Shown: positions 1-36,408 of the stretch, in pieces | Layout of the letters: every line of letters begins with the position of its first letter | Numbering within the stretch: the stretch's first letter is position 1 | Assembly: GCA_027858235.1 (NCBI GenBank) | Contig: JAQIDC010000067.1 | Location: 1 to 36,408 of the forward strand | Length of the DNA: 36,408 bases | Direction of reading: 5' to 3' | Source of the DNA: Patescibacteria group bacterium | GTDB taxonomy: Bacteria; Patescibacteriota; Patescibacteriia; Patescibacteriales; BM507 | Position numbers and translations under genes: made by a program | The notes under the pieces: generated by a model | Databases searched by the model: none | What the model saw: the letters and a program-made list of their open reading frames with translations, nothing else | Told to the model about the DNA's origin: nothing

Positions 1-211
1 TTCAATCTCAAAATAATGCCAAAACATTGAAAGGCAAAAATATTTATTTCTGAAATACTTTAAAAATTTACGAATAATTATCTTCTGCCAAATCACATTA
101 TGTATTATACCTTCTATGATTGTACAGCCACTTTTTCTTGACAAAAGTAAACTCTTCTTGTACTATTAAAAAATAATTGGTCCATTTCGGGGCAATTTTA
201 TTTTGAAAAAT
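1..211. other. AT-rich stretch without a recognisable gene
   Basis: No credible coding frame or RNA hairpin is visible ahead of the tRNA-Arg gene. Frames read on the minus strand here run through the tRNA and are shadows. Confidence 0.5.
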
Positions 212-285
212 GCACCGGTAGCTCAGCTGGATAGAGCAACGGCCTTCTAAGCCGTAGGTCACAGGTTCGAATCCTGTCCGGTGCA
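212..285 (+). tRNA. tRNA-Arg (anticodon TCT)
   Basis: A complete cloverleaf can be drawn. The acceptor GCACCGG (212-218) pairs with CCGGTGC (278-284), with discriminator A at 285. The anticodon stem ACGGC/GCCGT encloses loop CTTCTAA, giving anticodon TCT, which reads AGA codons. The T arm is ACAGG-TTCGAAT-CCTGT. CCA is not encoded. The last 22 bases (266-287) recur at 449-470, which marks this gene as an integration target. Confidence 0.95.
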
Positions 286-470
286 CACTGTTTTTTATGT
301 AATTTTATATTACTGCAAAAATAAATTGCATTGGATAGATAAGAAACTGTTCTGTGATGAACGTACAGACATCCGAAAACTTTGCTTCTAGGCAATAGTC
401 AACGGAAATAACATGTTCCCATACGATTGAGGTGTTGAGACTCGTCCCTTCGAATCCTGTCCGGTGCACA
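266..470 (+). repeat. Direct repeat of the tRNA-Arg 3' end (266-287 and 449-470)
   Basis: The 22 bases from the T loop to just past the acceptor end of tRNA-Arg are repeated exactly 183 bp downstream. An intact tRNA with an extra copy of its 3' end is the usual footprint of an element that integrates in a tRNA and restores it. The DNA between (288-448) has no gene. Just before the right copy the sequence reads CTCGTCCC-TTCGAATCC, similar to CTTGCCCA-TTCGATTCC before the outer tRNA-His 3' copy at 14714, which also closes a unit of about 180 bp. Confidence 0.85.
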
Positions 471-561
471 AATTTTTCTCGATAGAGATAAGTTTTGAAG
501 TGAAAAGGTGGGAATATCGCCATACACAAACCTGTTGTTTTACAATTATATATTTATTTTG

Positions 562-567
562 TATAAT
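562..567 (+). promoter_or_regulatory. -10 box for a leaderless HNH gene
   Basis: TATAAT lies 6 bases ahead of the ATG at 574, so transcription would start at or next to the start codon. There is no Shine-Dalgarno sequence. This argues for the start at 574 over the upstream ATG at 508. Confidence 0.55.
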
Positions 568-573
568 ATACAT

Positions 574-1047
574 ATGCCCAATATTAAATGTGCAATATGC
601 CAAAAAGAATTTTATGCTAAACCTTCTCATATTCAAAGAGGATGGAGTAAATGCTGCTCAATAGAATGCAGGGCGGAGTTACAAAAGAAAGGCAAATATG
701 TAAAATGTGCAATATGCCAAAAAGAAATATGGAAAATACCCAGAGATATAAAAAGATCTAAAAGCGGAAAATTTTTTTGTAGCAAATCGTGCCAAACCAA
801 GTGGAGGAATATTATATATTCAAGAGAGAACCACGCTTTATGGAAAGGAGGCACCTGCACCTACAGAGATATAATGATAGAGTCAAAAGAGATTACAGAA
901 TGCAATAAATGTAAAGAAAAAGATATCAGAATATTGGTTGTCCATCATAAAGATCAAAATCGTAAAAACAACTCCTTAAAAAATCTTGTTTGGCTTTGCC
1001 GAAATTGCCACTATCTTGTACATAGTCATGATCTAAAAATAGACTAG
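574..1047 (+). CDS. HNH endonuclease with paired zinc knuckles
   Basis: This 157-residue protein has two N-terminal Cys-rich knuckles, each beginning KCAICQKE (about residues 4-35 and 45-80), with further CS-C pairs. They are followed by a C-terminal HNH nuclease core near residues 110-155. That core has a CNKC knuckle, the catalytic VVHHKD stretch, an asparagine in SLKNLVWLC, and a closing CRNCH. Such proteins are stand-alone or homing nucleases of phages and mobile DNA. The start at 574 is chosen because a TATAAT box sits just upstream. The gene lies between the tRNA-Arg repeat and the split tRNA-His, a region hit repeatedly by integration. The fold is clear; the target and role are unknown. 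Confidence 0.85.
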   Translation: MPNIKCAICQKEFYAKPSHIQRGWSKCCSIECRAELQKKGKYVKCAICQKEIWKIPRDIKRSKSGKFFCSKSCQTKWRNIIYSRENHALWKGGTCTYRDIMIESKEITECNKCKEKDIRILVVHHKDQNRKNNSLKNLVWLCRNCHYLVHSHDLKID

Positions 1048-1093
1048 ATAATTAATTTTTATTAGTTATCTGATATATTTTTTATATCAACAT

Positions 1094-1155
1094 GGTGCCT
1101 ATAGTTCAACGGTTAGAACATTAGTTTGTGGTACTAGTGATGAGGGTTCGATTCC
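1094..1155 (+). pseudogene. 5' part of a split tRNA-His (GTG)
   Basis: The sequence runs from G-1 (1094) and acceptor GTGCCTA (1095-1101) through the D arm, the anticodon arm with GTG, and the T stem GAGGG and loop TTCGATT, and then stops matching a tRNA after CC at 1154-1155. The following bases (ACTTGACCAC) cannot complete the T or acceptor stems. The exact partner, CTCTAGGCACC after CC, lies at 14534-14546. With it, all seven acceptor pairs, five T-stem pairs and G-1:C73 form. The gene was intact before the element inserted; alone it cannot fold as a tRNA. Confidence 0.9.
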
Positions 1156-1171
1156 ACTTGACCACAGACTT
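1142..1171 (+). other. attL junction
   Basis: Left of CC (1154-1155) is the tRNA-His T arm; right of it is element DNA with TGAC (1159-1162) and AGACTT (1166-1171). These two blocks are the reverse complements of GTCA (14527-14530) and AAGTCT (14518-14523) at the other end, with the same spacing from the central CC. Confidence 0.75.
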
Positions 1172-1236
1172 TCCAATGTTAAAGCTTTGGAAATCAATCA
1201 AATTAATAAACTGTGAACACATTTTGAAATAAATAC

Positions 1237-1494
1237 ATGAATAACCTTACAAAGAAAAAATTAGAAATATTTGCCCATTCAAACAATTGGCAAACACCTC
1301 ATCATCTTGACATGGAAAGATTTTATATTTTTATAATTGAAGCATACAGTAACGGTGATATTAGCCTGGACAAAGATGATTTAATGGAAGCAATCAATCC
1401 AATTCATAAATTAAATGAGGAAGAATCTATTAAGTGGATTATTCAATATGAACAAGGCATTGAGTTATTAAGGGTATACAATCAAGATAATTAA
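1237..1494 (+). CDS. Unknown 85-residue acidic protein
   Basis: A short soluble protein rich in Asp, Glu, Asn and Ile with no signal peptide or membrane segment. It opens MNNLTKKKLEIF and looks mostly helical. I do not recognise a family. It lies between the attL junction and the element-borne tRNA-His, whose acceptor starts 23 bases after this stop codon, so the two could share a transcript. No strong Shine-Dalgarno is visible. It may be a genuine element gene because its codon use resembles its neighbours, but its function is unknown. Confidence 0.6.
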   Translation: MNNLTKKKLEIFAHSNNWQTPHHLDMERFYIFIIEAYSNGDISLDKDDLMEAINPIHKLNEEESIKWIIQYEQGIELLRVYNQDN

Positions 1495-1517
1495 ACAAAA
1501 TATAAAGTCTCCAGTGG

Positions 1518-1590
1518 GGTGGCTATAGTTCAACGGTTAGAACACTAGTTTGTGGTACTAGTGATGAGGGTTCGATTCCCTCTAGCCACC
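1518..1590 (+). tRNA. tRNA-His (anticodon GTG), carried inside the element
   Basis: A complete tRNA-His: G-1 at 1518, acceptor GTGGCTA (1519-1525) with TAGCCAC (1583-1589), discriminator C73 at 1590 pairing with G-1, anticodon stem CTAGT/ACTAG with loop TTGTGGT, and T arm GAGGG-TTCGATT-CCCTC. CCA is not encoded. Over the shared part it differs from the split host copy at only two positions (acceptor C/G, anticodon stem C/T), yet its acceptor stem is self-consistent. Flanking TCTCCA (1509-1514) and TGGAGA (1595-1600) could pair in the precursor. A terminator follows. It is the only complete tRNA-His in the window and probably replaces the gene cut by the insertion. Confidence 0.95.
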
Positions 1591-1611
1591 CCTTTGGAGA
1601 TTTAAAATAAA

Positions 1612-1637
1612 AAAACAAGGTAAATCCTTGTTTTTTT
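1612..1637 (+). terminator. Intrinsic terminator after tRNA-His
   Basis: AACAAGG, a short loop, CCTTGTT and a T tract follow the tRNA by about 20 bases. Confidence 0.85.
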
Positions 1638-1799
1638 ATTTAATCCAGTATAATCATTCATAAATAATTTTTAGTCCTCAAGTGTATCAATTAATACAAA
1701 AATTGACTTCTATAAAGAAAAGTGTTAAATTAATACGTTTTTGAACATTAACAATTAAACTATAGAGGTCACAAAACAACTAGACTAAGGAGATATATC

Positions 1800-3323
1800 A
1801 TGTGGAGCATAAAAATAGTAGGGATATCAGGGTCGGGAAAAACAACACTAATCAATTCAATAAAAAACATTTCTTTTTCCCATATGTGATACAGCCACTA
1901 CCTAAAACAACATGGAACCCTCGTTAATGAAAAATGGAACGAAGATTTAACAAAAATCAAAGGACTAATTTTAATAGATGAACACCTTGAGATTGGTGAA
2001 AAAGACCTTCTAAGTCAATATTTGGAAGAAAACACAGCTGGAATAATATTTATTGAAGTTACTCATGAAGAGCTGAGGAAAAGAATAATGGGGGATGTTG
2101 CAAAAAAAAGGTCTGAAATTACGGATGAAGACATTAATAGTCAGCAGTCAATAGCACGCAATAGAGCTTTTTCTCTTGCGAAAAGGCTGGATGTGCCCTT
2201 TGTTGTTATTAGAAATAAAAGTCTTGATGAGGCTATACAGATTACTACAAACTTTATCGAAAAAATTGAATCTAAAAAAAGGCTACTATTGGAGCAGAAA
2301 TCATTAAAACTTAAGATGATTAAATTAGATTTGAACAGTATGTGGAACTCTCATTGGCTTCTCTCATCTCTACGCAAAGAGGTGCGTCCGTTAGTGATAA
2401 AAAAATTTGTTGAGTCTGGGAACACTTTTGACCCTCAAGATCTAGAGCATCAAGTATTATTTTATCTTACAACTATAAGCCCAGGGCTCATAAAAAAATC
2501 TGACATAGAAGAAGCCGTTGAACAGCAATACCTTATAATTGAGGACCGAATAAAAAAGAAATTAAGCACTGAAGAGGCACTTTATTTATTCAGGGGCCTT
2601 AAAGAATTTTATCCCGACCTTAATAGCCGCCATCGCTTAAATTTAGTTAATAACGATGGTAACTTATTCGCTATCGGGGATGGAAGAAGTTTTGAAGTTT
2701 ATTTTAAAAAAGTCGATCCTCAAGATAGAGTAGTCTCTTTATTTACAGAAACCCTACATTACGTTCATAACGGAAGGAGTGGGAGAGATATCTTTGCACT
2801 CTACTTTAAGGGAGACAAATATCCATGGGCCATTGAAACCACAGAATCAGGAGCTTTTGCTAGAAAATATAAACGAGATGCTTTATTGGCACATGGGATA
2901 AATCCTGATAATGCAATTGAGCTAACCAGAATGTATGTATTACCCGGGTCTCCTTTAATGAGTATCTCTCTCATGGATGGATTAGTAAGAAACTACTACA
3001 AAAAGAGAGGGCTGGAAGCTTTTTTTACTTGTACAATGCCTGCCTATTCTAAAACAAAATCAACAACCATTGCTGGCGGTCTCAACAAAATTTTATGCAT
3101 CAGAAAGCTTAAGCATTTGTTTCTTCCTGTTAACATACAAGGAAAAACTTGCTGGAGAATGGTAACAAAAAGAGAGTTAGAAAGAAAAGAATATACAGGA
3201 GAAATAAAAACAACTCATTCTGACTTCTACCTTCTTCCAAAAGTAGACGTATACGGTATTATACAAAAAAAATCATTGCTAAGTCCTCTACCTGAATTAG
3301 AAAACAATGTTATTTGTTTCTAG
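1800..3323 (+). pseudogene. P-loop kinase-like protein interrupted by an in-frame TGA
   Basis: A strong Shine-Dalgarno AAGGAG (1787-1792) sits 7 bases before the ATG at 1800. The frame starts with a Walker A motif, GISGSGKTTL, then meets TGA at 1887-1889. The same frame stays open to 3323. Downstream it has a probable Walker B-like ILIDEH and kinase-type helices with FIEV and PFVVIRN, about 160 residues in all, resembling adenylate-kinase-like P-loop proteins. A second part of about 340 residues follows. Its IELTRMYVLPGSP and GLEAFFTC stretch faintly recalls GNAT-fold proteins of the phage Mom type, but this is weak. The intact product would be 507 residues. Either the gene is dead, a fragment starts near the TTG at 2022, or the TGA is read through. 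Confidence 0.7.
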
Positions 3324-3355
3324 TTTTCAACCTTAACTTCTGACAGACCAATAAA

Positions 3356-3398
3356 ACCCCGCTAAAATAAATGTTTAAATAGCGGGGTATTTTTTTTG
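3356..3398. terminator. Bidirectional terminator between convergent genes
   Basis: ACCCCGCTA (3356-3364) and TAGCGGGGT (3380-3388) form a 9 bp stem followed by a T tract. It closes the plus-strand kinase-like gene and overlaps the end of the minus-strand RdgB-like gene. Confidence 0.85.
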
Positions 3399-3969
3399 CA
3401 TAAATTCATCAAATTTATTTTTAAGCTTTACCCAGGAATCTTCCGTTGCTTCTGTTTCTTCATCTGTGAGTTCAAAAAAATTCTTGTTGTTAAACTGAGG
3501 GAATGAAGTTATAGAACAAAGCCAAATACCTTCTCTATAAAATTGAGGATTGTATATTCCATCCAACTGTCCATCCATGGCCTTTGCTTGTTCAGAAAAT
3601 AATAATTTCCCGTTATCAGCAAGAGCAATCGCCTCATGCCACTCAACGGTTCTGTTTTTTTTACCTTCCATCATTTTTAATAATTTATTAATCCTTTCTT
3701 TGTCTGTTTTGGCAAATCTCTTTGTTTCAATTGGCTTCCACTCTGGAACCGCTGGGATAACAGCCCCCCCCGTCAGTAGAAATAGCCAAGCATTTATATT
3801 CTTTTGAATAAAATAATGCTTTTTCTTCTGCTACTTCCAGAAAACTCTCCTTTGTTTCAGGAGCTTCTCTTAAATTATCTTTTATTTCTGGTTTAAAATA
3901 TTTTTCAACTAACCAGGAAAGTTTTTCCCTTTTGTGCTTGTTTTTTGTTCCTATAAAAATTTTTAGCAT
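3375..3969 (-). pseudogene. RdgB/HAM1-like NTP pyrophosphatase, frameshifted at a G8 tract
   Basis: Two adjacent minus-strand frames make one protein of about 197 residues. The N-terminal 70 residues start MLKIFIGTKNKHKREKL, the nucleotide-binding opening of the RdgB/HAM1/ITPase family. They continue through a glutamate-rich segment (ETKESFLEVAEEKALFYSK) to ISTDGG, matching the family's acidic ADDSGL-type site. There the reading frame is lost in a run of eight G (minus strand; 3764-3771). With seven G the frame would read TDGGAVIPAVPEWKP and continue into the second part (MMEGKKNRTVEWHEAIALADNG). The family hydrolyses non-canonical purine NTPs such as dITP and XTP. The homopolymer suggests slippage, phase variation or a sequencing error, not ancient decay. 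Confidence 0.75.
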
Positions 3970-4055
3970 AATTTTTTTAGTTCATTTATAATATATAACT
4001 TTAATAGATTACCCTCTCTGATAATATTATCATATATTTATACTATTCCATAAAA

Positions 4056-4083
4056 GTTTGCCGAGTTTCTTGCTTGACCACCC
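4056..4083 (+). repeat. Dispersed 28 bp intergenic repeat, copy 1
   Basis: The copy reads TTTGCCGAG-TTTCTTG-CTTGACCACCC and matches copies at 15350-15377 and 19294-19320 at most positions. In copy 2 it can form a CCAAG/CTTGG hairpin. A terminator follows here within 15 bases. Confidence 0.6.
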
Positions 4084-4093
4084 TTAGATTAAA

Positions 4094-4118
4094 AAACGAG
4101 CCTAAGGGCTTGTTTTTT
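4094..4118 (+). terminator. Terminator-like hairpin
   Basis: AACGAGCC, a short loop, GGGCTTGTT and a T tract. No plus-strand gene lies immediately upstream, so it ends either an unseen transcript or read-through. Confidence 0.6.
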
Positions 4119-4267
4119 ATTTTCACTAATTATAAAATTGATTTATTTATTTTACTTTGCTAATATGGGGGTAATCTTACATTAAAGCTTGCTTGTCCTG
4201 TATTACTAAAAAAATAAGCCCGCACCAAAAAACTTTGCTATTATATCTAAATTATAAATATATACTT

Positions 4268-5461
4268 ATGCCAAAACCAGCTCAATTACCACTGCCCGAA
4301 GAAGGTGAAAGCAAAATTGATGTATTTCGCAAACAGGACGTCAGAAAAATTATTCATAAAAAAGAATGGTGGTTTTCTGTTAAGGATGTACTCGAAGCAC
4401 TTACTGACGCTACTGATGGTACAGAATATGCAGCCGACCTACGCAAAAGTGACTCTAATCTTGACACGGCATACACTGAAATCGTCAAAGAACTACCCTT
4501 TTATTCAAAAGGTGAAAATATTAATTTAGAGTTTACTAGCATCGAAGGTCTTTTTCGATTAATGCAATCTGTCCCAACCGAAAAAGCGGAACATTTTAAA
4601 AAGTGGCTAGCAAAGGTGGGTTTTGAACGACTACAAGAAATAAACAACCCCGACCTAGCGATTAAACGTGCAATGACAATCTATCGATCCAAGGGGTATA
4701 GCGATGAATGGATTGACGCAAGAATTAGAAACAAAGCAAGCAGAGAGTTAATAACCAAGGAATGGAGTAAAAGAGGGGTAGCCTCACATATATCACTTCT
4801 TACAGATGCAATTTCAGAAGGAACGTTTGGAATAAAAACTGCAAAACATAAAGAAATCAAAGGGTTAGCCAAACAAAGCTTAAGAGATAATATGACACCG
4901 ATAGAATTAACCTTAACAACACTTGGGGAACAGGCAACTAAAGAAATTACGCAAAGCATTAAGCCAACAGGTTTACAACAGAATATGACTGTAGCCCAGC
5001 AAGGTGGAAGAATAGCGGGGGCTGCCCGTATAAATATTGAGAATGCTACAAACAAAAAAGTTGTTTCTTCTACTAACTACCTGACAGACCAACAAAGAAT
5101 CAATAATTCAAAAGAGAGTGCAGAATTTGATAAGGCAATGAAAAAATACATAAAAATTAACACTAAAAATAGCAATCCACAAAATGGAGCAAAGTTGGGT
5201 CTATCCAGCGGTGAAATAGTTGAGAACAAAAATTTTAGTGGTCCTCTTAAAATAATAGTTAACGAATCTTTTAACGAAAAAGCTTCATCGGATTTCAAAA
5301 ATATAATTCAAGATTATGTTGGTGATGATAAAGTATTTTTTAAAGTTACAAAAGATGGCGACCCAAGTATCTTCGAAACTGGCCATAAGGTAGATAACTG
5401 CTCTTCTCTTCATAATGAATTAAAAAAGAAACTTGGTGACTTAATAACTATTATTCTATAG
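4268..5461 (+). CDS. BRO-N / DinD-like phage antirepressor
   Basis: This 397-residue protein starts with a BRO-N DNA-binding domain (about residues 12-125): FRKQDVRKIIHKKEWWFSVKDVLEAL, then a SIEGLFRLMQ stretch and EHFKKWLAKVGFERLQE. A DinD-like helical part follows (about 130-245), with KHKEIKGL and RDNMTPIELTLTTLGEQAT. BRO-N proteins act as antirepressors or regulators in phages and large DNA viruses, and DinD is a damage-inducible relative. The last 70 residues resemble the small OB-type C-terminal domain of DNA polymerase III alpha (KVDNCSSLHNELKKKLGD). The ATG at 4268 is preferred over 4193 because a TATA-rich promoter lies directly ahead of it. It may switch the element between maintenance and excision. 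Confidence 0.8.
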   Translation: MPKPAQLPLPEEGESKIDVFRKQDVRKIIHKKEWWFSVKDVLEALTDATDGTEYAADLRKSDSNLDTAYTEIVKELPFYSKGENINLEFTSIEGLFRLMQSVPTEKAEHFKKWLAKVGFERLQEINNPDLAIKRAMTIYRSKGYSDEWIDARIRNKASRELITKEWSKRGVASHISLLTDAISEGTFGIKTAKHKEIKGLAKQSLRDNMTPIELTLTTLGEQATKEITQSIKPTGLQQNMTVAQQGGRIAGAARINIENATNKKVVSSTNYLTDQQRINNSKESAEFDKAMKKYIKINTKNSNPQNGAKLGLSSGEIVENKNFSGPLKIIVNESFNEKASSDFKNIIQDYVGDDKVFFKVTKDGDPSIFETGHKVDNCSSLHNELKKKLGDLITIIL

Positions 5462-5532
5462 TTAAAATAACCATCTCACATATCGTATCACCCCACGAAT
5501 AAGTCTATAAAAAAATTAGCATTAAGACTTTA

Positions 5533-5560
5533 AAAAATAAGACTCAGGGTCTTATTTTTT
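5533..5560. terminator. Bidirectional terminator
   Basis: AAATAAGAC and GTCTTATTT flank a small loop, with A and T tracts on the two sides. It lies between the convergent antirepressor and OLD-type genes and can serve both. Confidence 0.85.
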
Positions 5561-5577
5561 ATTTAAATGATTTAATA

Positions 5578-7629
5578 TTATTCTACAATAAAGTTATAGA
5601 TATTCTTCGCTAACTCATATGCTATATTTTCACCGTTATTGTCAAATAAATCTATGGTCATTTTATCCTTTTGCATTATTTGACTTGCTTTTTTACAAAA
5701 ATCTCTTTTATCACTTACTGTCCCCGAAGAGCTAGAAAATAACCTCTTTCTTAGTCCTTGATTTTCAGCTACTATTTTATTTTCAATAAATCTACCTAAG
5801 TAAACATCCCTATGAGAATATCGTCTTTTCAGTCCTTCTTTGATTACAACATTAACGTTCTTATTTTTTGGATAACTTTCAATAATTTTTTTTATTAAAC
5901 TAATTGGCAAAACATTCTCTATTTCTCTGCATGGCAATTCATAAAAATCATTTCCCATTGCCTCTCTTAATTTCTTAATTCTCATTTTCTTTTTTGTTGT
6001 TTCTTGATTTTCGCTAGGCTTGACATTGTAGCCATCGCTATCAACCACAAGAAAAGCCTCACCACATAATCTCTCTATATTTATTGGCATCTCTTCCTCG
6101 TCTAAAAAAGACCAATGAGTAATATTATTTCCGCCATATTCAACAAAAGAATAGTCTATATCTTCATTAATTTCTTTAAAATTATTATCTTCACTTTTCT
6201 TTTTTTCGCTATACATTCTTAAATACTCTCGTATATACCACCTATCAGAAATACCTTCAACCCAAATAGTCTTATTACTCAAAAATATAGAAGAGTTTTG
6301 AACTCCAAGTAGCTTCAATGTACTACTATCACCTTGACTAACTTGTTTTATTACTTTTTTATCTCCAACATCTTGCCTAAAATTATAAACAGAAATCCCC
6401 TCATAATCCAAGGTTAAATCTAGTAAATGGTTTGAATGCGTAGTTATAAAATACTGATGGTTTTTACCGTATTTACCATTAACTGCCTTAAAAATTTCTA
6501 TTAACCTTCTTTGCATACCTGGATGCAAATGAACTTCTGGCTCTTCAATAAAAAACAAACCGTCATCACAATCAAATAAAGGGAATGTTAAAATAATTAA
6601 GGCCTGAACGCCATCACCATAATCGTAAATTTTATGCTCCTTGTCTCCAATTTGCACCAATAACACCTCATCGCTCTTCTCGTTACCTTCCTCCCCTGGA
6701 ATTAAAGTTACCTCATTAACATTAAAAATATATTCAGCTAGAAATCTTTGATACTTCTCAACCTTTTTTCTTTCTTCCCTCTTGTTTAAAAGCATTTTTC
6801 TAATTCTCCTGTACATGTCCTGCCCCGTAAAAACAACATCTGGTATATACTTAGCTGGTGATGAGCCATCATAATTCTTAGAATAGTATGCATCATGAAC
6901 CCTGTCTTGAAAAAAATCTCCTGAATTATTTTTCCCATTCCTGATTTGTGAAGAAAGTATAGTTATATCAACTAGCCAGTCATTAAAGCAATGTAAATTT
7001 CTAAGCGTTGGAATGTAATATTTTTTAAAATCAACATATGAAAAATCACACTTTTCTAACTCATCAATTATTCCATCTTCACTAATCAATAAACCTTGTA
7101 ATTCATTTTTAAATATTTCAGGCGAACCTCCGCGATTCTGAACATTAGAAATGTTTTTAGAAATAATTTCAGCAAACAAATGCTCCAGCTCTTTCGATGC
7201 CGAGTTTATTCCAACCACTTTATTATCTGTAAGAATACCGCTATGAAACGAAAGTGTTTTTATTAAAGCTTCAATGTTCGCAATAAAGCTCTCCCTCAGA
7301 TATTCTTTATTGCCAACTTTAAACCGAACAATATTATCATGTTTCTCTACGACTAAAGATAGATTCTCTTTTACAGTAATTAATTTATTCAATAGTTTAT
7401 CATGGTTATCGTCAAGTTCAATCCTTAAAAAGCTTAAATTCCTAATTTTTGATAAAGCTCTCATGAACCGACTTTTCCCCGAATTATTTGCTCCAACAAA
7501 AATATTTATATGTGAAAGACTAGCAATTTCCTCCAAGATATTTCCTTGAGTATCATAATAATTCTCAAATTCTCCACAATCCTCCGTGCTAATTTTGATT
7601 TTTGAAAATTTATACTTTTTGTTATCCAT
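5578..7629 (-). CDS. OLD-family ATPase with TOPRIM nuclease domain
   Basis: This 683-residue protein has an ABC/SMC-type ATPase half. Walker A is VGANNSGKSRF (about residue 50), the Walker B region is GLFFIEEPEVHLHP (about 370), and the H-loop is QYFITTHSNHLLDL. The TOPRIM half begins TIWVEGISDRWYIREYL (catalytic Glu about residue 470) and continues to FLVVDSDG, the DxD metal site, and a NVLP helix region. This is the OLD (overcoming lysogenization defect) architecture seen in phage P2 Old, in GajA of Gabija and in other defence nucleases. No UvrD-like GajB is next to it, so it resembles a stand-alone class 1 OLD. The ATG at 7629 is chosen; the TTG at 7662 overlaps a TATAAA-like promoter. It is the probable anti-phage cargo of the element. 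Confidence 0.9.
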   Translation of the reverse strand: MDNKKYKFSKIKISTEDCGEFENYYDTQGNILEEIASLSHINIFVGANNSGKSRFMRALSKIRNLSFLRIELDDNHDKLLNKLITVKENLSLVVEKHDNIVRFKVGNKEYLRESFIANIEALIKTLSFHSGILTDNKVVGINSASKELEHLFAEIISKNISNVQNRGGSPEIFKNELQGLLISEDGIIDELEKCDFSYVDFKKYYIPTLRNLHCFNDWLVDITILSSQIRNGKNNSGDFFQDRVHDAYYSKNYDGSSPAKYIPDVVFTGQDMYRRIRKMLLNKREERKKVEKYQRFLAEYIFNVNEVTLIPGEEGNEKSDEVLLVQIGDKEHKIYDYGDGVQALIILTFPLFDCDDGLFFIEEPEVHLHPGMQRRLIEIFKAVNGKYGKNHQYFITTHSNHLLDLTLDYEGISVYNFRQDVGDKKVIKQVSQGDSSTLKLLGVQNSSIFLSNKTIWVEGISDRWYIREYLRMYSEKKKSEDNNFKEINEDIDYSFVEYGGNNITHWSFLDEEEMPINIERLCGEAFLVVDSDGYNVKPSENQETTKKKMRIKKLREAMGNDFYELPCREIENVLPISLIKKIIESYPKNKNVNVVIKEGLKRRYSHRDVYLGRFIENKIVAENQGLRKRLFSSSSGTVSDKRDFCKKASQIMQKDKMTIDLFDNNGENIAYELAKNIYNFIVE

Positions 7630-7662
7630 ATTTTTATTACTATGCTTAAATTTATATCTCAA

Positions 7663-8044
7663 ATTTCTTTAAGAAATCTCACTCTTCAATTTATGTCCTA
7701 CGCAGTCCATTGTTTTTCTTAATAATAAATTTATTAAAACTAATTTATAATTATATAATAGCTAAATAACGCCCTTATTAAAAGGATTAAAATCTTAACA
7801 ATTATTTATACTAAAAGTCAAATTATCTATCATCTATTTACCAAAAATATGTTATTAGCATTTCTAAAATTGCTTAAAGAACAAAACACATGGCAACATT
7901 GCTTTAAACAATAACAAGCCAGATTCACTGTTCAAAATGTAGTGAACTAATACACAAAATTGAAATATTTTTTAAATATGTTAATGTAAATATACAATTA
8001 AATATAAATATTGGCCTAACCCTTTAAATTCTTGAAGGTATGGT
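7663..8044. other. Non-coding AT-rich gap
   Basis: Nothing beyond very AT-rich sequence with scattered possible -10 boxes. It carries the promoter side of the minus-strand OLD-type gene and leads into the structured RNA. Confidence 0.5.
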
Positions 8045-8163
8045 TAAAAAACCCCGAACAAACATAAAGACGACATTCCGTCTGGTTTCTGTTTGTTCGG
8101 TCATTACTCGAAAGGGTGATGGATTTCCGCAAGGAAGTCACCAGTACGGGGTGTCTTTTTTGT
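8045..8163 (+). ncRNA. Structured RNA of about 115 nt, class not recognised
   Basis: Nested stems are visible: outer ACCCCG (8051-8056) with CGGGGT (8147-8152); AACAAACA (8057-8064) with TGTTTGTT (8090-8097), enclosing AGACG/CGTCT (8068-8072/8079-8083); CATTACT with GGTGATG around a CGAAAG loop (8102-8121); and a GCAA tetraloop hairpin ATTTCC/GGAAGT (8123-8138). GGTGA (about 8115-8119) and TCACC (8138-8142) offer an alternative pairing. A T tract follows the closing stem at once, as in a terminator. It could be an independent small RNA or a leader RNA ending before the zinc-ribbon gene at 8199. It does not match the riboswitch classes I know. Confidence 0.55.
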
Positions 8164-8198
8164 TGGTAACTTTCAATTAATCAATTTAAAATAAATTC

Positions 8199-8426
8199 AT
8201 GGAAAATGGAAATAAAAAATGTCCTTTTTGCAAAGAGGAAATAAAAGAAGAAGCCGTTATTTGCAAACACTGTAATACACAATTAGAAATAGGAGCAGAC
8301 CCAAGCAGAATGTTTGACGCAAGAAGAGGCGATAGGGCATTTAGGTTTTTGAAGAAATTAATTATGTTAGTAATAATTCTAGCCATTTTCTTCTGGGGTG
8401 TAGGAACCCTTTTTATGTCAACGTAA
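8199..8426 (+). CDS. Zinc-ribbon, single-helix membrane protein
   Basis: This 75-residue protein has an N-terminal zinc ribbon, KCPFCKEEIKEEAVICKHC (two CxxC knuckles), a short linker with GDRAFRF, and one hydrophobic helix (LIMLVIILAIFFWGVGTLF) at the C-terminus. The ribbon would face the cytoplasm. Similar ribbon-plus-helix proteins are common and uncharacterised. The next gene begins with a closely related ribbon, so the two probably arose by duplication. It follows the structured RNA by about 35 bases and may be controlled by it. Confidence 0.75.
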   Translation: MENGNKKCPFCKEEIKEEAVICKHCNTQLEIGADPSRMFDARRGDRAFRFLKKLIMLVIILAIFFWGVGTLFMST

Positions 8427-8552
8427 AAAAACATGATTCTTCCAGAGCATAGCAATAAAATAGCAATGGTACTATTTTAAATATAATTAATTTGTTTTCA
8501 TAATGATAATACTTAAATTTATAGCTGGAATTTACAACTAAACCTAAAATAT

Positions 8553-9659
8553 ATGAATAATAACACAAAAAAATGTCCATTCTGTGCAGAAGAAATCAAA
8601 TATGAAGCAATTAAATGTAAACATTGTGCTAGCGATTTGCCTGAGCACTCCAAGAAAGAAGCAGTTGAGATAAAGCAGGTGAAGATAGAGGAAGGTAAAA
8701 ATAGCAAGAAAGAAAGAAAGGAGGAACAGAAAAGAGATAAATATTTAGCTAAAAGACATTATGGGCTTATTGGTTTTATTGTAGGGATGTTTTATTATTT
8801 TATATCAATACCTATTTTAATTCTTTGGTACATTTGGAAAGAAACAAAACTTACTAGAAAAAACAAGCTAATAAGTACGATAATTATCATAGTAATTTAT
8901 ACTCCATATATAATCCTATCAATTCACAACAATAGGCCACCAAGCATAACCATTTTAGAACCAAATAATAATTTTCAAACTCAAGCAAACAGTATTGAGA
9001 TAAAAGGTATGGTCGATCCCCAAAATGCTACTATCATATTGAGCGACAAAAAAATAGTAGCCACGGATGGTATTTCTTCATATTTGGGAGACAAAAAAAT
9101 AGTAGCCACGGATGGTATTTTTTCATATATAGTAAAATTAAATCATGGAGAAAATAATTTTAATTTTATAGCATATAATAAGAACAAAAAAACAGAAGCC
9201 AATATTACAGTAAGTCGTATCCTGACAGAAGAGGAAATAGCAGAGAGAGAACAAAAGAAGAGAGAAGCTGAAGAGGCCAGAATTAGAACAGAGAGAGAAG
9301 CTGAAGAAGCCAGGATTATAGCAGAAAAGAAAGCGGAGGAAAGAAGAATAACAATTGAACGAGAAGCAAAAGAACGAGAGGCAGAAAGGTTGGCCGAAGA
9401 AAAGAAATGGGCACAATCTCCAGCTGGACAGTTACAAGCAAAATACCTATGGTCTAAAGAAGCCTGTGAAAAAGTAGTAGATAAAAAAATTTGGATTGGA
9501 ATGGAATATGAAATGTTAGTAGAGATACGTGGAAAACCAAATAGTGCAAATCCTTCTAATTATGGAGATGGAACAGAATGGCAATGGTGCTGGCATGGAT
9601 TTAGTCCATTCTGTTTTTATGATAATGATGGTGACACGTTAATTGATAGTTGGAACTAA
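8553..9659 (+). CDS. Zinc-ribbon membrane protein with Ig-like, coiled-coil and BamE-like parts
   Basis: This protein has 368 residues. Order: zinc ribbon KCPFCAEEIKYEAIKCKHC (residues 7-25); a charged linker; two hydrophobic segments around residues 70-125; an Ig-like or glucodextranase-type beta domain beginning PSITILEPNNNF (about 135-225); a Glu/Arg-rich coiled coil (about 228-290); and a C-terminal segment IWIGMEYEMLVEIRGKPN resembling the SmpA/BamE fold. The Ig-like part contains a perfect 15-residue tandem duplication. The domain mix suggests an envelope protein that senses or scaffolds, but no function can be assigned. It is linked to the preceding gene by the shared ribbon. Confidence 0.75.
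   Translation: MNNNTKKCPFCAEEIKYEAIKCKHCASDLPEHSKKEAVEIKQVKIEEGKNSKKERKEEQKRDKYLAKRHYGLIGFIVGMFYYFISIPILILWYIWKETKLTRKNKLISTIIIIVIYTPYIILSIHNNRPPSITILEPNNNFQTQANSIEIKGMVDPQNATIILSDKKIVATDGISSYLGDKKIVATDGIFSYIVKLNHGENNFNFIAYNKNKKTEANITVSRILTEEEIAEREQKKREAEEARIRTEREAEEARIIAEKKAEERRITIEREAKEREAERLAEEKKWAQSPAGQLQAKYLWSKEACEKVVDKKIWIGMEYEMLVEIRGKPNSANPSNYGDGTEWQWCWHGFSPFCFYDNDGDTLIDSWN
9045..9134 (+). repeat. Tandem 45 bp duplication inside a gene
   Basis: The unit starting at 9045 recurs at 9090 with very few changes and adds 15 residues (DKKIVATDGI...) in frame to the Ig-like domain of the surrounding protein. The near identity at silent positions shows that it is recent. Confidence 0.9.
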
Positions 9660-9665
9660 TAATTA

Positions 9666-9687
9666 AACCTAAAATGCATTTTAGGTT
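9666..9687. other. Perfect 22 bp palindrome after the stop codon
   Basis: AACCTAAAATG is followed directly by its reverse complement, beginning 7 bases after the stop codon. No T tract follows, so it is not a standard terminator. It could be a 3' end processing hairpin or a protein site. Confidence 0.6.
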
Positions 9688-9744
9688 AACACAATATGAA
9701 AAAAACTTTTATCAATTATTTTTCAAGTTATATCATTAAATATA

Positions 9745-9780
9745 AAAAGTGAGTTGACAATTAACTCACTTTTAATTTTA
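9745..9780 (+). terminator. Strong intrinsic terminator
   Basis: An 11 bp perfect stem, AAAAGTGAGTT (9745-9755) with AACTCACTTTT (9763-9773), followed by a T-rich stretch. Confidence 0.85.
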
Positions 9781-9812
9781 CTCATTTACTTTTTAATATT
9801 GAACAAGAGGTG

Positions 9813-9818
9813 TATAAT
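9813..9818 (+). promoter_or_regulatory. -10 box TATAAT
   Basis: It lies downstream of the terminator and 42 bases before the ATG at 9861. Its position inside the possible GTG-started extension at 9810 favours the shorter gene. Confidence 0.5.
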
Positions 9819-9860
9819 AAAATAAAGATATTGCTTACAACAGAAAGTTTTATAAAAAAT

Positions 9861-10541
9861 ATGGCCAAAGACAATTACAAGAAAAGTTTAAATAATCTAT
9901 TATTCTTATTAAAAGAAAAGGTTGATGCTCTTGATTTCAGTCCAGCTATTAGCAAGCAGATTATTTCATTATCACCAGAACAATTAATTGACTCTGGAGT
10001 TGAAAGAATGTTTTTTAAACAAATATTTAATGAATTAAAAAAGAAAAAAATAATAATTAGTAGTTTTAAGCTAACTAATCAAGAAATATTTGACAGAGGC
10101 GCAACAGATATATTCAATGAATATAATAAACTCAATTTATATCTGGCTGATGATTTTTATAAAAAATATTCTCAGATTATAGATAGAAAAAAAACAGAAA
10201 AAGAAACCGTTTTCAAAAAACTTACTTACGATAAAAAGCTAAAAATATTAGAATTTAAAAACAAAAAGATAAGTTTTACAGGTAAAAACAAACAGCATGA
10301 ATTACTTTCAATTTTATTTTCTAATCCACAATTAGAACAAAATTATTCGGATATTGAGTATGAAAAGGATAATGAGCTTGATTACTCCGAGCTGACTAGA
10401 ATTGACAAAGAAAAACTGAAAAAACGATATAATGGAAGGGCATCAAGTATTAACTCAAACATTGCCATTAAAGTACAGATTAAGGATATGCTGGTTGCGG
10501 ACATGACAACAGTTAAAATTAACCCCAAATATATAGAATAA
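9861..10541 (+). CDS. Unknown Lys-rich protein, 226 residues
   Basis: A soluble, lysine- and asparagine-rich protein starting MAKDNYKKSLNNLLFLL. No membrane segment, signal peptide or catalytic motif is seen. The C-terminal third (about residues 180-225), from LDYSELTRIDKEKLKKRYNGRASSINSNIAIKV, has the alternating pattern of a small winged-helix or phage regulatory domain, but I cannot name it. The ATG at 9861 is chosen because a TATAAT box overlaps the longer GTG start at 9810. It has its own terminators on both sides and so is a single-gene unit in the element. Confidence 0.65.
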   Translation: MAKDNYKKSLNNLLFLLKEKVDALDFSPAISKQIISLSPEQLIDSGVERMFFKQIFNELKKKKIIISSFKLTNQEIFDRGATDIFNEYNKLNLYLADDFYKKYSQIIDRKKTEKETVFKKLTYDKKLKILEFKNKKISFTGKNKQHELLSILFSNPQLEQNYSDIEYEKDNELDYSELTRIDKEKLKKRYNGRASSINSNIAIKVQIKDMLVADMTTVKINPKYIE

Positions 10542-10586
10542 TCATTCAGCTGACTCTTGTCTGAATTCAGCTGCATATGAATATGT

Positions 10587-10616
10587 CAAAATAATCCTAT
10601 ACTTGGATTATTTTTT
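10587..10616 (+). terminator. Intrinsic terminator
   Basis: AAATAATCC and GGATTATTT flank an 8-base loop, followed by a T tract. Confidence 0.8.
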
Positions 10617-10627
10617 ATTTTGTCAAA

Positions 10628-10756
10628 ATGAACAACAATAAGTCAGACAACTTAAGCGAAGAACAAAAAAAACAAATCGCCACTGACTTGGCTGATTTAT
10701 TGTTTGAGCATTGGCAAAATAGAAATATTGATTCTAAGAAGCACATTGACAACTAA
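10628..10756 (+). CDS. Small acidic-helical protein, 42 residues
   Basis: A short frame, MNNNKSDNLSEEQKKQIATD followed by LADLLFEHWQNRN, with the amphipathic helix pattern of real small phage or recombinase-associated proteins. Its stop codon is in the same frame as the capsid remnant that follows, with no further stop between, so it could also be read as an upstream part of that decayed region. I do not recognise a family. Confidence 0.5.
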   Translation: MNNNKSDNLSEEQKKQIATDLADLLFEHWQNRNIDSKKHIDN

Positions 10757-11467
10757 ATAAACAAAAACCACACAAAACCAATTAAGACACTACGGGGATT
10801 ATACCCTAATTTAGCAGCTTCTTGGAATGTAATGACTTCAAAAGGTTTTGGTAACTCAGAGTTCGCTGAAGGTGGAACACCAAATGAAGATGCAACAGGT
10901 TACGCTAGACGTTCAGCTATCTATAAAGAATTAGGTAAAACTAAATCTATTACAGATAAAATGTTGGCCGCAGGAAAATCTTTCCTAGACCAAGAAGCAG
11001 AACAAACAGAAGTAGCTATTAGAGAAACAATCGAAGATGAGGAACAATACATTATCACTGGTGACGCTACTACTAGCCCATTACAGTATGATGGATTAGA
11101 TAGTTATATCTCAACTAACATCACTGACGACAATAACAATGCGTTAGGATTTAGAACAGATTTAATTGACGCAGCAATTCAGACTTTGCTTAATTCATAC
11201 GGAATGAGAGCAACAGCTATTTACTGTTCTTACGGAATGCAAAGAGCTATTAATAATTCTCTTGGTGGAGATGTAAGAGTTAACCTAGACCAAACTAATG
11301 AAGTTTCTTCTGGAGTTAATGTTACTTCAATTCAAACATCTATTGGTAAACTACCTATCATTAATACTTATGGTATTTCTGACGATAGTTCTACTTACGC
11401 AGGTTCAACTGTATCTGATTTATACATTGTGACTGAAAAGGCACGTGGTCAAGATGCACTATTTTAA
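10757..11467 (+). pseudogene. HK97-type major capsid protein remnant (SU10-like)
   Basis: The open frame begins right after the stop at 10754-10756 and has its first ATG at 10832 (211 residues). Residues before that ATG (TLRGLYPNLAASWNV) fit the protein but have no start codon. The core resembles SU10-like HK97-fold capsid proteins: GFGNSEFAEGGTPNEDATG, then RRSAIYKELGKTKSITDKML, the helical EAEQTEVAIRETIEDEEQYIITG, and the beta-rich QYDGLDSYI to LPIINTYGI. Full-length relatives have about 300-400 residues, so both ends look shortened. No portal, protease or terminase gene is near. It is a fossil of the phage ancestor of this element, although an expressed short protein cannot be excluded. 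Confidence 0.7.
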
Positions 11468-11491
11468 TTAATTTAATAAAGTGAAAAGATT

Positions 11492-12487
11492 ATGAGCAAG
11501 AAGAAATTTAACCAAAAAATTAAAAAACCACTTACAAAAGAATTTTTAACTGAAGAATATATAAATAAAAATAAAACATCAACTCAAATCATGAAAGAAA
11601 ACAATCTATCAGCAAGTAAGGTTATAAAACGTTTAGGAAAGCTTGGTGTAAAAAAACCATCTGAACTAAAATTTAAAAAAGGCAATCCAGGGCTGAAAAC
11701 AACAAAGGCGCTTAAAAAAATGTATCGTGAAGAAAAATTAAGCATTGTTCAGATAGCAGAAAAACTAAACATGACCCCGGGCTCAGTTACCAGCCTATTT
11801 AAAAGAAGATGTATCCCAATAAGTAAAGAGTTAAGATATGAAAGAACAAGACGAAATGATAAATTGCGCATAAGAAGATTAAAAAACAAAACTAATATAA
11901 AAAAACTTGTAAAAGAAGGGAACAAACAACGTATCAGAAAAATAGGAACTAGATGTAAAGAGGAAACAAAATTATTATTAAGTGAAAAAGCAATTGACAG
12001 AGGAATCAAGAATACTCAACGAACAAAAGAGGAAATTAAAACAAGCGATATACTGAAAACAATTAAACACATAAATCATGTTGAACAAGTTGGTATGAAA
12101 ATATTAGAAAACAACAAATATAAAACAGGCTATATTGTCGATTTTCTTATTCCGGGGAAAGAAAGACGACAAATTATTTTAGAAATTGATGGTTTTCATC
12201 ACTACAAAATGCCAGAAATAATAAATAAGGACGAAATTGAAAATAATTATCTATGCCAATCTGGTTTTTCAGTAATAAGGATCAAAGCAGAATTTGCAAA
12301 CGAATCAACGATTAAAAAGAGTATTGAACTAGCAAAAAAAGAAAAAGGCTGTGTAATATTGAAATGTGACGAAAAGATTGAAATCATTAGACAAAAACAG
12401 GGAAAAAATAATAAATTTAAGACGGAAATAAATATCTATAATCATATAACCAAAAAAGTTCATAAACAAATTATAGACTTGCGCTAA
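11492..12487 (+). CDS. Homing-type endonuclease with HTH repeats and VSR-like nuclease domain
   Basis: This protein has 331 residues. The N-terminal 120 residues hold two successive helix-turn-helix units: FLTEEYINKNKTSTQIMKEN with LSASKVIKRLGKLG, and MYREEKLSIVQIAEKLNMTPGSVTSLFKRR. A basic linker follows. The C-terminal part has KTGYIVDFLIPG, IILEIDGFHHY and GFSVIRIKAEF, the pattern of PD-(D/E)xK nucleases of the VSR/DUF559 or EDxHD homing group. Such enzymes spread by cutting conserved phage genes. It starts 24 bases after the capsid remnant, typical of a freestanding homing nuclease near its target. The catalytic assignment is by motif only. Confidence 0.75.
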   Translation: MSKKKFNQKIKKPLTKEFLTEEYINKNKTSTQIMKENNLSASKVIKRLGKLGVKKPSELKFKKGNPGLKTTKALKKMYREEKLSIVQIAEKLNMTPGSVTSLFKRRCIPISKELRYERTRRNDKLRIRRLKNKTNIKKLVKEGNKQRIRKIGTRCKEETKLLLSEKAIDRGIKNTQRTKEEIKTSDILKTIKHINHVEQVGMKILENNKYKTGYIVDFLIPGKERRQIILEIDGFHHYKMPEIINKDEIENNYLCQSGFSVIRIKAEFANESTIKKSIELAKKEKGCVILKCDEKIEIIRQKQGKNNKFKTEINIYNHITKKVHKQIIDLR

Positions 12488-12517
12488 AATGTAGAAGTTA
12501 AATATATAAGCTGTTTT

Positions 12518-12697
12518 CTATTTAGAGTATTTTACGTTCTTTGTTTTAATAGCTATAGATACTTTAAATATCTGAACAATGCCATCGTACCACTCAATTT
12601 TAAATCTATCTGATGATAATTGAATGATTGATTTAATATCTGCTTGGTCGATATTCAGAAATCTAATTATACTATTTAGATGTACAGTGCTTATCAT
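12518..12697 (-). CDS. Possible small minus-strand protein, 59 residues
   Basis: An open frame starts MISTVHLNSIIRFLNIDQAD and continues IKSIIQLSSDRFKIEWYDGI, ending in a beta-like, lysine-rich tail. The residue mix is that of a real globular protein more than of random AT-rich DNA. No Shine-Dalgarno is visible and I do not recognise it. It lies between the homing nuclease and the recombinase, on the opposite strand, where an element regulator could be expected, but there is no recognisable HTH. Confidence 0.4.
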   Translation of the reverse strand: MISTVHLNSIIRFLNIDQADIKSIIQLSSDRFKIEWYDGIVQIFKVSIAIKTKNVKYSK

Positions 12698-12746
12698 TAA
12701 ATTTTCATATTAATATACCAACATCAATAAAAATATCAATATTATT

Positions 12747-12902
12747 TAATATTAGGTAATCTAATTAAATTTGCCCCTATAACAATATCTATTGTTTTTT
12801 GACATAATAATACATATTTATATGTAAAATGCGTTAAAACCGCTATTTTTCAACAAGTTTTAGCATATTTTAGGCATAATGCAATTATTTTACCTAATAT
12901 TA
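12747..12902. repeat. 13 bp inverted repeat pair 130 bp apart
   Basis: TAATATTAGGTAA (12747-12759) and its exact reverse complement (12890-12902) flank a gene-free stretch upstream of the recombinase. They could be paired regulator sites allowing a DNA loop. Confidence 0.55.
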
Positions 12903-12919
12903 GCCCTTTATAATAATGT

Positions 12920-12942
12920 ATTGTATAATTGAATTATACAAT
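12920..12942. promoter_or_regulatory. 23 bp perfect dyad ahead of the recombinase
   Basis: ATTGTATAATT (12920-12930) and its reverse complement (12932-12942) flank a single G. The left arm contains TATAAT, so a repressor bound here would cover a promoter 21-43 bases ahead of the recombinase start. This is the best operator candidate in the element. Confidence 0.65.
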
Positions 12943-12962
12943 AATAAACAATTTATGCTAAT

Positions 12963-14615
12963 ATGAGCGAAAAAAACAGAGTAATCAAAGGTGTTGCATA
13001 CATAAGAGAGAGCACCGAAGAGCAGGACAAAGGCTTCTCTCCTGATAATCAGGAAAGGACCATGAAAGAATATGCAAAGAAAAATAATATCAATATAATT
13101 AAAATATACAAAGATTTAGTGACTGGCACTTCAGCTCTTAAGCGAGATAATTTTCAGCAGATGATAAAAGCGGGAGAAGAAGGGCAATTTAAAATTATTC
13201 TTGTATATCACACATCACGTTTTGCAAGGAATGTTAGAGAGGCAAGAAAATATAAAGAGTACTTAAGAGAAAAATTATTAATTGATGTAACATCAGTTAC
13301 TCAACACTTCGGCGACTGGAATGACCCCAGCGCTTTTTTGAATGAAGGAATCAACGAACTTTTCGATGCCTATTATTCAAAACAGTTAAGTTTTTGGATG
13401 CGCTCTGCATTTAAAGAAAAAAGGAGACAAGGGCTACAATTAGGGAATCCACCGCTAGGATATGTTAAAAAGAAATTAGGCTTTGATGTGGAACGAAAAA
13501 GGCCAATATATTCTAAAGAGTGGACCGTTGATAAAAAAGAATCACAATTAGTTAAAAAAATATTTAAAATGTATTCAACTGGAAATTACTCGTATGCTGA
13601 TATTGCTGAGGAAATAAATAAAACGGGTATAAAAACTAAATACGGATATTTATTTACCTATACATCAATTAAAGATATTCTGAAAAATAAGTCGTATCTT
13701 GGACAAGTATTTTCACCTCGAAGGAATTATCCAACATTACCAGGCAAACACAAAGCTCTCATCAAAGAATCATTGTTTAATAACGTTCAGAGTGCCATAG
13801 AGGAGCGGAGAGGGACAAAGGGACGACCAGTTGCTCAACATAGATTTTATCTCTTACAAGGGCTTGTGTATTGTTATAGTTGCAAAAAACATTTAAAAGG
13901 GAAAGAGAATGATGAAAATGCAAAGATGTTACCTCGTATGTACTGCCAAGCATTTAAGGCAACAAATAAAAATGAATATTTAACGTATGGGTGCAAATTC
14001 AGAAGAGAGGCGAGAGAATGTACACAAAAAAATGTAAGGGTTGAAATCATTGATGAACAGGTTATTAATTTTATAAAAGGATTAAATGTACCTGACGATA
14101 TTATCCAAATGACACTTCAAAAATTAAAACAAAAATTTAGTAGCACTAATAAATCAACGCCCGCCATGAAAAGGGTCTCACAATTAAAAAGAAGAAAAAA
14201 TAAAATAAATTTTCAGTTTCAGAATACTGATGAATTAAGTGAAGATGATTACCTTGAAAATTTAAGAACAATAAATATTGAATTAAACAAATTACAAGCA
14301 ACAGACATGGGCGGAATGACTAACACAGCAATAAATGCATACATAAATCAAACAGAAAAATACATTAAAGACTTTAAAATGTTTTGGGATACACTTGAAA
14401 AAGAAGAAATGCAAAAATGGATACACATGACAATTAAGAGAATATGGGTTAAAGACAAGAAGGTTGTGGCGATTGAACCACATGATGAATACAAAATACT
14501 ATTCACTATACATATGAAAGTCTTGTGTCATTGCCCTCTAGGCACCCCAAGCGAAAACACTCCTTTTTTAAGGAGTGTTTTTGATTGGGTGGTTTGCGGG
14601 TTGAAAACCCTCTAG
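12963..14615 (+). CDS. Large serine recombinase (integrase of the element)
   Basis: This protein has 550 residues. The N-terminal resolvase domain (about 1-150) carries the catalytic serine in VAYIRESTEEQ (Ser14), with RDNFQQMI, YHTSRFARN and the following helix. The recombinase domain (about 165-290) includes GNPPLGYVKKK and LKNKSYLGQVF. A zinc ribbon follows (GLVYCYSC, MYCQAF, YGCKFRREARECTQ; about 300-360), then a coiled-coil tail. Large serine integrases insert and excise DNA between short attP and attB sites with a 2-base core. The last 26 residues are encoded by the attR junction, so the tail is created by integration; in a circular form it would end differently (stop at 1230-1232). Confidence 0.93.
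   Translation: MSEKNRVIKGVAYIRESTEEQDKGFSPDNQERTMKEYAKKNNINIIKIYKDLVTGTSALKRDNFQQMIKAGEEGQFKIILVYHTSRFARNVREARKYKEYLREKLLIDVTSVTQHFGDWNDPSAFLNEGINELFDAYYSKQLSFWMRSAFKEKRRQGLQLGNPPLGYVKKKLGFDVERKRPIYSKEWTVDKKESQLVKKIFKMYSTGNYSYADIAEEINKTGIKTKYGYLFTYTSIKDILKNKSYLGQVFSPRRNYPTLPGKHKALIKESLFNNVQSAIEERRGTKGRPVAQHRFYLLQGLVYCYSCKKHLKGKENDENAKMLPRMYCQAFKATNKNEYLTYGCKFRREARECTQKNVRVEIIDEQVINFIKGLNVPDDIIQMTLQKLKQKFSSTNKSTPAMKRVSQLKRRKNKINFQFQNTDELSEDDYLENLRTINIELNKLQATDMGGMTNTAINAYINQTEKYIKDFKMFWDTLEKEEMQKWIHMTIKRIWVKDKKVVAIEPHDEYKILFTIHMKVLCHCPLGTPSENTPFLRSVFDWVVCGLKTL
14518..14546 (+). other. attR junction, 3' part of the split tRNA-His
   Basis: Left of CC (14534-14535) lie the element arm blocks AAGTCT (14518-14523) and GTCA (14527-14530). 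To the right, CTC closes the T stem and TAGGCAC (14539-14545) closes the acceptor of the tRNA-His begun at 1094, with C73 at 14546. The junction lies inside the recombinase gene. Confidence 0.85.
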
Positions 14616-14744
14616 AAAAGTGACGGAAATATAACTTTCAATTAAACCCAAAATAATTTAAATAATATATAAAACGTTTAGAAATTCTAGGCTTAGGGCT
14701 TGCCCATTCGATTCCCTCTAGGCACCCCAAGCGAAAACACTCCT
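14534..14744 (+). repeat. 31 bp direct repeat of the tRNA-His 3' end and terminator
   Basis: The 31 bases at 14534-14564 recur exactly at 14714-14744. Each copy contains the tRNA 3' end, a short spacer and the left arm of a terminator hairpin. The outer copy is preceded by TTCGATT (14707-14713), like a full T loop. The 149 bases between have no clear gene apart from the recombinase tail. This is the mark of an earlier, tRNA-restoring insertion at the same site. Confidence 0.88.
14554..14582 (+). terminator. Terminator, inner copy
   Basis: AAAACACTCCTT and AAGGAGTGTTTTT flank a T-rich loop. Originally the tRNA-His terminator, it now lies within the recombinase reading frame. Confidence 0.8.
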
Positions 14745-14761
14745 AATATTAGGAGTGTTTT
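14734..14761 (+). terminator. Terminator, outer copy
   Basis: AAAACACTCCT and AGGAGTGTTTT with loop AATATT. It shares its left arm with the inner copy but has a different loop. Confidence 0.8.
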
Positions 14762-14765
14762 GTGT

Positions 14766-14771
14766 TATAAT
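14766..14771 (+). promoter_or_regulatory. -10 box TATAAT for the transglutaminase-like gene
   Basis: TATAAT directly follows the tRNA terminator, 29 bases before the ATG at 14801. A similar layout, terminator then TACAAT (19356-19361) then CCTTGGTG, recurs ahead of the acetyltransferase gene. Confidence 0.5.
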
Positions 14772-14800
14772 GGTGATAACCCCTGGTGGGAAGTAAAACT

Positions 14801-15328
14801 ATGGAAAACATAAGAACTCAAACTGATGTCACACAAACTGTTTTAAACTTTTTAGGCGACTATAAAATAAATAACCCTGATGATCTAATATTATTAATTA
14901 AGCATATTAACGATTCTTTAGAATTCAGAAATTACAACGATAAAACTAGACAACATGCTGATAGCATTCAGTGGAAAAGAACAGTGTCGGAAATATTACA
15001 AGATGGCTATGTTTACGATGGAAAGGCCTGTTCTGATTTGTGCATGATTCTTGTCGCGCTATCTAAAGCAGTTGGGCTTGAAGCACAGCTCTGCAAATTA
15101 ATCAGAGTTGATGGTAAAAATTCGCACTCAATAGTTGAAATAAAAATTAACAATGAGTGGTATAGAATTGATCCAACATTCACCAAGCCAATTCCATTCA
15201 AAGGTTATTTAACAAAACATCAAATCTGGAATAAAAATTGGGAAGGTGGCTGGAAAGTCTGGAAAAGAGGCCCCGACCTCTGGAGCATGGGAATTCATGA
15301 TATAAACGATGAATCAAAAATAACTTAA
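14801..15328 (+). CDS. Transglutaminase-like cysteine protease-fold protein
   Basis: This 175-residue protein carries the papain-like transglutaminase triad in order: Cys in GKACSDLCMILVALSKAVGL (about residue 77), His in NSHSIVEI (about 107), and Asp in YRIDPTF (about 122). There is no signal peptide, so it would act in the cytoplasm. Bacterial members are usually proteases, peptide:N-glycanases or amide hydrolases, not cross-linkers. The ATG at 14801 is preferred to the GTG at 14786, whose GTGGGA is more likely part of the leader. It lies just outside the element, after the older tRNA-His 3' copy. The substrate is unknown. Confidence 0.8.
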   Translation: MENIRTQTDVTQTVLNFLGDYKINNPDDLILLIKHINDSLEFRNYNDKTRQHADSIQWKRTVSEILQDGYVYDGKACSDLCMILVALSKAVGLEAQLCKLIRVDGKNSHSIVEIKINNEWYRIDPTFTKPIPFKGYLTKHQIWNKNWEGGWKVWKRGPDLWSMGIHDINDESKIT

Positions 15329-15349
15329 TAGTAAATGTTCTTCAAAATA

Positions 15350-15377
15350 GTTTGCCAAGTTTCTCGCTTGGCCACCC
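15350..15377 (+). repeat. Dispersed 28 bp intergenic repeat, copy 2
   Basis: TTTGCCAAG-TTTCTCG-CTTGGCCACCC, 21 bases after the transglutaminase-like stop codon. CCAAG and CTTGG pair around a 7-base loop. It is preceded by CAAAATAG, like copy 3. Confidence 0.65.
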
Positions 15378-15544
15378 AAGTATTGCAATCTGCCCCACAA
15401 ATATTGTCATATTAATCAATTGTGATATTTACTAATACTTCTTATAAAAACCATTGGGCTTCTCAAAGGATCCTATTTTATTTTTACTTTAGAAGCTAAA
15501 ATAATTTTTAATCTTAACTTAACTTCATTATGTTAAAATTAAGG

Positions 15545-15676
15545 AAAGAGGAGAGTGCGATATATGGTGAATATATCTTAGCATTTTAAGATGGCGTTAG
15601 GCGTCAGCAATCTCTTTTTCAAAAAGAAAAGCTCTTTTTAAAAAATGAAGGACGTAGATAATCTGCGCCCTTTTTT
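15545..15676 (+). ncRNA. Candidate structured RNA with terminator
   Basis: In a 440-base gap without genes, several helices fit together: GATATAT/ATATATC around GGTGA, CTTA/TAAG, GGCG-TTA-GGCGTC, and an outer GAGAGTGC/GCAATCTC stem with one mismatch. The stretch ends in a GC-containing hairpin (GGACGTAGA / TCTGCGCCC) followed by six T (15649-15676). The neighbouring coding frame on the right is on the other strand, so this would be an independent transcript. I do not recognise the class. Confidence 0.4.
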
Positions 15677-15820
15677 CTATATTTAATCATCATAGAATAG
15701 CCATGATTTGATAAAAACTGAAACAAATTATTTAATAAATTTATTAATCTTTTAACTTCTACCACCACCTATAAAAAATATTTACTGATGACTTTTGTGC
15801 CTCTTCTTTTTGGAGTTTTC

Positions 15821-17611
15821 TTAATAAATTAAACCGAAACCAAAAGGAAACAATGAATCACTCATATCTTTGGTTTCAATTTGTTGCATGGTTTTTGGCC
15901 AAACAAGTGGTAACTTCCCCGTAAAGCTATACTTGCCCGATACAATGTCTGTAATACCTTCTCCTTCAGTTCCAGGCAACCAAGCCATAATAACTGCATC
16001 AACATTTTTTAAAACATTTTCTATAATTAATGGTCGCCCAGCAATAATTATTAAGATTGTCTTTTTACTATTATTTTTAGCTGTATCAATACGTTTTAAA
16101 TCTTCAGCTGATATTGATAAGAGCTCACGATCTCCCATACCTTCAGCATATGGCTTTTCACCAATAACGACTATACTGACTTCAGCTTTCACAGATAAAG
16201 TTTTTGTCGCCATTGCATCATAAATAATTTCTGATTTAGTAAATTCTTTTTTAAACGCTTCTAGGATTGAAGTGCCAGGGGTTGTTTCTCCATGATCTCC
16301 TTGCCAACTAATGGTCCAACCACCAGCTTGCATCCCAATATCATCCGCGGCGCGTCCAACAATTAATATACTTTTTGGATCCTTAAGCGGTAAAACATTG
16401 TTTTCATTTTTTAATAACACTAATGATTCACGAACAGCTTGTCGTGCAATAGTTCTATGTTCTTCTGAACCTACACTTTTGATTAAACTTTCATCCGGTA
16501 AATAATTATCGAATAAACCGATTGATTTTTTCGCCAAAAGAATTCTCGTAACTGCATCATCAATTCGTGATAAAGGAATTTCACCATTATTGACTGCTGA
16601 GGACATGTTATTCATAAAAATATCATAATCTCCTGGTAGCATAACCATATCCATGCCAGCATTTATAGAAATAATTATATCTTTATAATAATCTGGAGAA
16701 ATTTGATCAACTGCACCCCAATCGGAAACTAAAAATCCCTCAAAACCAAGCTCTTTTTTCAAGAGGTCAGTAAGCAAATATTTATTACCGCTGATTTTTT
16801 TGCCTTGGAAAGAATCACGCGAAACCATAATGCTCATAGCACCTTGCTTGACTGCTTCTAAAAAAGGTAGAAGATTTTTTTCTTTTAGCTCATCTAAGCT
16901 CATTGTAAGATTACCCTGATCTAATTTGTAATCTTTTGATGTATCCCAGTCTTCCATCCCCTCACCAAGAAAATGTTTTGGTGTAGCTAAAATATTTACT
17001 TGCTGTAATGCTTTCATATAGGCAACACCCAATTCTGTAACAATATTTATATCACTACTATAACATTCATAGACTCTACCCCAACGATAATCTTCTGGCA
17101 TGGATAGAACAGGAGCAAAATTCCAATTAGCGCCTGTAGCTTTAATTTCTTGGGCCGTGGCATAAGCAATCTTTTCAACTAATTGTGAGTCACGAGTAGC
17201 TCCCAAACCAATATTATGAGGAAAAATTACAGCGCCCTCCACATTACCATTGCCATGTACTGCATCAACCCCATATAGAATAGGAATTTTTAATTTAGAC
17301 TCCATTGCTGCAGTCTGAAATTCCTTAACCATTTCATACCATTCTTCAGGTGTGTTATTTTGTGGATTACCACCACCACCTGACAAGATACCGCCGATTG
17401 ATTTGCGTCGTACAGCATCAATTGTAATAGCATTTTTATCAATCAAAACCATCTGACCAATTTTATCCTGCAAGGTCATTTTTTCAATTATGCTCTGAAC
17501 AGAAGAATCATTATTTATTTCACTTTTAATATTTTGATTTTTCAGTAACAGAAAAGCACCTAGTCCGATGATTGCAACAACCATTATAATGATTATTTTA
17601 TTCAATTTCAT
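15821..17611 (-). CDS. Glycoside hydrolase family 3 beta-glucosidase, membrane-anchored
   Basis: This 596-residue protein starts with a hydrophobic signal or anchor (IIIIMVVAIIGLGAFLLL, residues 5-22). The TIM-barrel domain follows (about 45-380), with DKIGQMV, GVDAVHG, ATPKHFLGEG and the nucleophile Asp in FLVSDWGAVDQI. The alpha/beta sandwich domain (about 400-590) has GGWTISWQGDHG and VVIGEKPYAEGMGD; the Glu in that last motif is the acid/base residue in the barley ExoI type. The enzyme releases glucose or similar sugars from the non-reducing ends of beta-glucans outside the membrane. No fibronectin-like third domain is present. It stands alone on the minus strand. Confidence 0.92.
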   Translation of the reverse strand: MKLNKIIIIMVVAIIGLGAFLLLKNQNIKSEINNDSSVQSIIEKMTLQDKIGQMVLIDKNAITIDAVRRKSIGGILSGGGGNPQNNTPEEWYEMVKEFQTAAMESKLKIPILYGVDAVHGNGNVEGAVIFPHNIGLGATRDSQLVEKIAYATAQEIKATGANWNFAPVLSMPEDYRWGRVYECYSSDINIVTELGVAYMKALQQVNILATPKHFLGEGMEDWDTSKDYKLDQGNLTMSLDELKEKNLLPFLEAVKQGAMSIMVSRDSFQGKKISGNKYLLTDLLKKELGFEGFLVSDWGAVDQISPDYYKDIIISINAGMDMVMLPGDYDIFMNNMSSAVNNGEIPLSRIDDAVTRILLAKKSIGLFDNYLPDESLIKSVGSEEHRTIARQAVRESLVLLKNENNVLPLKDPKSILIVGRAADDIGMQAGGWTISWQGDHGETTPGTSILEAFKKEFTKSEIIYDAMATKTLSVKAEVSIVVIGEKPYAEGMGDRELLSISAEDLKRIDTAKNNSKKTILIIIAGRPLIIENVLKNVDAVIMAWLPGTEGEGITDIVSGKYSFTGKLPLVWPKTMQQIETKDMSDSLFPFGFGLIY

Positions 17612-17669
17612 ATGTAAGCTGTAAAATAAATAAATCTAAGGCCTGTAAACTATTGTTAAAAAAAATATT

Positions 17670-17819
17670 CTAAATTATTTTCTGTCCTTTGAGTAGCCTT
17701 ACAACAATGATTATAAGCGCTACAACTAAAAGAGCGTGAATTAACCCACCAAGAGTAAAAGACATAATTATACCAAGGAACCATAAAATGATTAGAACAA
17801 CCGCAATTTGAATCAACAT
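17670..17819 (-). CDS. Lmo0937-family small membrane protein
   Basis: This 49-residue protein is almost wholly hydrophobic: two helices, IAVVLIILWFLGIIM and ALLVVALIIIVVRLL, joined by SFTLGGLIH. This matches the lmo0937/DUF5670 type of tiny two-helix membrane proteins of unknown role, common in bacteria and often linked to envelope stress. It ends about 60 bases before the beta-glucosidase start and follows the YggT-like gene on the same strand, so the three may share a transcript. Confidence 0.75.
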   Translation of the reverse strand: MLIQIAVVLIILWFLGIIMSFTLGGLIHALLVVALIIIVVRLLKGQKII

Positions 17820-17854
17820 AAATTTAACTTTAATAATTAATTAACCGAAATAGT

Positions 17855-18214
17855 TTATTTTTCTTCATTATCCATTTTAACCGCAGCTTCAGGAGTAGAA
17901 ACAGTTTTGCTCATAAAAAACATTTTAACTATGCCCCAGGCTATTAAGAAATAAACCAACATAGCTAAAATTGTGGTCCATTCAAAAATATTATTTCCAA
18001 CTCTGGAAGCAGAAAAAACATTAAGGAATGGAGTAGCGAAAGGATAACTTACATTGTAAATAAAACTACTAAAAATAGCTGAAGAGTTAGCAGCAAACAG
18101 TTTTAAAACAAAACGAAATGCTAGTAGTACTTCCAGTATACCCAAGATATACCAAACGATTTGAGTTCCACGATACAATGACTTTGTAGTCGACGAAGAA
18201 TGTGATGAATCCAT
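17855..18214 (-). CDS. YggT-family membrane protein
   Basis: This 119-residue protein has hydrophobic helices around residues 17-42, 45-70 and 75-105, including QIVWYILGILEVLLAFRFVLKLF and the YPFATPFLNVF segment typical of YggT proteins. The family is poorly understood and has been tied to osmotic stress and cell division. The C-terminus is short and acidic. It lies between the small membrane protein and the XRE regulator, all on the minus strand with gaps of about 25-35 bases, which suggests an operon. Confidence 0.75.
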   Translation of the reverse strand: MDSSHSSSTTKSLYRGTQIVWYILGILEVLLAFRFVLKLFAANSSAIFSSFIYNVSYPFATPFLNVFSASRVGNNIFEWTTILAMLVYFLIAWGIVKMFFMSKTVSTPEAAVKMDNEEK

Positions 18215-18236
18215 ATGTTTATATTTAATTTATTAA

Positions 18237-18452
18237 TTAATTTAATAACTCATCTATGCTAATTTCTAGGGCATCGGCAATTCTTTTAACTGTTTCTATC
18301 CTTGGATTACGGGTTGCTCCTATCTCTATCTTTGTGATAGTGTACAGTGTTACTCCCGCAAGTTTAGAAAGCTTGTCCTGTGACAATCCTTTATCTTTAC
18401 GGATTTTCTTAATGTTTCTTGCTAGCGCTTGTGAAATATTAATATTTGTCAT
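18237..18452 (-). CDS. XRE-family HTH regulator
   Basis: This 71-residue protein is almost entirely one Cro/C1-type HTH: NIKKIRKDKGLSQDKLSKLAGVTLYTITKIEIGATRNPRIETVKRIADALEISIDELL in outline (about residues 9-68). It binds DNA as a dimer and is usually autoregulatory. The ATG at 18452 is preferred because TATAGT (plus 18461-18466) lies 8 bases ahead, giving a leaderless start, and the longer TTG start at 18461 would overlap it. Three palindromes lie just upstream. It is divergent from the alarmone synthetase gene and may control it together with the downstream YggT and membrane genes. Confidence 0.9.
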   Translation of the reverse strand: MTNINISQALARNIKKIRKDKGLSQDKLSKLAGVTLYTITKIEIGATRNPRIETVKRIADALEISIDELLN

Positions 18453-18460
18453 ATACGTCA

Positions 18461-18519
18461 ACTATAGAAAATTTACTATAATTTATTACTAGTAAAATCA
18501 TACTAGTATTAGTATACTA
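18461..18519. promoter_or_regulatory. XRE promoter with three palindromic operators
   Basis: Reading plus, TTACTAGTAA (18486-18495), ATACTAGTAT (18500-18509) and TAGTATACTA (18510-18519) are each perfect 10 bp palindromes. They lie about 20-55 bases upstream of the minus-strand -10 TATAGT (18461-18466), where an autorepressor would bind. Confidence 0.7.
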
Positions 18520-18642
18520 CATTATATTATACAAGTCAAATGTTAAAATAATTCTCTCAATATATAAAATTCAATAAACATTATTAAAGTTTTTAATATT
18601 TAATAACCTGCACATTTAGATGCTTTATGTTTCATTACATGA

Positions 18643-18648
18643 TATACT
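18643..18648 (+). promoter_or_regulatory. -10 box TATACT, leaderless start
   Basis: TATACT lies 6 bases ahead of the ATG at 18655, so the transcript would begin at the start codon. No Shine-Dalgarno is present. Confidence 0.55.
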
Positions 18649-18654
18649 ACGCGA

Positions 18655-19269
18655 ATGAATAATATAGACTTGATTGACCAATTTAAAACTGAGAGGCCTC
18701 TTTATGAGGAATTTTCGGTTGCGGTATATTATCTATTAGAAAGTATACTTACTGGAGATGGTTATAAATACCAAATGTCATCCAGAATAAAAGAATTAGA
18801 AAAGCTTGAAGAGAAGATTAGCAGAAAAAAAAACGAAGGTAAATTGTATAGTCACTTAGCTGAGATTGAAGATATAGTTGGACTAAGAATTGTTTTTTAT
18901 TTCGAGGCTGAAAAAAAGAAATTTTTAAGAAAAATCAAAAAAGAAATTTCCCGTGATTTAAAAGTAGAAGAACAAAAGAAAAAATCAGGGTACGAAGCAA
19001 TACAAATCATTGCCACTCTTGGAGAGGAGCGAATCAATCTTTCCGAATACAAAAAATTTAAAGACTTAAAATGTGAGATTCAATTAACATCAATTTTGCA
19101 CCATGCATGGGCAGAGATAGAGCATGATCTAATCTACAAGAATGGTTTCGGGATAAACAATGAAAAACAGATATTGAGATATAAAAAGAAAATGAAAAAA
19201 ATATTAACTAATTATATTCAAAAAGCATCCAAAGAATTTGATAAGATTTTTGTAAAAATAAAAACATAA
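18655..19269 (+). CDS. Small RelA/SpoT-domain alarmone synthetase
   Basis: This 204-residue protein consists of the (p)ppGpp synthetase domain alone. Visible parts are YQMSSRIKELEKLEEKI (donor-ATP binding helix), LAEIEDIVGLRIVFYF (about residue 75), KKSGYEAIQII (acceptor loop with the conserved Tyr), and CEIQLTSILHHAWAEIEHDLIYK (about 140-165). There is no HD hydrolase, TGS or ACT domain. It therefore belongs with small alarmone synthetases or the related toxSAS/CapRel toxins, which pyrophosphorylate nucleotides or tRNA. A divergent XRE gene with operators is next to it. A dispersed repeat and terminator follow. Housekeeping or defence role cannot be told from sequence. Confidence 0.88.
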   Translation: MNNIDLIDQFKTERPLYEEFSVAVYYLLESILTGDGYKYQMSSRIKELEKLEEKISRKKNEGKLYSHLAEIEDIVGLRIVFYFEAEKKKFLRKIKKEISRDLKVEEQKKKSGYEAIQIIATLGEERINLSEYKKFKDLKCEIQLTSILHHAWAEIEHDLIYKNGFGINNEKQILRYKKKMKKILTNYIQKASKEFDKIFVKIKT

Positions 19270-19293
19270 TAGCTTGATAATCTATCAAAATAT

Positions 19294-19320
19294 TTTGCCA
19301 GCTTTCTCGCTTGGCTACTC
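19294..19320 (+). repeat. Dispersed 28 bp intergenic repeat, copy 3
   Basis: TTTGCCAGC-TTTCTCG-CTTGGCTACTC, 25 bases after the alarmone synthetase stop codon, preceded by CAAAATA as in copy 2. A terminator follows. Confidence 0.6.
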
Positions 19321-19329
19321 GTAAACAAG

Positions 19330-19351
19330 ACCCCTAATATTTAGGGGTTTT
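19330..19351 (+). terminator. Intrinsic terminator
   Basis: ACCCCTAA and TTAGGGGT flank a very short loop, followed by TTTT. It ends the alarmone synthetase transcript. Confidence 0.85.
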
Positions 19352-19429
19352 ATGTTACAATGAGATTAGACCTTGGTGAAGAATATAACAATTTTATGAT
19401 TACCATAAAACTACAATTAAATACTATAT

Positions 19430-19846
19430 ATGGAAATAAATATTAGAAAATTAGCCATATCGGACCAAGAGAAGGTTGAAGGTTTATTCCTTGCTAAAAG
19501 CTCAATACTTAAATGGAACTTCCCAAAATTTCTAGATCATTCTGATTGTTTCGGAATTGTCCTTGAAAAAAATTCTCAAATCATAGGGTTTGGAGCACTA
19601 ATTAGGTACAACACTCCTTTGCACGGAACGATTGGGAGACTCGAAGATATTTTTGTTCATCCAGATCACCAAAAAAAAGGGTATGGGAAAAAAATTATCA
19701 ACGAACTTATTCTGTTGGGAGAACAATTGAAACTTTTACAAATTGTTCTAACAAGCAATCCCAAAAGAGCTGCTGCCAGGCACCTATACACTTCTCTCGG
19801 TTTTGATTTACATGAAACTGGTATATTTGTAAAAAATTTAAGCTAA
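19430..19846 (+). CDS. GNAT-family N-acetyltransferase
   Basis: This 138-residue single GNAT domain has the beta4 strand GRLEDIFVHPDHQKKGYGKKIINEL, which contains the acetyl-CoA pyrophosphate-binding pattern Q/K-x-x-G-x-G (QKKGYGK, about residues 82-88). The C-terminal motif B is RAAARHLYTSLGFD. A TATA-rich sequence ends just at the ATG, so the start is probably leaderless. The acceptor could be a small amine, an amino acid or a protein terminus; the sequence does not say. Confidence 0.9.
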   Translation: MEINIRKLAISDQEKVEGLFLAKSSILKWNFPKFLDHSDCFGIVLEKNSQIIGFGALIRYNTPLHGTIGRLEDIFVHPDHQKKGYGKKIINELILLGEQLKLLQIVLTSNPKRAAARHLYTSLGFDLHETGIFVKNLS

Positions 19847-19951
19847 AAACTTCCTTGACCCAGTAAAGGAAAACTCTTCATGCGATACTTATATTAAAAA
19901 CCTGATCTTTCTCGCTTTTCGCTAAACTTAATAACTATACAAATTTAAAAT

Positions 19952-20818
19952 ATGGAATGGATAATATTAATTTTAATCTCTGCTGTTTTTAAAGGAGGGA
20001 GAACAATTCTTACAAAAAAAATACTACAAAACAGCAATACTCTTCCAGTTCTATTCTTTGTCTCTCTAATTTCAGCTGCATCAATGATGTTCTTCTACAA
20101 AAATATAACTTTTGCCCTTCCTTTAAACATTCTTGCTTTGATTGTTTTTAAATCTTCAGTTATAGCAATCGCTTGGTTCTATTTATTCCAAGCATACAAA
20201 AACCTACCAATTTCAACAGTCTCACCCCTCACAAATCTTAGTCCAATCTTTTTGCTAGTGCTAAGTTATTTCTTCTTAGGAGAAACCGTTTCTTTGATTA
20301 ATTATCTCGGCATATTTTTATTAATGATTTCGGCCTACATGCTCGAAACAAAATCATTCTCCAGCTTAATGGAACCCTTTAGGTTCTTTAAAACAAAATA
20401 TTTTCTTTTTATAATAATATCGCTGGTCGGGAATAGTATATCTGCAGTCCTGGATAAGATTATCTTAAAATCAATAGACTACTATTCTCTAATGTTTTAT
20501 TACTTTCTATTTATTTCAATAATATATTTTGTTATTATTTCTTCAAACAATGGGTTAAAATCGCTAAAGGCCTTTAGTACAACAAAAAATATTTTATTAC
20601 TTTTAGGAATAACCCTCGCTGCGCTCTTGGCTGACTTTTCATATTTTATTGCTGTGGCCATGCCAGGAACTCTTATCATTTTAATAATACCACTCAGAAG
20701 ACTTTCAACTCTTGTTAGTACCCTGTTCGGTGGAAAACTATTTCACGAAAAAAACCTACTTCACAAGGGCATTGTTTGTTTAATTATGATTTTTGCAGTT
20801 TTTTTAATAATTTTATAA
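19952..20818 (+). CDS. EamA/DMT-family transporter
   Basis: This 288-residue protein has about ten hydrophobic helices and two EamA repeats (about residues 1-135 and 150-288). Family signs are the early FKGGRTILTKKIL helix, the PISTVSPLTNLSPIFLLVLSYFFLGE segment closing repeat 1, and PGTLIILIIPLRRLSTLVSTLFGGKLFHEKN closing repeat 2. It is an inner-membrane drug/metabolite exporter or importer; the substrate cannot be read from sequence. It follows the acetyltransferase by about 105 bases and is followed by the truncated copper gene. Confidence 0.88.
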   Translation: MEWIILILISAVFKGGRTILTKKILQNSNTLPVLFFVSLISAASMMFFYKNITFALPLNILALIVFKSSVIAIAWFYLFQAYKNLPISTVSPLTNLSPIFLLVLSYFFLGETVSLINYLGIFLLMISAYMLETKSFSSLMEPFRFFKTKYFLFIIISLVGNSISAVLDKIILKSIDYYSLMFYYFLFISIIYFVIISSNNGLKSLKAFSTTKNILLLLGITLAALLADFSYFIAVAMPGTLIILIIPLRRLSTLVSTLFGGKLFHEKNLLHKGIVCLIMIFAVFLIIL

Positions 20819-20924
20819 ACTATTAGTACCACGATAAGTTATCTATCTAAAAAAATAAATTTAAATATTTTCTTAAGCAAAAATACATAGAGCAACAAGA
20901 GCTAACTAATAAAATTCTAAAAAA

Positions 20925-21421
20925 ACTCTTCAACAATCCCACTGATGTTTGGCTTTGGAGCGGTCGTTAGCATATTCAGTGGTTCCAAAATAAAAAAAAT
21001 AATTAAAATATCCGGAGCAGTCGTAATAATATTAGGTTTTGTTATGATAAATAGAGGCTTAACAAATTTTGGATTTGGATTTAGTAAAATACAACTAACA
21101 CCTACTCAAAGTGTTCCCAATACTGATGAAACCAAAAATTCTGAAGAAGTCCAAATAATTGAAATGGACGTAACATATTCTGGATACAAACCAAATATTA
21201 TATACATAAAGAAAGACGTGCCTGTTAGATGGATTATAAAAGATAAAGGAATCACGGGATGCACAAATGCTATTGTTTTGTATCATGAAAATGGTAAAAT
21301 CAACAAAAAATTAAACCAAAAAGAAAACATAATTGAATTTACACCAACAAAACTTGGAGAACTAAAATTTAGTTGCTGGATGAGTATGGTTTGGGGAAAA
21401 TTTATTGTTGTTGAAAATTAA
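20925..21421 (+). pseudogene. 5'-truncated TauE/SafE (UreH-like) protein fused to a cupredoxin
   Basis: From the ATG at 20945 the frame gives 158 residues. It opens with what looks like the last two helices of a TauE/SafE/UreH-type exporter (GFGAVVSIFSG, then KIIKISGAVVIILGFVMINRGL). In-frame codons just upstream (STIPL) extend the match, but a stop lies about 9 codons before the ATG and the rest of the transporter is absent. The C-terminal 95 residues form a cupredoxin domain with probable copper ligands in ITGCTNAI and FSCWMSM. The residual product would be a membrane-anchored cupredoxin. It ends 17 bases before copA. The cut edge near 20925 suggests a deletion or recombination. Confidence 0.7.
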
Positions 21422-21438
21422 TAATTTAATATTTATAT

Positions 21439-23601
21439 ATGAAAAAAGAAAGTTTAAGAATTAAAGGAATGACTTGTGCAAGTTGCGCTCAAGTCATAGT
21501 TATTTCTCTAAAGAAAAACGAATTTATCAATTCAGCTGACGTAAATTTTGCAACAAAAAAAGCAACATTCGAATATGATAAAAATAATCTCAACATTGAA
21601 GATATTAAAAATATTATAATCAAAACTGGTTATCAAATTAACGACACAGAAGAAGCAAGCGCTGAAGTTGAAGAGAATGATGAAAAATGGTTATTTGCAA
21701 AAGTCATTGGTGCAATTGTTTTAACACTCCCTATCTTTGTAAGAATGTTTTGGATGTGGGAAATACCTGGAACCTTTCTAGGAACAAGTCTCACTAGTTG
21801 GGTACAACATGACCTTTCGTTTATTGTTGTATTTATTTTCGGATGGCAATTTCACAGAAATGCTTTTAAAGCTCTTTTGAAAAAGAGAGCTGACATGGAT
21901 ACTTTAATCTCTGTAGGAACCCTGTCGGCATATTTTTATAGTCTCTGGGCAATGTTCAATGGAGGTCACCTCTACTTCGAAAGTGCAGCAACAATTGCTT
22001 CCCTTATTTTGCTTGGTCGATATATGGAAATGAAAACCAAAAACAAAGCTTCAAGAGCCATGGAAAAACTAATGGAATTAGGAGTAAAGAAGGCTCGTGT
22101 TATTAGGATGGGAGAAGAAATGGAAATTGATATTGATGATGTCGTGGTAGGAGATCACATATTAATAAAACCAGGAGAAAAAATACCTCTAGACGGCGTA
22201 GTTATAGAAGGAATTTCTAACATTGATGAGTCAATGTTAACTGGAGAAAGTATGCCCATCACAAAAGAACTCCACGCTCAAGTATATGGAGCTACTATGA
22301 ATCTAAATGGAGTTCTAAAAATAAAAGTGACAAAAGGACGAAACGAAACGATGCTAGCCCAAATTATCCAAACCGTAGAAGAAGCTCAAAACTACAAAGC
22401 ACCAATGCAAAAATTAGCAGACAAAATTGCCAGCATCTTTGTTCCAGTTGTTATTTCAATCGCCCTCCTAACTTTCCTTGGCTGGTTTCTTGCCACTGGG
22501 AACCTAGAGCGAAGTTTAATCAACGCCGTAGCTGTTCTCATTATTTCTTGCCCATGTGCTCTCGGCATTGCTACTCCAATAGCCATAATGATTGGGACTA
22601 GTGTTGGAGCTAAAAATGGAATATTAATTAAAAATGGAGAAAGTTTTGAAAAAGCAAAAAATATCGATACTATCGTTTTTGATAAAACCGGCACACTAAC
22701 GGTAGGGAAACCAATTGTTCAAAGAATACTAAGTAACGATGCAAAAGAAGAACAGCTTATAAAAGTTGGGGCTTCTCTCGCCACAAATTCTGAACATCCC
22801 CTTTCAAAAGCAATTGTAGAATATTCCAAAGACAAAAATATCGAATTAGCTACAATGGAAAATTTCAAAGAATACACTGGTTTAGGAATTTCGGCTAACT
22901 GCAAAACACACAAGGAAAAATTATTTCTTGGAAACATAAAAATTCTCAAAGAAAATAATCTAGACACATCTTGGGCAAACTCAATTCTTGAATCAAATAA
23001 AGAAACCGGGGAAACAATAAACTTTGTGTCACATGGAGAAAAAGTAATTGGTGCATTTTTTATTTCAGATGAAATTAAAGAAACAGCAGTCGAAACAATA
23101 AAACAAACAACAAAGATAAATCTTCATTCTATAATGCTTACTGGGGATAACAGAACTGCAGCTGCGGTAGTAGCAAAAAAAATAGGAATAAAAGAATATT
23201 TAGCAGAAGTTTTGCCCACTGAAAAGCAAAACGAAATAAAAAAACTACAAGGCAACAATAAAAAAGTCGTTTTCGTTGGTGATGGAATCAATGACGCGCC
23301 TGCCCTGGTCCAAGCAGACCTTGGTATAGCCATGGGATCTGGTTCGGATATAGCTAAAGAGTCTGGAGATATTATTATTATAAAAAGCGATCCATTAAAA
23401 GTTATCGAGGCAGTAAAATTATCAAGAAAAACTTTTAACATAATAAAACAGAATTTATTTTGGGCTTTTTTCTATAATATTCTTGCCATTCCCTTGGCTG
23501 TTTTTGGTTTTGTAAACCCAATGCTTGGAGCTCTCGCTATGGGGTTCTCTGACGTTACAATTATAACTAATAGTTTAAGGATCTATAGAAACAAAAAATA
23601 G
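21439..23601 (+). CDS. copA: Copper-exporting P1B-type ATPase
   Basis: This 720-residue protein carries one N-terminal heavy-metal domain with MTCASCAQ (residues 10-17), eight expected membrane helices, the actuator motif MLTGESMP, the transport-site CPC in ISCPCALGIATP (about residue 372), the phosphorylation site DKTGTLT (about 415), the ATP-binding HP pair in SEHPLSKA, and the hinge GDGINDAPAL. The CPC motif with MTCxxC indicates Cu(I) export across the membrane. It follows the cupredoxin fragment in one transcript, which together once made a copper-handling operon. No CsoR, CueR or CopY regulator is seen next to it. Confidence 0.97.
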   Translation: MKKESLRIKGMTCASCAQVIVISLKKNEFINSADVNFATKKATFEYDKNNLNIEDIKNIIIKTGYQINDTEEASAEVEENDEKWLFAKVIGAIVLTLPIFVRMFWMWEIPGTFLGTSLTSWVQHDLSFIVVFIFGWQFHRNAFKALLKKRADMDTLISVGTLSAYFYSLWAMFNGGHLYFESAATIASLILLGRYMEMKTKNKASRAMEKLMELGVKKARVIRMGEEMEIDIDDVVVGDHILIKPGEKIPLDGVVIEGISNIDESMLTGESMPITKELHAQVYGATMNLNGVLKIKVTKGRNETMLAQIIQTVEEAQNYKAPMQKLADKIASIFVPVVISIALLTFLGWFLATGNLERSLINAVAVLIISCPCALGIATPIAIMIGTSVGAKNGILIKNGESFEKAKNIDTIVFDKTGTLTVGKPIVQRILSNDAKEEQLIKVGASLATNSEHPLSKAIVEYSKDKNIELATMENFKEYTGLGISANCKTHKEKLFLGNIKILKENNLDTSWANSILESNKETGETINFVSHGEKVIGAFFISDEIKETAVETIKQTTKINLHSIMLTGDNRTAAAVVAKKIGIKEYLAEVLPTEKQNEIKKLQGNNKKVVFVGDGINDAPALVQADLGIAMGSGSDIAKESGDIIIIKSDPLKVIEAVKLSRKTFNIIKQNLFWAFFYNILAIPLAVFGFVNPMLGALAMGFSDVTIITNSLRIYRNKK

Positions 23602-23684
23602 CATAAGAGCTATGCATTTTTAATCTTTCTTTAATATTAAAATAGTATTATAAATTATGTAAATATTATTTATTATTTAAAAGT

Positions 23685-23957
23685 ATGCCTGCTCCAAAAA
23701 AAGCAACAAAAAAATCTGACAAAACCACTAAAAAGGTTGTCGAAAAAACCAACCAAGAGATTGCTCATGAAAAGATTAATCAAATGACAGATGAAGTCAT
23801 TTCTAAAGCAAAAGAATTGAAAGTTAAGTTTGATAAAGTAGATTCAAATACAAAGCAAAAAATTGCTGCCGGACTTACTGCTGCTGCAGGAACTTTAATT
23901 GCTCTGGCTAAGTTGAAAAAGCATGTAGAAAAGAAGAAAGCTAACCCAAAAAAATAA
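23685..23957 (+). CDS. Lysine-rich small protein, possibly nucleoid-binding
   Basis: This 90-residue protein has a very basic N-terminus (MPAPKKATKKSDKTTKKVVEK), a helical middle (about 25-58), a short Ala/Gly-rich hydrophobic stretch (IAAGLTAAAGTLIALAKL) and a basic tail ending KKANPKK. The Lys/Ala/Pro-rich ends resemble histone H1-like bacterial proteins, while the hydrophobic stretch could instead insert in a membrane. I cannot choose between these. It has a strong terminator just after it and a gap of about 80 bases after copA. Confidence 0.7.
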   Translation: MPAPKKATKKSDKTTKKVVEKTNQEIAHEKINQMTDEVISKAKELKVKFDKVDSNTKQKIAAGLTAAAGTLIALAKLKKHVEKKKANPKK

Positions 23958-23972
23958 TTTTTTAGACAATGA

Positions 23973-24002
23973 AAAAACTCGACCAAATTGGCCGAGTTTT
24001 TT
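23973..24002 (+). terminator. Intrinsic terminator
   Basis: AAAACTCG and CGAGTTTT enclose an inner CCAAATTGG hairpin, followed by T residues. Confidence 0.85.
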
Positions 24003-24166
24003 ACTGCAGAGATGTGAGTAGATTCGCTATTTGAAATATTTTGAAAAACTAACACATTCCATTTGTGATAGAGACTTAGACAAACATCGTCCGCCAGCTT
24101 CTCTCCTTCAACCACAAGGACTATTTCCCCAATTTCCTCTTCACCAAGAGCATTTAGGTCAAAATA
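24003..24166 (-). pseudogene. Possible fragment of a minus-strand gene
   Basis: From 24166 down, the minus strand reads YFDLNALGEEEIGEIVLVVE and on to EGEKLADDVCLSLYHKWNVLVFQ, which looks like real protein but is preceded at once by a stop and has only a GTG (24115) as a possible start. It runs into the terminator region. It may be the remains of a deleted gene. No function can be given. The rest of the gap to 24345 holds nothing I can identify. Confidence 0.3.
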
Positions 24167-24345
24167 CTAAACCCTCCTCATTCACTTATAAAATTTTACC
24201 AGACTCTATGGCAACTTGCTCTTTAGCTGTATAAAATTATTCTGTAGTACATCCTGTCAAAACAAAGAGCAATGAGAGTACAAAGCTAAAATATATTATA
24301 TTGCTTATATCTTCATACTCCTAAATACGTCTTTTTCTTTCAAAT

Positions 24346-25545
24346 CTAAATTTCTTTTTTTATACTTCTCAAAAGAAGTGCTTCGAACAATGCTCCGAAG
24401 GCAACAAGAAGTAAAAATAATTTCATTTGTGAAACTTCTAAATCAACTACAAACAACAAAAACACCAAGCTCAAAAGGCGTCCTAGGGCAATATTGAACC
24501 ATTCTCTTATTACAATATTCTCAATTCGATGACTCGAAGCATTGGGAATAGAGTCTATCAAATTTTCACTAATAACTCTTTTTGGTATTTTAATAAGAAG
24601 ATCGACTATTTTTATCAAAGCACCAAACAATATAAAGACCCAGAATTTTGGAACAAGGACTAAAAGTAATAGAAGGAAAAAATAAAATATTCCGCCTATT
24701 AGTAACATATTTTTATATTTTTTGTAGTGAACAAACTTTCCAAAAGCAAAAGAAATAAAAACAGCCATAATAGAAAAAAATGACAACCATCCACCAAGTT
24801 GAAGTTCACTCTGCATTGCGTCAAAAATAAGTAAAGGCAAAATCAATTTTGTAATAGTTCCACCACGACTGAAGTTTGAAAAGAAATAGCTCCACATCGA
24901 TTTCATTAAATCACGATTCTTTCTTATCTCCCTCCATGTCGTCATAAAATGAAAAGAACCCTTATCACCCAGCGGGAAGGAAACTTTACCAACAAAAAAG
25001 GAAATTAGAAATAAGACTGTTCCCAAAAGGAAAAGTGATGAATAACCAAAATCAAAAAAATTCAAAGCGATAATTGCTCCAGCCAGCAAAGGCATCACAA
25101 TATCAACTATTGTTTTTGTTCCACTTTCAAGCCCGGTATAGTTTCCTCTATTTTGACTATGAGTCAAATCAAAACGCAAAACCTGATAGGCTATTCTATA
25201 AACCCCATTAAAAAATCCAGCGAATCCCCCAATCAGTACGATCCACTGGATTGCATTTTCAGCCAAAAGAAAAATAGTCAGGTAAGTAACTGTAAAACCA
25301 AGCAAGGAAAAAGCACGAGCGAAATGGACTCTTCCTCTTTTTACAAAATAAGCGAAAATATGAAAACCAAAAAGCTGAAACAAAACATAGGCAATATTGA
25401 ACCAAGCAATCAAAACAAGGCTTTCTGTTTGTTTCCAAATAAAAACATTTAAATATATTTCAAAAAATACTCTAGCTGCTATAAAAATATTATGTGAGGC
25501 CAAGAGCCTTTTTATATCAATTGATGAAATTGCATTATTATTCAT
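24346..25545 (-). CDS. MFS-type transporter
   Basis: This 399-residue protein has about eleven or twelve membrane helices and the short charged loop between helices 2 and 3 (YFVKRGRVHFAR) typical of the major facilitator superfamily. NRGNYTGLESG follows helix 4 or 5. A basic central loop (FMTTWREIRKNRDLMKS, about residue 210) divides the two halves. No substrate-specific motif is visible. Related single genes in small-genome bacteria are annotated only as MFS. It is divergent from the next cluster, with a 66-base shared promoter gap. Confidence 0.85.
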   Translation of the reverse strand: MNNNAISSIDIKRLLASHNIFIAARVFFEIYLNVFIWKQTESLVLIAWFNIAYVLFQLFGFHIFAYFVKRGRVHFARAFSLLGFTVTYLTIFLLAENAIQWIVLIGGFAGFFNGVYRIAYQVLRFDLTHSQNRGNYTGLESGTKTIVDIVMPLLAGAIIALNFFDFGYSSLFLLGTVLFLISFFVGKVSFPLGDKGSFHFMTTWREIRKNRDLMKSMWSYFFSNFSRGGTITKLILPLLIFDAMQSELQLGGWLSFFSIMAVFISFAFGKFVHYKKYKNMLLIGGIFYFFLLLLLVLVPKFWVFILFGALIKIVDLLIKIPKRVISENLIDSIPNASSHRIENIVIREWFNIALGRLLSLVFLLFVVDLEVSQMKLFLLLVAFGALFEALLLRSIKKEI

Positions 25546-25577
25546 ATTGCCATATTATCACAAAATAGATTAAAAAT

Positions 25578-25584
25578 GCTATAA
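25578..25584 (+). promoter_or_regulatory. -10 box ahead of the three-gene cluster
   Basis: A TATAAT in the gap between the divergent MFS gene and the cluster, about 30 bases before the ATG at 25612. Confidence 0.45.
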
Positions 25585-25611
25585 TTATTTTATAAGAATT
25601 AAAAAACTATT

Positions 25612-26049
25612 ATGAAAAAAACTATTCAAATTTTATCTATTGCGCTATTATTGCTTGTCCTATCAGGAATTATTATTTTCTTCTTTAATCCATTAAATTT
25701 GAGAAATAAAATTATAGGATCAATGGTCAATTACTATTTTCAAGTTGACGCCTTAGAAAAAACTGGAGCAATTGGTGGACTTAAAGAAAACACCTCACCC
25801 ACCATAAACGTCAATCCAGAAACTGGAGAAGTTGTACCACAAGACAAAAATCCCCTACTAAGCACAGAGCAAGAAGAAAGATTAGAAAGCTTTGGAGTAG
25901 ATGTTGAAGCTCTTCCAAAAGCAATAACTCCAGGAATGACAACTTGTTTCATAGATAAATTAGGTGCGGAAAGGACAAATGAAATAGTTGCCGGAGCTAC
26001 TCCTGGTCCACTCGAAATTTTAAGAACCAAAGAATGTCTAAGCCAATAA
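25612..26049 (+). CDS. Unknown membrane-anchored protein, 145 residues
   Basis: An N-terminal helix (ILSIALLLLVLSGIIIFFF, residues 5-23) is followed by an outer domain of about 115 residues containing NVNPETGEVVPQDKNPLLS and a compact C-terminal segment, LPKAITPGMTTCFIDKLGAERTNEIVAGATPGPLEILRTKECL, with two cysteines that could form a disulfide. Single-helix anchored proteins of this form are common in Patescibacteria and uncharacterised. It is 4 bases upstream of the next gene and so in one operon with it. Confidence 0.75.
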   Translation: MKKTIQILSIALLLLVLSGIIIFFFNPLNLRNKIIGSMVNYYFQVDALEKTGAIGGLKENTSPTINVNPETGEVVPQDKNPLLSTEQEERLESFGVDVEALPKAITPGMTTCFIDKLGAERTNEIVAGATPGPLEILRTKECLSQ

Positions 26050-26053
26050 AGCT

Positions 26054-26737
26054 ATGGGAGTAAGATTTTATCCAACAATTACTGCAATTTCAGGAAATGA
26101 ATATAAAAAACTTGCCGAAGCAAAAAAATTAAAATTAACTGAAGTATGTGTTTTCCTTTCTCCTCTCAAGCCAGAACAAAGAGAAAAATTCTATAAAGAA
26201 TTAGAAAAAAGCAATATCGAAGAAATACCTTTTGCTCATATTAGGGGAGATTTTACCAAAGATGAAATTTATTACTTGAAAAAAAGATTTAAAACTAAAA
26301 TTTTTAATTTTCACTCAGTAAACCAAAATCCAATACTTATTGATTTTAAGGAATTAAAAAAAGAAATTTATATCGAAAACACGATGACAGAATTTACTGA
26401 AGATGAAATTAACAACTATGCTGGGATATGTATCGATATTTCTCACCTAGAAAATGATTGTCTTATAAATTCACCAAGGCATATCTATTTTAAAAAACTG
26501 ATTACTCAAATGAATTGCGGTTGTGGCCATGCTAGCGCAATCAAAAATACAAAAGAATATTGCCCAGTTGCAGAAAATGAAAGACATGATAAACACATAT
26601 TCAGCGACCTAAAGGATTTTGACTACTTAGTAAAATACAAGAAAATTCTACCCCCGATTATTGCCCTTGAAGTTGAGAACAGCTTAGAAGAACAACTAGT
26701 GGCAATCGAGTATATAAACAAGCTATTAAAATTATGA
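26054..26737 (+). CDS. TIM-barrel-like protein of unknown function
   Basis: This 227-residue soluble protein has a beta-alpha rhythm that suggests a xylose-isomerase/AP-endonuclease-like barrel: EVCVFLSPL, EIPFAHIRGDFT, IFNFHSVN, IYIENTMTEFT, GICIDISHLEND, then a Cys/His cluster MNCGCGHASAI, and a closing ALEVENSLEEQL. The repeated acidic and His residues at strand ends (HIRGD, DISHLE, CGCGH) are where such barrels hold metal. Assignment is by pattern only. Its stop overlaps the start of the next gene (ATGA), so translation is coupled. Confidence 0.65.
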   Translation: MGVRFYPTITAISGNEYKKLAEAKKLKLTEVCVFLSPLKPEQREKFYKELEKSNIEEIPFAHIRGDFTKDEIYYLKKRFKTKIFNFHSVNQNPILIDFKELKKEIYIENTMTEFTEDEINNYAGICIDISHLENDCLINSPRHIYFKKLITQMNCGCGHASAIKNTKEYCPVAENERHDKHIFSDLKDFDYLVKYKKILPPIIALEVENSLEEQLVAIEYINKLLKL

Positions 26738-27087
26738 TTTGTCCAAAATGTAAAAATGAATTTAAAAAGGCTGAACACATTGTCTACAAACACGGCAGTA
26801 AAAATTTTCTCAAATCAACTTGCCCAAAGTGTGACTACGTTTTAAGTGACAAAAAAACAATGTTAGGAAAAGTAGAAAGACTTATTGCTCTTTTAGTAAT
26901 TTCTCCTTTTATTTTCTTTGCATTTCTACTTTTCAGCTTGACTATAAAAAATTCAATATCACTTACTTATTTAAACTTATTAGCTTTAACTATATTCAGT
27001 ATTTTCCTATTATTCCTAATTGGTGAAATTAGAAAAAAAGTCCAAAATAGACAAACAATTACTCAAAACAAAAAAGAGCTCCAGTAG
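26734..27087 (+). CDS. Zinc-ribbon protein with two membrane helices
   Basis: This 117-residue protein starts with a CxxC pair (MICPKCKNEFK) and a second one, STCPKCDYVLSDKK, forming a zinc ribbon (residues 3-38). Two helices follow (LIALLVISPFIFFAFLLFSL and LNLLALTIFSIFLLFLIGEI), then a basic tail. It overlaps the preceding gene by 4 bases. The last codons lie in the terminator hairpin. Confidence 0.75.
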   Translation: MICPKCKNEFKKAEHIVYKHGSKNFLKSTCPKCDYVLSDKKTMLGKVERLIALLVISPFIFFAFLLFSLTIKNSISLTYLNLLALTIFSIFLLFLIGEIRKKVQNRQTITQNKKELQ

Positions 27088-27100
27088 AGCTCTTTCTTTC
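27074..27100 (+). terminator. Terminator overlapping the gene end
   Basis: AAGAGCTC, CAGTA loop, GAGCTCTT and a T-rich tail. The left arm is inside the preceding coding sequence. Confidence 0.8.
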
Positions 27101-27120
27101 TAATCTATAAAGATTATATT

Positions 27121-27294
27121 CTATCCAAATAATGCATAAGTATAAGTAAGAGCATAAACATTTAACACTACCCCTGTTATTAAAATAAACAGAAAGTCTG
27201 CGTTAAAAACATTTCTATGACTCTTTTCCTTGGCTTGTTCTTCGATCTTTGCCCCACATTGAGAACATTGACCTTCTTTGTGTTCATGGTTCAT
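27121..27294 (-). CDS. Small Cys-pair membrane protein, 57 residues
   Basis: The frame MNHEHKEGQCSQCGAKIEEQ is followed by a hydrophobic helix FLFILITGVVLNVYALTYTYALF. A single CxxC knuckle precedes the helix, so zinc binding would need a dimer or the nearby histidines. It resembles the other ribbon-plus-helix proteins in this window. It is converged on by the three-gene cluster and separated from it by a terminator. Confidence 0.65.
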   Translation of the reverse strand: MNHEHKEGQCSQCGAKIEEQAKEKSHRNVFNADFLFILITGVVLNVYALTYTYALFG

Positions 27295-27463
27295 AATTTT
27301 TGTTTTTATTTTAATTATACTAGTATTATATCAAATATTAGCTAAAATGTCAATCCAGGGCAATCCTATGGCTAACATTAAATGTAATAATATATTTATC
27401 CACAGACCTCTTAGCTTATTTTAGTAAAATTATAAGTTTTAAATAAATAGAGCTTTGCTAATA

Positions 27464-28660
27464 TTAGCAGACAGCAACTTTTTTAGTTATTATATAGTAA
27501 TTTTTATCATCTTTTAATTTCGTTACCAACACAAAGGCATCCGAACCTTCTTTAATCTTTAAATCTTTGATAAGTTTTTCGGGCAGAATAGGAGTTCCCC
27601 TGTTTATCACTGATAAATTTTCAATGCCCTCTTCTCTTAAATCTCTCTTTAATATTTTTAATGAAAATGGCTTATATCTAAGCACTTTGAAAATTCTAAA
27701 CTTATCTCTGGCCTCATTTATTAGGCTATTTTTAGTCAAAAAAGCAATATTTTTGTTAATTTTTGATAAACCATGCTCTTTTGCTATTTCATCGATTAAA
27801 TGAGCTTTAATTATTGCTTTGTTGGGCTCATATATATAAGTTTCCGGCTTATCATTGATTGGAGCCTGAATATCTTCGTCACAGTTTATTATTTCCTTTT
27901 TATCATTGCCGATAAATATAGTCGCCTTTCTCTTATTTTGTCTAAATTCACCAAACCACAAAAGAGCAACCTTATTTTCGTTATTTTCTGAAACTATTTC
28001 AATTTCGGGTTTTTGAGGAAATAAATCAATTTCCTTATAATCGAAAGCTGGAGAAACTTTAATGCAGACATTTTCAGTAATTTTAAATATTTTTGCCAGC
28101 ATTTCTAACACTTTTGGTTGAGTATTCATAAATGACCTAGTTTTTGTATCACCTTCTCTGGATCGCATTGGATCCAGAAAAAAGGCATCTGCGTCCTCGT
28201 CTATATTAAAATGGGCATTCCCAACTCTAAATTCGATATTATCATTAACTCCATAAGCAATAGAATTTAATTTAGCCATTTCAATGCTAGTTTTATCTAG
28301 GTCCACTGCAAGTACTTTGCTATTTTTAGCGAGAAAGATTGCATTTCCTCCAATACCACAAGTCAAATCTACAACTTTTTTCATTCCAATAAATCTTTCA
28401 GCAATGTGTCTGGCAATCTTTTCACTCGTTGCCATTTCAAGAGTTGGAGAATCAAAAAACATTTCATCTGCTTTTGAAAACTTGGTTCGCGCTTTTTTGC
28501 GAAGTTTAAGGAGGGTTATCAAATATGGATAATGAGGAACACCTTTTTTGGCTAAACTAAAAGTAAGCATCTCCAAGTCATCGTCAGAAAGGTCTTTATA
28601 TTTCTCAATCAATTCTAATCCTTCTGCAGTTGTATAAAATTGTATATCTTCAATTATCAT
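27464..28660 (-). CDS. SAM-dependent methyltransferase, PG_1098/THUMP-like type
   Basis: This 398-residue protein has an N-terminal helical part (about 1-95), then a Rossmann methyltransferase domain. Motif I is VVDLTCGIGGNAIFLAK (about residue 108), followed by VLAVDLDKTSIEMAKLN, IEFRVGNA, and a motif IV-like DADAFFLDPMRS in place of NPPY. The C-terminal part (about 230-398) matches the PG_1098-type ferredoxin-like/THUMP-like domain in outline (TYIYEPNKAIIKAHLI, INRGTPILPEKL). Such proteins are probably RNA methyltransferases, but the substrate is not established. It is divergent from ychF. Confidence 0.85.
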   Translation of the reverse strand: MIIEDIQFYTTAEGLELIEKYKDLSDDDLEMLTFSLAKKGVPHYPYLITLLKLRKKARTKFSKADEMFFDSPTLEMATSEKIARHIAERFIGMKKVVDLTCGIGGNAIFLAKNSKVLAVDLDKTSIEMAKLNSIAYGVNDNIEFRVGNAHFNIDEDADAFFLDPMRSREGDTKTRSFMNTQPKVLEMLAKIFKITENVCIKVSPAFDYKEIDLFPQKPEIEIVSENNENKVALLWFGEFRQNKRKATIFIGNDKKEIINCDEDIQAPINDKPETYIYEPNKAIIKAHLIDEIAKEHGLSKINKNIAFLTKNSLINEARDKFRIFKVLRYKPFSLKILKRDLREEGIENLSVINRGTPILPEKLIKDLKIKEGSDAFVLVTKLKDDKNYYIITKKVAVC

Positions 28661-28710
28661 AAATATACACTATCACATCCCCAAAAAAGAAGCTAAGCTC
28701 CTTGATTTAT

Positions 28711-28739
28711 TTGACAAACTCTGTTAGATTCTATTATAG
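28711..28739 (+). promoter_or_regulatory. Promoter of ychF
   Basis: TTGACA (28711-28716) and TTATAG (28734-28739) with 17 bases between. It lies inside the longer possible reading frame from 28702, which is why the start at 28765 is chosen. Confidence 0.7.
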
Positions 28740-28764
28740 CTTATTATTAATTACTTCAAATAAA

Positions 28765-29835
28765 ATGGCACTATCAATCGGAATAGTTGGTCTTCCCAAT
28801 GTTGGAAAATCAACTTTATTTAATGTCCTAACACAAAAAAAATCAGCCGAGGCTTCTAATTATCCTTTCTGTACTATTGACCCTAATGTAGGAATTGTAA
28901 AAGTCCCAGATGAACGTTTGGAAAAAATTGCCAATGTTTCAAAACCCCTAAAAGTTCTTCCAGCTACTATTGAATTTGTTGATATTGCAGGTCTAGTTAA
29001 AGGTGCTTCAAAGGGAGAAGGGCTTGGTAATAAATTTTTATCTCACATTAGAGAGTGCGATGCAATTTGTGAAGTTGTACGTGAATTTGAGGATGGCGAC
29101 ATAATTCATGTTCATGGAAAAATTGATCCAGATGGCGATAAAGAGACAATTAATCTCGAGTTAATCTTTGCTGACCTAGCAACAGTTACAAAAAGTCTAG
29201 ACAAAGTTGCTAAAGATGCTAAGACCGGAAAGAAAGAAGCTGTTGTCTTGCGTGATTTATTGGCAAGAGTTAAAGAGGGTCTTGAGAATGAAAAATCAGT
29301 TAGAGAAATAGAAATGAATGATGAAGAAAAGTTATTGATTAAATCTTTTAGTTTATTGACCGCCAAACCGATAATCTATGTTCTAAATACAAAAGACATT
29401 ACTCAAGATATAAGTGAACTCAAAAATAAATGGGGTGACGATGTTATTGCTCTTGATGCTAAGATGGAAGAGGAAATTGCTAAGATGGAACCCGAAGAAC
29501 AAAAAGAGTACATCGACGAGCTTGGTCTTGATAGCTCTGGCCTAGATAAACTTATCAAAGCTTCCTATAAGTTGCTTGGACTTTCAACATATTTTACAAC
29601 AGGGAAAGAAGAATCGAGAGCTTGGACTTACAAAAATGGTTTTAAGGCACCGCAATGCGCTGGGGTCATTCATACTGATTTTGAAAAAGGATTTATTAGG
29701 GCAGAAATTATGAAATACGAAGATTTTATTCGTGAAGAAAGTGAAGCAAAGTGTAGAGATAAGGGATTGATTAAAACAGAGGGGAAAGAATACATAATGC
29801 AAGATGGCGATATTTGCCATTTCTTGTTTAACTAG
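28765..29835 (+). CDS. ychF: Obg-family nucleotidase YchF (OLA1-like)
   Basis: This 356-residue protein starts with the P-loop [12 protein letters not shown], then [20 protein letters not shown] (G3 and the effector helix). The G4 position reads LNTKD in place of the NxxE common in YchF. A coiled-coil insert spans about residues 125-210, and a C-terminal TGS domain contains [10 protein letters not shown] and [16 protein letters not shown]. The family prefers ATP, binds ribosomes and acts in translation and stress responses. Length is normal. A full promoter lies in the gap to the divergent methyltransferase. Confidence 0.95.
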
Positions 29836-29948
29836 CATCAAAAAAATTATTAATTTTGAATTTTGAATTTCGATTCAATTTCTAATTTTAAATTAAATAA
29901 TTAATCATTCATTCAAAGTTCATAATTCTAAATTAGTAATTCAACACA

Positions 29949-31004
29949 ATGGATATAAAACAAATCAATCAATTTTTAGAAGAAAACAAATTACCAAAAT
30001 TTCGTCTTAAACAAATCTTAAAAGCAGTATGTACTGATAGTGTTTCTAGTTTTTCAGAAATCTCAACGCTCCCTAAGGATTTAAGAGAAAAAATGGACAA
30101 GGAAATCGACATTCTTTCTTTTGAACCAGAAGAAATTCAATCAGACAAAAAAGATGGTTCCCAAAAAGTTCTCCTAAAACTTTCTGATGGTAATTTTATT
30201 GAAACTGTTCTAATGCCTGGCGTCAATGAAAACCACTGGACTGCTTGTATTTCATCACAAGTTGGCTGTGCTATGGGTTGTTCATTTTGTGCAACTGGAA
30301 CAATGGGCTTCAAAAGAAACCTAAACTATGAAGAAATTATCGATCAAGTTTTATTTTGGAAACAATATTTATCTAAAAACAAACCAGAAGATACTCTCGC
30401 TAACATTGTTTATATGGGGATGGGCGAACCTTTTATGAATTGGGATGAAGTTTCAAAATCAATTCATAAGCTACTCGACGAAAGTCTTTTCAATTTTTCT
30501 GCTAGACATATTTCAGTTTCAACTTCTGGCATCGCCGATAAAATAAAAAGATTTGCAAAAGAATTCCCACAACTAAATCTAGCTGTCTCCTTAATATTCC
30601 CAAACAATGAAATTCGCTCAGAACACATGCCAGTTAACAAAAAGTTTGATTTGCGAGAATTAGCTCAAGCCATTAATTATTATTTAATGATAACGAATAG
30701 AAAAATATTTCTTGAGTATGTTTTGTTTGAAGGTGTAAACGATGAAGAATCACACGCTCAAGAACTTGCTGCTTTTATAAAACACATTGAGAAAAAGCAA
30801 TTAGTTCATATAAATTTGATTCGATACAATACTACTGACGCTAAATTCAAATCATCAACTAGAGAAAAAACTATTGCTTTTCAAAAATACTTATCTAAAT
30901 ATAAAATTTTCTCAACTGTTAGAAAAAGTATCGGAGGAGAAATAAACGCAGCCTGTGGGCAGTTGGCTGGGAAGATTGTTGACAACCCTAAGAATAAAAG
31001 TTAG
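29949..31004 (+). CDS. rlmN: 23S rRNA (adenine2503-C2) methyltransferase RlmN
   Basis: This 351-residue radical SAM enzyme has the iron-sulfur motif CxxxCxxC in VGCAMGCSFCATG (about residue 108), the SAM-binding MGMGEPFMN, and VSTSGIADKI. The catalytic C-terminal cysteine lies in INAACGQLAGK (about residue 340). It methylates C2 of A2503 in 23S rRNA and A37 in some tRNAs. The length and all key residues are normal. It is separated from ychF by about 110 bases of very AT-rich repeats of TTTTGAATTT-like words and may be cotranscribed. Confidence 0.96.
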   Translation: MDIKQINQFLEENKLPKFRLKQILKAVCTDSVSSFSEISTLPKDLREKMDKEIDILSFEPEEIQSDKKDGSQKVLLKLSDGNFIETVLMPGVNENHWTACISSQVGCAMGCSFCATGTMGFKRNLNYEEIIDQVLFWKQYLSKNKPEDTLANIVYMGMGEPFMNWDEVSKSIHKLLDESLFNFSARHISVSTSGIADKIKRFAKEFPQLNLAVSLIFPNNEIRSEHMPVNKKFDLRELAQAINYYLMITNRKIFLEYVLFEGVNDEESHAQELAAFIKHIEKKQLVHINLIRYNTTDAKFKSSTREKTIAFQKYLSKYKIFSTVRKSIGGEINAACGQLAGKIVDNPKNKS

Positions 31005-31031
31005 ATTGCAATATTGATTTAAATAATTTTT

Positions 31032-31628
31032 ATGAAAAAATTAGCTACAATTTATATTCTATTGCCAGTATTAATAATAATGCTCTTTTCTGGATGTTTG
31101 AAAAAGGAACTGGTTGATATCCCAGAACCAATATCCCCAATAATTGATGAGGTTGTAATTTCAACAAGCACTGAAGAAAATATTCCAGTGTGGCCAGAAC
31201 AGATTTACACCGAAGAAGACTATATTGGTTGGAAAACATATGTTAATGAAAAGTTAGGTTATAGTATTAAATATCCTGCAGATTGGACAATCAATGCTTG
31301 TGATGAGGGGTGTACTTCGAAAGAGGTGATTATTAATCCCCCTGATGCAGAGATGTTTATTAGCTATATAGGTATTGGACTAGCCGGGAGAAGTATAGAA
31401 GAAATAAAAAATAGTTATCAGAATCCAAATTATTGGGAGGGGAAAATTTATAAAGACAAGAAAATAATATTTGCCAACAGAGGATCTTTATTATTATATG
31501 ATGGACCTCATAAAAATAATTCTGGGATAGCCATAAAAAATAATTCTATAGTATACAATATTAATATAGGGAAAGATAATAATAAAAAAGTCTTACAGGC
31601 ATTGGCTAGCTTTAAATTTATTGATTAA
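31032..31628 (+). CDS. Lipoprotein, tandem copy 1
   Basis: This 198-residue protein has a lipobox, LFSGC, at residues 18-22 after a hydrophobic signal, so Cys22 would be lipidated and the protein held on the outer face of the membrane. A Pro/Ile/Glu linker follows, then a domain with WKTYVNEKLGYSIKYPADW and DEGCTSKEVIINPPDA, similar to small PsbP/YP-AD-W type domains found in many bacterial lipoproteins. The next gene is a near copy shifted by 607 bp. The two diverge after about residue 120. Confidence 0.8.
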   Translation: MKKLATIYILLPVLIIMLFSGCLKKELVDIPEPISPIIDEVVISTSTEENIPVWPEQIYTEEDYIGWKTYVNEKLGYSIKYPADWTINACDEGCTSKEVIINPPDAEMFISYIGIGLAGRSIEEIKNSYQNPNYWEGKIYKDKKIIFANRGSLLLYDGPHKNNSGIAIKNNSIVYNINIGKDNNKKVLQALASFKFID

Positions 31629-31638
31629 AATAATTTTT

Positions 31639-32241
31639 ATGAAAAAATTAGCTATAATTTATATTCTATTGCCAGTTTTATTAATAATGCTCTTTCCTGG
31701 GTGCCTAAAAAAAGAAGTTATTGATGTCCCAGAACCAATATCCCCAATAATTGATGAGGTTGTAATTTCAACAAGCACTGAAGAAAATATGCCTGTTTGG
31801 CCAGAACAGATTTACACCGAAGAAGACTATGCTGGTTGGAAAACATATGTTAATGAAAAGCTAGGTTACAAAATACAATATCCTGCAGATTGGACAATTA
31901 ATTCTTGTGATGAGGGGTGCACTTCGAAAGAAGTAATTATTAATCCTCCTGATGCGGAAATGTTTACAAGTTATATTAGTATTAGTTTGGAAAGTAGAAA
32001 TATAGAAGGAATTAGAAGCGTTTATTTAAATCCTGATTATTACGATGGGAGACCAGATACAGAATCTGAAATTATTTTTTCTGGTTTAAAAAGCTTTAAT
32101 TATATAAATGGAATTGTTAAAAATGCCAGAAGTATCTTTATTGAAAATTATACGAATAACAAAATGTTTCTGGTGTCTGCAGAGAAAGACAATAATCCAA
32201 AAGTATTACAGATACTAGCTAGTTTTGAGTTTATTAATTAA
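31639..32241 (+). CDS. Lipoprotein, tandem copy 2
   Basis: This 200-residue paralogue of the preceding gene has lipobox LFPGC and the same PEPISPIIDEV linker and YPADW domain. The ATG at 31639 is chosen because it matches the start of copy 1 and precedes the signal peptide; the longer frame from 31621 overlaps the stop of copy 1. The first 120 residues are nearly identical, while the last 70, including the part after NPPDAEMF, differ strongly, as if that surface were selected to vary. Confidence 0.8.
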   Translation: MKKLAIIYILLPVLLIMLFPGCLKKEVIDVPEPISPIIDEVVISTSTEENMPVWPEQIYTEEDYAGWKTYVNEKLGYKIQYPADWTINSCDEGCTSKEVIINPPDAEMFTSYISISLESRNIEGIRSVYLNPDYYDGRPDTESEIIFSGLKSFNYINGIVKNARSIFIENYTNNKMFLVSAEKDNNPKVLQILASFEFIN

Positions 32242-32297
32242 ATTAATTATATTTAGTAGCACATTGACAATCTACCGGTATTTAATGCCGCCAACCA

Positions 32298-32304
32298 AAG
32301 GAGT
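32298..32304 (+). promoter_or_regulatory. Strong Shine-Dalgarno AAAGGAG
   Basis: Seven bases matching the anti-SD sequence, 5 bases before the ATG at 32310. Few genes in this window have such a site. Confidence 0.75.
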
Positions 32305-32309
32305 TAGTC

Positions 32310-34010
32310 ATGAAGAAAGTACTTGCTTTGATTTTAGTTTTATTGTTAACATGGACAATTCAATCATTTCCAGCAGAACTTATGTTACCATTTTCTGGTG
32401 GCCAAACATGGAGTTGTGATCAAGGAAATTACAATGATCCTGGAAACCAGATGGGCTGGTTTTGTTACTCAGACGAAGATGGAGATGGAGATATTGATGG
32501 TACCTATAATAGCAATATGCTATGTACCACAGACTCTCCTGATAGAAAATGGCAATGGTCAAACCCGACCCACAGAGATGGAACGAAATTAAACTATGCC
32601 TGGGATTTTAATATGGGGTCTACTTCGGACCTTGGGTTGCCAGTCCAGTCGCCTGCAGATGGAACAATTGTGTATGCTAAAAACAGTAATACTGGCTGGG
32701 GTAACACGATAATTATTGATTACGGTGATGGAACTTTTGGTAAGCTTGCTCATCTTCAATTGATCAATGTCTCAGAAGGTCAAAATGTGTCCCAAGGGCA
32801 ACAAGTGGGTACCTGCGGAGGGACTCCATACTGGTCACCACATATTCACTATCAAACTCAAAGATCCAAAGAAATTACTGAACAAGCAATCAAGTCAACA
32901 TTCATTGATGCTGAGGAGGCTGATTTCATTCCAAAAGAAGGAGGTAAATACACATCCCTAAACACACACAACCCTTATAACAATTTCAAAGTTGGAATGT
33001 TTTATGACGGGTGGAAAATTGAACCCTGGGGGACATCTTTTGGAGGTATTTTTGTTCCATATTCAAGACCATTTGTAATCACTTATTTTCACGAGGGTGG
33101 ATTAAATTTACTAGGACACCCAGCCAATGAAGTGCGTAAGGGAACAGTTTATGAATTTCCAGGATATCACGCTGAAATGGGAATTGATCTTCCATATATT
33201 CAAGACATTCAAAATACCAGTGGTGGATCTCCTTGGTTAACACTTGTCTTAAACCCCTATAAACTAAATCTCCGCATGGGCTATCTTGGGATTGTATTTC
33301 CCATCAATGGGAGAATCAGGGATTACTGGAAGGCTTATTATTCACAATTAGGCTATCCTGTCTGCAATGAATATTCAGAAATTGTTAATGGCAAAGAATA
33401 CGCTGTTCAATGGTTTGAGCGCGGTATTAATAATTTTCTAAAAGTAACCTACAATATTAATGAAGGAACCTTCAATGACCCTGAAACAGATTACTTGAGT
33501 TATGGTGACCATCTCAACCAATCTGTTTGGGACAATCTTGGTTGTCCATTAGGAGTTTGCGGAGTGGGTGGAGACGGAGAAGACCCAAACCCTGAACCAT
33601 ATCCACCTACGCCAACCGCCTATACTTTTGGACAAGCAAAAATTTGTACAAATATTGATGAGAATTGGAATTGTGTTGATGAAAAATATATTTTCTATAA
33701 TATTGATAATGGAGTTTTTTCATGGGTAGAAATACTAAATCTATATGAGGCTATTGATTTGAAATGGGTCTGGTATAGTCCAAGTAACAATATTATCAGC
33801 CAAATAGAGGAAAGAACTGACCAGCCATATGAAGGGGAATATATCGGATGGTGGCGCCATAACTCATGGGTAGATTTATCTGACTCATCTGAGCGTGGGA
33901 CATATATGATAAAATTCTACATCAACAATATCTTAACAAGCACATCGTTCTTTGAATTAAAAGAAATAGGAGAACTACTACTCCCTCCTGCGGGACTTAT
34001 AATAAATTGA
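32310..34010 (+). CDS. Secreted M23-type peptidase-like protein with LGFP-like repeat
   Basis: This 566-residue protein has a signal peptide (VLALILVLLLTWTIQSFPA, residues 4-22) and then an acidic DEDGDGDIDG loop that could bind calcium. The LytM/M23 fold follows (about 85-190): LNYAWDFNMGS, VQSPADGTIVYAKN, WGNTIIIDYGDG, LAHLQ and SPHIHYQ. In active M23 enzymes the first motif is HxGxD or HYAxD; here the first zinc ligand is Asn (NYAWD), so cell-wall cleavage may be lost or changed. A LGFP-like segment follows (GYPVCNEYSEI, QWFERG; about 345-380), then a Pro-rich linker and a C-terminal Ig-like domain. Confidence 0.82.
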   Translation: MKKVLALILVLLLTWTIQSFPAELMLPFSGGQTWSCDQGNYNDPGNQMGWFCYSDEDGDGDIDGTYNSNMLCTTDSPDRKWQWSNPTHRDGTKLNYAWDFNMGSTSDLGLPVQSPADGTIVYAKNSNTGWGNTIIIDYGDGTFGKLAHLQLINVSEGQNVSQGQQVGTCGGTPYWSPHIHYQTQRSKEITEQAIKSTFIDAEEADFIPKEGGKYTSLNTHNPYNNFKVGMFYDGWKIEPWGTSFGGIFVPYSRPFVITYFHEGGLNLLGHPANEVRKGTVYEFPGYHAEMGIDLPYIQDIQNTSGGSPWLTLVLNPYKLNLRMGYLGIVFPINGRIRDYWKAYYSQLGYPVCNEYSEIVNGKEYAVQWFERGINNFLKVTYNINEGTFNDPETDYLSYGDHLNQSVWDNLGCPLGVCGVGGDGEDPNPEPYPPTPTAYTFGQAKICTNIDENWNCVDEKYIFYNIDNGVFSWVEILNLYEAIDLKWVWYSPSNNIISQIEERTDQPYEGEYIGWWRHNSWVDLSDSSERGTYMIKFYINNILTSTSFFELKEIGELLLPPAGLIIN

Positions 34011-34016
34011 ATATAT

Positions 34017-34048
34017 GGCTAGTCATTGAATTGACTAGCCTTTTTTTA
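34017..34048 (+). terminator. Intrinsic terminator
   Basis: GGCTAGTCA and TGACTAGCC around a short loop, then seven T. Confidence 0.9.
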
Positions 34049-34063
34049 TTCACAAAATTAGTC

Positions 34064-34092
34064 TTGGATTATTTTTAATATTTTGATATAAT
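34064..34092 (+). promoter_or_regulatory. Sigma70-type promoter
   Basis: TTGGAT (34064-34069), 17 bases, TATAAT (34087-34092). It drives a stretch without a long reading frame that ends in a terminator. Confidence 0.7.
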
Positions 34093-34098
34093 TAAAAT

Positions 34099-34350
34099 AA
34101 CGTAACAGTTCTTTTAATTGGAAGCCTCTTCGGTAATTCTAGATGAAAGGGTTCACCATGAACGACACTCCACCACACAACTAAGTCTGTTCTCTTTTCT
34201 CTAAATTAAAATTAGTTTATCGAGCAAAAGCTCTGAGAGGAGGTGCCTTGTCTTCGAGGGGACTAATCTACCCCTCACAGCTCTTAAAATGATAATACAT
34301 TGTTAAGCTCTTCTAAAAAAGCCTCGTTAACATAACGAGGCTTTTTTTAT
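34099..34350 (+). ncRNA. Probable small RNA or leader-peptide transcript, about 250 nt
   Basis: The stretch lies between a good promoter and a strong terminator. Hairpins inside it include GAAG-CCT-CTTC, GAGC-AAAA-GCTC and GAGGGG/CCCCTC. A 13-codon frame starting at 34143 (MKGFTMNDTPPHN) has in-frame methionines and could be a leader peptide or chance. The next gene is on the opposite strand, so this is not a leader for it. No known class was recognised. Confidence 0.5.
34315..34350. terminator. Strong terminator, usable from both sides
   Basis: AAAAAAGCCTCGTTA and TAACGAGGCTTTTTTT with a 3-base loop. It ends the small RNA and can also stop the minus-strand CNNM gene. Confidence 0.9.
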
Positions 34351-34428
34351 ATAAATATTTATTTCCCCTTATGCTGCCTGCCCGTCCTCTGGCTTGGCGC
34401 TTTCCGAAGCATCCTCTGGAGTTTGAAT

Positions 34429-35379
34429 TTATTGGTTATCAAACTCATCAAAAATTTCAGCATCAATTATTTCTTCCAGAACATCTTCAATGGTTACAAT
34501 GCCCACAAATTCATCAAGTTCTTTAACGATGAATAAATGATTTCTTGATTTTCTAAAGTCATTTAATAGATGGTCTAGATTTTTTTCTTTTTCAACTACG
34601 ACGACTCTACTTCTAGCAACTTCTTCTGCGAGCTTGTTGTGAGTATCTTCCGAAATTAAGTCCTTGGCATAAAGAATTCCTAGAATTGTGGCTGAAGATC
34701 CATTGTGAATTGGAATCCTTGAAAACCCTTTTTTTATAATTAAGTCCAGGGTTTCATTGTCTAGGATTTGTTTTGAAGAAAGCATAAAAACGTTTTCAGC
34801 TTTTGTCATAACATCAGAAACTTTCATCCCTGAAAAAGCGAGAGCTCCTTTTACAATGCGCTCTTCATCTTCATCGATATCAGAAACAGGAGAATCCTCA
34901 TGTTCTTCAATCATTTTCATTAATTCTTTTTTTGAATATACCGTTGGTAATTCCTCTCCAAGTATTTTGTCTAGTGCCATGGCTATGGGTTTGGTAAAAA
35001 TATAGAAAATTGCTCTAAAAAGAATAATTAACCAAACAAACTTCGCCCCAAAAGACAGGGCATTTCTAGAGAATGATGCTTGAGGGATTATTTCTCCAAA
35101 AATAACGATGAGTCCAGTTGCAATAAGAACTGCAACAATGCCTGAGGTAATCGAACCTAGAAAAATAGAGAGAACAGAATTTACTGCTACATTACTAATA
35201 AGCAATGTTGAGAGAAGAAGATTACCATCTTTTCTCACTAACAAAATCTTCTTTGCTTGCTTGTCACCAAGGTCAGCCTTCCTTTCGAGGTCGTTTTTGT
35301 TTAAACTAAAAAAACCCAGAGTTAGCCCGGAGAACAACGCTGAGAAAAGTAGAAGTATCGCTATTATTAAATAATCCAT
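34429..35379 (-). CDS. CNNM/CorC-family protein with CBS pair
   Basis: This 316-residue protein has four hydrophobic segments forming a DUF21/CNNM membrane domain (about residues 1-135), with ALFSGLTLGFFSLNKNDLERKA, GIVAVLIATGLIVIFGEIIPQ and PIAMALDKILGE. A CBS pair follows (about 185-310), with VSDVMTKAENVFML, FSRIPIHNG and FVGIVTIEDVLEEIIDAEI. The family includes magnesium or cobalt transport proteins and hemolysin-like proteins; CBS pairs bind ATP-Mg. The usual C-terminal CorC_HlyC domain is missing, so the protein is shorter than CorB/HlyC forms. Confidence 0.9.
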   Translation of the reverse strand: MDYLIIAILLLFSALFSGLTLGFFSLNKNDLERKADLGDKQAKKILLVRKDGNLLLSTLLISNVAVNSVLSIFLGSITSGIVAVLIATGLIVIFGEIIPQASFSRNALSFGAKFVWLIILFRAIFYIFTKPIAMALDKILGEELPTVYSKKELMKMIEEHEDSPVSDIDEDEERIVKGALAFSGMKVSDVMTKAENVFMLSSKQILDNETLDLIIKKGFSRIPIHNGSSATILGILYAKDLISEDTHNKLAEEVARSRVVVVEKEKNLDHLLNDFRKSRNHLFIVKELDEFVGIVTIEDVLEEIIDAEIFDEFDNQ

Positions 35380-35483
35380 AAATTTTTAATGCATTCTTAT
35401 ATTTTGATTTATATATTTATTATACCTTTTTATTGTATTAGTGCAAAATAAAGCGCCCAGTTGTTGAGCGCCTTAAAAAAATT

Positions 35484-35756
35484 TTATTGGGCTACTAGTG
35501 CCAGCAAGAAGGGGCCCAATGTTTTACCTTCAAAGACCATTACTTTTGCTGTCTCTTTGGCGCAATCACTGCAAAGACCAAATGTTAGCATACTGCTTTT
35601 CCCTAATACTTCTTCCTCCTCTACGGAAAGATATCTTCCTGAATAACATTTTTTCTTAGAACATTCTGAGCAAGTACGCTTTTCTGTGTTGCTCTTGCAG
35701 CCAAGAACTTTTCTACAAGAACAGACTATCAATAAATCTAAAGGTTGATTTTTCAT
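35484..35756 (-). CDS. Cys-rich, probable zinc-binding protein
   Basis: This 90-residue protein starts after a good Shine-Dalgarno, AAAGGAG (plus 35764-35770). Its cysteines fall as CSC and GCK near residues 12-20, TCSECSKKKC (29-38) and GLCSDC (60-65). The CYSGRYLSVEEEEVL to LTFGLCSDCAKE stretch recalls the short motif at the C-terminus of many sensor proteins (C-SWCKK, then W, then HG-CPDC), there of unknown function. It probably holds one or two zinc ions and may bind a partner protein or RNA. It stands alone. Confidence 0.7.
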   Translation of the reverse strand: MKNQPLDLLIVCSCRKVLGCKSNTEKRTCSECSKKKCYSGRYLSVEEEEVLGKSSMLTFGLCSDCAKETAKVMVFEGKTLGPFLLALVAQ

Positions 35757-35910
35757 ATCTATTCTCCTTTCAGAAAAAAAGCTAGTATTTAATGAACTTA
35801 ATATAATTTAATGATACCACAAAACTATGATTTTGTAAAGGATTTTAGAAAAATTTTATTTTTACTTATTTAAAGCCTTGTGATTGTCTAAAACTATGGA
35901 CAATAATTTT

Positions 35911-36408
35911 CTATTTAAGGTAAGGTGTCAACACATTTTGTGATTGAGTAGCTATACTCTCTTGGCTGGTATTAATGTTAAAAAATGATTGAAATGGTTT
36001 GAAGAAATCATCTAGAATCAAACAGGGGAAATTACATATTTTGTCAGCATTGGTTATTCCAAGTTTTTCTAGTTTTTGTTTCGGTGATAATCCATTCATT
36101 CCAATTCCGCTGTGACTGCGATTATTGAAATAGATTATCCAGAATTGAGCTTCTAGTTGAAATTCTGTGATTGTATTAATGTAATCTCCTCTAGGGCAAT
36201 AGAATTCTTCATCGTCTGTTCTGTGGCTTCGCTCTACCAGATTTTGCTTCCACTTAGCTCCTTCCGTATCATAAACATAGGTATTGTAAATAGAAAAGTG
36301 CTCGTTCCACTCTTCCTGTTTTCTCTTCGAACCAGAGTAGAACTCACCACCCATATCCATTTGTACATTAATTTTTGTTGTTATGTTGTGAGATCGCAAC
36401 CAACACAC
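35911..36408 (-). CDS. IS-type DDE transposase, C-terminal part cut by the window edge
   Basis: The 165 residues seen are the end of an rve integrase-core transposase of the IS481/IS3 kind. The second catalytic Asp lies in VQMDMGGEFYSGS and the Glu in NLVERSHRTDDEEFY. YFNNRSHSGIGMNGLSPKQKLEKLG is the typical closing segment where the strand is held. The upstream half, with the first Asp and the HTH, lies beyond 36408. No terminal inverted repeat can be confirmed because only one end is present. Confidence 0.85.
   Translation of the reverse strand: MCWLRSHNITTKINVQMDMGGEFYSGSKRKQEEWNEHFSIYNTYVYDTEGAKWKQNLVERSHRTDDEEFYCPRGDYINTITEFQLEAQFWIIYFNNRSHSGIGMNGLSPKQKLEKLGITNADKICNFPCLILDDFFKPFQSFFNINTSQESIATQSQNVLTPYLK

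What the first reader, a model, noticed from the sequence alone, without database searches (positions are those of the whole stretch)
8045..8163. Unrecognised structured RNA with nested stems and alternative pairing
At least five helices, a GCAA tetraloop, a closing stem that doubles as a terminator, and two mutually exclusive pairings (CATTACT/GGTGATG or GGTGA/TCACC) are visible in 115 bases. It is far more GC-rich than its surroundings. This is what a riboswitch-like attenuator or a phage-element small RNA looks like. It sits between the OLD-type gene and the zinc-ribbon genes.
Basis: partly seen in the sequence, partly recalled or inferred. Interest (0 to 1): 0.65.

Follow-up and report, generated by a model that had tools for sequence, protein, structure and literature searches.

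The report
LOOT RNA leader of a Patescibacterium
The structured RNA is real but not new: it is a LOOT RNA, an RNA family known only from comparative genomics and without an assigned function. Comparing about 170 relatives suggests that LOOT RNAs are switchable mRNA leaders placed in front of surface-protein and restriction genes, a fifth of which carry a copy of one RNA strand right at the start codon they could control.

Summary
In detail: a strongly folded, GC-rich RNA (z -5.4). It is not unrecognised. Rfam RF03000 (LOOT) matches 8013-8139 at 84.2 bits (cutoff 46.4).

In two separately fetched samples of Patescibacteria (171 loci usable for most tests), LOOT looks like a 5' leader. It has a -10-like box 12-13 nt before a conserved ACAAYU. 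The nearest downstream gene is on the same strand in 81 of 87 cases, usually starting about 55 nt after LOOT. These genes are mostly surface or secreted proteins, plus DNA methylases and nucleases. LOOT also has an unannotated 10-bp pseudoknot helix ending in a U-tract.

In 36 of 171 loci (control about 0.2-0.3%) the central-helix 5' strand is duplicated just before or over the next gene's start codon. Orthologues change both copies together. This suggests a strand-swap translational switch. The set-2 rate (16/84) repeats a pattern defined on set 1.

The window's LOOT has the leader and pseudoknot but no start-codon copy, so the translational switch is not supported there. The signal sensed is unknown. 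No expression data were available.

The parts
7994..8012 (+). ACAATT leader start; inferred 5' end of the transcript near 7994. The -10 box here is poor.
   Evidence: Family-wide: TATAAT-like box in 65% at -36..-12 (17-23% elsewhere), 12-13 nt before ACAAYT in 51 of 80 loci; window sequence read. No transcript data.
8013..8045 (+). P1 hairpin of LOOT (8013-8016/8042-8045, 8021-8027/8032-8038) with the conserved CCUAAC / AUGG internal loop
   Evidence: Rfam RF03000 alignment; helix columns 95-99.6% paired in 86 relatives.
8046..8051 (+). A-rich linker before P2
   Evidence: Conserved in alignment A1. An AAA run also precedes the start-codon copy in 34 of 36 loci that have one.
8054..8100 (+). 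P2, central helix: 8054-8064 (CCGAACAAACA) with 8090-8100 (TGTTTGTTCGG)
   Evidence: Rfam alignment. 156 different P2 5' strands in 173 loci. 10-mer found nowhere else in the own genome.
8068..8083 (+). P2a apical hairpin (8068-8072/8079-8083); its 3' part is also in the 5' strand of P5
   Evidence: Sequence and alignment A1.
8072..8155 (+). P5 pseudoknot helix: 8072-8081 (GACATTCCGT) with 8146-8155 (ACGGGGTGTC); crosses P2; not in the Rfam model
   Evidence: Homologous columns 118-127/204-213: 90.7% paired, all 10 pairs with changes on both sides; 10-bp helix in the window.
8102..8121 (+). P3 hairpin (8102-8109/8114-8121) with invariant GAAA loop
   Evidence: 98.4% paired, all 8 pairs with changes on both sides; loop near invariant.
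8122..8139 (+). P4 hairpin (8122-8128/8133-8139) with GCAA loop; end of the Rfam model
   Evidence: Rfam alignment.
8156..8161 (+). U-tract directly after P5: terminator-like 3' end
   Evidence: CTTTnT at about +12..+16 after the Rfam end in 66% of 171 loci against about 3% elsewhere.
8199..8426 (+). ORF 75 aa: zinc ribbon plus one hydrophobic segment; gene immediately downstream of LOOT (ATG at +60)
   Evidence: DZR E 6.4e-5, below the Pfam cutoff.
8553..9659 (+). ORF 368 aa: N-terminal zinc-ribbon motif, hydrophobic segments, Glucodextran_B-like domain. Resembles proteins that follow LOOT directly elsewhere (L080, L086).
   Evidence: Glucodextran_B E 7e-6, just below the Pfam cutoff; Glucodextran_B in 4 of 145 LOOT-downstream genes; shared motifs read.

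Best explanation
The element is a LOOT RNA (RF03000) of a Patescibacterium and most likely acts as a cis-regulatory 5' leader of the gene behind it, here the small zinc-ribbon membrane protein at 8199 and possibly the 8553 gene. Transcription starts about 10-20 nt upstream, the RNA folds into P1-P4, and the apical part of P2 pairs with the 3' tail (P5) to form a pseudoknot ending in a U-tract. I infer that forming or not forming P5 sets transcription termination against read-through. In about a fifth of LOOTs, but not in this one, a second layer is likely: the start-codon region of the downstream gene is a copy of the P2 5' strand. The P2 3' strand could then pair with its own partner (start codon free) or with the start codon region (translation blocked); P5 crosses both pairings. 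The trigger is unknown. Shown by sequence: membership, P5 covariation, gene position and orientation, -10-like box, U-tract, the start-codon copy and its co-change with P2. Inferred: transcription start, termination, repression, and the direction of regulation.
For: RF03000 at 84.2 bits. Nearest downstream ORF on the same strand in 81, opposite in 6; nearest upstream ORF 33 same, 54 opposite. -10-like box and ACAAYT at fixed spacing. P5 covariation. U-tract. Start-codon copy, 9 nt or more: set 1 20/87 against 0.18% of mismatched pairs, set 2 16/84 against 0.29%, none in the mirror window upstream. Orthologous genes with different P2 have matching copies: L106/L271 67.6% identical, L059/L095 67%, L246/L265 62%. 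P2 and the copy pairing have similar predicted energy, mean -20.0 and -19.5 kcal/mol. In G359 five of seven LOOTs carry different P2s, each matching its own start codon. Downstream genes look membrane or secreted in 75% (set 1) and 62% (set 2), against 28% of neighbouring genes.
Against: No RNA-seq, probing or reporter data. The window's LOOT and about 79% of loci lack the start-codon copy, and their start regions show no antisense match to LOOT above control, so the translational layer cannot be the family's universal function. P5 as an intrinsic terminator would be unusual: it spans roughly 65 nt and crosses P2. Downstream genes are diverse and give no hint of a ligand. The window's own -10 box is weak. 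Rfam types LOOT as an sRNA gene. The copy was first noticed while reading set 1, so set 1 is exploratory; set 2 is the confirming test, but it shares a few genera with set 1 and holds at least one near-duplicate (L274 = L059).
Confidence: 0.7

Rival explanations
1. LOOT is a free-standing trans-acting sRNA, terminated at the U-tract, that pairs with mRNAs through the P2 3' strand; the adjacent gene is only one target.
For: Rfam types it as sRNA; it has a -10-like box and a terminator-like U-tract.
Against: Strict same-strand position in front of a gene. In four genomes tested, all with LOOTs lacking the cis copy, 10-12 nt of the P2 strand occur nowhere else in the genome. Several LOOTs per genome have different P2s matching only their own start codon. 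Little room for a promoter between U-tract and start codon.
Confidence: 0.15
2. LOOT is a ligand- or protein-sensing leader (riboswitch-like) whose conserved P1 internal loop and GAAA-capped P3 bind an effector; P5/U-tract and the start-codon copy are its output devices.
For: Near-invariant CCUAA, AUGG and GAAA; intricate pseudoknotted fold; leader position.
Against: Not tested for binding; downstream genes (DNA methylases, nucleases, surface proteins) are not a metabolic pathway, so no ligand can be guessed. It refines rather than contradicts the best explanation.
Confidence: 0.3
3. P2 strands and the start-codon copy are DNA operator half-sites for a protein rather than RNA pairing partners.
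For: P2 is an inverted repeat and the copy a third site; DNA-level recognition cannot be excluded from sequence.
Against: 156 different P2 sequences in 173 loci would need as many repressor specificities; the neighbouring P5 and P3 helices covary as RNA pairs, G-U included; the copy sits at the start codon on the coding strand.
Confidence: 0.05
4. LOOT is only a stabilising or terminator element without regulation.
For: Most loci lack the start-codon copy; U-tract present.
Against: Does not explain the start-codon copies or their co-change with P2 in orthologues, or the gene types behind it.
Confidence: 0.08

Closest known systems
LOOT RNA (Rfam RF03000; ZWD-derived family, PMC7779021)
   Same: Full-length match 8013-8139 at 84.2 bits; P1-P4 and conserved residues present.
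   Different: The Rfam model stops at P4 and lacks P5, the U-tract, the 5' ACAAYU and the start-codon copy. Rfam calls it an sRNA gene; the context here suggests a leader. PMC7657543 reports many cross-covariations in LOOT; the passages found there do not describe these features.
Translational attenuators of the ermC type
   Same: In the copy-bearing loci one strand could pair with either of two equivalent partners, one of them covering the ribosome binding site; PMC13148051 describes the mutually exclusive stem-loops of ermC.
   Different: LOOT has no conserved leader peptide (frame not conserved) and is pseudoknotted; trigger unknown.
Transcription attenuators / riboswitches with an intrinsic terminator
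   Same: Leader position, intricate conserved fold, helix directly followed by a U-tract.
   Different: The helix next to the U-tract is a long-range pseudoknot helix, not a local hairpin; no ligand known.

Membership tests
LOOT RNA (RF03000) | Score above the curated gathering cutoff over the full model | tested here: met
   84.2 bits, cutoff 46.4, model 1-121 complete
LOOT RNA (RF03000) | P1, P2, P3 and P4 helices with conserved CCUAA, AUGG, GAAA | tested here: met
   cmscan alignment and A1
LOOT RNA (RF03000) | Is transcribed as an RNA | not testable with these tools
   No expression data; promoter-like sequences only
ermC-type translational attenuator | Mutually exclusive pairing that includes the start region of the downstream gene | tested here: not met
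   Not met in the window (P2-3'/start region rank 0.66); met in 36 of 171 LOOT relatives
ermC-type translational attenuator | Leader peptide | tested here: not met
   Frames from the P1 AUG are not conserved
Riboswitch | Direct ligand binding that changes expression | not testable with these tools
   Needs in-line probing and reporters
Phage-borne small RNA | Recurrent in viral contigs | tested here: not met
   Pattern hit 4 IMG/VR contigs, one a true LOOT; the pattern covers only one loop form

The most novel reading that the evidence does not exclude
LOOT RNAs are a family of pseudoknotted strand-swap leaders in Patescibacteria. Each carries its own locus-specific 'address' helix; in about a fifth of loci the start codon region of the downstream gene is a copy of one strand, so the leader can capture its own start codon and no other. 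They sit in front of accessory surface-protein and restriction-modification genes and would be a natural set of mutually insulated riboregulators.
Probability: 0.5. Interest if true: 0.78.

Novelty: new member of a known kind. Interest (0 to 1): 0.55.

Why it matters
LOOT has no assigned function in the sources I could read, and Patescibacteria are mostly uncultured. The start-codon copy and the P5 pseudoknot give LOOT a specific, testable cis-regulatory mechanism and link it to the genes through which these small cells meet hosts and phages (surface proteins, methylases, nucleases). Natural, mutually insulated strand-swap leaders would also resemble engineered riboregulators. For the window itself the result is modest: one more LOOT, of the kind without a start-codon copy.

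Tried and rejected
Coding function (ORF from the conserved AUGG): stops and unbiased phases, rejected. P2 pairing with the window's own start region: rank 0.66, none. Trans copies of the P2 strand: none in 4 genomes, the own genome included. Other LOOT-start-region complementarity in loci without the copy: equal to control. Phage element: hardly any IMG/VR hits. Zinc-ribbon protein relatives in viral contigs: none. Integron attC-like site, because GCCTAAC fits the attC core pattern I remember: set aside on reading (no matching second core, LOOT at the front of genes and not between cassettes); no dedicated test was run. LOOT outside Patescibacteria: of 13 oddly labelled records scanned, two hold true LOOTs (L146 Methanofastidiosum MAG, L163 Bacteroidetes MAG), possibly mis-binned contigs; not pursued. 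The original description (10.1093/nar/gkx699, my recollection of the reference) is not held, so I cannot exclude that it mentions some of these features.

Full report
What it is. Rfam release 15 matches RF03000, LOOT RNA, at window 8013-8139 (+), 84.2 bits against a gathering score of 46.4, over the whole model. The stretch folds far better than shuffles (z -5.4) and is GC-rich for its surroundings. The own genome holds one copy. LOOT occurs in 83 of 380 genomes of the phylum sample and 104 of 384 of one other class, up to 7 copies per genome; the other held genome of the window's genus has none.

Structure. I aligned 86 LOOTs with flanks. P1 and P3 are paired in 95-99.6% of cells. A helix outside the Rfam model, P5, pairs the apical part of the central hairpin with the 3' tail: 90.7% of cells paired and all ten pairs with changes on both sides. 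For P1, P3 and P5 together the covariation score is 0.73, against 0.26 for shuffles and at most 0.19 for slid partners. Per locus, the true tail gives a helix of 9 bp or more in 90% against 17% for tails of other loci. P5 crosses P2, so it is a pseudoknot. It is followed by a U-tract at +12 to +16 (66% of loci against about 3% elsewhere). In the window P5 is 8072-8081 with 8146-8155 and the U-tract is 8156-8161.

Context. For 173 LOOTs from 128 genomes I fetched flanks in two rounds. In set 1 the nearest downstream ORF is on the same strand 81 times and opposite 6 times; the nearest upstream ORF is mostly opposite (54 to 33). Among loci without the copy described below, 115 have a candidate ATG at +34..+110, at a median of +54. 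A TATAAT-like box stands 12-13 nt before a conserved ACAAYT in 51 of 80 scorable loci, which places the inferred transcript start at ACAAYU. The genes behind LOOT have a hydrophobic segment in 75% (set 1) and 62% (set 2), against 28% of neighbouring genes; the comparison set comes from set-1 flanks for both, and the hydrophobicity test is crude. Pfam finds DNA methylases, staphylococcal nuclease homologues, DUF4352, zinc ribbons, Glucodextran_B and peptidoglycan-binding domains.

Start-codon copy. While reading set 1 I saw the P2 5' strand repeated before the next start codon. With the window fixed at +20..+95 and 9 nt or more, set 1 gives 20 of 87 loci against 0.18% for mismatched pairs. Set 2, fetched afterwards and scored with the same rule, gives 16 of 84 against 0.29%, and the mirror window upstream gives none in either set. 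35 of the 36 copies lie at +37 to +54; the exception is L083 at +77, and there the match lies inside the chosen ORF, so it is doubtful. In most the start codon is within 5 nt or overlaps the copy; L080 has it 9 nt on and L268 has no ATG in reach. AAA precedes the copy in 34 of 36 (34% at the same positions in other loci). Orthologous genes whose LOOTs differ in P2 carry copies matching their own P2: methylases L106 and L271 (67.6% identical), L059 and L095 (67%), L246 and L265 (62%). The predicted energies of P2 and of P2-3' with the copy are similar. A few copy-bearing loci open only short or broken frames at that ATG (L031, L032, L034, L077), and set 2 contains a near-duplicate of a set-1 locus (L274 = L059), so the effective number is slightly below 36.

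The window. Its LOOT belongs to the majority without a copy: the P2 10-mer occurs nowhere else in the genome, and its start region shows no pairing with P2-3'. What holds for the window is therefore membership, P5, the U-tract and the position 60 nt before a zinc-ribbon membrane-protein gene. Termination, read-through and a start-codon switch are inferences, the last only for relatives.

Mechanism. Most likely a cis-acting leader. P5 and the U-tract suggest control of read-through. In copy-bearing loci P2-3' can swap from P2-5' to the start region, with P5 compatible with either as a pseudoknot, which would block initiation. The direction of regulation and the trigger are unknown. The closest functional analogy is translational attenuation of the ermC kind (PMC13148051), without its leader peptide.

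Limits. The loci are related and multi-copy, so they are not fully independent; the mismatched-pair controls do not remove relatedness, although the 156 different P2 strands in 173 loci make common descent of the matches unlikely. The P2 strands were found by a simple helix search, which can misplace P2 (for example in L097). No transcript data were available.

Noticed in passing
window 10832-11467 and 12963-14615: SU10-type major capsid protein fragment (211 aa) and a serine recombinase, with a Bro-N protein at 4193-5461: remains of a prophage or mobile element near the LOOT.
   Followed up: partly
window 5578-7662 (-): OLD-like AAA ATPase gene (AAA_15/AAA_21) divergent from the LOOT.
   Followed up: no
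window 8520-8553: ACAACTAAACCTAAAATATATG just before the second zinc-ribbon gene resembles a decayed LOOT 5' end (ACAAYU..CCTAAAC); could be chance.
   Followed up: no
L102 (G097:C25), L103 (G097:C40): A 3,658-base contig has LOOT at both ends and a 5,021-base contig ends in LOOT, all with the same P2: probably several near-identical LOOT copies that broke the assembly.
   Followed up: no
L074 (G113:C3:17612-18107): Two LOOTs in tandem, each before a homologous small gene (57 and 77 aa), with different P2 strands.
   Followed up: no
L114 (IMG/VR contig), L146 and L163: LOOTs in one viral contig and in MAGs labelled Methanofastidiosum and Bacteroidetes; possibly mis-binned or truly transferred.
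   Followed up: no
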